Below are positions 1 through 64,000 of a stretch of 64,000 nt of DNA, one piece after another. Both the position numbers and the translations under genes were made by a program. The stretch spans positions 62,001 to 126,000 of the forward strand of contig CACNIK010000003.1 of the NCBI GenBank assembly GCA_902620525.1, in the 5' to 3' direction. The stretch is from an uncultured Pelagibacteraceae bacterium. Lineage in GTDB: Bacteria; Pseudomonadota; Alphaproteobacteria; Pelagibacterales; Pelagibacteraceae. The notes below the pieces were generated by a model, which worked only from the letters and a program-made list of their open reading frames with translations, ran no database searches and had not been told where the DNA came from. The stretch's first letter is position 1. Each line of letters begins with the position of its first letter.

Positions 1-367
1 TAAAGGCCGTATTAAAGGAAAGGCTAGTCGTGCTGTGACATTAAACTATGGACAATTTGGACTTAAAGCTATGCAGCCCGAAAGAGTAATAGGAAAACAA
101 ATTGAAGCTGCAAGGGTGGCTCTGACAAGATATATGAAAAGAACTGGAAAAGTTTGGACTAGAGTGTTTCCAAATATACCAGTTTCGAAGAAACCAACTG
201 AAGTAAGAATGGGAAAAGGAAAAGGTTCTCCAGAATACTATGCTTGCAGAGTAAAGCCAGGACGTATTATTTTTGAAATTGATGGCGTAACAGAGGAAGT
301 TGCAAGAGAAGCTTTATATAAGGCTTCAGCCAAATTACCGATTAAAACTAAATTTATAAGTAGATAA
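1..367 (+). CDS. rplP: 50S ribosomal protein L16, 5' end cut by window
   Basis: L16 sits at the base of the large-subunit central protuberance near the tRNA binding sites. The reading frame is open from base 2 of the window, so the first Met inside it is not the true start. About 121 residues are visible, and L16 is usually near 137, so only a short N-terminal piece is missing. Visible hallmarks are the GQFGLKA segment and the basic [11 protein letters not shown] and [17 protein letters not shown] stretches. It lies one base before rpmC, the usual order of the S10/spc operon. Confidence 0.96.
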
Positions 368-368
368 T

Positions 369-560
369 ATGGCAACAAAAAAAAAAGAAGATAAAAAACT
401 AACGAAAGATCAGGCTTTGAAAAAACTTGATGTTTTAAAAAAAGATTTATTAAACATAAGGTTTAAAAGAATAAACAATCAAGTTGAAAACCCTGCACAA
501 TACGGCGAAATTAAAAAAAGTATAGCTAGACTGTATACAACTATAAAAGGTTCAAAATGA
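369..560 (+). CDS. rpmC: 50S ribosomal protein L29
   Basis: L29 is a small helical protein at the polypeptide exit tunnel, a docking point for targeting factors. The product is 63 residues, normal for the family, and shows the expected LxxLRF-type helix ([18 protein letters not shown]). The N-terminal ten residues are nearly all lysine, glutamate and aspartate. It starts one base after the rplP stop and its last four bases overlap the start of rpsQ (ATGA), which indicates translational coupling. Placement between rplP and rpsQ supports the call. Confidence 0.93.
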
Positions 561-787
561 CAAAAAAAATTCTTAAAGGTGTAATAACAAGTGCAAAAAA
601 TGATAAAACAGTTGTTGTAGAAGTAACTAGAAAATTTGCTCATCCTTTTTATGGAAAAGTTATAAAAAGATCAAAAAAATACCATGCTCATGATGAAAAG
701 AATAAATTTAAAGAGGGAGAAATAATTCAAATAATTGAATGCAATCCAATTTCTAAAAAAAAAAGATGGAAGGTTATTGAAAAATGA
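557..787 (+). CDS. rpsQ: 30S ribosomal protein S17
   Basis: S17 is a primary 16S rRNA binding protein with an OB fold that stabilises the 5' domain. At 76 residues it is full length. The conserved pattern [18 protein letters not shown] followed by [22 protein letters not shown] is clear. It overlaps both rpmC and rplN by four bases in ATGA fashion, so the three genes are probably translated in a coupled way. Nothing unusual apart from the high lysine content common to this genome. Confidence 0.96.
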
Positions 788-1152
788 TACAGGTGCAAAC
801 AGAGTTGAATGTAGCTGATAACACTGGAGCAAAACGTGTCGAATGTATAAAAGTCCTTGGTGGATCTAAAAGAAGATATGCTTCTGTTGGTGATATTATT
901 GTAATAAGCGTAAAAGATGCTATTCCAAAAGGTAAGGTAAAAAAAGGTGCAGTTCATAAAGCAGTAGTTGTAAGAACAAAAAAAGAAATATTTAGAAATG
1001 ATGGATCAAAAATTCAATTTGATACAAACGCAGTTGTTTTAACGGATGAAAAAGGTGAGCCTATTGGAACAAGAATATTTGGACCTGTTACTCGAGAATT
1101 AAGAGTTAGAGGGCATACTAAAATTATATCATTAGCACCGGAGGTTATATAA
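784..1152 (+). CDS. rplN: 50S ribosomal protein L14
   Basis: L14 binds 23S rRNA at the subunit interface and contacts elongation factors and the silencing factor RsfS. The 122-residue product is exactly the usual length. It opens with [19 protein letters not shown] and ends with the conserved ELR-type segment (FGPVTRELR followed by a [10 protein letters not shown] tail). It overlaps rpsQ by four bases and abuts rplX directly. A confident call from sequence and position in the spc operon. Confidence 0.97.
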
Positions 1153-1413
1153 ATGTTAAGTTTAAAAAAAGGATCACAAGTAAAAGTTATTTCTGGCAAA
1201 GATAAAGGAAAAACTGGTGAAATTTTAGAAATTAATAGAAGCTCGAACAGAGTAAAGATTAAAGCTATTAACATGATTAAAAAACATCTTAAGCCTACAA
1301 AAGAAAATAAAGGCGGAATTATTACAAAAGAAAATTTTATCCATATATCAAATGTAAGAAATGTTGATAAACAGGTTCCTAAAACTAAAACTAAAAAAGT
1401 GAGCAAAAAATAA
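1153..1413 (+). CDS. rplX: 50S ribosomal protein L24
   Basis: L24 is an assembly-initiator protein for the large subunit and lies near the exit tunnel. The N-terminal KOW motif is clear (KGSQVKVISGKDKGKTGEIL). At 86 residues it is somewhat shorter than the roughly 105 usual in proteobacteria; the C-terminal part is reduced to a lysine-rich tail. It starts immediately after the rplN stop, and its stop overlaps the first base of rplE. The shortening fits the general compaction of this genome. Confidence 0.95.
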   Translation: MLSLKKGSQVKVISGKDKGKTGEILEINRSSNRVKIKAINMIKKHLKPTKENKGGIITKENFIHISNVRNVDKQVPKTKTKKVSKK

Positions 1414-1967
1414 TGACACCAAGATTAAAAACATTGTACGAGAAAGATATAATAAAAAATTTGATGACTAAATTAAATTATAAAAACAAACATCAAGCAC
1501 CGAAGCTTGTAAAAATTGTTTTGAATATGGGTTTAGGAGAAGATGCCTCGGATGGAAAAAAAATTAAGACTAGTTTGGATGATTTAAGTTTAATAACTGG
1601 CCAGAAACCGGTCATCACTAAATTCAAAAAATCGATAGCAAACTTTAAAACTAGAAAAGGTCAAAGTGCAGGTGCTAAAGTTACACTTAGATCAAATAAA
1701 ATGTACGAGTTTGTTGATAGACTAGTAAACATTGCTTTGCCAAGAATAAAAGATTTCAGAGGTTTAAAAGCAGACGGAATTGATAACTCAGGAAACTATA
1801 GTTTTGGTATAAAAGAGCACATTATATTTCCTGAAGTGAATTTTGATAAAGTAGATAAGATTAGAGGTTTAGATATTACTATAGTTACATCTAACACTTC
1901 AAAAAAAGGAACACTTGAACTTTTAAAAGAATTTAACTTTCCAATAACTGAAAAAAAAACGAGGTAA
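1413..1967 (+). CDS. rplE: 50S ribosomal protein L5
   Basis: L5 binds 5S rRNA and forms part of the central protuberance, contacting P-site tRNA. The product is 184 residues, full length for the family. Conserved landmarks are the KIVLNMGLGE strand near residue 35, the TGQKPVITKFKKSIANFK region, and the C-terminal GLDITIVTSNTSKKGTLELLKEF. It shares one base with the rplX stop and is followed after one base by rpsN. A standard spc operon member. Confidence 0.97.
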   Translation: MTPRLKTLYEKDIIKNLMTKLNYKNKHQAPKLVKIVLNMGLGEDASDGKKIKTSLDDLSLITGQKPVITKFKKSIANFKTRKGQSAGAKVTLRSNKMYEFVDRLVNIALPRIKDFRGLKADGIDNSGNYSFGIKEHIIFPEVNFDKVDKIRGLDITIVTSNTSKKGTLELLKEFNFPITEKKTR

Positions 1968-1968
1968 A

Positions 1969-2274
1969 ATGGCTAAAAAAAGTGCAATACAAAAAAATTT
2001 AAAGAGAATGAAAATGGTGAATAGATTTGAAAAAAAAAGAATGAAGTTAAAAAAAATAATTATGAACAAAAAATTAGAGTTGGCAGAGAGATTTGCTGCT
2101 CAACTAAAATTAGACAAATTACCTAAAAATTCATCACGAGTAAGAATTAGGAATCGATGTGGTATATCAGGGAGACCACATGGATATTACAGAAAATTAA
2201 AAATTTCCAGGATTGCTCTTAGAGATATGGCGTCCTCTGGAAAAATTCCTGGTATAATTAAATCAAGTTGGTAG
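1969..2274 (+). CDS. rpsN: 30S ribosomal protein S14, zinc-free form
   Basis: S14 belongs to the 30S head and is needed for late assembly. At 101 residues it is the long form. Only one cysteine is present (RNRCGISGRPHG), so the four-cysteine zinc ribbon of the short form is absent. The C-terminal KLKISRIALRDMASSGKIPG segment and the terminal KSSW are family hallmarks. It follows rplE after one base and is followed by a clear AGGAGG ribosome binding site for rpsH. Confidence 0.96.
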   Translation: MAKKSAIQKNLKRMKMVNRFEKKRMKLKKIIMNKKLELAERFAAQLKLDKLPKNSSRVRIRNRCGISGRPHGYYRKLKISRIALRDMASSGKIPGIIKSSW

Positions 2275-2281
2275 GAGGAAT

Positions 2282-2680
2282 ATGACTTTAGTTGATCCAA
2301 TTGGAGATATGTTTACAAGAATAAGAAATGGTCAAATGAGAAATTTAAATTCAGTAAATATACCAGCATCTAAGTTTAGATCTAAAATATTAGAAATTTT
2401 AAAAACAGAGGGATATATAAGTAGTTTCTTTTTAGAAAGCAGTGAAAATAACAAGAAAGTAATTAAAGTAAATTTGAAATATTTCGAGGGAACACCTGTG
2501 ATTAAAGAAATTAAGCGTATATCAAAACCTGGTAGAAGAGTGTACTCAAGAGCCACTAGTATTCCAAAAATACAAAATGGATTAGGTATGGCTATTATAT
2601 CTACTTCTCAAGGTGTCATGTCAGATATAGAAGCTAGAAAAAATAATATTGGTGGAGAAATAATTTGTAAGGTATTTTAA
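2282..2680 (+). CDS. rpsH: 30S ribosomal protein S8
   Basis: S8 binds the central domain of 16S rRNA and in enterobacteria also represses spc operon translation. The 132-residue product starts with DPIGDMFTRIRNG and ends with the conserved GIMSD-like GVMSDIEARKNNIGGEIICKVF pattern, both family signatures. It has one of the best Shine-Dalgarno sequences in the cluster (AGGAGG about six bases upstream). Its stop overlaps the rplF start by one base. Confidence 0.97.
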   Translation: MTLVDPIGDMFTRIRNGQMRNLNSVNIPASKFRSKILEILKTEGYISSFFLESSENNKKVIKVNLKYFEGTPVIKEIKRISKPGRRVYSRATSIPKIQNGLGMAIISTSQGVMSDIEARKNNIGGEIICKVF

Positions 2681-3225
2681 TGTCAAAAATTGGAAAAAAA
2701 AATATTTTATTACCAAAAGACACATCTATTAAAGTAGAGGGTGATAAAATTACTATTACCGGTCCTAAGGGAAATAAATCTCTTTTTATTAATGAAAAAA
2801 TATTTTCTTCAAAAGTAAATGAAAAAAATGAATTTCAAATAAAACCAATAAATAAAACAGTTGACCACAAGACATTATTATTGTGGGGAACTTATAGAAG
2901 TCTAATAAATAACGCTGTTATTGGTGTTTCATCAGGACATGAAAAAATACTTGAGCTAAACGGAGTGGGTTTTAGGGCTAATTTAAAAGGTGAAATTTTA
3001 AATTTACAAATAGGTTTTAGTCATGATGTGAATTTTAAATTTCCTAAAGATGTAAAAATTCAAGTGGAAAAGCAAACTGTTATTAAAATTAACGGTGTTG
3101 ATAAAGAACTTGTATCAAAAATAGCTTCAGATATTAAATCTCTAAAACCTGTAGAACCTTACAAAGGAAAAGGTATTAAAGAGAGAAATCAGTATGTTTT
3201 AAGAAAAGAAGGAAAGAAAAAATAA
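2680..3225 (+). CDS. rplF: 50S ribosomal protein L6
   Basis: L6 is a two-domain protein near the sarcin-ricin loop and contacts elongation factor G. The product is 181 residues, slightly above the usual 177. The first domain begins MSKIGKKNILLP, and the second carries the conserved C-terminal VEPYKGKGIK segment, followed by a basic KEGKKK tail. It shares one base with rpsH and abuts rplR without a gap. Normal spc operon position. Confidence 0.96.
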   Translation: MSKIGKKNILLPKDTSIKVEGDKITITGPKGNKSLFINEKIFSSKVNEKNEFQIKPINKTVDHKTLLLWGTYRSLINNAVIGVSSGHEKILELNGVGFRANLKGEILNLQIGFSHDVNFKFPKDVKIQVEKQTVIKINGVDKELVSKIASDIKSLKPVEPYKGKGIKERNQYVLRKEGKKK

Positions 3226-3579
3226 ATGAAAAAAGTAAGCTCAAAAATTAAAAGAAAAATAAGAAATAGAAAGAAATTAAAGGATGTAAACACTAGTAAA
3301 TTGAGAATTACTGTTTTTAAATCTACTAAAAATATTTCAGCCCAAATTATAGATGATAAAATAAGTAAAACATTAGTTTCAGCATCATCAACAGAAAAAG
3401 AGATTAGAAAAAACAAAATAAAAAAAATGGATTTATCTAATATCTTAGGAGAGTTGCTTGCAAAAAGAGCAAAAGAAAAAAAGATAAGCAGTGTTTATTT
3501 TGATAGAGGGGGTTATAAATACCACGGCCGTATTAAGGCTTTAGCTGACTCTCTTAGAAAGAATGGATTAAAATTATAA
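3226..3579 (+). CDS. rplR: 50S ribosomal protein L18
   Basis: L18 binds 5S rRNA together with L5. The 117-residue product has the expected basic N-terminus (about 20 residues rich in lysine and arginine) and the conserved C-terminal DRGGYKYHGRIKALADSLRKNGL segment in which arginine and glycine contact 5S rRNA. It starts directly after the rplF stop and is directly followed by rpsE. Standard order; no anomalies apart from lysine enrichment. Confidence 0.95.
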   Translation: MKKVSSKIKRKIRNRKKLKDVNTSKLRITVFKSTKNISAQIIDDKISKTLVSASSTEKEIRKNKIKKMDLSNILGELLAKRAKEKKISSVYFDRGGYKYHGRIKALADSLRKNGLKL

Positions 3580-4086
3580 ATGAGCGATATTGAATATAAA
3601 GAAAAACTAGTTGCCATCAATAGGATTACTAAAGTTGTAAAGGGTGGACGAAGATTTGGATTTGCTGCTTTGGTTGTTGTCGGAAATCAAAAAGGATCAA
3701 TAGGAATAGGTCAAGGCAAATCAAAACAAGTTCCTGATGCCATAAAAAAAGCTACTGAGGTTGCGAAAAGAAACCAAGTAAAAATACCTTTAAAAGATGG
3801 AAGAACTTTGCATCATGATGTTAAAGGCAAGAACGGGTCTGGAAAAGTATTTATGAGATCCGCACCAGCAGGTACTGGTATAATTGCTGGAGGAGCGATT
3901 AGATCAGTTTGTGAGGTTTTAGGTATTCAAGATGTAGTTGCAAAATCATTAGGATCTGCAAATCCACATAATGTTTTAAAAGCATGTGTAAATGGACTAA
4001 AATCACAAGTTTCACCTAAAGTTCTGTCATCAATAAGAGGAAAAAAAATTTCTGAAATTATTTCAAAAAGGGAACACAAAAAATGA
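3580..4086 (+). CDS. rpsE: 30S ribosomal protein S5
   Basis: S5 helps form the mRNA entry channel and affects decoding fidelity. The product is 168 residues. The double-stranded RNA binding-like domain ([21 protein letters not shown]) and the C-terminal domain ([20 protein letters not shown], then [10 protein letters not shown]) are clear. Its stop overlaps the rplO start as ATGA, so there is no space for rpmD (L30), which normally lies between these two genes in alphaproteobacteria. Confidence 0.97.
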
Positions 4087-4535
4087 AGTTAAACAATCTA
4101 GTAAAAACAAATAAAAAAAAAATTAGACCTGGTAGAGGTATAGGATCTGGAAAAGGAAAAACATCTGGTAGAGGCCACAAAGGCCAAAAAGCCAGATCCG
4201 GAGTTGCAATAAAAAGTTTTGAAGGTGGTCAAATGCCTTTATTTAGAAGATTGCCTAAACGTGGCTTTAAATCCTTTAAAAAATCAAATACAGCAATATT
4301 AAATTTATCAAATATACAAAGTCTTTTTGATAAAAAAAAACTTACGTTGAGCAATAGTTTAGATTTAAAGATATTACAAAGCAAGAATATTATAGCAAAA
4401 AAATATGGAAAACTAAAAATATTAGGCAAAGGTGAAATTAAAAATAAAATTAACTTATCAGTCAATTTCGTTTCAAAACAAGCCAAAGAAAAAATTGAAA
4501 AAATTGGCGGTAAATTAACTCTTATTAAGAACTAA
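4083..4535 (+). CDS. rplO: 50S ribosomal protein L15
   Basis: L15 is a late-assembly large-subunit protein with a long basic extension reaching into 23S rRNA. The N-terminal glycine- and arginine-rich segment ([24 protein letters not shown]) and the following [15 protein letters not shown] motif are diagnostic. At 150 residues the length is normal. It overlaps rpsE by four bases where rpmD would be expected, and secY follows four bases after its stop. Confidence 0.96.
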
Positions 4536-4539
4536 AATT

Positions 4540-5841
4540 ATGTCTAGTGAAAATTTAAACCCTGGCGCTTTTAGTCATGCAACAGATTTAAAAAATAGAA
4601 TTTTTTTTACAATATTTTTATTAATCATTTATAGATTAGGCACTTATGTTCCATTAGCTGGCATTGATCCAGAAGCATTAAAAGAAATTATGGCATCTAG
4701 CCAAAAAGGTCTTCTTGGAATGTTTAATATGTTTTCTGGAGGCGCAGTAACTAGAATGGCAATATTTGCTCTTGGAATTATGCCATATATATCCTCATCA
4801 ATTATAGTTCAGCTATTAACTGGAACTTCTGATTATTTTAAAAATCTTAAAGAACAAGGAGAAATGGGAAGAAAGAAAATAACTCAAATTACTAGATACG
4901 GAACTGTATTGATTGCAGGTCTGCAAGGCTATGGTGTTGCTGTAGGAATTGAAAATGCAGGAAACTTAGTTTTAGAACCTGGAATGTATTTTAGAGTTAC
5001 TACCACTATATCTTTAGTAGCAGGAACAACTTTTTTAATGTGGTTAGGAGAGCAGATTACTCTAAGAGGTATAGGAAATGGTATATCATTAATAATATTT
5101 TCAGGTATTGTTGCTGAAATACCAAGAGCTCTTGCCTCAACATTTGAACTTGGAAGAACAGGTGCATTATCCGCAGTAATGATAGTAGGAATATTTATTT
5201 TAGTAATTATAACAGTTTTATTTATTGTTTTCTTTGAAAGAGCAGTAAGAAAAATTTTAATTAATTATCCAAAAAGGCAAATGGGTAACAAAATTTATGG
5301 TGGTGAGTCCTCACATTTGCCATTAAAAATTAATACAGCGGGCGTAATACCAGCTATATTTGCTTCAGCTTTACTATTATTACCTATAACGATGAGCAAT
5401 TTTGGTTTTGCAGAGTCAGATTTTTTTATAAATATTTCATCACTCTTCACGCAAGGACAACCCTTGTATATGGCTTTGTACGCTTTTGGGATTATATTTT
5501 TTTCATTTTTCTACACTTCAATTGTGTTCAACCCAAAAGAAACTGCGGAAAATTTAAGAAAATATGGAGGTTACATTCCTGGTATAAGACCAGGTGAAAG
5601 AACTGCGGAATATATAGAAACAATTTTAACAAGACTAACTACTATTGGCGCAATGTATTTAACAATTGTATGCTTGATGCCAGAATTTTTAATAGCAAGA
5701 TATCCAATTCCATTTTATTTAGGTGGAACATCAATTTTAATTGTAGTTGTGGTAGCAATGGATACAGTAACACAAGTTCAAACAAGATTAATGAGTTCGC
5801 AATACGAATCTTTAATAAAAAAAGCAAAATTCGGGAAGTAA
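4540..5841 (+). CDS. secY: protein translocase channel subunit SecY
   Basis: SecY forms the protein-conducting channel of the Sec translocon in the inner membrane, with SecE and SecG. The product is 433 residues with about ten hydrophobic segments. Visible motifs are the first-segment RLGTYVPLAGID, the plug-region GGAVTRMAIFALGIMPYISSSI, and the cytoplasmic-loop FNPKETAENLRKYGGYIPGIRPG with the conserved arginine that engages SecA or the ribosome. It lies between rplO and adk, the usual arrangement. Confidence 0.98.
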   Translation: MSSENLNPGAFSHATDLKNRIFFTIFLLIIYRLGTYVPLAGIDPEALKEIMASSQKGLLGMFNMFSGGAVTRMAIFALGIMPYISSSIIVQLLTGTSDYFKNLKEQGEMGRKKITQITRYGTVLIAGLQGYGVAVGIENAGNLVLEPGMYFRVTTTISLVAGTTFLMWLGEQITLRGIGNGISLIIFSGIVAEIPRALASTFELGRTGALSAVMIVGIFILVIITVLFIVFFERAVRKILINYPKRQMGNKIYGGESSHLPLKINTAGVIPAIFASALLLLPITMSNFGFAESDFFINISSLFTQGQPLYMALYAFGIIFFSFFYTSIVFNPKETAENLRKYGGYIPGIRPGERTAEYIETILTRLTTIGAMYLTIVCLMPEFLIARYPIPFYLGGTSILIVVVVAMDTVTQVQTRLMSSQYESLIKKAKFGK

Positions 5842-5845
5842 CAAA

Positions 5846-6412
5846 ATGAACTTAGTAATTTTTGGACCACCTGGCGCAGGTAAAGGAACGCAATCTAAAT
5901 TTATTGTTGAAAAGTTCAATATGTTTCAGCTTTCTACTGGAGAATTTTTAAGGAAAGAAATTTCAGGCAATACAAGTTTAGGAAAAAAAATTTCTTCAGT
6001 TATAAATTCAGGTGAGCTAGTATCCGATATAATTGTTTCTGATTTAATAGAAAAAGTTATCTCAGATAAAAAGTATCAAAACAGAATTGTATTTGACGGT
6101 TACCCAAGGAATTTAAATCAAGCAAAAAATTTAGATAATTTGTTAAAGAAATATAAACAAAAAATAAATATTGTTTTAAAATTATCAGTAAGCTTAGAAA
6201 CAATAAAAAAAAGAATTTCAGAAAGACGTGATTTAGAAAAAAGATCGGATGACAACGAAGAAATAGCAATAAGAAGATTTGAAACTTATGAAAAATCTAC
6301 TGAACCTGTAATTGAATATTATAAAAAATTGAATTTATTAAAAGTGGTGGACGGAGAAAGACCTATAGATCAAATAAACGATGAAATTAGCGCTATTATT
6401 TCCGCTATATAG
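5846..6412 (+). CDS. adk: adenylate kinase, short type
   Basis: Adenylate kinase interconverts AMP + ATP and two ADP in the cytoplasm. The P-loop GPPGAGKGTQ occupies residues 7-16; the AMP-site LSTGEFLR and the DGYPRN motif follow. At 188 residues it is the short form: between SERRDLEKRSDD and RFETYEKST there is no long LID insertion and no zinc cysteines. It follows secY after four bases. The gap behind it contains a promoter for the next operon. Confidence 0.96.
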   Translation: MNLVIFGPPGAGKGTQSKFIVEKFNMFQLSTGEFLRKEISGNTSLGKKISSVINSGELVSDIIVSDLIEKVISDKKYQNRIVFDGYPRNLNQAKNLDNLLKKYKQKINIVLKLSVSLETIKKRISERRDLEKRSDDNEEIAIRRFETYEKSTEPVIEYYKKLNLLKVVDGERPIDQINDEISAIISAI

Positions 6413-6414
6413 GG

Positions 6415-6443
6415 TTGACATTAATCGATAACGTCATTAAATA
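6415..6443 (+). promoter_or_regulatory. probable sigma-70 promoter of the rpsM-rpsK-rpoA-rplQ operon
   Basis: A perfect TTGACA hexamer at 6415-6420 is followed after 17 bases by TAAATA (6438-6443); reading with 16 bases gives TTAAAT. It lies in the 59-base gap between adk and rpsM, the longest gap in the first 8.7 kb, which fits an independent start for the alpha operon. A TGAC/GTCA dyad (6416-6419 and 6433-6436) overlaps the spacer. The -35 match is seen directly; promoter activity is inferred. Confidence 0.6.
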
Positions 6444-6471
6444 CGCACATATAAATTAAACCCTTTATAAT

Positions 6472-6855
6472 ATGGCTCGTATAGCAGGAATAAACATTCC
6501 ACAAAATAAGGTTGTTAGTATCGCATTAACATACATTCACGGTATAGGGTTATACTCATCAAAAAAAATTTGTAAGGAATTAAACATCTCCGAGACAACA
6601 AGAGTGAACCAGTTATCTGAAGAACAAGTTTTAAAAATAAGAGAATATATTGATAGCAAACATAAAGTCGAAGGAGACTTGAGAAGAGAAATATCTGTAA
6701 ATATAAAAAGATTAGTTGATCTTGCAACGTATAGAGGAAGTAGACATAAAAAAAAATTACCTGTTAGAGGTCAAAGAACTCATTGTAACGCTAGAACAAG
6801 AAAAGGTAAGGCAATAGCAATAGCAGGAAAAAAATTAACACCACTTAAAAAATAG
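6472..6855 (+). CDS. rpsM: 30S ribosomal protein S13
   Basis: S13 sits in the 30S head and contacts P-site tRNA through its tail. The 127-residue product begins [10 protein letters not shown] and carries the C-terminal signature [16 protein letters not shown]. The start is fixed by MARIAGI, which is almost invariant in the family. It is the first gene after the internal promoter and precedes rpsK by two bases. No rpsD (S4) is in this operon, as is usual in alphaproteobacteria. Confidence 0.97.
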
Positions 6856-6857
6856 TT

Positions 6858-7298
6858 ATGAATAAAAAGGTTGAAGAAAAAAAAGAATTAGAAAACAAAG
6901 AAGTTAAAAAAAAAGAAACTCAATTTAAAAAAAAGAAAAAAATCAAAAGAAATATCACTTCAGGTATAGCTTTTGTAAATTCTACTTTTAATAATACAAT
7001 AATATCTATCGCTGATGAAACAGGAAACGTAATTTCTTGGTCTTCTGCAGGTTCAAAGGGATTTAAAGGTTCTAGGAAATCAACACCTTACGCAGCTCAA
7101 GTTGCAGCTGATGATGCAGGCGCAAAAGCTTATGAAATGGGTTTAAGAACATTAACTGTTCAAGTCAAAGGCCCTGGTTCTGGAAGAGAAACAGCGCTTA
7201 GGTCATTGCAATCAAGAGGATTTAAAATTATTTCAATTAAAGACACAACACCAATGCCACACAACGGAACAAGACCACCAAAAAAAAGGAGAGTTTAA
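6858..7298 (+). CDS. rpsK: 30S ribosomal protein S11 with charged N-terminal extension
   Basis: S11 lies on the 30S platform near the mRNA exit. The conserved body begins around residue 32 ([19 protein letters not shown]) and ends with [10 protein letters not shown], the family C-terminus. Ahead of it are about 30 residues composed almost only of lysine, glutamate and asparagine, longer than in typical S11 (about 129 residues in total). The ATG used lies two bases after rpsM, so the extension is probably real. It shares one base with rpoA. Confidence 0.96.
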
Positions 7299-8332
7299 TG
7301 CAATCAACTACTAATATCATTGATAAAAATTGGAAAGACTTAATTAAACCAAACAAATTAAATATAACAAGCAGTGACGATAAATCTTTTGCAAAAGTTG
7401 TTGCCGAACCTTTAGAAAAAGGTTTTGGTCAAACGATAGGAAATTCTTTAAGAAGAATTTTGCTGTCATCAATTCAAGGAGCAGCTGTTACTGCAATACA
7501 AATTGACGGAGTGTTACACGAATTTTCATCTATTAAAGGTGTGAGAGAAGATGTTACTGATATTGTATTAAATGTTAAAAACTTAGCAATTAAATGTAAT
7601 TCAACAAGCTCAAAAAAAATTATTTTAGATATTAAGGGCCCAAAAGAAGTTAAAGCTAAAGATATAACATTAGGACCAGAAGTAGAAATTTTAAATCCTG
7701 AACAAACTATATGTAACGTTGATGAGAAAACAAATTTTCATATGGAATTATTTGTGAATTCTGGGAAAGGATACGTACCGGCTCCAAAAAACAGATCTGA
7801 GGATAGTCCTTTGGGATTGATATCGATAGACTCTTTATTTAGCCCTGTAAAAAAAGTATCATTCTCAATAGAAAATACAAGAGCTGGTAGTGCACTAGAC
7901 TATGATAAATTGGTCATGAATGTAGAAACTAATGGAACAGTTGCTGCAGAGGATGCAATAGCTTACTCAGCAAGAATATTTCAAGATCAGCTTTCAATGT
8001 TCGTAAATTTTGAAGATCCAAAAGAAATTGTAAAAGAGATAAAATCTTCAGAGCCAGAATTTAATAAAAATTTATTAAAAAGAGTTGAAGAACTTGAATT
8101 GTCTGTTAGATCAATGAATTGTTTAAAAAATGATAATATTATTTATATTGGAGATTTAGTTCAAAAAACTGAACCAGAGATGTTAAGAACGCCAAACTTT
8201 GGTAGGAAATCACTTAATGAGATTAAAGAGGTTTTAAATACTATGTCTTTATATCTAGGAATGGAAATACCTAATTGGCCTCCAGACAATATAGCTGAAA
8301 TGTCAAAAAAACTTGAGGAAAATAGTTATTAA
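7298..8332 (+). CDS. rpoA: DNA-directed RNA polymerase alpha subunit
   Basis: The alpha subunit dimerises to nucleate RNA polymerase and its C-terminal domain binds UP elements and activators. The N-terminal domain includes [23 protein letters not shown] (dimerisation), and the C-terminal domain includes [13 protein letters not shown] and [17 protein letters not shown], the helix-hairpin-helix that touches DNA. The 344-residue length is normal. It overlaps rpsK and rplQ by one base each. Confidence 0.98.
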
Positions 8333-8775
8333 TGAGACATAATTTAGGATATAGAAAACTTAATAAGACTTCAGAGCATAGAAAGGCTTTATTTAAGAAT
8401 ATGCTCAACTCATTAATTAAGTACGAACAAATAATAACTACATTGCCAAAAGCAAAAGAGCTTAAACCTCAAATAGATAAAGTAATTACAATTGGCAAAA
8501 AAAATGACCTCAATAATAAGAAAAAACTTTTTTCAAAATTACAAAACCAATCTTCTGTATTAAAAGTATTTAATGAGCTGTCAAAGAGATATAGTAAAAG
8601 AAATGGTGGTTATTCTAGAGTATTAAAAGCAGGTTTTAGAACTGGAGATGATGCACCTATGGCTGTGATAGAATTAGTTGATCGAAACGTAGAGGCTAAA
8701 AAGGTTGACAAGCCAAAAAAAGTTGAAAACAAAGATAAGAAGTCTCCAGAGACACCAAAAGTTGCAAATAAATAA
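8332..8775 (+). CDS. rplQ: 50S ribosomal protein L17
   Basis: L17 lies near the exit tunnel. The N-terminus [24 protein letters not shown] is a family signature, and the core ends with [14 protein letters not shown] near residue 120. A lysine- and proline-rich tail of about 30 residues follows, as in other alphaproteobacteria. It starts on the last base of the rpoA stop codon and closes the alpha operon; no obvious hairpin terminator follows within the 12-base gap. Confidence 0.96.
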
Positions 8776-8787
8776 AGCATATCTAAT

Positions 8788-9690
8788 ATGCCAGATAAGT
8801 TTATTGTAAGTAAAAATTATAATAATTATCGATTTGATAAATGGTTTAAAGAAGAAATTATCAACCTTCCAAACGCTTTAATTCAAAAACTTTTAAGAAA
8901 AAATAAAATAAAAGTAAATAAAAAAAAAATTAAAACATCTTTTAGACTAAGCGAAGGAGATGAGGTAGCTGTATTTAATTTATCAAATTACAAACCTACA
9001 AATTTTAAAAAAAAGATTCAATATCTACCAACATCGAAAGAAAAAAGAGGATTAGATAAAATTATAATTCACGACAATTCTGATTATATAGTCATAAATA
9101 AACCTAGGGGTATTGCTGTTCAGTCAGGCACAAATAATTTAAAAAATATTATAGATATCTTTAAAAAAACAAAGTATTTTGATTATACTAAACCTTATAT
9201 TGTTCATAGACTAGACAAGGAAACATCTGGTATATTTTTAATTGCTAAAAATAAGCAGTCTGCACAGTTTTTTACTTCATTATTTAGAATAAGAAAAATT
9301 CATAAAACTTATTTAGCAATTGTGAAAGGAAATTTTCCAAAAAATATAAAAAAAATGGAAGATTTTCTTGAATATTTTGAAGACAATAAAAAAACAAAGC
9401 TAAAAGCCATTACCTTTTTGAAAGTTTTAAAGACTAATAGTAAGTACTCATTATTAGAACTAAATCCTAAAACGGGAAGAAAACATCAACTAAGAAAACA
9501 ACTTTATATGAGAGGCTACCCCATAATTGGAGATCGAAAATATTATTTAAATAAAAATAAACATTTTAAAGACCAACACATGCTTTTGCACTCTTATAAA
9601 ATAAAGTTTATCAAAAATAATGAAAAATTTAATTATCAGGCTCAACCAGATTCTGATTTTAAAAAAAAATTAAATTTATATTTTAGATAA
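8788..9690 (+). CDS. RluC/RluD-family 23S rRNA pseudouridine synthase
   Basis: This enzyme isomerises specific uridines in rRNA to pseudouridine. An S4-like RNA-binding domain spans roughly residues 12-65 and the catalytic domain follows. The catalytic motif HRLDKETSG places the nucleophilic aspartate at D143, and GRKHQLRKQL is the second conserved motif. I cannot decide between RluC and RluD specificity from sequence alone. Its 3' end overlaps the convergent lipB gene by 15 bases, leaving no intergenic terminator. Confidence 0.9.
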   Translation: MPDKFIVSKNYNNYRFDKWFKEEIINLPNALIQKLLRKNKIKVNKKKIKTSFRLSEGDEVAVFNLSNYKPTNFKKKIQYLPTSKEKRGLDKIIIHDNSDYIVINKPRGIAVQSGTNNLKNIIDIFKKTKYFDYTKPYIVHRLDKETSGIFLIAKNKQSAQFFTSLFRIRKIHKTYLAIVKGNFPKNIKKMEDFLEYFEDNKKTKLKAITFLKVLKTNSKYSLLELNPKTGRKHQLRKQLYMRGYPIIGDRKYYLNKNKHFKDQHMLLHSYKIKFIKNNEKFNYQAQPDSDFKKKLNLYFR

Positions 9691-10287
9691 ATTTCTTAAA
9701 AATATTTTTTTTATATTTTCGTTAAGTCCTTTGACTTTTTGGAAACCCAAGTCTTTAAATGAAGTAACCATTTTATTATTAAGTCCACATGGGACAATCT
9801 TTTTGTAATAAGACAAATCGTTATTAATATTTATAGAACATCCATGATAGGCGATCCAATTTTTAACTCTTACTCCTATTGCAGATATTTTTTTATTTTT
9901 AACCCAAATCCCTATATTTTTTCTATCTGAATAAGCTTTAATATTATATTTTTCTAGGACCTCTATAATACTTTTTTCAATAGTATTAATGAATAATCTA
10001 ATATCTTTCTTTCTATCATTCAAATTTATTACAAAATAAATTATTCTTTGACCTGGGTTATGCAAGGTAATTTTTCCACCACGATTTGTTTTCACGACTT
10101 TAATTCTCTTGTCTAAAATCTCACTTTCTTTAGATCGGATTCCCCCAGTAAATGTTGTTGGATGTTCGAGTATCCAAATAAATTCTTTTTTTAAGCCTTT
10201 TTTTACATTCTCAACTCTTTTTTCAAGAATATACATAGCTTTTTTATAATTAACTCTTTTTTTGCTAATTTTTACTTCTATGCTCAT
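9676..10287 (-). CDS. lipB: lipoyl(octanoyl) transferase LipB
   Basis: LipB transfers octanoate from acyl carrier protein to lipoate-dependent enzymes such as pyruvate dehydrogenase. The family motif appears as EHPTTFTGG (residues 41-49). The acyl-thioester cysteine is C167 in IVPCGL and the catalytic lysine is K133 in KKISAIGVR. The 203-residue length is normal. It is convergent with the pseudouridine synthase gene (15-base overlap) and divergent from mgtE. Confidence 0.94.
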   Translation of the reverse strand: MSIEVKISKKRVNYKKAMYILEKRVENVKKGLKKEFIWILEHPTTFTGGIRSKESEILDKRIKVVKTNRGGKITLHNPGQRIIYFVINLNDRKKDIRLFINTIEKSIIEVLEKYNIKAYSDRKNIGIWVKNKKISAIGVRVKNWIAYHGCSININNDLSYYKKIVPCGLNNKMVTSFKDLGFQKVKGLNENIKKIFLRNLSKI

Positions 10288-10348
10288 TTAATTTGAATTT
10301 TATCATTTTATGAACTATTAGTCTCAAAAAAAGAAATCAAGGATTTTT

Positions 10349-11728
10349 ATGAGTTTAATTAAATCTATAGGTGGTAAAAACGTTAACTTTGATTTTAATA
10401 AAGAGTTTTTAAGTATATTTAGTGATAAGATTAAATCTTCTGATCTAAAATTCATAAATCAAACGTTGGAAGACCTTCATCCATCTGATGTTGCAAATTT
10501 AATTGAAAACTTGTCGTCTGAGACAAGGGCAAAATTAATAGAAATTGAGGAATTTGATATCGACCCTGAAATATTTGTAGAAATAAATGAGTCAATCCAG
10601 ACTGAAATTTTACAATTATTATCCTTAGATTCAATAGCAAAAATAATCAAAAGATTAGAGTCAGACAATGCAATTTCTATTCTTGAAAATTTAAACATAG
10701 AAAAAAAAAATTCTGTTCTAGATAAACTTCCCCCTAAAGACAGATTCTTGCTTGAAGAGGGATTAAGTTATCCCGAAGACTCAGCGGCTAGAATTATGCA
10801 AAGAGAGTTCACTGCTGTACCCAGTGATTGGTCTGTTGGCCAAACAATTGATTATTTAAGAGAAAGTAAAGATTTACCGGAGGAATTTTTAGAAATATTT
10901 GTTGTAGACAATGAATTTAAACCAATTGGAATAGTTCCATCATCTAGAGTACTAAGAACCCCTAGAGAAAAAAAAATGAATTCAATCATGAGAGAAATGC
11001 CAGTTTTAATTTCTGTAAATATGGATAAAGAAGAAGTTGGACATGCTTTTGAAAATTACAATCTTGTTTCTGCTGGTGTGGTTAACAAAAATAATAAGTT
11101 AGTAGGAATGATAACAGCAGATGATGTTGTTACTGTAGTTCAAGAAGAGGCAGAAGAAGATGTCCTTAGGTTAGCTGGTGTCGGAGATGAAGAAATAACC
11201 GATAGCGTTCTTATAAAAACAAAAAGAAGATTTAATTGGCTTTTACTAAATCTATTTACAGCGCTTTTAGCTACTTGGGTAATAAGTTTATTTGGAGCAT
11301 CAATTGAACAAATGGTTGCTTTGGCTTTTTTAATGCCAATTGTTGCATCAATGGGTGGAAATGCCGGTATGCAAACATTAGCAGTTACAATAAGAGCAAT
11401 AGCTACAAAAGAACTTTCCTCAGGTAATTTTAATAAAATTGTGGGTAAAGAATTTTTAATTGGAATATTGAATGGAATTATTTTTGCTATTATCTCTGCT
11501 ATAATTGTTCAATTTTGGTTTCAAGAATTAAAACTTTCGTTATTAATTGGAATTTCGATGGTTTTAAATATGATTGTAGCAGGTTTATTTGGAATATTAG
11601 TTCCAGTATCTTTAAAAAAAGTAAACATTGATCCAGCGCTAGCATCAAGTGTTTTTGTTACTACTATAACAGATGTGATAGGTTTTCTGTCTTTTTTAGG
11701 AATAGGATCTTATTTCTTTTTAAATTAA
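10349..11728 (+). CDS. mgtE: magnesium transporter, MgtE family
   Basis: MgtE is a dimeric Mg2+ channel gated by cytoplasmic Mg2+ sensing. Three parts are visible: an N-terminal helical domain with the FxxLxPxDxAxxxE-like repeat (residues about 40-145), a CBS pair (about 150-265) and a C-terminal membrane domain with about five hydrophobic segments, including the conserved PIVASMGGNAGMQ near residue 330. An AAGGA site precedes the ATG. Its stop and that of convergent panC share the bases TTAA. No Mg-sensing riboswitch fits the 61-base upstream gap. Confidence 0.94.
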   Translation: MSLIKSIGGKNVNFDFNKEFLSIFSDKIKSSDLKFINQTLEDLHPSDVANLIENLSSETRAKLIEIEEFDIDPEIFVEINESIQTEILQLLSLDSIAKIIKRLESDNAISILENLNIEKKNSVLDKLPPKDRFLLEEGLSYPEDSAARIMQREFTAVPSDWSVGQTIDYLRESKDLPEEFLEIFVVDNEFKPIGIVPSSRVLRTPREKKMNSIMREMPVLISVNMDKEEVGHAFENYNLVSAGVVNKNNKLVGMITADDVVTVVQEEAEEDVLRLAGVGDEEITDSVLIKTKRRFNWLLLNLFTALLATWVISLFGASIEQMVALAFLMPIVASMGGNAGMQTLAVTIRAIATKELSSGNFNKIVGKEFLIGILNGIIFAIISAIIVQFWFQELKLSLLIGISMVLNMIVAGLFGILVPVSLKKVNIDPALASSVFVTTITDVIGFLSFLGIGSYFFLN

Positions 11729-12543
11729 AAATTATCAATTAGCCTTACGTTACCAATATAAAAAGCTGAAAAGATATTAAAGTTTTCATTGAATTTTTTT
11801 GCCTTTTTTAAACTTTTTAAATTTAAAGCCTCGATATAATCCACCTTTTTAATTCCCATTTTTAAAATTTTGTTTTTTACGCTTAATAAATTAATTTTCT
11901 TTATTTTTTTTCTTTTAATTAAGAATTTTTCGTTTCTCAATGTTTTAAAAACTTTTGAAGCTAAAATTTTATCATACTTACTTAAATTAAAGTTTCTCGA
12001 AGAGTAGGGTATAAAATTTTGATTTCGAACTGTCTTATGAGCGATAATTGAAGTTTTAATATTATTTTTAATGATATGTTTTCTTATTAAAAATAGTTGT
12101 TGAAAATCTTTTTCACCAAGAATCATATATTTTGGTTTCAATATTTCAAGTAATCTATTCACAACATCCAAAACACCTCTAAAATGTCCAGGTCTATATT
12201 TGCCACATAATTTTTTAGAGAAAGGGTGCAAGTAAATCTTATTTTTAGCCTTAAACAAAAAAACATCATTATAATTGGGATAAAATAAGTATTTAACTTT
12301 AAGTTTTTTTAATATCTGAACGTCCTTTTTAAAATTTCTAGGATAAGATTTAAAATCATTTTTTGAGTTAAATTGTTTAGGATTTACAAAGATACTTACA
12401 ATAATATTTTTATTTTTTTTTTTAGCTTTTTTAATTAAGAACTTATGACCTTTATGTAATCCACCCATAGTTGGTACAAAAGAAAAGGAATTTATCTTAC
12501 TAAATAACCTGTTAAGGTCTTTTTTTTGCCTAATTATTTTCAT
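11725..12543 (-). CDS. panC: pantothenate synthetase-like protein PanC
   Basis: PanC joins pantoate and beta-alanine using ATP. The nucleotide motif VPTMGGLHKGH (residues 23-33), SIFVNPKQF, RPGHFRGVLDVVNRL and GEKDFQQL are all present. The usual DGLAxSSRN loop is altered here to NFIPYSSRN (176-184): SSRN is kept but the preceding acidic-glycine part is replaced. Length (272) is near normal. No other pantothenate gene is in the window, so it may salvage external pantoate. Activity is likely but not certain. Confidence 0.85.
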   Translation of the reverse strand: MKIIRQKKDLNRLFSKINSFSFVPTMGGLHKGHKFLIKKAKKKNKNIIVSIFVNPKQFNSKNDFKSYPRNFKKDVQILKKLKVKYLFYPNYNDVFLFKAKNKIYLHPFSKKLCGKYRPGHFRGVLDVVNRLLEILKPKYMILGEKDFQQLFLIRKHIIKNNIKTSIIAHKTVRNQNFIPYSSRNFNLSKYDKILASKVFKTLRNEKFLIKRKKIKKINLLSVKNKILKMGIKKVDYIEALNLKSLKKAKKFNENFNIFSAFYIGNVRLIDNF

Positions 12544-12592
12544 TTATAAGTTGTAATGATATTAATTATTAATTAATTATTAAAAGAATCAT

Positions 12593-13411
12593 ATGATAAA
12601 ACAAGCAATTATTCCACTAGCAGGTTTAGGCACAAGAATGCTGCCTTTAACAAGTGTTATGCCTAAAGAACTATTACCAATTAATGGCAAACCAAATTTA
12701 GAATATATTTTGGAAGAGTGTTTAGACGCAGGTGTAAAACAATTTATATTCATCATTTCTAAAAAAAAAATAAATATAAAAAAATATTTTTATAATGATA
12801 TTTTTTATAAAAAATTACTCAAAAAAAAGAAAGATAAGAGAATAGAAAAAGAATATAAAAAGTTAAAAAAATACCGAAAAATGATTAAGTTTGTTTATCA
12901 GAATCAGCCCAAAGGAACTGGAGACGCTGTACTTAAATGTAGCAATCATATAAAGGGAAAATATTTTTTAATGCTTTTGCCAGATGACCTTATTATAAAA
13001 AAGAATTGTACTAAAGAAATGATAAGATTACATAAACAAAAAAAAGGATCTGTGATAGGCACAAAAATAGTTCCAAAAAAAAATGTTTCTCGTTGGGGAA
13101 TATTGTCTTTTAAAAAAAAGAAAAAAAATAGTTTTCAAATTACTGATGTTGTTGAAAAACCAAAAATCAAAGACGCAAAATCAAATTATGCCATTATAGG
13201 AAGATATATTTTACCAAAGAAAATAATGAATGAAATAAAAAAACTGAAACCAGGTCAAGGAAAAGAAATCCACATTACTGATGCGATTAAAAATTTAATT
13301 TTAAAAAATGAAAATTTTTACGGAAATATTTTTAAAGGAAAGTATTTAGATTGTGGAACTTTAAATGGTTACATTAAATCTGGAATAGAAATTTCAAAGG
13401 AGAATAAATGA
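12593..13411 (+). CDS. galU: UTP--glucose-1-phosphate uridylyltransferase
   Basis: GalU makes UDP-glucose from UTP and glucose-1-phosphate. The nucleotide-binding signature is AIIPLAGLGTRMLPLT near the N-terminus, followed by the conserved KELLPI; later come LPDDLI and VEKP. The length of 272 residues is slightly below the usual 290-300. The next gene, UDP-glucose dehydrogenase, overlaps its end by four bases (ATGA), so the two act in sequence to make UDP-glucuronate. Confidence 0.94.
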   Translation: MIKQAIIPLAGLGTRMLPLTSVMPKELLPINGKPNLEYILEECLDAGVKQFIFIISKKKINIKKYFYNDIFYKKLLKKKKDKRIEKEYKKLKKYRKMIKFVYQNQPKGTGDAVLKCSNHIKGKYFLMLLPDDLIIKKNCTKEMIRLHKQKKGSVIGTKIVPKKNVSRWGILSFKKKKKNSFQITDVVEKPKIKDAKSNYAIIGRYILPKKIMNEIKKLKPGQGKEIHITDAIKNLILKNENFYGNIFKGKYLDCGTLNGYIKSGIEISKENK

Positions 13412-14724
13412 AACTCTGTATGATAGGTACAGGTTATGTTGGATTAGTAAGTGGTACTTGCTTTGCTGATATAGGGAACCAAGTTATTTGCGTAGATAAA
13501 GATAAAAATAAAATAGATAAACTTAATTCAGGTATCTCTCCAATTTATGAGCCAGGACTAGATGAGTTAATAAAAAAAAACTATTCCGCTAAACGTTTAT
13601 TTTTTACCTCAAACATTAAAAATGCTATAAATTTATCAGATATAATTTTTATTTGTGTTGGTACACCGACAAAAAAAGGATCAATTAAGGTCGATTTATC
13701 TTACGTTTATAAATGTACAAAAGAAATATTAAAATACTCAAAAAGGAAAAAAATTATTGTAACTAAATCTACAGTTCCAATCGGCACCGGTGATGAAATT
13801 GAAAAACTTTTAGCAAAAAAGAAAAAACTTTTTAATGTTGTATCTAATCCAGAATTCTTACGGGAAGGAGAAGCGATACGTGATTTTAGATATCCTGATA
13901 GAATTGTAATTGGGTCAAATGAAAAAAAACAGTTCAATATAATGAAAAAACTTTACACACCTTTAATAAATAAAGGATCAAAATTTTTTACAACTTCAAG
14001 AAGGGGTGCAGAATTAATTAAGTATGCCTCTAATGCTTTTTTGGCTACAAAAATCACCTTTATAAATGAACTTGCGAATTTATGTGAAAAATCTGGAGTA
14101 AATATCGAAGATATTTCATTAGGCATGGGATCAGATAATAGAATAGGTAGCAGATTTTTGAGGGCAGGACCTGCTTATGGGGGTTCATGTTTTCCAAAAG
14201 ATACAAAAGGCTTAGTATCAGCAGCTGAACGGTATAAAATAAATTTATCTGTAGTCAAATCTGTAATTAAATCTAATCAAAACAGATTTAATTTACTTAC
14301 AAAAAGAATTCATAAAATATTAGGTTCTAATTTAAAAAATAAAAGAATTTCATTTTTAGGGGTTACATTTAAGCCTAATACAGACGATATGAGAGATTCT
14401 TCTAGCCTAAAAATGATACCTTATCTTACTAAAAAAGGTGCAATCGTCACTTATTACGATCCATCTGGAGAAAAAAATGTATTCAAAAAAATTCAAAATT
14501 GTTTTTATAAAAAAGATATCAAATCAAATTGTTTTAGTTCAGACCTAATAATTTTACTTACTGAGTGGGATGAATTTAAATCAATTAATTTTAAAAATAT
14601 TGTTAAAAACAAAAAATTTAAGGTTTATGATTTGAGAAATCTTTATAATGCTGAAGAAATGAAGAAAAATAAAATTAAGTATTATTCAGTTGGAAGGCCA
14701 GATATTAATTTATTTCAAAAATAG
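13408..14724 (+). CDS. ugd: UDP-glucose 6-dehydrogenase
   Basis: This enzyme oxidises UDP-glucose to UDP-glucuronate in two NAD-dependent steps, feeding envelope polysaccharide synthesis. The Rossmann motif GTGYVG is at residues 7-12; catalytic Cys261 lies in GGSCFPKDTKGL. The NPEFLREGEA segment and the C-terminal GVTFKPNTDDMRDS are family hallmarks. At 438 residues it is full length. Coupled to galU upstream and overlapping convergent ridA by 20 bases. Confidence 0.95.
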   Translation: MKLCMIGTGYVGLVSGTCFADIGNQVICVDKDKNKIDKLNSGISPIYEPGLDELIKKNYSAKRLFFTSNIKNAINLSDIIFICVGTPTKKGSIKVDLSYVYKCTKEILKYSKRKKIIVTKSTVPIGTGDEIEKLLAKKKKLFNVVSNPEFLREGEAIRDFRYPDRIVIGSNEKKQFNIMKKLYTPLINKGSKFFTTSRRGAELIKYASNAFLATKITFINELANLCEKSGVNIEDISLGMGSDNRIGSRFLRAGPAYGGSCFPKDTKGLVSAAERYKINLSVVKSVIKSNQNRFNLLTKRIHKILGSNLKNKRISFLGVTFKPNTDDMRDSSSLKMIPYLTKKGAIVTYYDPSGEKNVFKKIQNCFYKKDIKSNCFSSDLIILLTEWDEFKSINFKNIVKNKKFKVYDLRNLYNAEEMKKNKIKYYSVGRPDINLFQK

Positions 14725-15169
14725 CATCTATTTCAACAGCTACACCTAAGGGTAAACTATTCACACTTACAGCTGCTCTTGTATGCTCTCCCTTCTCATC
14801 AAAAATTTTTGCTATAATATCTGAAGCGCCATTAATTATTTTAGGTTGATCCTTAAAATCATCAGTAGAATTAACGTATCCAGTTAATTTTACACAGGTT
14901 TTAATTCTGTCTAAATCTCCACCACAAGCATTTTTTACATGAGCAACAATACTTAGCCCACATCTTTTAGCTGCCTCATATCCCTCATCTAAATTTAAAT
15001 CTTTACCAATTTTACCAGTAATAAGTTTTGTATCTTTATCGATGGAAACTTGCCCAGAAATAAATAATAACTTTCCTACTACTTTTGTAGCAACATATGC
15101 GCCAACAGGAGCTTTTGGCTCAGGTAAAATAATATTTAATTTCTTTAGTTTATCTTCTATTAAACTCAT
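14705..15169 (-). CDS. Rid family (YjgF/YER057c) imine deaminase-like protein
   Basis: Rid proteins hydrolyse reactive enamine/imine intermediates released by pyridoxal-phosphate enzymes. The conserved C-terminal segment HTRAAVSVNSLPLGVAVEID contains the arginine that marks catalytically competent members. At 154 residues it is longer than the classic 128-residue RidA and belongs to the longer YjgF-like group. Its start overlaps the stop of the small secreted protein gene by four bases, so the two are likely cotranscribed after topA. The exact substrate cannot be told. Confidence 0.85.
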   Translation of the reverse strand: MSLIEDKLKKLNIILPEPKAPVGAYVATKVVGKLLFISGQVSIDKDTKLITGKIGKDLNLDEGYEAAKRCGLSIVAHVKNACGGDLDRIKTCVKLTGYVNSTDDFKDQPKIINGASDIIAKIFDEKGEHTRAAVSVNSLPLGVAVEIDAIFEIN

Positions 15170-15393
15170 TTATTTATTTGTTTTTTAATCCAGTCAGTTA
15201 ACTTAGAATCGGTGTTTAGTTTTTTTAAACCTTTCTCTCCAAGTTCTTTCCCTTTTTTTGCAATACATTTTGTGTATTCAACAGAACCTTTTCCTAATTT
15301 TTTAAATCCTGGTAAATCTTTACAATTTTCTTCAGCAAAAACATTTGATTTGAAACTGAATATAAAAATAAATATTAAAAATGATTTTTTCAT
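15166..15393 (-). CDS. small secreted protein of unknown function
   Basis: I do not recognise this 75-residue protein. Residues 1-20 form a clear signal peptide (two lysines, a phenylalanine/isoleucine-rich core, then NVFA before a predicted cut), leaving a mature protein of about 55 residues starting EENCKD. Two cysteines (C23 and C42) could form a disulfide, and the rest is lysine/glycine-rich, ending in a TDWIKKQ segment. It lies two bases after topA and overlaps ridA by four bases (ATGA), so it is expressed as part of that run. Confidence 0.7.
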   Translation of the reverse strand: MKKSFLIFIFIFSFKSNVFAEENCKDLPGFKKLGKGSVEYTKCIAKKGKELGEKGLKKLNTDSKLTDWIKKQINK

Positions 15394-15395
15394 AA

Positions 15396-17963
15396 TTATT
15401 TTTTTCTTTTCCCTTTTCTTTTTGTTTTATCGTATTCTCTTCTTTTTTCAATTAATATCAATGCTTCTTCCATTGTAATTTCAGTAGGGTCTTTATCTTC
15501 TGGTATTGTGGCATTAAGAGATTTGTATTTTATATATGGCCCATATTGACCTTTCATTACTCTGATGGGTTTTTTATCTTCTGGATGTTCTCCAATATTT
15601 TTAATTTCAGATGATGAAACTCTTCCAGGTTTTGCTTCTGAAATTAAAGTTATAGCTCTGTTAAGCCCAATGGAAAAAAGATCTTCGATAGTTTCAAGTC
15701 TAGCTGATTTGTTTGCACATTTTAGGTAAGGACCAAATCTTCCAACATTAATAGTTATATCTTCATTAAGTTCAGGATGTTTGCCAATACTTTTTGGTAA
15801 TGAGCACAAGTATTTTGCTTTTTCCAAATCAACATCTTCTAAAGATAAACCTTTTGGAATTGAGACATTTTTTAAATTATCATTATTTTGTTTTTTTGAC
15901 TTTTTTTTCTTCTTTGGTTTTTCGATTTCTTCATCGTTTAACTGATATTGTAAATAAGGACCAAATCTTCCATTCTTTAAAAAAATTTCTTTTCCGTCAT
16001 CGTTTTTTCCTATTAATTTTGGTTCAGCCAGAAAAGATTGCTGTGAAGCTTTAGCTTTTGATAGAGGTCTGGTAAATTTACACTCCGGGTAGTTTGAACA
16101 ACCTATAAAAGCACCACCTCTAAAGCTATTTTTAAGACTTAATACTCCATTGTCACAAATTTTACATTTTCTATCAATTTGATTATCTTCATTTTTATCA
16201 AATATTAAATCACCTAAACTTTCATTAAGTAAATCTAATACTTCTCTAGTCCTAATATCTTTGACAGAGCCCACATCATTATAAAAACTTTTCCAAAAAG
16301 TTTCTAAGACATTAAGATAATTAGTTTTACCGCTAGTTATTTCATCAAGTTGATTTTCTAAATCTGCTGTAAAATTATAGTCAACATATTTAGAAAATAA
16401 TTTTTCCAAGAATGCTGATAATAATTTACCTCTGTCAGTAGGGTGAAATCGTTTATTCAATAATTCTGTGTAATTTCTAGTTGATAAAACTGATATAATG
16501 CTAGCATAAGTAGATGGTCTACCAATACCTAATTCTTCCATTTTTTTTACTAAACTCGCCTCCGAATATCTTGGAGGAGGTGATGTAAAATGCTGTTCAT
16601 CAATTAATTCTCCTAGAGATAGTTTTTCTCCAACTTTAACTTCTGGCAATATATTTTTTTCTTCATCATCATTTTGAAAAGAATAAATCTTTAAAAATCC
16701 ATCAAATTTAATTACAGAACCGCTAGAAGTAAACTGTACGCTGTTATCTTTTGAATGAATTTGAATAGTGTTTCTGTTAAATTCCGCGGCTTTCATTTGT
16801 GATGCTAGGGCTCTCGACCATATTAAATCATATAATTTAAATTGATCTGTGCTTAGATATTTTTTCATCTCATCAGGTTTTTTTTTAATATCTGTAGGTC
16901 TAATTGCTTCATGTGCTTCTTGAGCGTTTTTAGCTTTTTTTCCTTTATAACTATTTGGATTATCTGGTAAGTAATTTTTTCCAAGGTCACCTTCAACAAA
17001 AGACCTAAATTCTTTGACAGCTTCATTAGAAATATTTGTTCCATCGGTTCTCATATAAGTGATAAGACCAATAGTCTCTCCATCAATTTCAATTCCTTGA
17101 TATAAACGTTGTGCTATTTGCATTGTTCTTGAGGCACCGAATCCAAATTTTCCAGAAGAAGTTTGTTGAAGAGTAGATGTTGTAAAAGGTGCAGAAGGAT
17201 TTCTTTTAACTATTTTTGAATTTACATCTTTGACAAAATATTCATGTTTATTAATAATTTCAGTTGTCTTATTAATATCATTTTTATTTTTGAAACTAAA
17301 TCTTTCAACTTTTTTGTCATTAATAAAATTCAGTTTTGACAATATTGTTTTTTCTTTTAGGTTTTTAAAATTAGCGTCGATAGACCAGTACTCTTCAGGT
17401 TTAAAAGATTCTATTTCGTGTTCTCTTTCAGTTATTAGTTTGAGGGCAACTGACTGAACTCTTCCAGCAGACTTTGATCCAGGAAGTTTAGTCCATAAAA
17501 TAGGTGAGATATTAAAACCCACAAGATAGTCCAAAGCTCTTCTTGCTAGATAAGCTTTTACTAATGTGTCTTCAATTTCTCTTGGATTATTTATACCGTT
17601 CAATACAGCATTTTTTGTAATCTCATTAAACACAACTCTCTCAAGTTTTTTTCCCTTTAATAGTTTTTTATCGTCTAAAACCTGTTTGACATGCCATGCT
17701 ATTGCTTCTCCCTCACGATCTGGGTCAGTTGCTAGGATTATTTTATCACTTTCTTTTGCGGCATCAGTAATTTCTTTTAAATATTTTTTAGAAAATGAGT
17801 CCAGCTCCCACTGCATCTCAAAATTTTTATCAGGATCTACAGAACCATTTTTTGATGGTAAATCTCTAATATGACCGTAACTGGCTAAAACTTTATAGTC
17901 TGTTCCTAGATATTTATTTATTGTTTTAGCTTTTGCTGGACTTTCAACTATAACTAAATTCAT
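15396..17963 (-). CDS. topA: DNA topoisomerase I
   Basis: Type IA topoisomerase that relaxes negative supercoils. The Toprim domain starts VIVESPAKAKTI with ATDPDREGE around residues 79-86; the active-site tyrosine is Y303 in LITYMRTDGT. Near residue 625 a four-cysteine zinc ribbon is visible (CKIC, then CSNYPEC), followed by two short C-terminal repeats that each contain an FGPYLK- or YGPYIK-type motif, and a basic tail. At 855 residues it is full length. dprA, which often precedes topA in alphaproteobacteria, is not present. Confidence 0.97.
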   Translation of the reverse strand: MNLVIVESPAKAKTINKYLGTDYKVLASYGHIRDLPSKNGSVDPDKNFEMQWELDSFSKKYLKEITDAAKESDKIILATDPDREGEAIAWHVKQVLDDKKLLKGKKLERVVFNEITKNAVLNGINNPREIEDTLVKAYLARRALDYLVGFNISPILWTKLPGSKSAGRVQSVALKLITEREHEIESFKPEEYWSIDANFKNLKEKTILSKLNFINDKKVERFSFKNKNDINKTTEIINKHEYFVKDVNSKIVKRNPSAPFTTSTLQQTSSGKFGFGASRTMQIAQRLYQGIEIDGETIGLITYMRTDGTNISNEAVKEFRSFVEGDLGKNYLPDNPNSYKGKKAKNAQEAHEAIRPTDIKKKPDEMKKYLSTDQFKLYDLIWSRALASQMKAAEFNRNTIQIHSKDNSVQFTSSGSVIKFDGFLKIYSFQNDDEEKNILPEVKVGEKLSLGELIDEQHFTSPPPRYSEASLVKKMEELGIGRPSTYASIISVLSTRNYTELLNKRFHPTDRGKLLSAFLEKLFSKYVDYNFTADLENQLDEITSGKTNYLNVLETFWKSFYNDVGSVKDIRTREVLDLLNESLGDLIFDKNEDNQIDRKCKICDNGVLSLKNSFRGGAFIGCSNYPECKFTRPLSKAKASQQSFLAEPKLIGKNDDGKEIFLKNGRFGPYLQYQLNDEEIEKPKKKKKSKKQNNDNLKNVSIPKGLSLEDVDLEKAKYLCSLPKSIGKHPELNEDITINVGRFGPYLKCANKSARLETIEDLFSIGLNRAITLISEAKPGRVSSSEIKNIGEHPEDKKPIRVMKGQYGPYIKYKSLNATIPEDKDPTEITMEEALILIEKRREYDKTKRKGKRKK

Positions 17964-18033
17964 ATTTGAGACTTATTCAAAATTTAATATAAATGTCAAA
18001 TTTATTTAAATTTAACACAAAAAAGCTAATAAA

Positions 18034-18615
18034 TTAAAACTTAATTTTAGTTTCCTTTTTATCTTTTATTCTCAAAATATTTTGTTTGTGGGTATAAATA
18101 ATTATCAAGAAAAATAAAATTAAGAAAATATTCTGGAAATTATTATCAAAAAATAAATTATAAATTATTAATGATAAAGATGCCAAAATAGATGAGAGAG
18201 AAGAATATCTAAATAAAAATAAAACAATTAACCATGCAGCTCCAAAAATTAAAGCCAATTTAAATGATAGGGCTAAAATTATACCAACATAAACTGCTAC
18301 TCCTTTACCACCTTTAAATTTTAACCAGACAGGAAAAATATGACCAATGAAACAAATTAGTCCCATTAAATATATTAAGTCAGGAAAATAAAAAAAAGAA
18401 ACTTTAACTACTAAATATCCTTTACCAATATCAAAAAATAAGGTTAATAAAGCTAAAATTTTGTTGCCAGTTCGAAGCACATTAGTTGCACCTATGTTTC
18501 CGGATCCAATTTTTCTTACATCTTTTTTTAAAAAAAATTTAGTAAATATTAAACCAAAAGGTATTGACCCTATAAGGTATGAACACAAAGATAAAATTAT
18601 AATTTCCATTTTCAA
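18034..18615 (-). CDS. plsY: acyl-phosphate glycerol-3-phosphate acyltransferase
   Basis: PlsY transfers the acyl group from acyl-phosphate (made by PlsX, encoded at 53647) to glycerol-3-phosphate at the inner membrane. The 193-residue protein has about five hydrophobic segments. Family motifs visible are SIPFGLI near residue 18, GSGNIGATNVLRT (residues 37-49) and the loop FKGGKGVAVYVG. It overlaps the dihydroorotase-like gene upstream by four bases and is separated from topA by 70 bases of AT-rich sequence in which I see no gene. Confidence 0.94.
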   Translation of the reverse strand: MKMEIIILSLCSYLIGSIPFGLIFTKFFLKKDVRKIGSGNIGATNVLRTGNKILALLTLFFDIGKGYLVVKVSFFYFPDLIYLMGLICFIGHIFPVWLKFKGGKGVAVYVGIILALSFKLALIFGAAWLIVLFLFRYSSLSSILASLSLIIYNLFFDNNFQNIFLILFFLIIIYTHKQNILRIKDKKETKIKF

Positions 18616-19898
18616 ATTTTAAATACAGGTTCACCTTTCAAAAAGGTCATCAAAACTTTACCCTGTAATCTTTTGTCTTCAATAGCAGTATTTTTAGATT
18701 TGGATTTTAAATTCCCTGCTTTGACCACCCATGGTTTATTTAAATCAATCACACAAATATCTGCATCGGATCCCTTTTTTAAAGTGCCTTTATTAATTTT
18801 AAGAATATTTGATGGATTTATTGTTAGACATTCAACTATCTTATTAAGTGGTAAAGACTCATTATGATACAGTTCTAGAGCTAAAGGTAAAAGAGTTTCC
18901 ACACCTATTGCGCCAGTGGCTGCTTGAGCAAAAGGAAGTCTTTTACTTTCCTCATCCTCAGGAGTGTGGTCTGAAACAATAACATCAATAAGTCCATTTT
19001 TTAGTCCCTCTACTAGTGCTTTTCTATCATCTTCCAATCGAAGGGGAGGAGATAGTTTTAAAAATGTTTTAAAGTCCCCAATATCATTTTCATTAAGGGA
19101 AATATTATTTATTGAAACCCCAACACTAAATTTTTTACCGTTTAATTTATTTTTTTTAATAACATCTAAAGAACTCTGAGATGAAATTTGACTTATATGG
19201 TACCTACATGGGAATTCACTTAATAAAGAGAGATCTCTTTCTATAATAATTTTTTCAGCAATTGGTGATATTCCACTCAAACCAAGTCTATTAGATACTT
19301 CACCTTCATTTATACATCTATTTTTTGATAATTCGTAATCCTCAGCATGTTGCATAATCAAAACACCAATATCGGATGCATAATTCATTATCCTGGCCAT
19401 AGTCTCTGTATTTTGAACTGTTTTGTTTACATCACTAAATCCAATAATTCCTTTTGCTGACAATAAACCAAATTCTGTCATCAACTTACCCTCCATTTGT
19501 TTTGTGAGAGAAGCACACGGAAAGAGGTTAATTTTTGATTTATCTCGTCCGCGTCTCATTATAAAATCCACCATGGAGACATTATCTATAATAGGCTTTG
19601 TGTTAGGCATCGTAACAATAGAAGTAACACCACCTGCAAGAGCTGCTTGACTTAAAGTTCTAAAATTTTCTTTGTATTCAAATCCTGGTTCACCAACAAA
19701 TGCCTTCATGTCAACGATACCAGGTATTATTAGATTTTTTTTAACATCAATCACTTCAGCATTTGGACAGTCTTTTTTAGTTACTTTTTTACCAATAGCT
19801 TTTACTTTTCCATTTTTATCAATAATTATTGAACCCATTTCATCTAATTTTTGAGATGGGTCAACAATTCTAGCGTTTATTATAATTTTTTCATTCAT
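18612..19898 (-). CDS. dihydroorotase-like protein lacking metal ligands (PyrC'/PyrX type)
   Basis: The fold is that of class I dihydroorotase ([23 protein letters not shown] and [13 protein letters not shown] are all recognisable). However, the HxH metal motif that should follow IPGIVD is KAF (K65, F67), and the later HxxHxS motif reads HISQIS, so three zinc ligands are missing. Known inactive homologues serve as structural partners of aspartate carbamoyltransferase. Here the gene overlaps pyrB by four bases, which supports that role. A functional dihydroorotase would have to be encoded elsewhere. Confidence 0.88.
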
Positions 19899-20839
19899 TT
19901 ACAATATAATTTTAAACATGCCATTCTAACAGCTACTCCAAGTTCAACCTGTTCTTTTACTAGACTTACATTAATATCATCAGCTAATTTAGTATCTATT
20001 TCTACCCCTCTATTCATTGGGCCAGGATGCATGATCAAAGCATTTTTGTTAGCAAACTTTAATTTTTCTGGAGTTAAACCAAAGTACTCATAGTATTCTC
20101 TTTTAGAAGGAAGAAATGATCCTTGCATTCTTTCATTTTGCAATCTTAACATCATAACAATGTCACAACCATCTAAACCTTTTTTCATATTAGTAAAAGA
20201 CTTCACACCCAATCGTTCAATTGATTTTGGCATTAATGTTTTAGGAGCAATTACATTTACTTCTGCTCCAAGCATATTCATTAAATAAATATTTGATCTA
20301 GCAACCCTAGAATGGAGTATATCACCACAAATTGCTATCTTAAGACCTTCAATATTACCTTTACGACTAATTATTGTTAAAGCATCGAGCAATGCTTGAG
20401 TAGGGTGTTCTCTCCTACCATCACCTGCGTTAATTACAGCACAATTCACTTTTTGTGAAAGTAAATTTGGTGCTCCCGAGTCCTGGTGTCTTATTACAAT
20501 TAAATCTGGATGCATAGCATTTAATGTCATAGCTGTATCAATAAGAGTTTCACCTTTTTTTAAAGCAGAGTTACTCATATTCATAGTCATAACATCAGCA
20601 CCTAATCTTTTGCCAGCCAAGTCAAACGAACTTTGTGTTCTAGTTGAAGGTTCAAAAAATAAATTAATTTGAGTTTTGCCTCTTAATGTGTCCAGTTTTT
20701 TAGTATTACTTCTATTTAATTTTATGAAGGTCTTTGCTTCATTAAGAATTTTTTTAGCTTCTAAAATTGATAAGTTTTGAATACCTAATAGATGTTTGGG
20801 TGAGTTTTTAATAGCTGAATTCTTTTTTACTACTGCCAT
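19895..20839 (-). CDS. pyrB: aspartate carbamoyltransferase catalytic subunit
   Basis: PyrB condenses carbamoyl phosphate with aspartate, the first committed step of pyrimidine synthesis. The carbamoyl-phosphate site [12 protein letters not shown], the ALKKGET loop and [10 protein letters not shown] are intact. I chose the ATG at 20839 (MAVVKKN) over an in-frame TTG at 20848 because an AGAG stretch lies at better spacing for the ATG. The product is then 314 residues. It overlaps the downstream pseudo-dihydroorotase gene by four bases; the two probably form one complex. Confidence 0.95.
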
Positions 20840-20874
20840 TAAAATCAACTCTATAGGCCTTTTGCACTATCTTA

Positions 20875-21339
20875 TCAAGTATTATTTTTATTTAAATAAT
20901 CCAAAGCACCTTGTAATATGAATTGAGCCGCATTTTCGTCTAATTTTTGGACCTTTTTACTTACATTTATATCTAAATTGCTCGACAAATTGAAAGCCCC
21001 TTCACTTGATAATCTCTCATCCCACATTGTGATATTTTGTGTAACATCTTTTGATAAACTTAAAGCTAAGTCTTTTGCTGATTGGGATGAAGAACCAGAT
21101 GAACCGTCCATATTTATGGGGTTTCCAATCACTATACCTTTAATAGTATTTTCATCGACTATTTTCTTTATTTCAGCCAAAAAACTAGAATAATCTTTTT
21201 TAATTATAGTTGTGTATGGAGTAGCAACTTTTTTATTTTCATCTGAAATAGCTATTCCTATACGCTTTTTTCCAGGATCAATGCCTATTAGCCTTGATTT
21301 TTTGTCTAGTTTTTTCTTAAATTCCTCAATATCCAACAT
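20875..21339 (-). CDS. ruvX: RuvX/YqgF-family 16S pre-rRNA nuclease
   Basis: YqgF/RuvX is an RNase H-like nuclease implicated in maturing the 5' end of 16S rRNA. The motifs IGIDPGKKRIGIAISD (first catalytic aspartate, residues 19-34) and VIGNPINMDGSSGSSS are clear, as is the WDERLSS segment. The 154-residue length is typical. It lies 26 bases or more upstream of pyrB on the same strand and is divergent from gatC, a common alphaproteobacterial arrangement. Confidence 0.93.
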   Translation of the reverse strand: MLDIEEFKKKLDKKSRLIGIDPGKKRIGIAISDENKKVATPYTTIIKKDYSSFLAEIKKIVDENTIKGIVIGNPINMDGSSGSSSQSAKDLALSLSKDVTQNITMWDERLSSEGAFNLSSNLDINVSKKVQKLDENAAQFILQGALDYLNKNNT

Positions 21340-21393
21340 TTATTTATTATATTTTATGATATTAATTTCCTATATAAATAACTTAAATCACAG

Positions 21394-21681
21394 ATGTCCA
21401 TAGATAAAGATAAAATTAAACATATTAGTAAGTTAGCTAGAATTTCTATAGACTCAAAAAAATCTGACTCTTTAGCTAAAGATTTAACATCTATATTCAA
21501 GTTTATAGAACAATTAAATGAGTTAAATACTGATAAAGTAGAGCCATTATCCTCAATTTTAAACACACCGCTCAGATCAAGAGAAGACCAAATAAATGAT
21601 GGAAAAATAAGAGATAAAATTCTTGAAAATTCGCCAAAAAAAAATGAGGAATTTTTTGTTGTTCCAAAGGTAATTGAATAA
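21394..21681 (+). CDS. gatC: Asp-tRNA(Asn)/Glu-tRNA(Gln) amidotransferase subunit C
   Basis: GatC stabilises the GatA-GatB interface of the amidotransferase that converts Glu-tRNA(Gln) and Asp-tRNA(Asn) to the correct aminoacyl-tRNAs. The 95-residue protein begins with the family pattern [13 protein letters not shown], and [17 protein letters not shown] matches the conserved C-terminal arm. It shares its last base with the gatA start. It is divergent from ruvX across a 54-base gap that must hold both promoters. Confidence 0.94.
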
Positions 21682-23138
21682 TGTCAGAAATTGTTAAAAA
21701 AAACTTATCGGAAATAATAGATTTAATTAAAAAAAAAGAGATTAAATCTGAAGAGCTTGCCAATCTTTACATAGATAAGGTAAATAAAAGTAAAAAACTT
21801 AATTCTTATATAACTACTTGTTTTGAACATGCTATCCAAAAATCAAAAGAGTTTGATAAAAAACCAAATTTAAACTCTTTGCTCCCGGGAGTCCCATTAG
21901 CTGTAAAAGATCTTTTTTGTACAAATGGATTTAAAACCACTGCTGGTAGTAAAATGCTTGAAAATTTTATACCTCAATATGAGTCCACTGTTACAGAAAA
22001 TTTATGGAAAGAGGGAGCAATCTTACTCGGTAAATTAAATTGTGACGAATATGCAATGGGATCATCTAATGAAACAAGTTATTTTGGAAGTGTTGTAAAT
22101 CCAATAGCGAAGGACACTGTTCCTGGGGGATCATCTGGTGGCTCTGCATCTGCACTTGCAGCTGATTTAACTCCTGCAACAATAGGTACGGACACAGGTG
22201 GATCAATAAGACAGCCTGCTTCCTTTACTGGAACTGTCGGATTAAAACCAACTTATGGATTATGTTCACGTTGGGGAATTGTTGCCTTTGCATCATCACT
22301 TGACCAAGCTGGTCCTATGACCAAATCTGTTAAAGATTGTTCGATCATGTTAGAGGCTATGGCTGGCTTTGATAAAAAAGACTCTACGTCTATTGAAAAG
22401 AAAAAAGAAAATTATTCAAAAAATTTGAAAACAGATATTAAAGGTCTCAAAATTGGTATACCCAAGGAATATAGAGTTGATAATATGCCAAAAGAAATTG
22501 ATGAATTGTGGAACAAGGGAAAAAGTATTTTAAAAGATTTAGGTGCCGACATAATTGATATCTCACTCCCTCATACAAAGTATGCATTGCCAACATATTA
22601 TATAGTTGCACCAGCTGAAGCTTCGTCAAATTTGGCTAGATATGATGGTGTAAAGTATGGTTATAGATCATCAAAAGGAAATGATTTAATTGAAATGTAT
22701 GAGAATACAAGATCCGAAGGATTTGGAGATGAGGTAAAGAGAAGAATCTTAATTGGTACTTACGTTTTGTCATCAGGATACTATGATGCTTATTATCTTA
22801 AAGCTCAAAAAGTTAGACAGCTTATTAAAAAAGATTTTGATGAAAATTTTGGTAAGGTAGATGCTATTTTGACACCTTCAACACCAAGTTCTGCATTTAA
22901 AATTGGTGAAAAGACTAATGACCCTATTTCTATGTATCTCAATGATATATTCACTGTACCAGTAAATTTAGCTGGTTTACCTGCTATATCCGTACCCGCA
23001 GGCTTAGATAAAAAGGGCTATCCACTAGGATTGCAGTTAATTGGGAAGACTTTAGATGAGCAAAATATATTGAATGTGGCCTATGCTTTTGAAAAAAATT
23101 GTAATTTTAAAAATGAAATAAAAAATTGGTGGTTATGA
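21681..23138 (+). CDS. gatA: Asp/Glu-tRNA amidotransferase subunit A
   Basis: GatA is the glutaminase subunit of the GatCAB complex. The amidase catalytic triad is visible: K76 in AVKDLF, the cis-serine S151 in GGSSGGS and the nucleophile S175 in [10 protein letters not shown], with the same spacing as in characterised GatA proteins. The 485-residue length is normal. It starts on the last base of gatC and its stop overlaps the gatB ATG as ATGA, so the three subunits are translationally coupled. Confidence 0.97.
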
Positions 23139-24604
23139 GCAAAGATAAATTTGATTATTTTATAAAAGGGGAGAAAAACAATTATGAGGTAATAATTGGC
23201 TTGGAAGTTCATGCTCAAGTATCTTCAAACTCAAAACTTTTCTCTGGTTCTGCAACTAAATTTGGAGCTGAACCTAATAGCCAAGTAAGTCTTATAGACT
23301 CTGCTTTTCCTGGTATGCTTCCAGTTATAAATAAAGAGTGCATAAACCAAGCCATTAGGACTGGTTTAGGATTAAATGCTAAAATTAATAATAATTCTGT
23401 TTTTGATAGAAAAAATTATTTTTATGCGGACCTTCCTCAAGGTTATCAGATCTCACAGTATAAAAATCCTATAGTTGGCGAAGGAAAAGTTTTATTAGAT
23501 ATGCCATATGGTTCAAAAGAGATTGGCATTGAGAGACTTCATCTAGAACAAGATGCAGGTAAAAGTATTCACGATATGGATCCATCAAGTACTTATGTCG
23601 ATTTAAATCGTTCAGGAATTGCACTAATGGAAATTGTAAGCAAACCAGATCTTCGATCTCCAGAAGAAGTTAATGCTTATATAAAAAAACTTAGAACTAT
23701 AATGAGATATCTAGGAACTTGTGACGGTAATATGCAAGAGGGTTCATTAAGGGCTGATGTTAATGTATCGGTAAGACAAGTAGGAGATAAAAATTTTGGA
23801 ACAAGATGTGAAATAAAAAATGTAAATTCAATAAAATTTATGCAAATGGCAATAGAATACGAGGCCAAAAGGCAGGTTGAATTATTAGATGAAGGGAAAA
23901 AGATTGAGCAGGAAACAAGACTTTTTGATACAAAAAAAAATGAGACAAGATCCATGAGATCAAAAGAGGATGCTCATGATTACAGATATTTTCCAGATCC
24001 GGATCTTTTGCCTCTTAAAATTGAACAAAAATTAATAGATGATTTAAAAAAAACTTTACCGGAGTTACCTGATAATAAAAAAGAAAGATTCATGAGCGAT
24101 TACGGACTTAATTCTTATGAAGCTAATGTACTAGTTTCTGAAAAAGAAATTTCAAATTATTATGAAGAAGTTGCAAAATTATCTGATAAAAAACTTGCCG
24201 CAACATGGATGATGGGAGATTTATTTGCAATGTTAAATGACAAAGGACTCAATATATCTAAGTCACCTATCTCTGCTAAAAATTTTGCTGAATTGATTCA
24301 ATCAATAAAGTCAGGGGAAATTTCTGGCAGAATAGCAAAAGAAGTTTTTGAATTAATGGTAGAGAGCGGTGATAATCCAAAAAAAATTATCGAGTCAAAA
24401 GGCATGAAACAGCAAAGTGATCCCAAAGAATTAGAAAAAATTATCAATGAAATATTAACTAAGAACAAAGATAAAGTTGACCAGTATAAGTCCGGTAAAG
24501 AAAAATTATTTGGCTTTTTTGTTGGTCAAGTTATGAAACAATCAGGTGGTAAAGCTAATCCACAGTTAACAAACGATATCTTAAAAAAACTTTTAAAAGG
24601 CTAA
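23135..24604 (+). CDS. gatB: Asp/Glu-tRNA amidotransferase subunit B
   Basis: GatB binds and phosphorylates the misacylated tRNA. The N-terminal [21 protein letters not shown] motif, the [13 protein letters not shown] segment, the [11 protein letters not shown] motif and a C-terminal YqeY-like tail domain are all visible. I chose the ATG at 23135, which forms an ATGA overlap with the gatA stop, over an upstream in-frame TTG. This gives 489 residues, close to the family norm. Confidence 0.97.
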
Positions 24605-24606
24605 TT

Positions 24607-25260
24607 ATGCCTAAAAAATTAGATTTAACTGATAATCTTGAAAAATATATTATTGATCATTCAGAAACTTTGTCTGATGTTCAGAATGAAATAATTCAGC
24701 ACAACAAAAGTCTAGGAGATCAGCAAAGATTACAAATATCTATATCACAAGCTCAATTTCTACAAACATTAATAAAAGTTTCAAATGTAAAAAAAATTTT
24801 AGAGATTGGTAGTTTTACTGGATTTAGTGCTTTATCTATGGCTATGGCACTTCCTGCTGATGGAATTTTAATTAGCTTAGATAAAAATCCCGAATTTAGC
24901 AATAAGGCTAAATACTTTTATGACAAAGCCAAAGAAAACAGGATTAAACAAATTATCAAACCAGCTATAGAGAGTTTGAAAGAATTAAAAGATACAAAAA
25001 AGTTATTTGATTTAATTTTTATTGACGCTGATAAAGAAAATTACTTAAATTATTATGAGTCTTGTATGAATTTAATAGATAAAAAGGGTCTTATAGTTAT
25101 TGATAATGTATTATGGCACGGTGAAGTTGCCGACAATGCAAATAACGATAAATTTACAAACATTATAAGGGATTTTAATATTCATGTTAAACAAGATAAA
25201 AGGATTACAAAGAATATAGTTCCTATTGGAGATGGGTTAACTATTTGTATTAAAAAATAA
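24607..25260 (+). CDS. SAM-dependent O-methyltransferase, caffeoyl-CoA type
   Basis: The protein resembles class I O-methyltransferases of the catechol/caffeoyl-CoA family. The SAM-binding segment ILEIGSFTGFSALSMA lies near residue 65 and the metal-binding IFIDADKENY near residue 140; a second metal-site pattern is VIDNVLWHGEV. The 217-residue length fits bacterial members. It follows gatB after two bases and shares its last base with trhO. The methyl acceptor cannot be told from sequence; bacterial relatives act on small catechols or on tRNA hydroxyuridine (TrmR). Confidence 0.85.
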   Translation: MPKKLDLTDNLEKYIIDHSETLSDVQNEIIQHNKSLGDQQRLQISISQAQFLQTLIKVSNVKKILEIGSFTGFSALSMAMALPADGILISLDKNPEFSNKAKYFYDKAKENRIKQIIKPAIESLKELKDTKKLFDLIFIDADKENYLNYYESCMNLIDKKGLIVIDNVLWHGEVADNANNDKFTNIIRDFNIHVKQDKRITKNIVPIGDGLTICIKK

Positions 25261-26165
25261 TGTTCACTATTTCTGGATTTTACAAGTTTAAAAGGATTAA
25301 TTTCTTAAAAAAACACAAAACTTATCTTGAAAACGAAATATCAAATACCAGTATTAGAGGATCAATTATAATCTCTTCAGAAGGTATTAATGGATCTCTT
25401 GCAGGCAATAGCAAAGATATTTTTAAAATTTTAAAATTACTAAAAAAAAAATTTAAATTCACAGAATTTGATAGTAGCAATATTTCAACTAGTCGTTTTC
25501 AACCATTTCACAAAGCAAAAGTGAAAGTAAAAAAAGAAGTTGTACCACTTGGCTTTAAAATTAAGGGTGAAAGCAAAAGACGTAATAGGTATTTGTCTGG
25601 AAATTCTTGGAACAAGTTAATTATAAAAAAAGAAACTCTTTTGATTGACGTAAGAAAACCCTTTGAATATAACGTTGGCACTTTTAAGAATGCAATGAAT
25701 CCAAATATACAAAATTTTCGAGATTTTCCTAAATTTTTAAATAAAATCGAAAAGACCAAACCTGTTGCGATGTTCTGCACCGGAGGTATTAGATGTGAAA
25801 AGGCATCAATTTTTTTAAAACAAAAGGGTTTCAAAAACGTTTTTCAGTTAAAAGGTGGAATAATTAATTATCTCAACAAAACTAAAAAAAAAGATAGTTT
25901 ATGGAAAGGCGAATGTTTTGTTTTTGATAATAGAGTTTCTTTAAAACATAAATTAAAACAAGGAACTTTTTCAATTTGTGGAGGTTGTCGAAAACCTATA
26001 TCAACAAAAGATAAGAAATCAAAAAAATATGAAGAGGGCGTTTCTTGTGAAAGATGTTATGACACACTATCAAGTTTGCAAAAGTCAAGATTTCGAATGA
26101 GGCAAAATCAAATTAATCTTGCCAAAAAAGCGGGAAAGAAGCATAAGTTTCAAAAGGAATATTAA
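25260..26165 (+). CDS. trhO: tRNA uridine 5-hydroxylase TrhO (YceA, rhodanese domain)
   Basis: TrhO hydroxylates U34 of certain tRNAs, giving ho5U. An N-terminal ferredoxin-like domain (about residues 1-95, with SSEGINGSLAG) is followed by a rhodanese domain whose catalytic cysteine is C173 in MFCTGGIRCEKAS. A C-terminal four-cysteine cluster is visible (CGGC at about residue 240, then CERC). At 301 residues it is normal length. The gene before it is an O-methyltransferase of the family that methylates ho5U in some bacteria, so the pair may act on the same nucleotide (inference). Confidence 0.92.
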   Translation: MFTISGFYKFKRINFLKKHKTYLENEISNTSIRGSIIISSEGINGSLAGNSKDIFKILKLLKKKFKFTEFDSSNISTSRFQPFHKAKVKVKKEVVPLGFKIKGESKRRNRYLSGNSWNKLIIKKETLLIDVRKPFEYNVGTFKNAMNPNIQNFRDFPKFLNKIEKTKPVAMFCTGGIRCEKASIFLKQKGFKNVFQLKGGIINYLNKTKKKDSLWKGECFVFDNRVSLKHKLKQGTFSICGGCRKPISTKDKKSKKYEEGVSCERCYDTLSSLQKSRFRMRQNQINLAKKAGKKHKFQKEY

Positions 26166-26167
26166 AT

Positions 26168-27529
26168 ATGGATTTAACAAAAGGTTCAATTTGGAAACTT
26201 TTAAGAAAAGTAACTATACCCGCTAGCACTGGATCTCTTTTTCAAACTTTTTATAATCTTGTTGATACTTATTTTGCAGGAAGAATTTCTCCAGAAGCAC
26301 TAGCAGCAATAGCAAAATCTTGGCCAATTTATTTTATAGCAATAGCTGTAGCTGTTGGTATTGGAGCTGGTACAACAGCTTTAATAAGTAACTCTATTGG
26401 GGCTAAAGAGGATAGAAAAGCTTCTATGTATGTTGCTCAGTCTATAGTACTAGCGATTGTTGTCTCGATTTTTGTAACTTTGTTTGGTTTAAATTTTTCC
26501 GATGAACTTTTAAGAATTATGGGTTCTACTGAAGAAAGTATAATTTTAACGCGTGAATACTTAGATATAATATTTTTTGGTGCAATAATTGTATTAGCTC
26601 AGTTATCTTTAAATGGAACTCTGAATGCGCAAGGTGATACGAAAAGTTATAGAAACGTTTTAATATTCACTTTCTTCTTGAATATATTTCTTAATCCTTT
26701 ATTTATTTTTGGTTATGGGTTTATACCAGCATTCGGAATTACTGGTTTAGCAATAGCTACATTAGTTTCCCAGTGTGTAGGCTTAATATATCTAGCCAAC
26801 AAAGTTTACTGCTGTAAATTAAAAAAATACTTGTATCTAGAATGCTTTAAACCAAAGTTTGATTATATCAGTACACTTTTTAAACAATCAGTTCCAATAA
26901 TGTTTACCATGTTAATGATAATGTTTGGAGTATTTAATATTTTCTATTTTGTTGGTCAATTTGGTGAGCTAGCAACAGCAGGTTATGGTACAGCAGTTAG
27001 AATAGAACAAGTTTTATTACTACCTGTTATAGGTTTAAACACTGCCGTTTTATCAATTGCCGGTCAAAATTACGGAGCAAAAATGCATTTCAGAGTAAAA
27101 GAAGTTTATGGAAAAGCATTAATGTTTGGTTCCGGGTTTATGGTGTTAGCTGGTATTTTTGTTTATTTAACATCTGAAATTATAATTTCTTTTTTTACAA
27201 ATGACCCTGAGGTCATTCAAAGAGGGGCGCTTTACTTACAAGTCGCTGCTCTTATCGGGCCCGTTTATCCTGTATTTTTTATTACTTCTGCTTTATTCCA
27301 AGCGCTTAAAAGACCAATTTATAGTTTATATATGACGATACTTAGACTTACGTTAATACCATTTATGTCTCTCTGGTATGTAATTAATATAAGAAACGGT
27401 GAATACCAAGATATTTTCTACACAATTTTGGTAACAAATTGGATGATGGGTTTAGTCGTTTTAACTTTTGTTCCATTTTTTTTGAAGAAAGTATTTAGAG
27501 TTTCTTTTAAAAAGTTATTTGTATTTTAG
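26168..27529 (+). CDS. MATE-family multidrug/cation efflux protein
   Basis: The 453-residue inner-membrane protein has about 12 hydrophobic segments in two homologous halves, as in MATE Na+- or H+-coupled exporters. Characteristic are the N-terminal PASTGSLFQTFYNLVDTYFAG segment, the GAGTTALISNSIGA loop and, in the second half, GLNTAVLSIAGQNYGA. It follows trhO after two bases. Its 3' end overlaps the convergent ABC permease gene by 15 bases. The exported substrate cannot be assigned. Confidence 0.9.
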   Translation: MDLTKGSIWKLLRKVTIPASTGSLFQTFYNLVDTYFAGRISPEALAAIAKSWPIYFIAIAVAVGIGAGTTALISNSIGAKEDRKASMYVAQSIVLAIVVSIFVTLFGLNFSDELLRIMGSTEESIILTREYLDIIFFGAIIVLAQLSLNGTLNAQGDTKSYRNVLIFTFFLNIFLNPLFIFGYGFIPAFGITGLAIATLVSQCVGLIYLANKVYCCKLKKYLYLECFKPKFDYISTLFKQSVPIMFTMLMIMFGVFNIFYFVGQFGELATAGYGTAVRIEQVLLLPVIGLNTAVLSIAGQNYGAKMHFRVKEVYGKALMFGSGFMVLAGIFVYLTSEIIISFFTNDPEVIQRGALYLQVAALIGPVYPVFFITSALFQALKRPIYSLYMTILRLTLIPFMSLWYVINIRNGEYQDIFYTILVTNWMMGLVVLTFVPFFLKKVFRVSFKKLFVF

Positions 27530-28249
27530 TTTATTTTCTAATTTTCTCACAAGGTAAGAGACTACTAATATTAATATCAAGTATTCTAAAATTAAAAAAG
27601 TATATATTTCTAATGGTCTGTAGGTAGTTGTTACTAGTTCATTTGCCTTTCTAGTTAAATCTCCTATTCCTATAATCGAAACTAAAGAAGACATTTTTAA
27701 AACATACACAAATTGATTTCCCATTGCAGGCAGCACAACTTTAATTGCTTGCGGCAGGATTACTAATCTCATTTTTTTCCAGAAATTCATTCCAAGTGAC
27801 TCAGATACTTCATGTTGTCCTTTTGAAATAGAATTTATACCAGCCCGAAAAATTTCTGCTTGAAATGCACTTTCGCTAATAGTTAATGCTATTATGCCTG
27901 ATACAAATGGTGAGAAACTTACTCCTATCATAATTGGAAGACCGTAATATATCCAAAGAATTAAAACTAATAAGGGAATTGCTCTTACGATTTCGACATA
28001 AGTTATATTGAAATAACTTAAAAATTTATTATTAGATAAAGATGGGAGGGCAACTACCAAACCTATAATCATAGCCAGTACTATGGATACTACTGAAATA
28101 TAAATAGTTGTTGTAATACCGCTAATTAAAAACTTAAGATTTGTTAGACCTTCTATATTATCAGGGCTTAATATATACCAGCCCCATTCATAGTTAGAAC
28201 TACATCCCTGAAGCAAAAATAGAATAGAGATTAATTTTAAAAATTTCAC
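27515..28249 (-). CDS. polar amino acid-type ABC transporter permease
   Basis: An inner-membrane permease of the His/Glu/Gln (HisMQ) family. The first segment TTTIYISVVSIVLAMIIGL and the EAA loop (EIFRAGINSISKGQHEVSESLGM, about residues 133-155) that docks with the ATPase are clear. The N-terminus is odd: a hydrophobic stretch ending LLQGCSS resembles a lipobox with C16. It lies downstream of its binding protein, separated by 41 bases. No ATPase gene is nearby, so one must be supplied from elsewhere. Confidence 0.88.
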   Translation of the reverse strand: MKFLKLISILFLLQGCSSNYEWGWYILSPDNIEGLTNLKFLISGITTTIYISVVSIVLAMIIGLVVALPSLSNNKFLSYFNITYVEIVRAIPLLVLILWIYYGLPIMIGVSFSPFVSGIIALTISESAFQAEIFRAGINSISKGQHEVSESLGMNFWKKMRLVILPQAIKVVLPAMGNQFVYVLKMSSLVSIIGIGDLTRKANELVTTTYRPLEIYTFLILEYLILILVVSYLVRKLENKLKYK

Positions 28250-28290
28250 TATTTAACTATATTTGTTAATGGAGGGTATTGAAACTTAAA

Positions 28291-29058
28291 TTATAAGCTT
28301 TTTAAATTGTACTTAGATAGTAATTTCTTAAAATAACCTGAAGCTTGCTTTTTTTTAATCCAATTACTTACATAATCATTCCAAACTTTATCTCCTTTTG
28401 GAACCATCATCGCTAAAAATGCTGGATTTTTTCCACCATCAGGAACTATGGCTAATTGAGGATATTTAATAACTAATTTATTCGCTTCAGTTGAACTCGT
28501 AATATTTCCATCAGCTCTGCCCGCAAGAACCTCTTGAAAATCTCTAGCCGGGGCTTCAACAGATTGTAGTTTAGATTTCGGAAAAAATTCCTTTGCTTTC
28601 TCTTCTTGAGAAGTACCTAATGTTGTTGCAATTTTCACATTACTATTATTTAGCGAATCCCAAGTAGGAAATTTTTTTAAATTCTTTTTTAAAACAAGCG
28701 GTACAGTTGCGTACTTATAATACGTAGTAGTAAAACCAGCTACTTCAGCTCTTTTTGGAGTTTTAGTTACACTTGTTGAAATATCGTATCGATCAGCTGT
28801 AATCCCAGCCACAATTGTTTTCCACTCTGCAGGCACAAACTTAATTTTTACGCCCATATCTTTTGCAAGTTCTCTCATGACATCAATGTCAAAACCTTTA
28901 TATTTGTTAGTAGCTGGATCTTTCATGGACATTGGATCCCAATCTCCAGTCGTTCCAACTCTTAACTCTCCATTTTTTTTAATTGTTTGAAGTTTAGACT
29001 CCGCGTTTGCTGATGCGGTAATTAATAATAATGTAAAAAGTACTATAATTTTTTTCAT
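28291..29058 (-). CDS. periplasmic amino acid-type substrate-binding protein
   Basis: The 255-residue protein has a signal peptide ([19 protein letters not shown], cut near residue 19) and the fold signature of family 3 solute-binding proteins: [32 protein letters not shown] and a C-terminal [10 protein letters not shown]. It is the first gene of a two-gene unit with the permease. The TTGDW segment also resembles periplasmic cyclohexadienyl dehydratase (PheC), a relative of this fold, but the neighbouring permease favours transport. The ligand is unknown. Confidence 0.88.
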
Positions 29059-29116
29059 GTTTTCTTTTAACTTTTCAGTCGTTCATTTTCCAAACGCATA
29101 TTGCCCCACATAATGG

Positions 29117-29145
29117 TTGACTAAAGCAAAATTTTTTTCTATAAA
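29117..29145 (+). promoter_or_regulatory. sigma-70 promoter of umuDC
   Basis: TTGACT (29117-29122) and TATAAA (29140-29145) are separated by exactly 17 bases, the best promoter match I see in the window. Transcription would begin around 29152, inside the adjacent LexA-type box, giving a leader of about 14 bases before the umuD ATG at 29166. The hexamers are seen directly; activity is inferred. Confidence 0.75.
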
Positions 29146-29146
29146 A

Positions 29147-29161
29147 GAACAAAATAAGAAC
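29147..29161 (+). promoter_or_regulatory. LexA-type SOS box (GAAC-N7-GAAC)
   Basis: The direct repeat GAAC AAAATAA GAAC is the exact alphaproteobacterial LexA operator (GTTC-N7-GTTC read on the other strand). It begins two bases after the -10 hexamer of the umuD promoter and covers the predicted transcription start, an ideal place for repression. Its position ahead of the DNA-damage polymerase genes umuDC makes chance unlikely. Confidence 0.8.
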
Positions 29162-29165
29162 ATTT

Positions 29166-29564
29166 ATGGAGCTGAAAATACCTTATTACATACACAAAGT
29201 AGGAGCGGGTTTTCCATCTCCTGCAACAGATTATATAGAGGATGATGTAGATTTAAATCATCATCTTATAAAAAATTCGCCAGCAACATTTATAATTAGA
29301 GTTCAAGGCAAGTCTATGAATAGTGTAGGAATCTACGATGGTGATTTATTAATAGTAGATCGAAGTATTAACCCAAAAAATCTTTCAACAGTTATAGCCA
29401 ATGTCAACGATGAATTAGTGGTGAAAACAATCCTGAAAGAAAAAGGGGAAACATTTTTAACATCTGGATCTAAAAAAAAATCAGAAAGAATTCATTTAGC
29501 AAAAGATCAAGAAGTAATTATTTGGGGAGTGGTAACTTATGTCATCCATCAAGTACACAACTAA
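29166..29564 (+). CDS. umuD: UmuD-like self-cleaving subunit of error-prone DNA polymerase V
   Basis: UmuD is a serine-lysine peptidase that trims its own N-terminus under RecA control to give UmuD', the partner of UmuC. The expected cleavage site A14-G15 precedes FPSPATDYIE; the nucleophile is S50 in GKSMNSVGIYDGDLLIVD and the general base is K87 in ELVVKTIL. At 132 residues it lacks the DNA-binding domain of LexA. It overlaps umuC by 26 bases and sits behind a promoter with a LexA-type box. Confidence 0.95.
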   Translation: MELKIPYYIHKVGAGFPSPATDYIEDDVDLNHHLIKNSPATFIIRVQGKSMNSVGIYDGDLLIVDRSINPKNLSTVIANVNDELVVKTILKEKGETFLTSGSKKKSERIHLAKDQEVIIWGVVTYVIHQVHN

Positions 29565-30822
29565 GAAAAATAGAATAGCCTTAGTAGATTGTAATTCATT
29601 TTACGTATCCTGTGAGAGACTTTTTAATCCTAAGATACAAAAAAAAGCTGTAGTAGTTTTATCAAATAATGATGGATGTGTAATATCTAGATCAAGAGAA
29701 GCAAAAGATTTAGGTATTAAAATGGGAGAGCCCTACTTCAAAGTAAAAGAATTAGTAAAAAAAAATAAAGTTGAAGTGTATTCGTCAAACTATGCATTGT
29801 ATGGAGATATATCGAGAAGAGTTATGAAAGTATTAAAAACTTTTTCACCAAAAGTAGAAATTTATTCAATCGATGAAGCTTTTATTGATTTATCTTTTAT
29901 AGATGAAAAAGGAGTTGAAGATTATGGAAGAGAGATAAGATCAAGAGTTCTTAAGTGGACGGGTATACCAACAAGCGTAGGTATAGCCAGCACAAAAACA
30001 TTAAGTAAAGTAGCCAATCATATAGCAAAAAAAGAAAAAGCAGGTGTAATTTATTTAAATACAAATATTGATGAAAGATTAAAAAGATTTCCAATCGAAG
30101 ATGTTTGGGGGGTAGGTAAACAGCTATCTAAGTTTTACCATAAGAACAATATAAGCAACGCTTATGATTTAAAAAATGTTTCAAACACGTGGGTAAAAAA
30201 AGGAACAAATGTTTTAGGCGCAAAAACAGCGATGGAACTAAGAGGAATACCTTGTATTGACTTACAAATAGATCAAGAGAAAAGGAAGAATTGTTGTGTC
30301 TCAAGATCATTTGGTAGAAAAGTAAAAGATTTAAATGAATTAGAGGAATCAGTTATTACACATTGCTTGAATGCAGCAGAAAAAATTAGAGCTGATGATC
30401 AAATAGCAAAAACAATAACAGTATTTATCAGAACGAGTCCATTTGATAAAAATAGAAGATACTACTCTAATTCAAAAACAATAGATTTAGCAATCCCTAC
30501 TAGTAATAGCATAGAATTAATAAAAAATGCTGTCAAAGCACTAACCGATATATACAAATACGGTTATGCTTATCAAAAAGCTGGAATAATCTTATCAGGA
30601 TTGAAAGATGCAAATCAAAATGATCAGAATCTTTTAACTCCACTTCTTGAAAACAAATCTAAGAAACTAATGAAAGCTATAGATTATACTAATACAAAAT
30701 ACGGACGATATGCGATCAGTATAGCTCAAGCAGGACTAAGCAAAGGTTGGAAAATGAGAAGAGAACATTCATCTAAAATAGATACTGCTTCATTTGACTC
30801 TTTGCCTAAAATAATAGTATAA
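29539..30822 (+). CDS. umuC: UmuC, catalytic subunit of error-prone DNA polymerase V
   Basis: UmuC is a Y-family translesion polymerase. The first catalytic motif VDCNSFYVSCERLF and the second SIDEAFIDLS carry the metal-binding acidic residues; the NNDGCVISRSREAK segment is typical of UmuC. The 427-residue length is normal. The start overlaps the umuD 3' end by 26 bases in another frame, and no later Met precedes the catalytic motif, so this start is required. The stop lies only about three bases before the thiamin riboswitch. Confidence 0.96.
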   Translation: MSSIKYTTKKNRIALVDCNSFYVSCERLFNPKIQKKAVVVLSNNDGCVISRSREAKDLGIKMGEPYFKVKELVKKNKVEVYSSNYALYGDISRRVMKVLKTFSPKVEIYSIDEAFIDLSFIDEKGVEDYGREIRSRVLKWTGIPTSVGIASTKTLSKVANHIAKKEKAGVIYLNTNIDERLKRFPIEDVWGVGKQLSKFYHKNNISNAYDLKNVSNTWVKKGTNVLGAKTAMELRGIPCIDLQIDQEKRKNCCVSRSFGRKVKDLNELEESVITHCLNAAEKIRADDQIAKTITVFIRTSPFDKNRRYYSNSKTIDLAIPTSNSIELIKNAVKALTDIYKYGYAYQKAGIILSGLKDANQNDQNLLTPLLENKSKKLMKAIDYTNTKYGRYAISIAQAGLSKGWKMRREHSSKIDTASFDSLPKIIV

Positions 30823-30825
30823 AAA

Positions 30826-30892
30826 AATACGGGGTGTCAGAAAGACTGAGATTATACCCGACGAACCTGACCGGTAATTCAGTAAGGGAGCT
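30826..30892 (+). promoter_or_regulatory. TPP (THI-box) riboswitch
   Basis: The conserved THI elements occur in order: ACGGGGTG (30829-30836), CTGAGA (30846-30851), ACCC, GAACCTGA (30863-30870), a CTGA/TCAG stem and the terminal AAGGGAG (30884-30890). The GTC/GAC pair gives P3 and GGGT/ACCC gives P2. The last element doubles as the Shine-Dalgarno sequence two bases before the symporter ATG, so TPP binding should block translation directly. The 5' side of P1 is short and AT-only. Confidence 0.92.
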
Positions 30893-32344
30893 ATGAATAA
30901 AATACTTTTATCGCAACAAACAACAATAGCTATCACAATATTAATTGGCCTGTTCTTTATATGGCTGGGTTACTTAAATAATAAAAAAATATTTAATAAT
31001 AAAAATTATATTGTTGGTGATAGGGATGAAAATACATTTTCATTAACTTCGAGCCTAACAGCATCAGCACTGGGAGCTTGGATTTTATTTGGCCCTCCTT
31101 CTGCAGCAACTTGGGGAGGGATAGGTGCCGTAATCGGTTATGCATTAGGTACGGCCGCGCCAATGTTATTTCTTTACAATTTTGGCCCTAAAATCCGAAA
31201 AGAATTTCCAAACGGTTTAACACTAACTGAATTTATACAAAAAAGATTTGGTCAAACTATATTAAAATTAAGTTTATTCTTAATGCTATTTTATTTGATA
31301 ATTTTTTTAATTGCTGAGGTGACGGCTATAGCATTTTTATTAAATTATATTTCAAAAATTCCATTATGGGTTACCGCAGGTTTAACTTTAATCATTTGTT
31401 TACTTTATATATTAAGAGGGGGTTTTAAACTTTCAATTATTACTGACAAATATCAGTTTATTTTTATAATGAGCATTATTTTATTTTCATTAATTTTAGT
31501 TTTAAGCAACTTAAATCTAACTAGCTATGAAATAATAAAAATAAATTCACCACAATTAATAAGCAAAAATTATTTACCCAACTACACAGCTGGTTTAACT
31601 TTTTTCATAGCGGTGGCTTGTACTAATTTATTTCATCAAGGAAATTGGCAAAGAGTTTTTTCAGCAAAAAATAATTCAATTTTAAAAAAAAGTTTAATTA
31701 ATGCATCTATTATAATTTTTATAATAGTTTTTTGGATGGGATATTCAGGTTTAATATCTTTTTCATTAAATTCAAAAGTTACTCCAGATCTTGCTTTCTT
31801 TAACTTAATTCTGGATGAAAAAAAATCTCTTATAGTTGTGTCAGTATTAATTTTAGCATTGTCATTAACATTAAGCACCATTGACACATTAATAAATGCT
31901 ATATCAAGTTTACTAATCGTGAATGGTAGTCAAATAAATAAAATGGTTAAAGGAAAAAAAATTAAAGAAAAAACAAATTTTATTATTTTATTTATATGTT
32001 CTATAGTTTTTATTTTTTCATCAAGAGGATATAGCATATTATACTTATTTTTACTTGCTGATCTTCTTTGCTGTGCTGCTGTTGTTACAATTTTTTATGG
32101 TTTTTTTAACAAAAATATTAATCCTAAACTTGCAGCTTATTCAATAATTCTTGGTTTAATTTTTGGTCTTTTGTTTTTTCCAAGTCAAAATTTTGAGACA
32201 AGTATTTTAGTAGGAAATTTGATATCAATCGATAATTTTTCAATTTTTATTAGAACAAATCTACTTTTTATATCTTTTCTTATATCTCTATTTGCTCCTC
32301 TTATAATAATTTTATTTCACTCTTTACGCAATTCGTTAAGGTAA
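30893..32344 (+). CDS. thiV: sodium:solute symporter under TPP control, putative thiamin-precursor transporter (ThiV type)
   Basis: The 483-residue protein has about 13 hydrophobic segments and SSS-family features: the N-terminal TASALGAWILFGPPSAATWGG loop and the ALSLTLSTIDTLINAIS segment near residue 320 that carries Na+ site serines and threonines. Regulation by the TPP riboswitch just upstream implies uptake of thiamin or a precursor. In SAR11 a riboswitch-linked symporter of this type has been proposed to import the pyrimidine precursor HMP. Its 3' end overlaps convergent rarD by 28 bases. Confidence 0.85.
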   Translation: MNKILLSQQTTIAITILIGLFFIWLGYLNNKKIFNNKNYIVGDRDENTFSLTSSLTASALGAWILFGPPSAATWGGIGAVIGYALGTAAPMLFLYNFGPKIRKEFPNGLTLTEFIQKRFGQTILKLSLFLMLFYLIIFLIAEVTAIAFLLNYISKIPLWVTAGLTLIICLLYILRGGFKLSIITDKYQFIFIMSIILFSLILVLSNLNLTSYEIIKINSPQLISKNYLPNYTAGLTFFIAVACTNLFHQGNWQRVFSAKNNSILKKSLINASIIIFIIVFWMGYSGLISFSLNSKVTPDLAFFNLILDEKKSLIVVSVLILALSLTLSTIDTLINAISSLLIVNGSQINKMVKGKKIKEKTNFIILFICSIVFIFSSRGYSILYLFLLADLLCCAAVVTIFYGFFNKNINPKLAAYSIILGLIFGLLFFPSQNFETSILVGNLISIDNFSIFIRTNLLFISFLISLFAPLIIILFHSLRNSLR

Positions 32345-33189
32345 ATTATTACTGCTATCCATATAAATAAAAAACTTATTAATTTTTCTATTTCAAGTGG
32401 TTGACCAAGGTAATAAATACTTAAAAAAAATTGAGCTGTTGGTGTCAAAAAAAATATCATGCTCGCAGGTCCTATTCCTATTAATTCAAATCCTTTTATG
32501 TACATAAAGAGAGGAACGAGTGTCATAAATCCTGCAAAAAACAAATAAAAAGATAATGTAGGATTATCAAATCCAAAGACATTTGTATTATTGAAAACAA
32601 GAGAGCTGAATAAAATTAAAGCTATTGGGGATATCAACAAAGTTTCAAAAAATAATCCTATATCTGAAGAAATATTTATTTTTTTTCTTATTAAAGTATA
32701 AAAACTAAATGTGATTGCGACTGTTAAACCAATCCATGGAATATTCTTAAATTCAATTAGTAAATAAATTATAGATAAAAAAACAAGAAATATAGCGATT
32801 GATTTATTTCTATTAATTTTTTCTTTTAAAAATATCTTTCCCAAAAAAACACTTAATATAGGAAAAATATAATATCCAAGCGATGCATCTAGCATATTGT
32901 TTACTGAGATAGAATAAAGCCATGTAAACCAATTAATAGAAACTAAAACTCCAGTAATAAATAATAAACCTAAGGTATTTAGAGATTTAGATACTTTTTT
33001 AAATTCTGACCACTTTCCAAAATAAAAGGTTGTAAATACTAAAAGGACTGTTGTCCAAATAGTACGATGTATTGTCAATTCAACAGGTGACGCAAAAGAC
33101 ACAAATTTGAAATAAATTACACCAATGATACCCCACCAAAGAGAAGCGCCTACAGTAAATAAAGATCCTTCAAATAATTTTTTTTTCAT
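32317..33189 (-). CDS. rarD: RarD protein, EamA/DMT-superfamily transporter
   Basis: A 290-residue inner-membrane protein with about ten hydrophobic segments. The N-terminal GSLFTVGASLWWGIIGVIYFKFV, the HRTIWT motif and INWFTWLYSISVNNMLDASLGYYIFP are characteristic of RarD, a drug/metabolite transporter of unclear substrate. It runs opposite to thiV (28-base 3' overlap) and is followed on the other side by tRNA-Ser. The fit to RarD is good; function remains unknown in the family. Confidence 0.88.
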   Translation of the reverse strand: MKKKLFEGSLFTVGASLWWGIIGVIYFKFVSFASPVELTIHRTIWTTVLLVFTTFYFGKWSEFKKVSKSLNTLGLLFITGVLVSINWFTWLYSISVNNMLDASLGYYIFPILSVFLGKIFLKEKINRNKSIAIFLVFLSIIYLLIEFKNIPWIGLTVAITFSFYTLIRKKINISSDIGLFFETLLISPIALILFSSLVFNNTNVFGFDNPTLSFYLFFAGFMTLVPLFMYIKGFELIGIGPASMIFFLTPTAQFFLSIYYLGQPLEIEKLISFLFIWIAVIIYLNELRKE

Positions 33190-33258
33190 TTCACCATTTT
33201 TTTGATTGATTTATATGGTAATAATTTAATAATTAGTACTAAATAACACTGGAAATAC

Positions 33259-33350
33259 GGAAGAGTGGGTGAGCGGTTGAAACCAGTTGGTTGCTAACTA
33301 ACCGTACGAGTAACATCGTACCGAGAGTTCGAATCTCTCCTCTTCCGCCA
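33259..33350 (+). tRNA. tRNA-Ser (anticodon GCT)
   Basis: The acceptor stem GGAAGAG pairs with CTCTTCC, and the CCA end is encoded. The anticodon loop TTGCTAA gives GCT (serine AGC/AGT). A long variable arm (GTACGAG/ATCGTAC-type stem) marks a class II tRNA, and the T-arm reads GAGAGTTCGAATCTCTC. It stands alone on the plus strand with minus-strand genes on both sides; the transglycosylase stop codon begins one base after the CCA. Confidence 0.97.
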
Positions 33351-33351
33351 G

Positions 33352-35604
33352 TTATTTAAAAAATTCCTCAATTTTAACTGGTTCCTTACTAATCATGTAT
33401 TTATATACATTAACGTTTTCCAGAACTCTCTGAACATAATTCCTAGTTTCTTTAAACCTTATTAATTCAATCCAGTCTATATAACTTAATTGATTTTTAG
33501 TTGGATCACCATTAACTCTTCTCCAAGTTTTTACCCTATTAGGACCCGCGTTATAGGCTGCTATTGCGAATGGATAAACTCCGTTATAATCTGTTAATAA
33601 TCCGTCAAAATAATAAGACCCTAATTTTATATTATAAATAGGATCATCTGTTAAACCACTAATGCTATAAGGCAGCTTTGCTTGCTTTGCTACAATCTTT
33701 GCGGTGTATTTCATTAACTGCATCATGCCTCTAGCACCAGCATAACTGTTTGCTTTACTATCAAATTCACTTTCTTGTCTAATTATAGCATGTATCATTT
33801 CACTCGGGGGCATAGGTTTGTTGTTAATTTCTCTTGGCGTTGAAATAATCGGATAATTATATTTTAAATAAAATCTTCTTTCATAGGAAGCTTTTTTAGA
33901 AATTTGAATAGCAAAATCATATCTCTCTATTTCTGTGGATAACTTTGCCGCTAATACTTCGCTACCTTGCTCAATATTTAAATTTGCTAGATGTTTAAGC
34001 ACATCTTTTGAATATTTTGTGTGATCTAGCTCTTTGAGAATTTTAATAATTCTAACAAGTCTATTTTTTGAGAATTCTTTTTCATAATCTTTGGAATATG
34101 AAGCATCTTCTTTTAAAGTAAATTCTCCTCCATAATTAATTTCTTTGAAACTAAGCTGTCCATAATATGTTGTTAAAAATTTTGAGCCAGCTTTAAAATA
34201 TTCTTCAGCTTTTTTGGTGTTACCGGTTTCTTGATATGACTTTCCTAACCAGTAAGCACCCCTTGCTACACTAATAGGGTAACTTACATTGTCATAAAAA
34301 TTTAAAAAATGGTTTATAGCATATTCTTGTGATTTAAGGAATGAATGGGCAATCCAACCCGCTAACCACTCAGCTTCTGCAAATTCTGGTCCTGAAGAGA
34401 GTGAGTGTTCACTTGCTACTTTATAAGCAGTTTTATACCTTTTTTTATAAATTAAACTTCTAACTATACTTTCTCTTTGTTTCCACCATAGGTCAGCTCT
34501 TACTAGTTCTTCCTCTGATCTATTTGAATTATCGTAAAGAATTTGAAGAGAAGACTCTAACCTTCCTCTTCTGTTTCTCCATTTTAATCTATCGTATTCA
34601 AGTCCAATATCTTTTTTAAATCTATCAGGAACTTTTGCAATAGCATTATCAACTCCGTAAGAGTTACTCATTAATATTTGTCTAGCGTTATATAAGGCTT
34701 TAAAATCTGATGGCAAATAGACAAGCATTCTCTTAAGATCCCAATATTTTCTGTTCCAGGCCAAATAATCTGCTCTTTTAATATGATCTTCACTATCTAA
34801 TATTGATTTGAATTTCTTTCGATAAAATCTTAATTGACTCTTACTTAAATCTGCATTTATCCAACCTTCCTTAACTAATTCTTTAGAACTATTAATATCT
34901 TTAAGATCAAAATATGCTTCACCTAATTTTAGTTTTCCTGTACCGCTAACAGGCGGAAAATCTTCAAACCATCTAATTATATTTTTAGGAGAGGAATTTT
35001 TGAGATAAATTTTTTGTTCAGCTAAATATTGTAATCTTCCTATTCTTGGAAAATCTGAATTATTTCTTATAAAGTTTTCATATGTTGAAAATGTTGCATT
35101 GTTTGAACTCTTCATTAAATAAAGCCACTGAACAAATAATTTAAAGTCTTTATCTTTTATTTTTTCAGATGTTTTGTATCCGGTAATCACTTTTCCTGAT
35201 TTTATTTGACTAAATGCTATTTTTGCCCTTTCAAAATCTTTTTGATTTAAAAACTTTGATTTTTTAACTGAAGCAGTTGTTTTTCTAATTGTTTTTGGCT
35301 TTTTTTGAGGTAATACGAAGGCATCGATATTAATTTTTTTTTCAATTTTTTTTACTATTTTTTCTTCTTCTTTTGTTTTTACTTTAATTTTCTCTTTAAC
35401 CTCCTCATTTTTTTGAGTAGTTTCAGTTTTAATAATTGGTTTTGATTGTGGTAATAAGTCTTTACTTGATGCTCTAGGCTTTTCAATTTTTTTAAAAACT
35501 GAAGGTTTGTCTTTAGGCAATATGAAATTTTCATCAGCTAAACTGATGTGATTTGTATCAATTAAAAGCAATAAAATAGCTAGACTAATTAATCGAATAA
35601 GCAT
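33352..35604 (-). CDS. soluble lytic murein transglycosylase, Slt family
   Basis: This periplasmic enzyme cleaves peptidoglycan to anhydromuropeptides. The 750-residue protein starts with a signal sequence (to about residue 23), continues with a Lys/Pro/Glu-rich segment to about residue 120, a long alpha-helical superhelix and a C-terminal SLT domain. Catalytic Glu611 lies in IIRQESEFDSKA, followed by GARGMMQLM and AAYNAGPNRVKTW. It is divergent from dapA across only 33 bases and its stop codon lies one base from tRNA-Ser. Confidence 0.93.
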   Translation of the reverse strand: MLIRLISLAILLLLIDTNHISLADENFILPKDKPSVFKKIEKPRASSKDLLPQSKPIIKTETTQKNEEVKEKIKVKTKEEEKIVKKIEKKINIDAFVLPQKKPKTIRKTTASVKKSKFLNQKDFERAKIAFSQIKSGKVITGYKTSEKIKDKDFKLFVQWLYLMKSSNNATFSTYENFIRNNSDFPRIGRLQYLAEQKIYLKNSSPKNIIRWFEDFPPVSGTGKLKLGEAYFDLKDINSSKELVKEGWINADLSKSQLRFYRKKFKSILDSEDHIKRADYLAWNRKYWDLKRMLVYLPSDFKALYNARQILMSNSYGVDNAIAKVPDRFKKDIGLEYDRLKWRNRRGRLESSLQILYDNSNRSEEELVRADLWWKQRESIVRSLIYKKRYKTAYKVASEHSLSSGPEFAEAEWLAGWIAHSFLKSQEYAINHFLNFYDNVSYPISVARGAYWLGKSYQETGNTKKAEEYFKAGSKFLTTYYGQLSFKEINYGGEFTLKEDASYSKDYEKEFSKNRLVRIIKILKELDHTKYSKDVLKHLANLNIEQGSEVLAAKLSTEIERYDFAIQISKKASYERRFYLKYNYPIISTPREINNKPMPPSEMIHAIIRQESEFDSKANSYAGARGMMQLMKYTAKIVAKQAKLPYSISGLTDDPIYNIKLGSYYFDGLLTDYNGVYPFAIAAYNAGPNRVKTWRRVNGDPTKNQLSYIDWIELIRFKETRNYVQRVLENVNVYKYMISKEPVKIEEFFK

Positions 35605-35637
35605 AAAAATAGATAATAATTAATCTTATATTGATTT

Positions 35638-36510
35638 ATGTTCAAAGGTTCAATCGTAGCGTTAATAACACCGTTTAAAAATAATAAATTAGACGAGGCC
35701 AATTATAGTAAAATATTACACCACCATCTTAAAAATGGCACTAATGGCGTTGTACCGGCTGGTACAACTGGCGAGTCTCCAACTTTATCTCATATTGAAC
35801 ATAAAAAAGTAATTGAGATAGCAATTAAAGAATGTAAAGGTAAAATTCCAGTTATAGCTGGTACTGGCTCTAATTCTACTTCAGAAGCAATAGAACTTTC
35901 GAAACATGCGGAAAATGCTGGTGCAGACGGTCTACTCATTGTAACGCCATATTATAATAAACCAACTCAGGAAGGATTATACCAACATTATAAGTCAATT
36001 AATGACAGCGTAGGTATTCCAATCATCATTTATAATATACCTTCTAGATCTGTTATTGATATGACAGTAGATACAATGGCAAGATTATATGAGTTAAAAA
36101 ATATTAAAGGTGTAAAAGATGCTACAGGTGATTTAAACAGGGTATCTATGCAGCTTAACAAAATGGGAAAAGAGTTTATCCAATTAACCGGAGAGGATGA
36201 TAATGCGCTCGAATTTAATAAAAGGGGAGGCGTTGGTTGTATAAGTGTTACCGCTAACGTTGCAACAAAACTTTGCGCCGATTTTCATAAAGCCTCCTTG
36301 TCGAAAGACAATGAAACTGCACAATCGATCAATAATCTTTTGTCTCCATTACATAAAGCACTCTTCATTGAAAGCAATCCTTCACCGGTAAAATATGCTG
36401 CATCTCTTTTAAAGCTTTCTCCGGCAGAAGTAAGACTGCCATTAGTACAAGTAACTGAAAAAACAAAAAAAGAAGTAGAAAAAGCACTTAAATTTGCAAA
36501 ACTACTCTAA
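35638..36510 (+). CDS. dapA: 4-hydroxy-tetrahydrodipicolinate synthase
   Basis: DapA condenses pyruvate with aspartate semialdehyde in lysine and diaminopimelate synthesis. The Schiff-base lysine is K160 in GVKDATGD, with Y132 in IIIYNIPSR and the GTTGES motif at residues 42-47; the [14 protein letters not shown] segment is also typical. The 290-residue length is normal. It is the first gene of a tightly packed plus-strand run that continues to recO and shares one base with smpB. Confidence 0.97.
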
Positions 36511-36980
36511 TGAAATCAAAAAATGTTTCTCAAAAAATTATTTGCTTAAACCGCAAAGCAAGTTTTAATTACTATTTTAAAGAATTATATGAAGCTGGTA
36601 TTGTGTTAAAAGGGTCCGAGGTGAAATCATTACGAATTGGCAAAGGAAGTATAGCCGACTCTTATGCTGTAGACATAGGTGGTGAAATATTTTTAATCAA
36701 TTCACATATTCCATTGTATAAGCAATCTTCATACAATAATCATGATCCAAAAAGAGAGAGAAAATTACTACTGTCAAAAAAACAAATTAATACTCTAATT
36801 GGTAGAATTAATCAGGAAGGAATGACCATTGTACCAACAAAAATGTACTTTTATAAAGGTAAAGCAAAAATACAAGTAGCTGTAGGCAAAGGGAAAAAAT
36901 TATATGATAAAAGGTTAGTTAAGAAAAAAAGAGATTGGCAGAGAGAAAAAGCAAAAATTTTTAGTAGAAAAAACAAATGA
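36510..36980 (+). CDS. smpB: SsrA-binding protein SmpB
   Basis: SmpB binds tmRNA and brings it to ribosomes stalled on mRNA without a stop codon. The 156-residue protein shows [10 protein letters not shown], the GSEVKSLR motif, [23 protein letters not shown] and the basic C-terminal tail [13 protein letters not shown] that probes the mRNA channel. It shares one base with dapA and overlaps folK by four bases. The tmRNA gene itself is not in this window. Confidence 0.96.
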
Positions 36981-37489
36981 TTTATTTAAATATAGGGTCA
37001 AATCTTCCGTTAGAGGAGGGAGGTAGAGAAACCAATATATTAAAAGCAATAAACTACTTAAAGAATTTAAATTTAAAGTTAATAAAAATATCGAGTTTAT
37101 ATGAAACTCCATCATACCCAAATAGTTCAGATCCAAAATTTATAAATCTATGTGTCAAATTTGAAAGCAACCTTAAAGCAATTGAGTTACTCAATGAATT
37201 AAAAAAAATTGAAAAAAAACTCGGAAGAACTCGGATTAAAAAGAATGAGCCAAGAACATGTGATATAGATATAATCGATTTTAACGGTGAAATTATTAAA
37301 AACGATGAACTAGAAACGCCACACCCAAGGCTACATTTAAGAAATTTTGTAATTTACCCTTTAAAAGAGATTGAGCCTAATTGGTTTCATCCAATATATA
37401 ATAAAAATATAGATAGTTTTTTTAAAGAATTAGATAAAAATTCCCATAATGAGATTACAAGACTTATTAAAAGTGGTATATTGAATTAA
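36977..37489 (+). CDS. folK: HPPK, 6-hydroxymethyl-dihydropterin pyrophosphokinase
   Basis: FolK transfers pyrophosphate from ATP to the pterin in folate synthesis. Visible signatures are the N-terminal [17 protein letters not shown] and the catalytic [21 protein letters not shown] with two metal-binding aspartates, followed by [16 protein letters not shown]. At 170 residues the length is normal. It overlaps smpB by four bases and the Rel/Spo gene by one. In related genomes rpoZ often lies here between folK and rel. Confidence 0.95.
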
Positions 37490-39234
37490 TGATTAATAAC
37501 AATGAATTAATAAATGAAATTAAGTCTTATAATAAATTTCTAAATCATGACTCACTAAATAAGGCATTTAAATTTGCTATTGACGCTCATAAGAACCAAA
37601 AAAGAGATGAAGGCGTTCCATACATTATTCACCCAGTGGCTGTAGCAAAAATTCTCACAGATTTAAAACTTGATAGTGCAACTATTACTACTGGATTGTT
37701 ACATGACACAATCGAAGATACTAAAGTAACTTATGAAACAGTTAAAAAAGAATTTGGTGAAGAGGTTGCAAATTTAGTTGATGGAGTGACTAAAATTTCT
37801 GCTCTTGAAGATAAAGCTTCGAGTGACTCTAAAGCTGAAAATTTTAGAAAGTTAATCTTAGCAACTTCTAAAGATATCCGTGTTTTATTGGTAAAATTAG
37901 CAGACAGACTACACAACATGAGAACTATCAAATTTGTTAAAGGTAAAGAAAAAATGGTGCGAAAAGCAAAAGAGACCATGGAAATTTATGCACCTTTAGC
38001 AGATAGAATGGGAATGAATAGGATACGAGATGAATTAGAAGATTTATCTTTTGAAATATTAAACAAGAAAGCAAGGGATTTGATACAAGAAAGACTTAAG
38101 TTTATTAAAAACAATAGAGATGACAATTTTAAAATGATTTCAGTAGATTTAATAAATCTACTAAAAGAAAATGGAGTCACGGCTCAAATAGCAGGGAGGG
38201 AAAAAACTCCTTTTTCAATTTGGCGTAAGATGCAAAACAAAAAAATATCTTTAGAACAATTGACTGACATTGTAGGTTTTAGAATTTTATTAAATTCTGT
38301 TGAGGATTGTTATAAAACTCTTGGTATTTTACATTCCAAATACTCTGCAATTCCAGGAAAATTTAAAGATTATATTTCTACACCTAAAATTAATAAGTAT
38401 AAATCTATCCATACTGCTTTAATAGGTCCATATAAACAAAGAATTGAAATACAAATAAGAACTTATGAAATGCATGAGTTTGCTGAAAGAGGTATCGCAT
38501 CTCATTGGAAATATAAATCTTCAGAAAAATTTTCTGAACTTTCTTGGAAAGAATATGATTGGCTAAGAGATTTAGTTGAAATTATTGAAACAGGAAATAG
38601 TCCTGAGCATTATTATGAATTTACAAAATTGCAAATGTTTCAAGATAACGTTTTTTGTTTTACACCCAAAGGAGCAGTAATTAAATTACCTAAAAATGGT
38701 ACCCCAATAGATTTTGCTTATGCTGTTCACACTAAAGTTGGCGATACAGCTATAGGATGTGAAATTAATGGTAAAGAAATGCCAGTCCAAACAATACTTA
38801 AAAATGGAGATATGGTTAAAATTCTTACATCTGCAAATGTTTCACCTTCTCTTCATTGGTTGTCATCTTCAAAAACAGGAAAGGCACGTGCTTCAATAAG
38901 AAGGTATTGGCAAGGCAGGAGTAATAAACAGCAGAACGAGGAAAAAGTATATAATACATCTTTAATAATTGACTTGCCTCATAATCCTGGTGTTTTAGGA
39001 GAAATAAGTACTTTAATTGGTCTCAACAAAAGTAATATTGTGAATATTGAACTTTTAAAAAGAAAAGAAGATTATTTACAATTTTCTTTCGATATTCAGA
39101 TTAAAGATTTGAAAAATTTTACAAACTTGATAAGTCAGATTAAACAAAAAGATTATAAATTTAAAATAGTTAGACATAAAAATAAAAAAAATGCTTTCTT
39201 ACAAAGAATCTTTGAAAATTTTAAAAGAAGCTAA
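37489..39234 (+). CDS. bifunctional (p)ppGpp synthetase/hydrolase, shortened Rel/Spo homologue
   Basis: RSH proteins make and degrade the stringent-response alarmone ppGpp. The HD hydrolase domain is intact (H48, then HDTIED at 72-77), and the synthetase domain carries FRILLNSVEDCYKTLG, KFKDYISTPKINKYKSIHTA and EIQIRTYEMHEFAERGIASHWKYK. A TGS domain (about residues 383-445) and a C-terminal ACT domain (about 505-575) follow. At 581 residues it is well below the usual 700-750: most of the helical and zinc-finger region between TGS and ACT is missing. It overlaps pyrE by 44 bases. Confidence 0.93.
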   Translation: MINNNELINEIKSYNKFLNHDSLNKAFKFAIDAHKNQKRDEGVPYIIHPVAVAKILTDLKLDSATITTGLLHDTIEDTKVTYETVKKEFGEEVANLVDGVTKISALEDKASSDSKAENFRKLILATSKDIRVLLVKLADRLHNMRTIKFVKGKEKMVRKAKETMEIYAPLADRMGMNRIRDELEDLSFEILNKKARDLIQERLKFIKNNRDDNFKMISVDLINLLKENGVTAQIAGREKTPFSIWRKMQNKKISLEQLTDIVGFRILLNSVEDCYKTLGILHSKYSAIPGKFKDYISTPKINKYKSIHTALIGPYKQRIEIQIRTYEMHEFAERGIASHWKYKSSEKFSELSWKEYDWLRDLVEIIETGNSPEHYYEFTKLQMFQDNVFCFTPKGAVIKLPKNGTPIDFAYAVHTKVGDTAIGCEINGKEMPVQTILKNGDMVKILTSANVSPSLHWLSSSKTGKARASIRRYWQGRSNKQQNEEKVYNTSLIIDLPHNPGVLGEISTLIGLNKSNIVNIELLKRKEDYLQFSFDIQIKDLKNFTNLISQIKQKDYKFKIVRHKNKKNAFLQRIFENFKRS

Positions 39235-39772
39235 TGCCCTTATAGAGGGTCATTTTATATTATCTTCAGGATTACACAGTCCACAATACGTTCAATGCGC
39301 CCAATTAATGAGCAAACCAGACAAAGCAAAAAAGATTTGTGAGTCTCTCTCAGAAAAAATTAATAGTGAATTTAAAGAATTTGACATTATATTATCTCCT
39401 GCTATGGGAGGCATTGTAATCGGCTATGAGATTGGTAGATTATTAAATAAAGAGACTATATTTTCCGAAAGAGTTAATGGAGAATTTAAACTAAGAAGAG
39501 ATTTTATAATAAAAAAAGATCAAAATGTTTTAATTGTAGAAGATGTTATTACTACAGGAAAATCAAGTTTAGAATGCTCAAAATTAGTATTAGATAACGA
39601 AGCAAATATTGTTGGATATGCATGTTTGATTAACAGGTCCAATGGAAAATCTTCTTTAAAAGGAAAAATTGTTTCTCAGGTTGATTTAAATATTCCAACA
39701 TACACAGAAGAAAATTTACCAAGTAGCTTATCATCTCTTAAAGCAGTAAAACCTGGAAGCAGAAATCTTTAA
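39191..39772 (+). CDS. pyrE: orotate phosphoribosyltransferase
   Basis: PyrE attaches phosphoribose to orotate in pyrimidine synthesis. The PRPP-binding motif VLIVEDVITTGKS lies near residues 116-128; SSGLHSPQYVQC near residue 25 and SPAMGGIVIGYE are family features. The start at 39191 lies 44 bases inside the Rel/Spo gene in a different frame; the conserved N-terminal helix ahead of GLHSPQY needs it, so the long overlap looks real. Length is 193 residues. It shares one base with pdxJ. Confidence 0.95.
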   Translation: MLSYKESLKILKEANALIEGHFILSSGLHSPQYVQCAQLMSKPDKAKKICESLSEKINSEFKEFDIILSPAMGGIVIGYEIGRLLNKETIFSERVNGEFKLRRDFIIKKDQNVLIVEDVITTGKSSLECSKLVLDNEANIVGYACLINRSNGKSSLKGKIVSQVDLNIPTYTEENLPSSLSSLKAVKPGSRNL

Positions 39773-40497
39773 TGAGTAAAATCAGACTTGGAGTGAATAT
39801 AGACCATGTTGCAACTGTAAGAAACGCAAGAGGTGAAGCTTATCCTAGTCCTTTGAGAGCAGCTTTGTTGGCAGAGAAGAGCGGGGCTAAGTCTGTTACA
39901 ATACATTTAAGAGAAGATAGACGTCATATAAAAGAATTAGATCTTAAAGAAATTAAATCGAAATTAAAAATTCCACTTAATCTTGAAATAGCCGCTACTA
40001 ACGAAATGCTGAAAATAGCTTTAAAAAGCAAACCAGATTTTATTTGCATCGTTCCAGAGAAAAGGCAAGAATTAACCACAGAAGGTGGTTTAAACTTAAG
40101 CCATAGGAATAAATTTTTAAATAAATTGATAAAAAAACTAAAAAAAAATAGATTCAGAGTAAGTTTATTTATTGAACCTAGCATCCAAGATGTAAAAAAG
40201 TCACAAGAATTAAAGGCTGATTGTGTGGAAATTCATACAGGAAGATTTTGCAATCTTGTTAATAAAAATAAAAATTTCAATTACGAACTTAATAGGATTA
40301 AAAAAGCTGTTGTTTTGGGTAACAAACTAGGTTTAGAGGTACATGCAGGTCACGGTCTGACATTTAAATCTGCTAAAATATTAAAAAAAATCAATGGAAT
40401 TAATGAATTTAATATTGGACATTTTCTTATTGGAGAGTCAATTTTTGAAGGTTTAGGCAAAACTATTAAAAAATTTAAAAGGATTTTGCATAAATGA
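39772..40497 (+). CDS. pdxJ: pyridoxine 5'-phosphate synthase
   Basis: PdxJ closes the pyridine ring of vitamin B6 from deoxyxylulose phosphate and aminoacetone phosphate. The N-terminus GVNIDHVATVRNARG, the HLREDRRHI segment and the C-terminal HAGHGLTFKSA are diagnostic. The 241-residue length is normal. It shares one base with pyrE and overlaps acpS by four bases. pdxJ before acpS is a conserved arrangement across proteobacteria. Confidence 0.96.
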   Translation: MSKIRLGVNIDHVATVRNARGEAYPSPLRAALLAEKSGAKSVTIHLREDRRHIKELDLKEIKSKLKIPLNLEIAATNEMLKIALKSKPDFICIVPEKRQELTTEGGLNLSHRNKFLNKLIKKLKKNRFRVSLFIEPSIQDVKKSQELKADCVEIHTGRFCNLVNKNKNFNYELNRIKKAVVLGNKLGLEVHAGHGLTFKSAKILKKINGINEFNIGHFLIGESIFEGLGKTIKKFKRILHK

Positions 40498-40877
40498 AAC
40501 TATTCGGTGTTGGCACTGATATAATACAAGTAAATAGATTAAAAAAATCTCTTAACAAAAAACCATTTTTATCAAGAATATACAGCAAGGAAGAAATTTT
40601 AAAGTGTAAAAGAAGTAAAGTAAATTCTAATTGTTTTGCAAAAAGATTTGCTGCTAAAGAGGCATTCTCAAAAGCCTTAGGAACAGGTATATCTAAAGGT
40701 ATAAGTTTCAATGAAATCATCGTTTTAAATGAAAAATCTGGTAAACCATATATAAAGTTAATTAATAAGACAAAAAAAATTGTCGAGAGAAAACTAAAAA
40801 AAAAAGTATACAAAATCTCTTTGTCAATTGCAGACGAAAAAGATTATGCCGTTGCGTTTGTTACAATTTCAATATGA
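40494..40877 (+). CDS. acpS: holo-[acyl carrier protein] synthase
   Basis: AcpS transfers the phosphopantetheine arm of coenzyme A to acyl carrier protein. The 127-residue protein has GVGTDIIQVNRLKK (metal-binding aspartate D8) and the signature FAAKEAFSKALGTGI with the catalytic glutamate. It overlaps pdxJ and lepB by four bases each, so the three are likely translated together. Confidence 0.95.
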   Translation: MKLFGVGTDIIQVNRLKKSLNKKPFLSRIYSKEEILKCKRSKVNSNCFAKRFAAKEAFSKALGTGISKGISFNEIIVLNEKSGKPYIKLINKTKKIVERKLKKKVYKISLSIADEKDYAVAFVTISI

Positions 40878-41611
40878 AAAAAAATATAAAAAATGTTGTA
40901 ATAGATAATATCAAAACTCTCATTTATGCTCTTATTATTGCTATACTTTTAAGATCTTTGTTGTATCAGCCTTTTTATATTCCATCATCATCAATGGAAC
41001 CAACTTTGCTTGTTGGTGATAGATTGTTTGTTTCTAAATTCGCTTATGGTTATAGCAAACATTCATTTCCATTTAGTCCACCCATATATAAAAAAAGAAT
41101 ATTTTTTAAAGAGCCGCAGAGAGGAGATCTAGTGGTCTTTAAAACACCATCAGACAATAGAACTGATTACATTAAAAGATTAATAGGCAAGCCGGGTGAT
41201 ACTCTACAATTTAAAAATGGAGATATTTATTTAAATAAAAAGAAAATAATAAAAAATAAAATAGATGAAAGTATGAGTATTAGATGTGGTAAAATAAATT
41301 TTCCTGTAAAAATTTATGAGGAAACTTTACCAAATGGAGTAAAATATAAAGCCGTTTATAACAGTGCTGGAACCCTTCAAAATACAGATGTGTACACAGT
41401 ACCAGATAACAATTATTTTTTATTAGGTGATAATAGAGACTGTTCAAAGGATAGCAGATTTCTATCCGAAGTAGGCTATGTAAATAAATTAAATTTAGTT
41501 GGAAAAGCAGAACTAATTTTTTTTTCAAATGATACATTGAAGAGCAGTGTTTTAAAATTTTGGAATTGGAAAAACTCTTTTAGATTTAAAAGAACATTTA
41601 AAAAATTATGA
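40874..41611 (+). CDS. lepB: signal peptidase I
   Basis: LepB removes signal peptides of exported proteins at the periplasmic face of the inner membrane. One transmembrane segment (about residues 15-30) precedes the catalytic serine S40 in SSSMEPTLLVGD; the lysine base lies in TDYIKRLIGKPGD and the conserved GDNRDCSKDSR box follows near residue 180. The 245-residue length is normal for alphaproteobacteria. It overlaps acpS and rnc by four bases each. Confidence 0.96.
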   Translation: MKKNIKNVVIDNIKTLIYALIIAILLRSLLYQPFYIPSSSMEPTLLVGDRLFVSKFAYGYSKHSFPFSPPIYKKRIFFKEPQRGDLVVFKTPSDNRTDYIKRLIGKPGDTLQFKNGDIYLNKKKIIKNKIDESMSIRCGKINFPVKIYEETLPNGVKYKAVYNSAGTLQNTDVYTVPDNNYFLLGDNRDCSKDSRFLSEVGYVNKLNLVGKAELIFFSNDTLKSSVLKFWNWKNSFRFKRTFKKL

Positions 41612-42273
41612 TTAGTAGATTAAAAGATTTAGAGGAGGCTATTAAATATAAATTTAATTCTAAAGACCTATTGACACGGTGTTTAACCCACAAAAGCTAT
41701 GATGAATATATTAATAATGAAAAACTTGAATTTTTAGGAGACAGAGTTTTAGGACTAGTGATTTCAAAAAATTTACTAATTAAATACCCTAATGAGAAAG
41801 AGGGTGTTATCGACAAAAAATATGCAAATCTTGTTAATAAAAAAAAATGTGCGGAAATTGCTAATATACTAAATTTAAAAAAATACATGTTGTTAGGTTC
41901 AAATTACAAAAAAAATGAGCACAAAAATGAAAAGATTTCTGGGGATTGTCTAGAGGCACTTATCGGAGCAATTTTTATAGATGGTAATTTAAAAAATGCA
42001 GAGAAATTTATTTTAAAATATTGGGACTCTTCTCTCAAGCAGTCTGATTTAACAATCGTCGATTCAAAAACAAAATTACAAGAATATAGTCTTAAAAAAT
42101 TTAAAAAACTTCCTACTTATACTTTATTAAAAACTTCTGGGCCTCATCATAAACCAATTTTTAAAGTTACTGCTAAAACACCTAATTCAAAAATGATTAC
42201 TGCAACTGGATCATCAAAAAAAGAAGCTCAACAAAATGCAGCAAAAAAATTAATTGAAGATTTAAAAATATGA
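41608..42273 (+). CDS. rnc: ribonuclease III
   Basis: RNase III cleaves double-stranded RNA during rRNA processing. The catalytic signature NEKLEFLGDRVLGLVIS and the second acidic motif GDCLEALIGAIFID are present, and a double-stranded RNA-binding domain spans roughly residues 152-219. The 221-residue length is normal. It overlaps lepB and recO by four bases. The gene era, which usually stands between rnc and recO, is absent. Confidence 0.96.
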   Translation: MISRLKDLEEAIKYKFNSKDLLTRCLTHKSYDEYINNEKLEFLGDRVLGLVISKNLLIKYPNEKEGVIDKKYANLVNKKKCAEIANILNLKKYMLLGSNYKKNEHKNEKISGDCLEALIGAIFIDGNLKNAEKFILKYWDSSLKQSDLTIVDSKTKLQEYSLKKFKKLPTYTLLKTSGPHHKPIFKVTAKTPNSKMITATGSSKKEAQQNAAKKLIEDLKI

Positions 42274-42938
42274 ACTGGGAAGATGAGGGCTATTTATTAA
42301 GTAAAAAAAAGTTTCGTGAAAATGCAGTTATAATTAGTGCTTTTACTAAAACACACGGTAAAATTTCAGGAATAGTTTATGGGGGCACTTCAAGAAAGAT
42401 TAAAAACTATTTACAAATAGGAAACAAAATATTCTTAATACACAACTCAAAAAATCGTAACAAATTAGGTTATTTAAAAACTGAAATTATAGAAGCTGTT
42501 AGCCCTAGATATTTTAATGATAAAAAAAGATCTTACCTAATTTTATCTGTTGCTGACTTACTTAATTCTTTACTACCAGATGAAGAGCCACATAATAATA
42601 TTTATTTATCATTAGATAATCTAATAAGAAACTTAGATGATAAAAGTTGGCCTTTAATTTATTCATTTTGGGAGGTAAATCTTATTAAGGAATTAGGTTT
42701 TGGATTTACAACTGACAATGCAAGTTCTTCAAAAGATATTTTATCTATAAACATAGATAATATTTCATATAAAATTCCAAAGTTTATCATTAATGGCAAA
42801 ATTCCAGACAATTTTTCAAAAGAAATTATAAATCACGCTTTATCTTTTACTCGGAATTTGATGTTAAATAAATTTTTTTTACCTAATAATTTGTACTTAC
42901 CAAAGTCCAGGGTACTTTTTGAAAGTTGTTTTTCCTAA
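42270..42938 (+). CDS. recO: DNA repair protein RecO
   Basis: RecO helps load RecA onto SSB-coated single-stranded DNA. The N-terminal OB fold is visible in MNWEDEGYLLSKKKFRENAVIISAFTKTHGK and GIVYGG; the C-terminal helical part is divergent and keeps no CxxC zinc motif. The 222-residue length is slightly short. It directly follows rnc (four-base overlap) where era is usually found, and shares the bases CTAA with the convergent hemB stop. Confidence 0.88.
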   Translation: MNWEDEGYLLSKKKFRENAVIISAFTKTHGKISGIVYGGTSRKIKNYLQIGNKIFLIHNSKNRNKLGYLKTEIIEAVSPRYFNDKKRSYLILSVADLLNSLLPDEEPHNNIYLSLDNLIRNLDDKSWPLIYSFWEVNLIKELGFGFTTDNASSSKDILSINIDNISYKIPKFIINGKIPDNFSKEIINHALSFTRNLMLNKFFLPNNLYLPKSRVLFESCFS

Positions 42939-43930
42939 TATTTGTTTATTTTTTTCGCAATATCTAGTGCAAAATAAGTTACTATAGCATTTGAGCCTGC
43001 TCTTTTTAGTGAAATTAAACTTTCATAGACAACATTTTCATTTAAACTTTTATTTTTAATTGAATTAACAATCATCGCGTACTCACCTGAAACTTGATAT
43101 GAAAATACTGGTATTTTAAAATTTTGTTTTATTTGACTTATAATGTCAAGATAAGGCATGCCAGGTTTTACCATAACAAAGTCAGCTCCCTCTTTAATAT
43201 CTAAACCAACTTCTCTTAAAGACTCTGTATAATTTCTCATATCCATTTGGTAAGTTTTTTTATCACCTTTTAATTTTTGTTTCGATCCTATAGCATCTCT
43301 AAAAGGCCCATAAAAACTTGAAGCATATTTAACAGCATAAGATAATATTTGAGTATCTTTTAATTTTTTCTTATCTAGAGCCTTTCTAATAATTCCTACT
43401 CTTCCATCCATCATATCTGAGGGGGCAATAACATCGGAACCTATTGATGCTTGTAATAAAGCTTGTTTCTCTAAAATCTTTAGAGTTTCATCATTATCAA
43501 TTTTACCGTTTAATATTATTCCGTCGTGACCGTGAGATGTATATGGATCTAAAGCCACATCAGTCATAACACCAAATTTATTATATTTTTTTTTTATTAA
43601 TTTTATAGCTCTACAAACAAGATTATTTTCATTTAGAGCTTCAGAACCGTTACGATCTCTTTGATGATTAGAAGTATTTGGAAAAAGCGCTATCATAGGT
43701 AACTTAAATTTTTCTGCTTCATCTAAAATGCTTGATAATTTATCTAGAGAATATCTGTAGATACCTGGCATTGTCTTAATCTTTTCTTTTTTATTTTTAC
43801 CTTCAGTTAAAAATATTGGTAAAATTAAATCATTTGCGGATAAGTTGTTTTCTGAAATTAGTCTTCTAACCCAATCAGAGTTGCGAACTCTTCTCAATCT
43901 TGTTGATGGAAATTTGCCTAAAATCTTCAT
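42935..43930 (-). CDS. hemB: delta-aminolevulinic acid dehydratase, magnesium-type
   Basis: HemB condenses two aminolevulinate molecules to porphobilinogen in heme synthesis. The Schiff-base lysine lies in FVMVKPGMPYLD, and APSDMMDGRVG is a family signature. The metal region reads LDPYTSHGHDGI: the three zinc cysteines seen in E. coli are absent, so the enzyme is probably Mg2+-dependent as in other alphaproteobacteria. The 331-residue length is normal. Its stop overlaps that of recO. Confidence 0.96.
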   Translation of the reverse strand: MKILGKFPSTRLRRVRNSDWVRRLISENNLSANDLILPIFLTEGKNKKEKIKTMPGIYRYSLDKLSSILDEAEKFKLPMIALFPNTSNHQRDRNGSEALNENNLVCRAIKLIKKKYNKFGVMTDVALDPYTSHGHDGIILNGKIDNDETLKILEKQALLQASIGSDVIAPSDMMDGRVGIIRKALDKKKLKDTQILSYAVKYASSFYGPFRDAIGSKQKLKGDKKTYQMDMRNYTESLREVGLDIKEGADFVMVKPGMPYLDIISQIKQNFKIPVFSYQVSGEYAMIVNSIKNKSLNENVVYESLISLKRAGSNAIVTYFALDIAKKINKY

Positions 43931-44009
43931 TTTTTAATTTTTTTATAATATTTTTTATGCGACAAATATAATATTATACCTTATAAGCAAAGTAATTTAA
44001 TAGATAAAT

Positions 44010-44606
44010 ATGTCTAATTCAGCAACATCTGAAGATTTTTATCAAGTTCCGGATCTAACATTTAATATTAATAAATTAAGATCCGACCTTGAGATAATTT
44101 TAAAAAATTCAAAATATCAAACACTTGGAATAACAAATTTTGCTGCAATTCCAATGAATAAAATTCCGGGTGATGAAAGCTCGATACAAGGTCACAATGT
44201 TAGAGGAATATATTATACAAAACCAGATGAGTCTGGAAAAGAAGTTGTTAGAGATAAACCAATAGATGAGTCCAAATATTCAGAAATAACAAAAGAATTT
44301 AAAAACACCTATTTTGAAGAAGTTTATAATATATTAAGTAAAAAATTTAAGTTAGGAAGAGTAAGAATATTATTAAAAGAACCTAGATCCACTTTAAGTT
44401 GGCACAGAGATCCTGAACCGAGATTACATATACCAATAATAACTAATCCTGGTTGCAAAATGGTTATAGAGGATGTTGCAAAGCATATGCCAGCTGATGG
44501 AAAAGTTTGGATTACGAATAATACAAGATATCATAATTTCTTTAATGGAGGCGAGCAAAATAGAATTCATATTGTTGCCTGTATGTTGGAAAACAGATTC
44601 AACTAA
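44010..44606 (+). CDS. aspartyl/asparaginyl beta-hydroxylase-like 2-oxoglutarate oxygenase
   Basis: A cupin-fold Fe(II)/2-oxoglutarate oxygenase is suggested by SWHRDPEPRLHIPI, with the metal pair H132 and D134, a distal H175 in NTRYHNFFNGG and R185 in NRIHIVACM as the likely 2-oxoglutarate ligand. This order matches the aspartyl/asparaginyl beta-hydroxylase group. The 198-residue protein has no signal or membrane segment. It stands between hemB (divergent, 79-base gap with no other feature) and rpiB (immediately adjacent). The substrate is unknown. Confidence 0.75.
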   Translation: MSNSATSEDFYQVPDLTFNINKLRSDLEIILKNSKYQTLGITNFAAIPMNKIPGDESSIQGHNVRGIYYTKPDESGKEVVRDKPIDESKYSEITKEFKNTYFEEVYNILSKKFKLGRVRILLKEPRSTLSWHRDPEPRLHIPIITNPGCKMVIEDVAKHMPADGKVWITNNTRYHNFFNGGEQNRIHIVACMLENRFN

Positions 44607-45044
44607 TTGAATTCAATATTTAAAAAAATTTGTATTTCATCTGATCACGCAGGTTACGAGATTAAAGAATTTATCAAAGAACTATTAATTAAATCAAAAA
44701 TATCCACTATAGATTTAGGACCTTTTTTGAAGAAATCAGTTGATTATCCTGATTATGCTAAAAAAGTCTCAAATAGAGTTTCTAAAAAAAAAAGCGAAGT
44801 AGGCATATTAGTTTGTGGTTCTGGCACAGGTATGGCAATTTCAGCCAATAAAACAAAAGGAATTAGGGCTGCCGTAGGATATAATATCAAATCAACCCAA
44901 TTGTCTCGCCAGCATAATAATGCTAATGTATTGTGTTTAGGTTCAAGATTGACTAAAAGAAAAGACATTAAAAAAATTATTAAAATTTTTTTAAATACAA
45001 AATTTGAAGGTGGAAGACACAAAAGGAGAGTTAAAAAAATTTAA
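44607..45044 (+). CDS. rpiB: ribose 5-phosphate isomerase B
   Basis: RpiB interconverts ribose-5-phosphate and ribulose-5-phosphate. The motif ISSDHAGYEIKEFI, the active-site VCGSGTGMAISANK and the NNANVLCLGSR segment are all present. No ATG precedes the conserved strand; the frame opens with TTG at 44607 directly behind the previous stop codon, so a TTG start is the best choice. Length is 145 residues. glyA starts right after its stop. Confidence 0.93.
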   Translation: MNSIFKKICISSDHAGYEIKEFIKELLIKSKISTIDLGPFLKKSVDYPDYAKKVSNRVSKKKSEVGILVCGSGTGMAISANKTKGIRAAVGYNIKSTQLSRQHNNANVLCLGSRLTKRKDIKKIIKIFLNTKFEGGRHKRRVKKI

Positions 45045-46346
45045 ATGTCATCGGTAACTAAAATAAAAAGGATATCAAGTAACTTTTTTGAGAGAGATTT
45101 AAAAGACTCAGATGAGGATCTATTTAACTCAATTGCACAGGAGTTTGTTAGACAAAAAAATCATATTGAATTGATTGCATCTGAAAATATTGTTTCTAGA
45201 GCTGTTTTAGAGGCCCAAGGTTCAGTTTTGACAAATAAATATGCTGAGGGTTATTCTGGTAAAAGATATTATGGAGGTTGCGAGTTTGTTGATATATCTG
45301 AAAACTTAGCGATAGAGAGAGCAAAAAAACTCTTTAATAGTAAATTTGCAAATGTACAGCCACACTCAGGTGCACAAGCTAATGGAGCTGTATACTTAGC
45401 TTTAATTAAACCAGGAGACACTATATTAGGTATGAGTTTAAATTCTGGTGGGCATTTAACCCACGGAGCTAAACCAGCACAATCAGGTAAATGGTTTAAC
45501 GCGGTACATTATGATGTCAAAGAGGACACAGGTTTAATTGATTATGAAAATGTAGAAAAGCTAGCTTTAGAACACAAGCCAAAATTAATTATTGCTGGAG
45601 GCAGTGCTTACTCACGAGTTATAAACTTTAAAAAATTCAAAGATATTTGTAAAAAAGTTAATGCTTATTTCTTAGTTGATATGGCTCATTTTTCTGGGTT
45701 GGTGGCTGGTGGCGCTTACCCCAATCCTTTAGAATATGCAGATGTTGTAACATCTACAACTCATAAAGTTCTGAGAGGACCGCGTGGCGGAATAATTTTA
45801 ACAAATAATGAGACTCTTTATAAAAAATTTAACAGCGCTGTTTTTCCTGGTCTTCAAGGCGGGCCGCTAATGCACGTAGTGGCGGCTAAAGCTGTTTGCT
45901 TTAAAGAAGCCTTGAGTGAAGAATTTAAAAAATATACTTCAGATGTAATTTCAAATGCAAGAATTTTAAGTGAAACACTTATTGAAAACAACTTTAAAAT
46001 ATTTTCAGGAGGAACCGATACTCATCTAATGTTGGTTGATTTAAGACCATACGGAGTTACAGGTAAAGATGCTGAAGAAAGTTTAGGTAGAGCAAATATA
46101 ACTTGTAATAAAAATGGTATTCCTTTTGACACGCAAAGTCCAATGATTACCTCAGGTATTAGATTAGGAACACCTGCTGCTACAACAAGAGGTTTTCAAG
46201 CAGAAGAATTTAAATTAGTTGGAAAACTTATAACAAAAGTTATTAAAGGACTTTCAGAAAACCCAAAAAATAATACAAAAATTGAAAATGAAGTCCAGAA
46301 AGAAGTTGTTCAGCTCTGTTCTGATTTTCCAATATATAGCGGATAA
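45045..46346 (+). CDS. glyA: serine hydroxymethyltransferase
   Basis: GlyA converts serine and tetrahydrofolate to glycine and methylene-tetrahydrofolate. The pyridoxal-phosphate lysine lies in [13 protein letters not shown]; the N-terminal [12 protein letters not shown] and [17 protein letters not shown] are hallmarks. The 433-residue length is normal. It directly abuts rpiB and is followed after 11 bases by nrdR; no glycine riboswitch is present, and the two-gene context offers no space for one. Confidence 0.97.
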
Positions 46347-46357
46347 TAAAATATTCT

Positions 46358-46825
46358 ATGATTTGTCCTTTTTGTAGAGAAAAAGATACATCAGTAGTTG
46401 ACTCAAGACCAACTGAAGATGGCACAGCAATAAGAAGAAGAAGATTATGCCCCTGTAGTAAAGCTGTTAGATTTACTACGTTTGAAAGAGTTCAATTTAG
46501 AGAATTAACCGTAATAAAAAAAAATGGAAGAAGATCTCCATTTGATAGAGAGAAGCTGGCAAAATCCCTTTTTACAGCTTTAAAAAAAAGGCCGTTCGAT
46601 GCCGATACTATTGAAAAAATTGTTTCAAAAATTTCAAGAGAACTTGAAGAAATGGGACAATCTGAAATTCAATCAAGTATTATTGGAAGAAGAGTGATGG
46701 ACGAGCTTAAGGAACTCGATAAAATTGCCTATATAAGGTTTGCCTCAGTATATACAAATTTTAAGGAGGTAGGAGAATTTGGTGAATATATTGATGAGTT
46801 ACATGGCAAGTCAAAAAAGAAATAA
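46358..46825 (+). CDS. nrdR: transcriptional repressor NrdR with altered zinc ribbon
   Basis: NrdR senses ATP/dATP and represses ribonucleotide reductase genes. It starts MICPFCREKDTSVVDSR with a normal first CxxC, followed by IRRRRL. The second knuckle reads CPCSKAVRFTTFE instead of the usual CxxCxxRFTTxE, so the cysteine spacing is changed. The ATP-cone domain (VIKKNGRRSPFDREKLAKSL onwards) is intact. Length is 155 residues. Its 3' end overlaps the start region of ribD, whose Shine-Dalgarno sequence lies inside nrdR. Confidence 0.92.
   Translation: MICPFCREKDTSVVDSRPTEDGTAIRRRRLCPCSKAVRFTTFERVQFRELTVIKKNGRRSPFDREKLAKSLFTALKKRPFDADTIEKIVSKISRELEEMGQSEIQSSIIGRRVMDELKELDKIAYIRFASVYTNFKEVGEFGEYIDELHGKSKKK
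46764..46769 (+). promoter_or_regulatory. strong Shine-Dalgarno sequence for ribD inside nrdR
   Basis: AGGAGG at 46764-46769, with a second GGAG at 46772-46775, lies within the nrdR coding region. It is at workable distance from the in-frame TTG (46779), GTG (46782) and ATG (46794) codons of ribD but far from the ATG at 46803. This favours an early ribD start and overlap with nrdR. Confidence 0.5.
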
Positions 46826-47900
46826 AACAAAAGCAAAACATATTGAAAATTTAGCCTTGGCATTTGAATTGGCAAAGATAAATTTGGGCTCAACAAAAGA
46901 AAATCCCTCTGTAGGATGCGTTGTTGAAAAAAATGGTAGCATAATTTCCAGTGGTTACACATCTATAAATGGCAGACCTCACGCGGAATACAACGCTTTA
47001 AATAAAAATATTAATTTTAAAAATTCAAATGTTTATGTAACTCTTGAACCATGTACACACTATGGAAAAACACCTCCATGTACAAATATTATAAAAAAAA
47101 AAAAAATAAAAAGGGTTTTTTACTCAATTAATGATATAGACAAAAGAAGTAAAAATAAGTCTCAGAAAGCACTTAGTAAAAAAAATATATCAATTAATAA
47201 ATTTTTACTAAAAAAAAAAGCTCAAAAGTTTTATGAAAGTTATCATAGGTTTAAAAAAAATGATTTACCAATAATTGATGTTAAATTGGCTTTATCAAAA
47301 GACTATTTTACAATTAGCAAAAAGAAAAAATGGATTACAAATGAGCAATCACGTAGGTTGTCACATTTTTTAAGAACTCAATATAACGCTTTGTTATCAA
47401 CTTCAAAAAGCATAAATAATGATAACTCATTGTTAAACTGTAGGATTGATGGATTGGAAAATAAGTCACCAAATTTGATTATTTTAGATAGGTATCTAAA
47501 AATTAAAAAAAATTTAAATATTTTTAAAAAAAAAATAGATAGAAAAATTTATATATACACAACAAATAATGATGAAAAAAAAATTTATTGGCTAAAAAAA
47601 AACAACGTTAAGGTGATATTAGTTGATAAAATGAAGACAAGAGATGATTATATTAAGATATTTAGGTCATTTACCAAATTAAATTTTTTAAGAGTTTTCG
47701 TTGAATCTGGGTTAACTTTAGTTAATTTTCTTATAAATAAAAAATTATTAAATAATATTTATATTTTTAAAACTGATACCAATTTGAATAAAAATGGTTT
47801 TAATAACTCTAGCAATAAACTAATTAAAAAGATAAAACTAAGAAACAAACTTAAAGTTTATTTAAACAGTGACAGTGTCTACTTAGAAAGATTAAATTAA
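46794..47900 (+). CDS. ribD: bifunctional riboflavin deaminase/reductase RibD
   Basis: RibD deaminates and then reduces the pyrimidine intermediate of riboflavin synthesis. The deaminase zinc site is HAEYNAL with LEPCTHYGKTPPCTNII; the reductase half shows WITNEQSRRLSHFLRTQYNAL, recognisable but diverged. I list the ATG at 46794; in-frame GTG and TTG codons at 46782 and 46779 fit the upstream AGGAGG too, and ATG 46803 is possible. A run of 14 adenines (47093-47106) lies inside the deaminase domain. It shares one base with ribE. Confidence 0.93.
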   Translation: MSYMASQKRNKTKAKHIENLALAFELAKINLGSTKENPSVGCVVEKNGSIISSGYTSINGRPHAEYNALNKNINFKNSNVYVTLEPCTHYGKTPPCTNIIKKKKIKRVFYSINDIDKRSKNKSQKALSKKNISINKFLLKKKAQKFYESYHRFKKNDLPIIDVKLALSKDYFTISKKKKWITNEQSRRLSHFLRTQYNALLSTSKSINNDNSLLNCRIDGLENKSPNLIILDRYLKIKKNLNIFKKKIDRKIYIYTTNNDEKKIYWLKKNNVKVILVDKMKTRDDYIKIFRSFTKLNFLRVFVESGLTLVNFLINKKLLNNIYIFKTDTNLNKNGFNNSSNKLIKKIKLRNKLKVYLNSDSVYLERLN

Positions 47901-48484
47901 TGTTTAACGGAATTATTAAAAGTACAGGTACAATTAAAAATATTAAAAAAAGGAAAAAGAGTATGATGCTTTCAATTTACTCAAATTTGAAACTAAAAAA
48001 AAATTCTTTGGGAGACTCAATTTCTTGCGATGGAGTGTGCCTAACACTTACATCCAAAAAAAACAAAATGTTAACCTTCTATCTATCCGATGAAACGATA
48101 AAAAGATCAAATTTTTCTCAAATTAAAATCGGTAAAATTGTAAATATGGAGAAATCTTTAAAATATGGAGAAATTGTTTCCGGTCATTATACGCAGGGTC
48201 ATGTTGATACAGTTGGAAAAATTCTAAACATAAAAATTTTAGACAAAACTTGGATTATTCAAATTAAAACACCTAAACAATTTAATAAATATATAGTCGA
48301 AAAGGCCTCTATCCACATTAATGGAGTATCTTTAACTGTTTCAAAAAAAAAAAGTAAATTTTTTGAAATTAATATAATTCCTCACACTTTAAAATTAACA
48401 AATCTTAAAAATCTGAAAATTAATGATTTAGTCAACATTGAATTTGATATTTTTGGTAAATATCTTCATGAGATTAATAATTAA
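47900..48484 (+). CDS. ribE: riboflavin synthase alpha chain
   Basis: This enzyme dismutates two lumazine molecules into riboflavin and the pyrimidine precursor. It consists of two similar lumazine-binding halves: the first starts MFNGIIKSTGTI with SISCDGVCLTLT, the second has YTQGHVDTVGKI and the matching SIHINGVSLTVS. The 194-residue length is normal. It shares one base with ribD and abuts the ribB-type gene, forming a complete downstream riboflavin cluster. Confidence 0.95.
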   Translation: MFNGIIKSTGTIKNIKKRKKSMMLSIYSNLKLKKNSLGDSISCDGVCLTLTSKKNKMLTFYLSDETIKRSNFSQIKIGKIVNMEKSLKYGEIVSGHYTQGHVDTVGKILNIKILDKTWIIQIKTPKQFNKYIVEKASIHINGVSLTVSKKKSKFFEINIIPHTLKLTNLKNLKINDLVNIEFDIFGKYLHEINN

Positions 48485-49555
48485 ATGACTAAAAATCACT
48501 TATCACCTATAAAAGAAATTATAAAAGATGCCAAAAGAGGCAAAATGTTTATCTTGGTTGACGACAAAGATAGAGAAAACGAGGGTGATTTAATAATTCC
48601 AGGGTCTAAATGTAATTCAAAAAATATTAATTTTATGGCAACTCATGGTAGAGGCCTAATTTGTTTAGCTTTAACTAAACAGAAAGTAGATGAATTAAAT
48701 CTGCCGCTTATGTCATCTTTAAACAAAGCTAGAATGCAAACGGCTTTTACAATTTCAATCGAAGCAAGAAAGGGTATCACCACAGGAATATCAGCATTCG
48801 ATAGAGCTAAAACAGTTAAAATCGCTATAAGTAAAGATTCAAGAAAAAAAGATATAGTTTCACCAGGTCATGTATTTCCACTTGTAGCTAGATCAGGAGG
48901 AGTTTTAGAGAGAGCTGGTCACACAGAAGCTTCAGTAGATATATCCAAATTATCTAAATTAAACCCAAGCGCTGTTATTTGTGAGGTTATGAATCAGGAT
49001 GGAAGAATGGCAAGATTAAATGATTTAAAAATATTTGCAAAAAAACATAAATTAAAAATTGCAAGTATTGAAGATATTATCTCATTTAGACTCAAGAATG
49101 AAAAATTGATTAAAAGTATTAAAGTTAAAAACATTATATTAAAAAAACAAAAATATGATTTTTTAACTTACAGAAATTTAGTAGATAAATCTGAATGTTT
49201 TGTTGTTAAAAAGGGAAAGTTTAACAAAAATAAATCAATACGTGTACGTGTGCTTTCACAATTAATGAAAAACAATAGATTTAGTATTAAAAATAAACAA
49301 ATTGAAAAATCTTTAAAATATTTATCTAATTATAATGATTTTGCCTTGGTTATAATTAAAGATAAAAAGTCTCTTAAACAAAAAATTTTTGAAGAAACGA
49401 AAAACAACAATATACTTAGATATTATGGTATTGGAGCTCAAATAATTAAAGATTTAAATATAAAAAATATGATATTAGTATCAAGATCTAAAAAAAAAAT
49501 TATAGGTTTAGATGGCTTTGGAATAAAGATTATAAAACAAGAAATTATAAAATGA
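48485..49555 (+). CDS. ribB: 3,4-dihydroxy-2-butanone 4-phosphate synthase with degenerate GTP cyclohydrolase II domain (RibBA-like)
   Basis: The N-terminal half (to about residue 203) is an intact RibB: VDDKDRENEGDLI, MATHGRGLICLALT and PLVARSGGVLERAGHTEA. The C-terminal half aligns with GTP cyclohydrolase II at its end (YYGIGAQIIKDLNIKN, IGLDGFGIKII) but lacks the three zinc cysteines; the region that should hold them reads KSECFVVKKGKFNKNKS. It is therefore probably inactive as RibA, as in described RibBX-type proteins. A separate cyclohydrolase is needed elsewhere. It overlaps ribH by four bases. Confidence 0.9.
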   Translation: MTKNHLSPIKEIIKDAKRGKMFILVDDKDRENEGDLIIPGSKCNSKNINFMATHGRGLICLALTKQKVDELNLPLMSSLNKARMQTAFTISIEARKGITTGISAFDRAKTVKIAISKDSRKKDIVSPGHVFPLVARSGGVLERAGHTEASVDISKLSKLNPSAVICEVMNQDGRMARLNDLKIFAKKHKLKIASIEDIISFRLKNEKLIKSIKVKNIILKKQKYDFLTYRNLVDKSECFVVKKGKFNKNKSIRVRVLSQLMKNNRFSIKNKQIEKSLKYLSNYNDFALVIIKDKKSLKQKIFEETKNNNILRYYGIGAQIIKDLNIKNMILVSRSKKKIIGLDGFGIKIIKQEIIK

Positions 49556-49947
49556 AAAAAAAATTCTTAATTGTTGCATCAAATTACTATGAGGACATAA
49601 CAAAAAATTTAATAAATGGTTCTTTAAAAAAATTTAACAAAATTAAAAAAGATATTAAAATCATTAAAGTTCCAGGAACTTTTGAAATTCCTATTGTAAT
49701 ATCAAAAAATTTAAAGCGTTTTGACGGGTTCATTGCTTTAGGTTGTGTCATAAAAGGTCAAACTCCACATTTTGATTTCATATGTAACGCCACTTTTATA
49801 TCATTATCAAATTTATCTACGAAAGCAAAAAAACCTATAGGTAATGGCATAATAACAGCACTTAATAAGAGACAAGCAAAGAAAAGATCAAACTTAAAAG
49901 GCCAAGAGGCTGCAAATGCCGTCTTAGAAGTGATTAATAATGGTTAA
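49552..49947 (+). CDS. ribH: 6,7-dimethyl-8-ribityllumazine synthase
   Basis: RibH condenses the RibB product with the pyrimidine to give lumazine, forming an icosahedral or pentameric shell. Recognisable parts are IVASNYYEDITKNLINGS, the VPGTFEIPIVIS segment, and LGCVIKGQTPHFDFIC with the active-site histidine; the tail has GQEAANAVLEV. At 131 residues it is shorter than the usual 150. It overlaps ribB and nusB, so lumazine production and the antitermination factor share one transcript. Confidence 0.94.
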   Translation: MKKKFLIVASNYYEDITKNLINGSLKKFNKIKKDIKIIKVPGTFEIPIVISKNLKRFDGFIALGCVIKGQTPHFDFICNATFISLSNLSTKAKKPIGNGIITALNKRQAKKRSNLKGQEAANAVLEVINNG

Positions 49948-50335
49948 TGTTGCTAAAAATTCCACTCCCAGAGTTAAAATAATCCAAAAACTTTACTCAA
50001 AGGTTTTGAATCCGGACGAAAAAATTATATATAACAAAAGTCAGTACAAAAAATTTATCAAAGATGTAACAGAGGGAACTTTAGAAAGAAGAGAGCTTAT
50101 AGAGGAAACGGTAGAAAAATTTTTGAAGGATGATATCGATCTTAAAAGAACTGACAAACTACTCAAAATTATTATATTTGCGGCAGTTTTTGAGTTATTA
50201 TATAAACATAATAATCCAAAAAAAGTGATAATAAGTGAGTATCTTAAAACTTCTCATTTTTTTTTAGAAAAAGCCCAAATTAAATATTTAAATGCTATTT
50301 TAGACAAATTGTCTGATTTAATAAGAAAAAATTAA
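49940..50335 (+). CDS. nusB: transcription antitermination factor NusB
   Basis: NusB binds boxA RNA with S10 to promote rRNA transcription antitermination. The 131-residue all-helical protein shows RVKIIQKLYSK near the N-terminus (the family usually has RxxAxQxLY), and NPKKVIISEYLKTSHFF and YLNAILDKLSD in the C-terminal half. It overlaps ribH by eight bases. thiL often follows nusB in alphaproteobacteria but is absent; an 81-base gap without a visible gene precedes hppA. Confidence 0.88.
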   Translation: MVNVAKNSTPRVKIIQKLYSKVLNPDEKIIYNKSQYKKFIKDVTEGTLERRELIEETVEKFLKDDIDLKRTDKLLKIIIFAAVFELLYKHNNPKKVIISEYLKTSHFFLEKAQIKYLNAILDKLSDLIRKN

Positions 50336-50416
50336 TTTTTTGAACAATATGATACATAATTACTTAAAGTTTAGCTTGCGTTTCTTATTATATTTTGGCA
50401 TTTATCGTTACAATAT

Positions 50417-52519
50417 ATGAACTCTTCTCTTGAACTTCTCTATTTAATAATTTTTTCAGGAATATTAGCCGTAGGTTATAGCTATCTTTTGTCTGGTCAG
50501 ATTATGTCTTCTAGTGCTGGCAATGATAAAATGAGGGACATAGCAGGAGCGATTCAAATAGGTGCAAAAGCATATTTAAATAGACAATATAAAACTATAG
50601 CGATAGTAGGTTTAATAGTTTTAATTATTGTAACTTATTTTTTTAATTTTTTAGTAGGATTTGGATATTTTATTGGAGCGACTTTATCAGGTATTGCAGG
50701 CTATATAGGTATGCTAATATCTGTTCAGGCTAATGTAAGAACTGCAGAAGCATCTAGAAAAAGTTTACAGTCAGGTTTAAGCATTGCTTTTAAATCTGGG
50801 GCCATTACAGGCTTATTAGTTGCGGGCTTAGCTCTTTTATCAATCGCAATTTATTATCTTATTTTGATTAACTTAAATACTGATAGTAGAGACATTATAA
50901 ACGCTTTAGTAGCATTGGGTTTTGGTGCATCATTAATTTCAATTTTTGCGAGATTAGGTGGTGGAATTTTTACAAAAGGAGCTGACGTAGGAGCTGATTT
51001 AGTTGGTAAAGTTGAAGCTGGGATACCAGAAGACGATCCACGAAATCCTGCTGTAATTGCAGACAACGTTGGAGACAATGTGGGAGATTGTGCTGGAATG
51101 GCAGCAGATTTATTTGAAACTTATGCAGTAACTATAGTTGCTACCATGGTTCTAGCGTCAATTTTTTTTCCTGAAACACCAAATATGATGGTTTATCCTT
51201 TAGCAATAGGTGGATCATGTATTATTACATCGATCATAGGGACTTGGTTTGTAAGATTAGGAAATAGTAAAAATATAATGGGTGCTTTATATAAAGGATT
51301 TGTTGCTACTGCTATTCTATCTTTACTAATTTTATATCCTTTGACAAAAGCTACTTTAGGCTTGACCGAAAGTTATTCTTACTCAAACATAAATTTTACT
51401 GGTTTTGATTTATACATATGCGCTGTTATAGGATTAATAATTACGGGTTTAATTATTTGGATTACAGAATATTATACAGGAACTAACTTCAGGCCTGTTA
51501 AAAGTGTGGCTAAATCTTCTACAACAGGTCATGGCACAAACGTGATACAAGGTCTAGCAATTTCAATGGAAGCAACAGCAATACCGGCTCTTATTATTGT
51601 AATTGGAATTATAAGTACTTATAATTTTGCTGGTTTATTCGGTATAGCAATTGCAGTAACTTCGATGTTAGCTTTAACTGGAATGGTTGTTGCTTTGGAT
51701 GCATACGGTCCAGTAACTGATAACGCAGGTGGAATTGCCGAAATGTCCAAACTTCCAAAAAATGTAAGAAAAACGACAGATGCTTTGGACGCAGTAGGAA
51801 ATACAACTAAAGCTGTCACCAAAGGATATGCAATCGGTTCCGCAGGTTTAGGTGCTTTAGTTTTATTTGCCGCCTATACTGAAGATATCAAATATTATTC
51901 AATGGATAAAACTTCTTCGTTATATCAAATGGAAGTCAGTTTTGATTTATCTAATCCTTACGTAGTAATAGGTTTGTTAATTGGTGGTTTGCTTCCCTAT
52001 CTATTTGGATCAATGGGCATGCAAGCAGTTGGTAGAGCTGGAGGAGCAGTTGTTGTTGAGGTTAGAAGACAATTTAAAAAAATACCTGGTATAATGAAAG
52101 GCAAAAGAAAACCTGATTACGGTAGGTTGGTAGATTTGTTAACAAAGGCTGCAATTAAAGAAATGATCATACCTTCCTTGTTACCAGTTTTATCTCCTAT
52201 AGTTCTTTATATTTTAATTTTATTTATTGCCGGAAAAGTTGCTGCTTTAGCTGCCTTAGGAGCAATGTTATTAGGTGTTATAGTAACAGGCTTGTTCGTG
52301 GCCATTTCAATGACAGCAGGTGGAGGAGCATGGGACAATGCTAAAAAATATATAGAAGATGGAAATTTTGGTGGAAAAGGATCTGAAGCGCATAAAGCTG
52401 CTGTAACAGGCGATACAGTTGGAGATCCTTATAAAGATACTGCGGGACCAGCAGTTAATCCAATGATTAAAATCACAAATATAGTTGCTTTATTACTGTT
52501 ATCTATAATAGCACACTAA
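50417..52519 (+). CDS. hppA: membrane-bound proton-translocating pyrophosphatase, K+-independent type
   Basis: HppA couples pyrophosphate hydrolysis to ion pumping across the inner membrane. The 700-residue protein has about 16 hydrophobic segments. The catalytic loop [21 protein letters not shown] followed by [12 protein letters not shown], and a second cluster [15 protein letters not shown], bind Mg-pyrophosphate. The segment [10 protein letters not shown] carries lysine where K+-dependent enzymes have alanine, which marks a K+-independent proton pump. Its stop shares CTAA with convergent bamE. Confidence 0.96.
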
Positions 52520-52992
52520 AATTTTCTTTTCCCATACATTTTTTGTCTAACACTTTGCATAAAAGTCGTAACAAAGCTTTGTTTAGTAACAGGGTTTTCA
52601 GTTTTCATTTCTGAATATTTAATCCTTTTCATATCTTCTTTGCTAAAATATTCTTTCTTTAATACGATACCGTATTTGTCAAAATTTAAAACTAAAACAT
52701 TATTTTCTAACAATTCAGTATCTCCAAATTTTAATAATTTTCCAGATGCGATTTTCCTATCAAAATAAAACCATAAATTTTCATCATCAATTGAAGTTGT
52801 ATGAGGATTTCCAAGTACTTCTATAACATCATTTTTATTGCTTTTATTGATGAGTATTTTCTCTGATCTATTTTGTAAGAAATTAATACCGTGACCTTTT
52901 ATAGGCTCTTTAAATTGACAATTAGATAATATAAGTATGAGAGATACATATATAAACTTTTTTAAATGTTCGATTTTAAATATAAAAAACAT
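52516..52992 (-). CDS. bamE: outer membrane assembly lipoprotein BamE (SmpA/OmlA family)
   Basis: BamE is a small lipoprotein of the BAM complex that inserts beta-barrel proteins into the outer membrane. A lipoprotein signal ends with LSNC (lipidated C25), followed by the family domain [30 protein letters not shown] and LWFYFDRK. The 158-residue length is normal. The only possible start lies at 52992, 27 bases inside the divergently transcribed chaperone gene, an unusual 5'-to-5' overlap. Confidence 0.92.
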
Positions 52993-53463
52993 AATTTTAT
53001 TTACAATAATTTAGTAAAATTATCACGAAATATTTATTTTTACAAAGATATTAAACTAGAAGACAAACCTGAAAACAGAATTATTCTTATTTTCGCACAT
53101 TTAGTAATTATCCTTATATGTTTAAAAAAAAAACAAACTAATAAAGATTTATCACAAGAAATATATGACAATATATTTCTTAATATTGAAAATAGTTTAA
53201 GAGAAATGGGTCATGGCGATGTAACGGTAAACAAAAAAATGAAAAATTTAAATCAAATTTTCCACGATCTACTTTTAAAATTTTTGGATAAAAAAAAACA
53301 AAATAAAATTAAAATTAACGAAATAACAAAATTTTTGTTTTTACTTAATAAAAATGAGGAAATATCAGTAAAACTTAATGATTACTTTGTTAAATATTAT
53401 AATTTTTGTTTTGATATTGTTAATAAAAATATGATAAAAGATCTTGATAAATTTGAATACTAG
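52966..53463 (+). CDS. ubiquinol-cytochrome c chaperone (CBP3/UQCC1) family protein
   Basis: Members of this family assist assembly of the cytochrome bc1 complex. The signature IENSLREMGHGDVTVNKKMKNLNQIFHD (residues about 75-103) is characteristic. The 165-residue protein is predicted cytoplasmic and helical. It starts within the 5' end of the divergent bamE gene and ends two bases before rpmF. In other alphaproteobacteria the same divergence from bamE is seen, with a yceD-type gene next; that gene is missing here. Confidence 0.85.
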   Translation: MFDFKYKKHNFIYNNLVKLSRNIYFYKDIKLEDKPENRIILIFAHLVIILICLKKKQTNKDLSQEIYDNIFLNIENSLREMGHGDVTVNKKMKNLNQIFHDLLLKFLDKKKQNKIKINEITKFLFLLNKNEEISVKLNDYFVKYYNFCFDIVNKNMIKDLDKFEY

Positions 53464-53465
53464 AT

Positions 53466-53639
53466 ATGGCTGTACCAAAACGAAAAACAACAGTTTCTAA
53501 AAGAAACAAAAGAAGATCTCACCATAAGATTTCCAACATTAATATTGTTGAGGATAAAAAAACTGGTGAATATAGAAACTCCCATCATATAGATCTTAAA
53601 ACTGGTTTTTATAACGGAAAAAAAATCCTAGACATATAA
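53466..53639 (+). CDS. rpmF: 50S ribosomal protein L32
   Basis: Only 57 residues long, this gene is easily missed. The product begins MAVPKRKTTVSKRNKRRSHHK, the almost invariant L32 N-terminus, and ends in GFYNGKKILDI. The four zinc cysteines of some L32 proteins are absent. It starts two bases after the chaperone stop and lies seven bases before plsX, the conserved rpmF-plsX arrangement of proteobacteria. Confidence 0.95.
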   Translation: MAVPKRKTTVSKRNKRRSHHKISNINIVEDKKTGEYRNSHHIDLKTGFYNGKKILDI

Positions 53640-53646
53640 TTTATAT

Positions 53647-54687
53647 ATGGATAAAAAAATTTGTATTGCAATTGATGCAATGGGAGGTGAAAACGCTCCT
53701 AGTAAAAATATTGAGGGTGTAAGTTTATTTTGTAAGAAAAATAATAAAAGAGATGATTACTTTTTTAATATCTTTGGTGATGAAAATAAAATTAACGTAG
53801 AATTAAAAAAACATAATATTTCAAATGAATATTTTAAGATTTTTCATACGGCTTCAATAGTTTCAGATGATGAGACACCACTAACGGCTGTCAAAACATC
53901 AAAAAATAGTAGCATGTGGAATTGCGTTTATTCACAAGTTAAATCGGAGAGTGACATTTCTTTGTCTGCTGGAAATACTGGTGTCTTACTAGTTATATCT
54001 AGAATGATATTAAAAACAATTAATGGTGTTAGCAAACCTGCTTTAGCAGGGCTTTGGCCAAATATGAAAGGCATGAATATTGTCTTGGATCTTGGTGCTA
54101 ATATAGAATGTGATGAAAAAAATTTAGTCGAATTTTCAGAAATGGGATCTGCTTTACATAAGTCGTTATTTCCAGAAGAAAAATCAAAAGTAGCTTTACT
54201 GAATGTTGGTTCTGAGGAAATTAAAGGCACAGAAACAATTAAAAAAGCATATTCTAAATTAAAAGAAATTAGTAACAATGGAGACTTTGCTTTTAATGGA
54301 TATATTGAAGGAAATAAAATTACAGAAGGATTGAGCAACGTAATAGTTACAGATGGTTTTACTGGCAACATAGCATTAAAAACAGCGGAAGGAACAGCGA
54401 AATTTATAACAGATAATCTTAAAATTTCTTTAAAGGAAAATTTATTGTCAAAATTTTCATTATTATTTTCATATTTCAGTCTTAAAAAGTTTAAAAAAAA
54501 ACTAGACCCAAGAAAGTTTAATGGAGCAATTTTTTTAGGTTTGAATGGTCCTGTTGTAAAAAGTCATGGCTCTACTGACTCGTTTGGATTTTATCATTCT
54601 ATAGATTTATGCTACAATATTGTAAAAGGTAATTTAATGAGTCAAATAAAAGATAATTTAAGTCATCTTAATGACAATAAAATTTAA
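53647..54687 (+). CDS. plsX: phosphate acyltransferase PlsX
   Basis: PlsX converts acyl-ACP to acyl-phosphate, the substrate of PlsY (encoded at 18034). The N-terminus IAIDAMGGENAPSKNIEG, SAGNTGVLL and the C-terminal VTDGFTGNIALKTAEG and HGSTDSFGF are family signatures. The 346-residue length is normal. It follows rpmF and its end overlaps ihfA by 17 bases; fabH, the usual next gene, is missing. Confidence 0.96.
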   Translation: MDKKICIAIDAMGGENAPSKNIEGVSLFCKKNNKRDDYFFNIFGDENKINVELKKHNISNEYFKIFHTASIVSDDETPLTAVKTSKNSSMWNCVYSQVKSESDISLSAGNTGVLLVISRMILKTINGVSKPALAGLWPNMKGMNIVLDLGANIECDEKNLVEFSEMGSALHKSLFPEEKSKVALLNVGSEEIKGTETIKKAYSKLKEISNNGDFAFNGYIEGNKITEGLSNVIVTDGFTGNIALKTAEGTAKFITDNLKISLKENLLSKFSLLFSYFSLKKFKKKLDPRKFNGAIFLGLNGPVVKSHGSTDSFGFYHSIDLCYNIVKGNLMSQIKDNLSHLNDNKI

Positions 54688-54967
54688 ACAAAATTTAGGA
54701 AAAAAAGAAATTATAAAGAATCTTTCTTCTATAATAGGATTTTCTTCAAAAAATATTCAAAAAATCACTGAAGAAATTATTGAAATTATAGTGTCAGATC
54801 TTAAAGATAAAAAAAAAATTAATCTAAAAAATCTTGGTACCTTGAGAGTTGTTTTCAAGAAAGAAAGAGATGGTAGAAATCCAAAAACTAATGAAAAATT
54901 TAAAATAAGTTCAAGAAATACGATACAATTTAAAGCTTCGGAGTCCTTGAAAAAAAAATTAAACTAA
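54671..54967 (+). CDS. ihfA: integration host factor alpha-type DNA-binding protein
   Basis: A member of the HU/IHF family that bends DNA. The 98-residue product has the dimerisation helices at the N-terminus, LKNLGTLRV and the beta-arm tip GRNPKTNEKFKISSRN, in which the proline inserts into the minor groove. Its position between plsX and a MerR-type gene is that of ihfA in alphaproteobacteria. The start lies 17 bases inside plsX; the alternative of a later start would remove the first helix. Confidence 0.9.
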   Translation: MTIKFKQNLGKKEIIKNLSSIIGFSSKNIQKITEEIIEIIVSDLKDKKKINLKNLGTLRVVFKKERDGRNPKTNEKFKISSRNTIQFKASESLKKKLN

Positions 54968-54974
54968 AGTTTTT

Positions 54975-55343
54975 ATGGTAAAAACTTATTTAGATATAAC
55001 AGAGCTTTCAATTGAGTTGAATTTAATCAATAAAAAAACAGGAAAGCCTGCAAACCATATTTTAAGATTTTGGGAAAAAGAATTTAGTGAAATAAGACCA
55101 ACAATTTTAAAAGGAAATAGACGTTATTATAATCAAAAACAAGTTGAGAAAATTAAATATATTAAATATCTATTAAAAGATAAGGGATTAACGATTAAAG
55201 GAGCAAAAAATATTTTAAAAGGAAAAAAAAATATTGACGTAATAGATAGAAATATTATAGAAAAAGAATATTTAAAAAATAGTATTAAGAATAAATCTAA
55301 TAACATTTTAAAAAAGATAAAAGGACTTAAAAAACATGGCTAA
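54975..55343 (+). CDS. MerR-family transcriptional regulator
   Basis: The 122-residue protein carries a MerR-type winged helix-turn-helix: LDITELSIELNL, then ILRFWEKEFSEIRP and GNRRYYNQKQVEKIKYIKYLL, followed by KGLTIKGAKNILKG. The C-terminal part is a short lysine-rich helix with no metal- or drug-binding domain. A MerR-type gene after ihfA is conserved in alphaproteobacteria, where its targets are generally unknown. It overlaps rpmG by eight bases. Confidence 0.88.
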   Translation: MVKTYLDITELSIELNLINKKTGKPANHILRFWEKEFSEIRPTILKGNRRYYNQKQVEKIKYIKYLLKDKGLTIKGAKNILKGKKNIDVIDRNIIEKEYLKNSIKNKSNNILKKIKGLKKHG

Positions 55344-55527
55344 AAAAACACATTTAAAAGTAAGAATGGTGCCAGAAAGCAAACCTGATAGCGCTTTTGT
55401 ATATTATGCAAAAAAACCAACTAAGGGTGAAAAAGCAAAAGTTAAATTAAAAATTAAAAAATATAATCCAAATACTAGAAAACATGAATTTTTTGTTGAA
55501 AAAAAATTACCGCCGCACAGTAAATAA
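55336..55527 (+). CDS. rpmG: 50S ribosomal protein L33
   Basis: L33 lies near the E site of the large subunit. The 63-residue product has MAKKTHLKVRMV at the start and KKYNPNTRKHEFFVEKKLP near the end, the family pattern. Zinc cysteines are absent (C- form). It is slightly longer than the 55 residues usual in proteobacteria. It overlaps the MerR-type gene, and only two bases separate it from the stop of the convergent chorismate-mutase-like gene. Confidence 0.88.
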   Translation: MAKKTHLKVRMVPESKPDSAFVYYAKKPTKGEKAKVKLKIKKYNPNTRKHEFFVEKKLPPHSK

Positions 55528-55529
55528 TA

Positions 55530-55808
55530 TTATTTTTTAAAGTTTCTAAATTCATAACTAATGTAAGCTCTTATCATTGCTTTCCATATAGCATTTGTAA
55601 TTTTTACATCTATATTTCTTTTTTTAGATTTAGTTTTAATATTAGTAAGTATTTTTTTAATCCGTTTTTTGTCAACAATTTGATTTTTAAATTTTTTAGT
55701 TGATAAAACTTGATTTACCAATGAAGTTCTTTTTTTTATTAATAATAGAAAATGATTATCAAGATTATCAAGTTTTTTTCTAATTTTTTCTAATTTCTTA
55801 TTTATCAT
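55530..55808 (-). CDS. chorismate mutase-like protein, AroQ type
   Basis: The 92-residue helical protein matches the AroQ chorismate mutase pattern: R10 in KIRKKLDNLD, R27 in IKKRTSLVNQV, K38/K39, D46 and R49 in VDKKRIKKI have the spacing of the catalytic residues of the E. coli domain. The third helix (IWKAMIRAYISYEF) is more divergent. Chorismate mutase makes prephenate for phenylalanine and tyrosine. No aromatic pathway neighbour is present, so confidence is moderate. Convergent with rpmG and divergent from ctaA. Confidence 0.72.
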   Translation of the reverse strand: MINKKLEKIRKKLDNLDNHFLLLIKKRTSLVNQVLSTKKFKNQIVDKKRIKKILTNIKTKSKKRNIDVKITNAIWKAMIRAYISYEFRNFKK

Positions 55809-55859
55809 AGCGACATAAAGATTATATGAGATTCTAAATAATAATTATATATTTATATA

Positions 55860-56876
55860 ATGCAAATTTCTAAAACAAATTATAATTCAGTTATCCGTAT
55901 CTGGCTTCTATCAATGATAATATTAGTATTTTCAATGATTATGGTCGGTGGATTAACTAGACTTACTGACTCTGGTTTGTCAATAACAGAATGGGAATTG
56001 TTTAAGGGGGTTTTACCTCCATTAACAAAAGAAACTTGGATAGTTTATTTTAATTTATACAAAGAAATCCCACAATTTAAACTTGTTAATCCTTTAATGA
56101 CTTTAGAAGAATTCAAAGTAATTTTTTATTGGGAATATTTTCATAGATTATTTGGTAGAGTAATAGGTTTAGTTTACCTAATACCATTAATAATTTTTAC
56201 ATTTGCTAAAGTTTTTAATAAAAAATCATTAATAATCTTTTATTTTATATTTTTTTTAATTTTATTACAGGGTGTTATAGGTTGGTATATGGTTGAAAGT
56301 GGATTGACCTCAAACGTATCTGTCAGTCATTATAGATTATCTTTACACCTTTTTTTAGCATTTGTTATTATATCTTTTTTAATATGGAATTACTTAAATT
56401 ATAAAAATAATATTAAAAAAAAATTTTTCAATTTAAAACCAATATTGCCAAAAATTTTTTTTATATTTATCCTGTTCCAAATAATAATTGGAGCATTTGT
56501 ATCAGGTTTGGATGCTGGCTTAATTTATCAAACTTGGCCAAAAATGAATCTTTCATATTTTCCGGATGACTTAAAATTAGTTGACTCTAATTTTATAAAT
56601 TTGTTTAACAATCAAAGTTTTGTACAGTTTTTACATAGAACAACTGCTTATTTAATTTTATTATTTGCCTTGTTTATTAGTGTACAATTATATTTGAAAA
56701 AAGAAAAAAAATTTTTACCTGATTATTTTGCAGTATTCTTATTTTTAATTATCCAGGTTATTTTAGGGATTTTTACACTTATAAGTGGGTTAAATCTTTA
56801 TCTGGCATCATTACATCAAATTACTAGCGTAATCTTAGTATATACTGTTCTAAATCTTAATCATAAATTATCATAA
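55860..56876 (+). CDS. ctaA: heme A synthase (CtaA/Cox15)
   Basis: CtaA oxidises heme O to heme A for cytochrome c oxidase. The 338-residue membrane protein has about eight hydrophobic segments with conserved residues in MVGGLTRLTDSGLSITEWE, the histidine in YFHRLFGRVIGLVY, SHYRLSLHLFLAFVII and, near the end, FLHRTTAYLI and LHQITSVILV. The 51-base gap upstream is nearly pure AT. A TTGACT promoter for rplM lies behind it. Confidence 0.95.
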   Translation: MQISKTNYNSVIRIWLLSMIILVFSMIMVGGLTRLTDSGLSITEWELFKGVLPPLTKETWIVYFNLYKEIPQFKLVNPLMTLEEFKVIFYWEYFHRLFGRVIGLVYLIPLIIFTFAKVFNKKSLIIFYFIFFLILLQGVIGWYMVESGLTSNVSVSHYRLSLHLFLAFVIISFLIWNYLNYKNNIKKKFFNLKPILPKIFFIFILFQIIIGAFVSGLDAGLIYQTWPKMNLSYFPDDLKLVDSNFINLFNNQSFVQFLHRTTAYLILLFALFISVQLYLKKEKKFLPDYFAVFLFLIIQVILGIFTLISGLNLYLASLHQITSVILVYTVLNLNHKLS

Positions 56877-56881
56877 AAAAA

Positions 56882-56910
56882 TTGACTTTTTGTTTTTTTA
56901 TTAGTAGTTA
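56882..56910 (+). promoter_or_regulatory. possible promoter of rplM-rpsI
   Basis: TTGACT (56882-56887) in the 45-base gap between ctaA and rplM is followed after 17 bases by TAGTTA (56905-56910), a weak -10. The arrangement resembles the stronger rpsM promoter at 6415: both have TTGAC, a 17-base spacer and a CGC-containing discriminator just downstream. Seen in sequence; activity inferred. Confidence 0.45.
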
Positions 56911-56921
56911 TCGCGTTTAAA

Positions 56922-57383
56922 ATGACTCCATTTATAAAAAAAAAAGAAATTAAACAAGATTGGTATCTTATAAACGCTGAAAACGCTGCAGTTGGAAGAC
57001 TTGCTGCATTTATCTCAAAAGTGTTAAGAGGAAAGAATAAAACAACCTACAACCCACATATTGATAACGGAGATTTTGTGGTTGTTACTAATATTGACAA
57101 AATTAAATTTACTGGAAAAAAATTTACAAACAAAAAGTATTACAGACATACAGGTCATCCAGGAGGAATAAAAGTATCAACACCATCAACATTGTCTGAA
57201 AAAAATAAATCACAAGATATATTGAAACTTGCAGTGAAAAGAATGCTTCCAGGTGGTCCATTAGCAAAAAAACAGATGACAAAATTAAAAATTTACAAAG
57301 GATTAACTCACCCACATCAAAATCAAAATCCAAAATTAATCGATATCAGCAAACTCAACAAAAAAAATCTTATTAAAAATTAA
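56922..57383 (+). CDS. rplM: 50S ribosomal protein L13
   Basis: L13 is an early assembly protein of the large subunit. The 153-residue product shows WYLINAENAAVGRLAAFISKVLRGKNKTTYNPHIDNGDFV and later YRHTGHPGGIK and RMLPGGPLAKKQMTKLKIYKG, all family hallmarks. It shares one base with rpsI, the universal partner. A TTGACT promoter candidate lies in the 45-base gap behind ctaA. Confidence 0.96.
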   Translation: MTPFIKKKEIKQDWYLINAENAAVGRLAAFISKVLRGKNKTTYNPHIDNGDFVVVTNIDKIKFTGKKFTNKKYYRHTGHPGGIKVSTPSTLSEKNKSQDILKLAVKRMLPGGPLAKKQMTKLKIYKGLTHPHQNQNPKLIDISKLNKKNLIKN

Positions 57384-57823
57384 TGGAAAATACACAGATA
57401 AATAAAGAAAAAAATAAAAAACTGAAACTTGATTTTAAAGACAGTAAATATTCAACAGGCAGAAGAAAAAAATCTATAGCTAAAGTATGGGTAAAAAAAG
57501 GTTCAGGAAAAATCTTTGTTAATGGTAAGTTAATGGGAGACTATTTTAAAAGACCTGTGCATCAACTTATAGTGACTAGACCTCTTGAAATTACAAATGT
57601 ACTCAACAATTACGATGTAAAATGCTCAGTAAAGGGCGGGGGTTTATCTGGTCAAGCAGGTGCAATAATTTTAGGTATATCTCGCGCTCTTATTTCTCAC
57701 GATGAAAATTTGAAAAAAGAATTAAAAAAGGACAAACTAACAACTAGGGACTCCAGAGTTGTTGAAAGAAAAAAATACGGTCATAGAAAAGCTCGTAGAA
57801 GTTTCCAATTTTCTAAAAGATAA
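57383..57823 (+). CDS. rpsI: 30S ribosomal protein S9
   Basis: S9 reaches with its C-terminal tail to the P-site tRNA anticodon. The conserved body begins around residue 24 (STGRRKKSIAKVWVKKGSGKIFVNG) and ends with the diagnostic RKKYGHRKARRSFQFSKR. A lysine- and asparagine-rich extension of about 20 residues precedes it. The start shares one base with rplM, supporting it. Total length 146 residues versus about 130 usually. Confidence 0.96.
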   Translation: MENTQINKEKNKKLKLDFKDSKYSTGRRKKSIAKVWVKKGSGKIFVNGKLMGDYFKRPVHQLIVTRPLEITNVLNNYDVKCSVKGGGLSGQAGAIILGISRALISHDENLKKELKKDKLTTRDSRVVERKKYGHRKARRSFQFSKR

Positions 57824-57866
57824 TCATTTAAATTTAAAAATTTTAATTTGGTGATATAAGTTATTT

Positions 57867-58898
57867 ATGACTAAAAATTGTATTAATGTTGTTGTTGCTG
57901 GAGCCACTGGTTATGTTGGACTGGATCTTGTTTTTTTATTAACAAAGCATCCTAATATAAAAATTGTTAATTTGTGTGCTCAAAAAAATATTGGAAAACA
58001 AATAGCGAGTATTGATAAAAGAATAAAAAAAAAACTACCAAAAATTTCTAAAATCAATAGTGTAAATTGGAACAATGTTGATCTACTCTTTTTATCATTA
58101 CCAAATGGTGAGGCTCAAATACTAGTAAAAAAATTATATAACAAGTATCAAAACTTAAAATTTATAGACTTATCAGCTGATTTTAGATTGCAAAACGCAA
58201 AAATATATAAAAATACTTATTTCAAAAAGCATAAAGCTGAAAAATTAATTAAAAAGTCAATATATTCAATTACTGAGCTTCAAAAGAAAAAAATTAAAAA
58301 TTATAGAATAATTGCAAACCCTGGTTGCTATCCTACATCAATACAAATTCCTTTAGTTCCATTACTAAAAAAAAAGATTGTTGAGTTAAATAATATAACA
58401 ATTGATTCAAAATCAGGTTATTCTGGCGCTGGAAAAAATTACAAATCGAAATTTAAATTTAAAAATTTTTACTTATCTACATATGCCTATGCAGTTAAGA
58501 ATCATAGACATATCGCAGAAATTGATCAGGAATTAAAAAGAATATCAAAAAATATTTTTTTTACATTTAACCCTCACCTGATACCTAGCTTTAGAGGAAT
58601 TCTTTCGTCAATTTATATTAATAAAAAGAGTAATATTTCTATAAATAAAATAGTAAATACTTTAAAAGCCTATTATAAGAATAATTTTTTTATAAAAATT
58701 CATAAACCAAACACACAAATTGGTACAGGCAATGTCATAGAAACTAATAATTGTGAAATTTCTGTTTGTCAAACAAGACTTAAAAACAAAATTGTTATTT
58801 TTTCATCTATAGATAATTTAATTAAAGGTGCTGCTGGTCAAGCAATACAAAATATGAATATTATGTATAATTTTAAAGAATCTTCTGGTTTAAAATGA
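57867..58898 (+). CDS. argC: N-acetyl-gamma-glutamyl-phosphate reductase
   Basis: ArgC reduces N-acetylglutamyl phosphate to the semialdehyde in arginine synthesis. The NADP motif GATGYVG is at residues 12-18 and the catalytic cysteine is C154 in ANPGCYPTS; SGYSGAGK and NHRHIAEIDQEL follow. The 343-residue length is normal. It stands 43 bases after rpsI, a common alphaproteobacterial order, and overlaps the downstream lipoprotein gene by four bases. Confidence 0.95.
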   Translation: MTKNCINVVVAGATGYVGLDLVFLLTKHPNIKIVNLCAQKNIGKQIASIDKRIKKKLPKISKINSVNWNNVDLLFLSLPNGEAQILVKKLYNKYQNLKFIDLSADFRLQNAKIYKNTYFKKHKAEKLIKKSIYSITELQKKKIKNYRIIANPGCYPTSIQIPLVPLLKKKIVELNNITIDSKSGYSGAGKNYKSKFKFKNFYLSTYAYAVKNHRHIAEIDQELKRISKNIFFTFNPHLIPSFRGILSSIYINKKSNISINKIVNTLKAYYKNNFFIKIHKPNTQIGTGNVIETNNCEISVCQTRLKNKIVIFSSIDNLIKGAAGQAIQNMNIMYNFKESSGLK

Positions 58899-59398
58899 GA
58901 TTTGTACTTATTACGTTTTTTATCTTATTATTTTCATGCACCAAACCACAAACTATTCTTATTTGTGGAGATCACAAATGCGTGAACAAAGCTGAAGCAG
59001 AACAATATTTTGAAGAAAATTTGTCATTAGAGGTTCAAATTATTACTAAAGATAAGCAGGCTAGCTTTAATTTAGTAGATTTAAATTTAGCTAATGAAGA
59101 ACGTAATATTAAAGTCATCAAAAACAAAAATAAAAAAATAGTAAAAAAGCTTTCTAAAGAAGAAATTAAAGAAAAAAAAATAGAAGTTAAAAAAAAACAA
59201 AAAAAATTAGAACAAAATTCGCAAATCGCTAAAAAAGAAGTAAATACTAAGAAAAAGATTGAGATTGATACTACGTCTTCAAATAATTCTACAGATATTT
59301 GTCTAAAGCTTGAAAAATGTGATATTGATTCAATAGCTAAATATTTAATTAAAGAAAGTAATGAAAAAGATTATCCTAATATCTCATTAAGAGAATAA
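58895..59398 (+). CDS. lipoprotein of unknown function with paired cysteines
   Basis: I do not recognise this 167-residue protein. It begins with a lipoprotein signal ending LLFSC (lipidated C15). The mature part carries CGDHKC (about residues 24-29), then a Lys/Glu-rich, probably coiled-coil stretch (about 70-130), and a C-terminal CLKLEKCDIDSIAKYL element. Four cysteines besides the lipid anchor suggest disulfides or metal binding. It overlaps argC by four bases and precedes hom by two, so it is expressed with amino acid biosynthesis genes without an obvious link. Confidence 0.72.
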   Translation: MRFVLITFFILLFSCTKPQTILICGDHKCVNKAEAEQYFEENLSLEVQIITKDKQASFNLVDLNLANEERNIKVIKNKNKKIVKKLSKEEIKEKKIEVKKKQKKLEQNSQIAKKEVNTKKKIEIDTTSSNNSTDICLKLEKCDIDSIAKYLIKESNEKDYPNISLRE

Positions 59399-59400
59399 TT

Positions 59401-60696
59401 ATGAACAAAAAAAAATTATATAATATTGCAATTGTGGGACTAGGAAATATCGGATGTTACCTATTTAATTTTCTAAATAAAAACAAGAATTATATATCTA
59501 ATAAGAACAATTCTAGTTTTAAAATTCTGTATGTTTCTGCAAAAAATAAAAATAAAAAAAGAAATATTAAATTTAAAAAAAGTCAGTGGGTAAATAATTT
59601 TAATTACATCTTAAAAAAGAAAGAAGTAGATATAATAGTTGAGTTAATAGGCGGGGCAGAAGGACCAGCAAAAAAACTTGTGTTTAGTGCTTTAAAAAAT
59701 AAAAAACATGTAGTCACAGCTAATAAAGCGTTAATTTCAAAATATGGTGATAAATTGTCAATGATTGCTGAAAAAAATAAAGTAAATTTAGAATTCGAAG
59801 CATCTGTTTGTGGAGGTGTGCCTATTATTAGATCAATCAAAGAAGGTCTAATTGCAAATAAAATAAATCGTATATATGGAATTTTAAATGGTACTTCAAA
59901 TTATGTTTTATCATCAATGGAAATAAATAAAGCAACTTTTAGCGAAACAATTAATAAAGCTATAAAACTCGGTTATGCGGAGTCCAACCCATCTTCTGAT
60001 ATCAATGGTGATGACGTGGCTTCTAAAGTAAAAATATTGTCATCTTTAAGCTTTAATTCTTTTATTAATAAAAACATACATGTTGAAGGAATAAAAGATA
60101 TTGATGAAGAAGACACAACTAATGCCAAAAGATTAGGTTATAATATTAAATTAATGGGATTTTCTGAAATCTTAAATAACAAAATATTTCAACGAGTACA
60201 TCCTACTTTGGTTAAAAAATCTTCATACATTGCAAGTGTAAATGGAGTTTTAAATGCAGTAATTGTTGAGGGAAATCCTATTGGAAAAAATATTATACAA
60301 GGGGAGGGTGCCGGGCCATCTGCAACAACTTCAGCTTTAGTATCTGACATTTCATCTATATTAAGAGGAAATATAAAATTTCCATTCGCTATATCAAATA
60401 AAAAAAGAAAAAATTTCTCTAGTGGTAAAATAGAAGACTTATTTTTTTCATCATACATAAGACTTAATGTAAAAGATAAATATGGTGTATTATCTGATGT
60501 GACTAAAATATTTTCTAATAATAAAGTATCAATAAAAAGAGTTTTACAAAATCCTTATAAAAATAAAAAAAAATCTTCGATAGTTATAATTACTCACAGA
60601 TCAAAAGACAGTGATATTCAAAAAACATTGAAAACTTTAGCCAAAAAGTCTTATATAATTAAAAAACCAAAATTATTAAGAATTGAAAATGGCTAA
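59401..60696 (+). CDS. hom: homoserine dehydrogenase
   Basis: Hom reduces aspartate semialdehyde to homoserine on the way to threonine and methionine. The NAD motif IVGLGNIGCYLF, TANKALISKYG, the GGVPIIRSIKEGL active-site region and GILNGTSNYVLSSM are clear; an ACT-type domain occupies about residues 350-430. The 431-residue length is normal. It shares one base with glpX, and the hom-glpX-recJ order is conserved in alphaproteobacteria. Confidence 0.96.
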   Translation: MNKKKLYNIAIVGLGNIGCYLFNFLNKNKNYISNKNNSSFKILYVSAKNKNKKRNIKFKKSQWVNNFNYILKKKEVDIIVELIGGAEGPAKKLVFSALKNKKHVVTANKALISKYGDKLSMIAEKNKVNLEFEASVCGGVPIIRSIKEGLIANKINRIYGILNGTSNYVLSSMEINKATFSETINKAIKLGYAESNPSSDINGDDVASKVKILSSLSFNSFINKNIHVEGIKDIDEEDTTNAKRLGYNIKLMGFSEILNNKIFQRVHPTLVKKSSYIASVNGVLNAVIVEGNPIGKNIIQGEGAGPSATTSALVSDISSILRGNIKFPFAISNKKRKNFSSGKIEDLFFSSYIRLNVKDKYGVLSDVTKIFSNNKVSIKRVLQNPYKNKKKSSIVIITHRSKDSDIQKTLKTLAKKSYIIKKPKLLRIENG

Positions 60697-61640
60697 TGTC
60701 TATAGATAAAGATTATTTTAATAAATTTGTAAGAACTACTGAAAAAGCTGCGATAGGTGCATTTCCCTTTATAGGTAAAGAAAATAAAAATGCAGCAGAC
60801 AAGGGTTCTGTTGACATGATGAGAAACGAACTTAATTTAATAGATATGAAAGGTGAGGTAGTAATTGGTGAAGGTGAAATGGATGAAGCACCAATGCTAT
60901 ATATAGGAGAAAAAGTTGGAACAAAAAATGGTTTGGAGCTTGATATTGCCTTAGATCCGCTTGAAGGAACTAATTTTGTTGCTAAAAATTTACCTAATGC
61001 ATTTTCAATGTTAGCAGTTTGTGAAAAGGGGAATTTATTCTCAGCTCCAGATACTTATATGGAAAAGATAGCAGTTGGTCCAAATCTTCCTAAGAATCTT
61101 TTAGATCTAGACAATAGTGTTGAAAAAAATATTAAACTTTTATCTGAAGCAAAAAAAAAGAAGGTTGATAAGATCACTGCCTGTGTCTTAAAAAGACCAA
61201 GACACGATAAAATTATTAAAAGCTTAGAAAACTTAAATGTAAACATAAAATTTATATCTGATGGTGATGTATTAGGCGCAATATCTGTTGCTGATCCTAA
61301 TACAAACGTCGATATTTATTTAGGTATTGGTGGAGGACCTGAGGGAGTTCTAGCAGCCGCCGCATTATCATGTATGGATGGACAAATACAAACAAGATTA
61401 GTTTTAGATGATCAAGAACTTAGAAGAGCAAAAAAATTAGGCATTAAAGATGAGAAGAAAAAATATAATATAGACGACATGATAAAAGGGGATGTTATAT
61501 TTTGTGCTTCAGCGATTACTAACGGCGATATTGTTGATGGAATTAAGGATTTGGGGGATAAGTATGAAGTATCTACGTTTGCTTTACATAAAGATTTTAA
61601 AATCCTCAAAAAAGTCAAAAATTTTCATCCAAAAAAATGA
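60696..61640 (+). CDS. glpX: fructose-1,6-bisphosphatase class II
   Basis: GlpX hydrolyses fructose-1,6-bisphosphate in gluconeogenesis. The metal-binding VIGEGEMDEAPMLYIGE and DIALDPLEGTN motifs near residues 57-92 and the sugar-binding GIGGGPEGVLAAAAL segment are intact. The 314-residue length is typical. It shares one base with hom and overlaps recJ by four bases (ATGA). Confidence 0.95.
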   Translation: MSIDKDYFNKFVRTTEKAAIGAFPFIGKENKNAADKGSVDMMRNELNLIDMKGEVVIGEGEMDEAPMLYIGEKVGTKNGLELDIALDPLEGTNFVAKNLPNAFSMLAVCEKGNLFSAPDTYMEKIAVGPNLPKNLLDLDNSVEKNIKLLSEAKKKKVDKITACVLKRPRHDKIIKSLENLNVNIKFISDGDVLGAISVADPNTNVDIYLGIGGGPEGVLAAAALSCMDGQIQTRLVLDDQELRRAKKLGIKDEKKKYNIDDMIKGDVIFCASAITNGDIVDGIKDLGDKYEVSTFALHKDFKILKKVKNFHPKK

Positions 61641-63421
61641 ATGAATTATCACTATCAGGGAAAAATTGGAGATATAAAATATTTGATTCAACTTATGTTG
61701 AATATTTAAAGGAAAATTTTTTTTTAGATGAAATTACAGCAAAACTTCTATCAATTAGAAATATAAAAAAAGATTCTATTAAATCTTTTTTAGAACCATC
61801 GATTAAAAATCATGTACCGAATCCTAACACTTTAAGGGATATGGAAAAAACAACACTAAGATTATTAAAGGCAATTAATGAAAACGAGCGGATTGGAATA
61901 TTTGGTGATTATGATGTTGATGGTGCGAGTTCTACAGCTATAATTGGAAATTATTTCAAAACAATAAAACAAGATTTTGAAATATATATTCCAGATAGAA
62001 GGTCTGAAGGATATGGTCCATCAATAAGAAGTTTTCAAAATTTAATTAATAAAAAAGTCGATCTAATAATAACTGTTGATTGTGGAACAATGTCATTTGA
62101 TGCAATTGATTTTGCAAATGAAAATAAAGTTGATGTTATTGTGTTAGATCACCACCAATCTGAATTAAATTTACCCAAAGCACACTCTATAATTAATCCA
62201 AATAGATTTGATGACGAGTCAAAACTTAATTATTTATGTGCTGCAGGTGTGTGCTTTATGACTTTAATTGCAATAAATTCCGCTTTAAGAAAACAAGGAT
62301 GGTTTTTAGAAAAAAAAATTAAGGAACCAAATTTATTAGATTTTTTAGATTTAGTTTCATTGGGAACGGTTTGTGATGTAGTTCCTTTAATTGGGCTAAA
62401 TAGAGCCATTGTAAAACAAGGTCTTAAAGTAATTAATTCTAAAAAAAATTTAGGTTTAAAGACATTGATTGATTTGTGTAAAATTGAAACAAAAGCCTCA
62501 ACTTATCATTTAGGTTATATAATTGGACCTAGAATTAATGCTGGAGGTAGAGTTGGAAAATGTTCACATGGTGCTAATTTGTTACTTAACAAAAATCCAA
62601 AAGAGAGTTTTCAAATAGCTACTGAGTTAGAGCAATTTAATTTAGATAGAAAAAAACTTGAAACAGATCTTCTTAATGTAGTTTTGAATACGGTTAATGA
62701 TGATATTAACGATCCGGTTCTAGTTTTATACGGAAAAAACTGGCATGAAGGTGTAATTGGTATTATTGCTTCACGTATTAAAGATAAATTTAATAAACCA
62801 ACTATAATAATTTCTTTAAAAGATAATATTGGTAAAGCTTCTGCTAGATCAGTTTTAGGTTTTGATATTGGAGCAGTTATTTTGGCCGCAATACAAAATA
62901 AAATCTTAATGAAAGGAGGTGGACATAAAATGGCAGGCGGCTTTTCAATTGAAGAGAATAAAATTAAAAAGTTCAAAGATTTCATAACTAAAATGTTTAA
63001 TAAAAAAAATAATAAGAGGTCAGGAAAAAATGAAATTTATTTAGATAGCTTAATCTCTGCTTCAGCACTTAATTTTGATTTTTATAAAAAAGTTGAAAAA
63101 TTGTCACCTTTTGGAGCTGGTAATCCTGAGCCAAAATTTATTATAGAAAACGTTAAAGTTTTAAAATCATTAATTGTCGGTCAAAATCATGTTAAGTCAA
63201 TTTTATTATCAAAAGATGGTTCAACAATTAAAACTATCACTTTTAACTCTTATGATACTGATCTTGGTCAATTTTTGCTTAATAATAAGAAAAATACCTT
63301 CAACATTGTGGGAAAATTGAGTTTGAATGAATGGAGGGGTGAAAAAAATGTAGAGTTTATTATCGATGATATTTCTGTTAATAAGACTCACAAAAAAAAG
63401 GTCCCATCGTCTATCGGTTAG
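61637..63421 (+). CDS. recJ: single-stranded-DNA-specific exonuclease RecJ, 3' end inside tRNA-Glu
   Basis: RecJ degrades single-stranded DNA 5' to 3' in recombination and mismatch repair. The DHH-family metal motifs are present: DYDVDGASST (D91, D93, D95), VDCGTMS, LDHHQSE, and the DHHA1 part with GGGHKMAGGF; a C-terminal OB-like domain follows. The 594-residue length is near normal. The last six residues (VPSSIG) and the stop codon are encoded by the 5' part of the tRNA-Glu gene; no earlier in-frame stop exists. Confidence 0.96.
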   Translation: MNELSLSGKNWRYKIFDSTYVEYLKENFFLDEITAKLLSIRNIKKDSIKSFLEPSIKNHVPNPNTLRDMEKTTLRLLKAINENERIGIFGDYDVDGASSTAIIGNYFKTIKQDFEIYIPDRRSEGYGPSIRSFQNLINKKVDLIITVDCGTMSFDAIDFANENKVDVIVLDHHQSELNLPKAHSIINPNRFDDESKLNYLCAAGVCFMTLIAINSALRKQGWFLEKKIKEPNLLDFLDLVSLGTVCDVVPLIGLNRAIVKQGLKVINSKKNLGLKTLIDLCKIETKASTYHLGYIIGPRINAGGRVGKCSHGANLLLNKNPKESFQIATELEQFNLDRKKLETDLLNVVLNTVNDDINDPVLVLYGKNWHEGVIGIIASRIKDKFNKPTIIISLKDNIGKASARSVLGFDIGAVILAAIQNKILMKGGGHKMAGGFSIEENKIKKFKDFITKMFNKKNNKRSGKNEIYLDSLISASALNFDFYKKVEKLSPFGAGNPEPKFIIENVKVLKSLIVGQNHVKSILLSKDGSTIKTITFNSYDTDLGQFLLNNKKNTFNIVGKLSLNEWRGEKNVEFIIDDISVNKTHKKKVPSSIG

Positions 63422-63474
63422 GACACATGGTTTTCATCCATGAAAGAGGGGTTCGATTCCCCTTGGGACCGCCA
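63400..63474 (+). tRNA. tRNA-Glu (anticodon TTC)
   Basis: The acceptor stem GGTCCCA pairs with TGGGACC, followed by G and an encoded CCA. The anticodon loop TTTTCAT, between CATGG and CCATG, gives TTC (glutamate). The T-arm reads GGGGTTCGATTCCCC and the D-arm has TCTATCGGTTAGGA. The first 22 bases overlap the end of recJ on the same strand, including its stop codon, so RNase P processing would cut recJ mRNA. Confidence 0.97.
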
Positions 63475-63507
63475 TAATTTGAAAACTATTCTTTGGTACT
63501 TAAAACT

Positions 63508-64000
63508 ATGTATGAGAAATTTGGACAATTTATTAACGGAAAATGGCAAAGTTCATCAAGTAATGAAACTTATGAAGTTATAAATCCTGCTACAGAAGAA
63601 GTTTTAGGAAAAGCATCAAAAGCAAATAGCAAAGATATACAATTGGCACTTAAATCTGCTGAAAAAGGGTTAGAGGTATGGAAAAATACTTCTCCATGGG
63701 AAAGATCTAAAATTTTAAGAAACATCTCAGATTTAATTAGAAAAAAAAAAGATATTCTATCTAAGTGGTTAACTTTAGAAGTTGGAAAACCAATTTCAGA
63801 AGCACCAGGTGAAGTTGGAGGTGCTGCTGATATTTTTGAATGGAACTCCGAGGAAACAAAAAGAATTTTTGGTGAAATTAATCAAAGTAGATTTTCAAAT
63901 ACTCGTATTCATGTATATTATCAACCTGTTGGAGTTGTAGCTGCTTTAGTTCCTTGGAATTTTCCAATTGTTTTAGCCTCTAGAAAAATATCAACCGCTT
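63508..64000 (+). CDS. NAD(P)-dependent aldehyde dehydrogenase, 3' end beyond window
   Basis: The first 164 residues of an aldehyde dehydrogenase are visible. FGQFINGKWQ at the N-terminus, VINPATEEVLG, the LTLEVGKPISEAPGEV helix and the conserved VVAALVPWNFPIVLASRK segment (cofactor binding, with the asparagine of PWNFP) are typical. The catalytic cysteine lies downstream of the window. The substrate cannot be assigned; succinate-semialdehyde-type enzymes have similar N-termini. It begins 33 bases after the tRNA-Glu CCA end. Confidence 0.9.
   Translation, partial: MYEKFGQFINGKWQSSSSNETYEVINPATEEVLGKASKANSKDIQLALKSAEKGLEVWKNTSPWERSKILRNISDLIRKKKDILSKWLTLEVGKPISEAPGEVGGAADIFEWNSEETKRIFGEINQSRFSNTRIHVYYQPVGVVAALVPWNFPIVLASRKISTA

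Follow-up and report, generated by a model that had tools for sequence, protein, structure and literature searches.

How can a protein-coding gene end inside a tRNA gene on the same strand, when the cut that releases the tRNA would strip the message of its stop codon, and from which transcript would such a tRNA be made? The question is raised by the end of recJ in a window (the whole stretch of 64,000 nucleotides analysed here) from the genome of a SAR11 bacterium, a member of one of the ocean's most abundant bacterial groups, known for streamlined genomes. Seven of the matches to its RecJ come from named uncultured Pelagibacteraceae, four at 87-92% and three at 63-79% identity, and the eighth from a Campylobacteraceae bacterium at 34%. 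The recJ gene, coding for 594 amino acids, occupies positions 61637..63421 of the + strand and tRNA-Glu(TTC), with CCA encoded, positions 63400..63474 of the same strand. An initial annotation had claimed that the recJ frame has no stop before 63419 and that the tRNA contains its last six codons and its TAG; the open reading frame and ARAGORN agree on both counts: the first stop of the frame is the TAG at 63419..63421 (+), which is at the same time bases 20-22 of the tRNA, and the codons GTC CCA TCG TCT ATC GGT precede it within the tRNA gene, whose base 1 is the third base of the AAG codon before them. The minimum-energy fold of the tRNA is a cloverleaf with all four stems and the encoded CCA, and the overlapping TAG should include the conserved A21 together with a D-stem base that contributes to recognition by glutamyl-tRNA synthetase. 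In RecJ, the domains DHH, DHHA1 and RecJ_OB each score over the Pfam cut-off, and the RecJ_OB match reaches residue 578 (window position 63370), leaving the final 16 of the 594 residues outside it. This tRNA-Glu is the only one among the 27 tRNA genes found in the window's genome, an assembly that is 96% complete; its 3' neighbour, at 63511..63999 (+), is the start of an aldehyde dehydrogenase gene (PF00171) that leaves the window.

Comparison of the recJ end and the tRNA position across related genomes, as proposed in the initial annotation, finds the overlap conserved in most of them. A RecJ search of the same genus gave a match in 121 of 169 genomes, including all 14 of at least 90% completeness and at most 5% contamination, and all 121 ends were read. 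In 104, recJ ends at the TAG of tRNA-Glu bases 20-22. Another 15 have their stop at or before the tRNA edge with no insert: a TAA or TGA immediately 5' of the tRNA in eight, a TAG with tRNA base 1 as its G in three, and a stop 8-14 bases 5' of the tRNA in four (L014, L119, L123 and L125). The remaining two are L098, which carries an insert, and L048, where the contig ends while the frame is still open within the tRNA. In the sister genus g2, RecJ matched in 26 genomes, and the recJ ends of all but G285 were examined; among these 25 the identical tRNA TAG is the recJ stop in 17, a TAG sharing tRNA base 1 in seven, and in L305 another frame ends at a TAA formed by tRNA bases 13-15. At the one locus from genus g8 the overlap is identical. 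With the TAG kept in 104 same-genus genomes and the overlap found in a further 17 of the sister genus, the sequencing error that the initial annotation had allowed for is excluded as the source of a concealed earlier stop, and an assembly or sequencing error in general retains practically no probability. In a sample of 61 same-genus genomes, tRNA-Glu is present in 55 and as a single full-length copy in 54, the exception (G018) being 7% contaminated.

The overlap is embedded in an older gene order. At the level of the class, tRNA-Glu(TTC) lies 3' of recJ in 15 of 28 loci, at about 42-1296 bp, these loci being the top-scoring of the matches obtained in 113 of 114 genomes and several being truncated by contig ends. 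Judging from such comparisons, recJ followed by a same-strand tRNA-Glu, normally across a spacer, is an old arrangement in the Alphaproteobacteria. In a second family of the order the recJ stop lies 48-50 bases 5' of the tRNA in 17 of 18 loci, recJ being broken in the eighteenth; in genera g4, g5, g9 and g12 (14 loci) the distance is 39-81 bases, and in g6, g7, g10 and g13 (five loci) 6-17 bases. This series, ending in the overlap, shows a shrinkage of the spacer within the family. On a recJ tree of 133 ends, computed without the last codons and with about half of its inner branches weakly supported, overlap and other states are separated by 12 changes, compared with 21.6 for shuffled labels, and at least four of the changes fall on well-supported branches; a stop before the tRNA has, on this reading of the tree, probably been gained or lost several times. 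In g3/g11 the two genes are separated, by a gap of about 1.6-1.7 kb in nine of the 11 genomes in which both places are known, while G183 has tRNA-Glu 4.6 kb from recJ on the opposite strand and G267 has the two on different contigs. The two g3 inserts that were read (L216 and L224) hold an opposite-strand gene between recJ and tRNA-Glu, which in L224 encodes TPR repeats and a sulfotransferase domain.

What distinguishes the end of recJ is a block of its codons just upstream of the tRNA, at 63347..63384 (+), that is constrained at synonymous positions and in its position profile. It contains the motifs GAGTTTATT at 63353..63361 (+), exact in 119 of 120 same-genus sequences, TCTGTTA at 63374..63380 (+) and TAATAA at 63379..63384 (+). 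The near-frozen stretch in overlap genomes runs from codon -25 to -12 relative to the stop. Wherever the residue is kept in the 104 overlap genomes, the codon is GAG in 102/102, TTT in 103/103, ATT in 103/104, TCT in 103/103, GTT in 103/103 and AAT in 97/98 sequences; the two GAT codons and the ATC between them are less frozen (89-92%). In 29 representatives, each less than 80% identical to the others across the compared stretch, synonymous differences fall to 0.15-0.38 of expectation in windows within codons -26 to -12, and stand at 0.83-1.08 of expectation in the 15 printed windows reaching no further than codon -27. The spacing is nearly fixed as well: TCTGTTA lies 24-29 nt 5' of tRNA-Glu in all of 144 sequences (119 from the same genus and 25 from g2, excluding L098 and L048), irrespective of whether recJ reads into the tRNA. 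Directly 5' of the tRNA, an A-rich leader (63392..63399, +) has A at positions -8 to -4 in 94-99% of the 119 same-genus sequences.

Two situations indicate that the constrained block accompanies tRNA-Glu and not recJ. One is provided by the 13 recJ ends of g3/g11 that have no adjoining tRNA-Glu, of which 12 could be aligned: GAA encodes their Glu residue in 11 of 12, and variation extends to most of the other codons, the exceptions being TTT (11/12) and the GAT before the final residues. The other is G127 (L098), where a 0.9-kb insert with a NeuB-family gene (537-1301, - strand) parts recJ from tRNA-Glu; here the block is present as a perfect 32-nt direct repeat, once at the recJ end and once directly 5' of the tRNA, where it lies outside recJ.

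A sequence constrained beyond its coding role, held at a near-fixed distance from a tRNA gene and staying with that gene is what a tRNA promoter would look like, and we consider it probable that the last recJ codons contain an embedded promoter from which tRNA-Glu is mostly made as its own short transcript; the run of A at -8 to -4 would then be a possible start of the primary tRNA-Glu transcript. With such a promoter, the tRNA need not derive from recJ transcripts. The initial annotation had named a separate strong promoter for tRNA-Glu as evidence against its own reading, and on this point the findings diverge: in the comparison, a constrained block that accompanies the tRNA speaks for such a promoter, but the block does not resemble a sigma-70 site. 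A sigma-70 scan gave no + strand match at the block, which has no -35 and -10 elements near consensus at a spacing of 16-18 nt. Within the 60 nt 5' of the tRNA, the mean best score against the sigma-70 consensus in the 104 overlap genomes is 7.17 of 12, below that of shuffled sequences (8.03, sd 0.80). The score is also below shuffles in g5/g9/g12 (7.88 versus 8.31) and slightly above them in other spacer-bearing relatives, namely f2 (9.00 versus 8.23) and g4 (9.00 versus 8.13). In favour of a promoter, TATAAT occurs at -27 of tRNA-Glu in 12 of 14 genomes of g3/g11, where the gene is detached from recJ; TTGAAA accompanies TATAAT in 10 of 14, but at a spacing of 12 nt and not 16-18. No clear common -10 element appeared in the regions upstream of the 27 tRNA genes of the window's genome. 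The constraint on the block could also have some other cause at the level of DNA or RNA.

Where recJ stops follows a frame rule. A distance of 26 or 29 nt between TCTGTTA and the tRNA brings the recJ frame to the tRNA TAG, which is used in 104 same-genus genomes; five others at 26 nt have an earlier stop. With the motif at 24, 25 or 27 nt the TAG is out of frame, and all ten same-genus genomes of this kind have a recJ stop of their own before the tRNA. In g2, the genomes in frame comprise 17 that end at the tRNA TAG and seven that end at the stop sharing tRNA base 1, and in the sole genome at 24 nt the frame meets a second stop in the tRNA. As block, leader and tRNA are all constrained, the recJ frame continues to the first stop it meets in frame. 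No frame continues past tRNA-Glu base 22 in any of the 144 sequences, which argues that termination matters and says nothing for the last residues. Retention of the RecJ tail for the sake of the protein was considered and rejected: the RecJ_OB match ends at residue 578, and the four loci with a stop 8-14 bases before the tRNA end earlier. The tail looks dispensable from this comparison.

Bacterial promoters within the 3' end of an upstream gene are known to drive the downstream gene, and the history that we propose would lead to such an arrangement. The ancestral order would have been recJ ending at a stop of its own, then a spacer containing the tRNA-Glu promoter, then tRNA-Glu. In the SAR11 line of the window's genome the spacer would have been lost, so that the promoter would now occupy the final codons of recJ (about 63347-63384), with the short A-rich leader and the tRNA after it, and translation of recJ would run across promoter and leader into the tRNA, ending at the TAG of tRNA bases 20-22. 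The tRNA would come mainly from its own short transcript, and the recJ mRNA would be a longer and probably rarer molecule reading into the tRNA. A read-through copy cut by RNase P would become nonstop and be open to tmRNA and SmpB. Since tRNA-Glu would have a start site of its own, the conflict between RNase P cleavage and a complete recJ message would be limited to these read-through copies, a loss that we infer to be tolerable. Of this history, the overlap and its conservation, the constraint, the shrinkage of the spacer and the frame rule are established by comparing sequences, and promoter activity and transcript levels are deduced.

The initial annotation had seen the same conflict in another light, with RNase P cleavage of a joint transcript at 63400 removing the recJ stop, so that each transcript serves one purpose only or RecJ products depend on tmRNA rescue. 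The geometry is as claimed there, and the rescue components are encoded: smpB at 36510-36980 (PF01668), where the annotation had placed its start, and an alpha_tmRNA elsewhere in the window's own genome (G000:C2:164625-164923, 212.8 bits), so that the two could clear cut recJ messages. The remainder of the claim presumes that the tRNA is made from recJ transcripts, and the comparison favours a separate control site. Taken in full, a model with no separate promoter, in which tRNA-Glu is processed from recJ transcripts that each give either RecJ or the tRNA while tmRNA clears the cut messages, can draw on the same-strand overlap, on the presence of alpha-tmRNA and SmpB and on a block without a sigma-70-like promoter. 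It would, however, make the sole tRNA-Glu gene found hinge on the transcript of a repair gene, offers no explanation for a constrained block that accompanies the tRNA and has to accommodate the separation of tRNA-Glu from recJ in g3/g11; we regard it as unlikely.

A regulatory switch, in which RNase P activity or the demand for tRNA tunes RecJ through nonstop recJ mRNA, is very unlikely in our view; a switch of this kind has been proposed for selB and selC. The geometry fits that model, and the overlap is retained in 104 of 121 genomes. With 12 changes on the tree of 133 ends, at least four of them well supported, the overlap is nevertheless not strictly kept; promoter, leader and tRNA already fix the sequence, which makes additional selection unnecessary; and to our knowledge there is no link between RecJ and tRNA-Glu, which we also count against a switch. 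That the block is instead an element of the recJ mRNA that unfolds or hides the 5' half of the tRNA and lets recJ be read is highly improbable. By inspection, a short stretch of recJ can be paired with the tRNA (GAUGAU with AUCGUC). When 10-60 nt of upstream sequence were included in the folding of 21 overlap genomes, however, acceptor-stem formation was alike for real (mean 0.92) and shuffled (0.89-0.92) sequence, and the block is retained outside recJ in L098. Folding with 120 nt upstream reduced pairing in two of the 21 (L086 and L092), with means of 0.86 for real and 0.88 for shuffled sequence. An RNA element that unfolds the tRNA thus finds no support in the folding of these genomes, and the embedded promoter remains the reading that we prefer.

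Several known systems resemble parts of this arrangement. Unlike the usual promoter in an upstream reading frame, the presumed one here is read by recJ together with the leader and tRNA bases 1-22. In the compact genomes of animal mitochondria, bases are common to tRNA and protein genes; unlike in those overlaps, the recJ TAG is fully encoded, with no hint of a stop completed by polyadenylation. Such mitochondrial overlaps are also mentioned in a report by Mukai [PMC8124441], which describes selB/selC overlaps in Alphaproteobacteria, Gammaproteobacteria and Nitrospirae, the closest precedent for recJ/tRNA-Glu. In Dyella and Luteibacter the selB stop lies within tRNA-Sec at a fixed place, 46-48, and in certain relatives the reading frame terminates 5' of the tRNA; nonstop mRNA is the proposed outcome of processing, with protein and tRNA hypothesized to be alternative products of one transcript [PMC8124441]. 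As in these cases [PMC8124441], the recJ frame enters a tRNA gene of its own strand and stops within it; the position of the stop within the tRNA is likewise conserved among relatives, and there are relatives with a stop 5' of the tRNA (15/121, and outer genera with spacers). The difference is that tRNA-Sec and SelB are linked in function, and the source sees no pressure for compaction there [PMC8124441], whereas recJ/tRNA-Glu pairs a single housekeeping tRNA with a repair gene unrelated to it, in a small genome; relative to the selB/selC cases described there, the recJ frame also carries evidence of a dual-coded tRNA control site. Among titles and abstracts of the open-licence literature, a recJ/tRNA-Glu overlap did not come up in any paper listed, subscription papers being mostly outside that search. 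The locus illustrates how far streamlining can go, with a once-per-genome tRNA, an apparent control site and the C-terminus of a protein on common bases in more than 100 species-level genomes, and it offers a natural test of how messages with a stop codon past an RNase P cut site are handled. For gene callers it implies that recJ should not be trimmed, nor the overlap dropped.

Two further protein genes touch a tRNA in the genus, by one or two bases versus 22 in recJ. For tRNA-Phe, 59 of the 61 genomes had a match and 30 loci (L144 and L260-L288) were examined; in 26 of them the stop TAG of infA, its product IF-1 being named from a consensus, shares its G with tRNA base 1, L280 is a tRNA-Phe locus with identical letters and no infA, and three others of the 30 differ. 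Here, too, an RNase P cut would take away the stop of the IF-1 message. For tRNA-Trp, the 61 genomes gave matches in 58, in some of them only to other tRNAs; the stop TAG of tuf (EF-Tu was named for the window's genome) shares tRNA bases 1-2 in five of the 30 loci examined (L134 and L231-L259), the window's genome among them, and in the other 25 tuf stops 8-9 bases 5' of the tRNA. By eye, no constrained stretch as long as that of recJ is present in the 26 infA/tRNA-Phe or the 30 tuf/tRNA-Trp sequences, and in the 26 infA sequences only the last codons are conserved. A broader speculation, which we hold to be distinctly unlikely, is that the strip in SAR11 bacteria combines protein code, tRNA promoter and tRNA while processing of read-through copies sets RecJ output by nonstop decay, with RNase P maybe acting as a general brake on infA and tuf messages as well.

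The surroundings of tRNA-Glu and tRNA-Phe also carry partial tRNA copies. Stretches of 24-32 nt that repeat the 3' end of tRNA-Glu exactly or nearly so were seen in 12 of the 61 genomes (G086:C4, G156:C1, G129:C7, G036:C15, G132:C5, G079:C18, G078:C3, G012:C11, G007:C3, G010:C3, G104:C1 and G135:C1), 0.6-4.1 kb 3' of the intact gene; in G079 the copy is on a contig separate from that of the intact gene, and in G132 (L346) a Z1-domain/helicase protein is encoded between tRNA-Glu and the copies. These copies resemble the remnants of integration sites, and tRNA-Glu may be an integration hotspot. Partial copies of tRNA-Phe comprising bases 1-61 lie about 2-2.5 kb 5' of the intact gene in two genomes (G062:C3:123268-123327 and G092:C4:71438-71497), perhaps as a result of integration or duplication.
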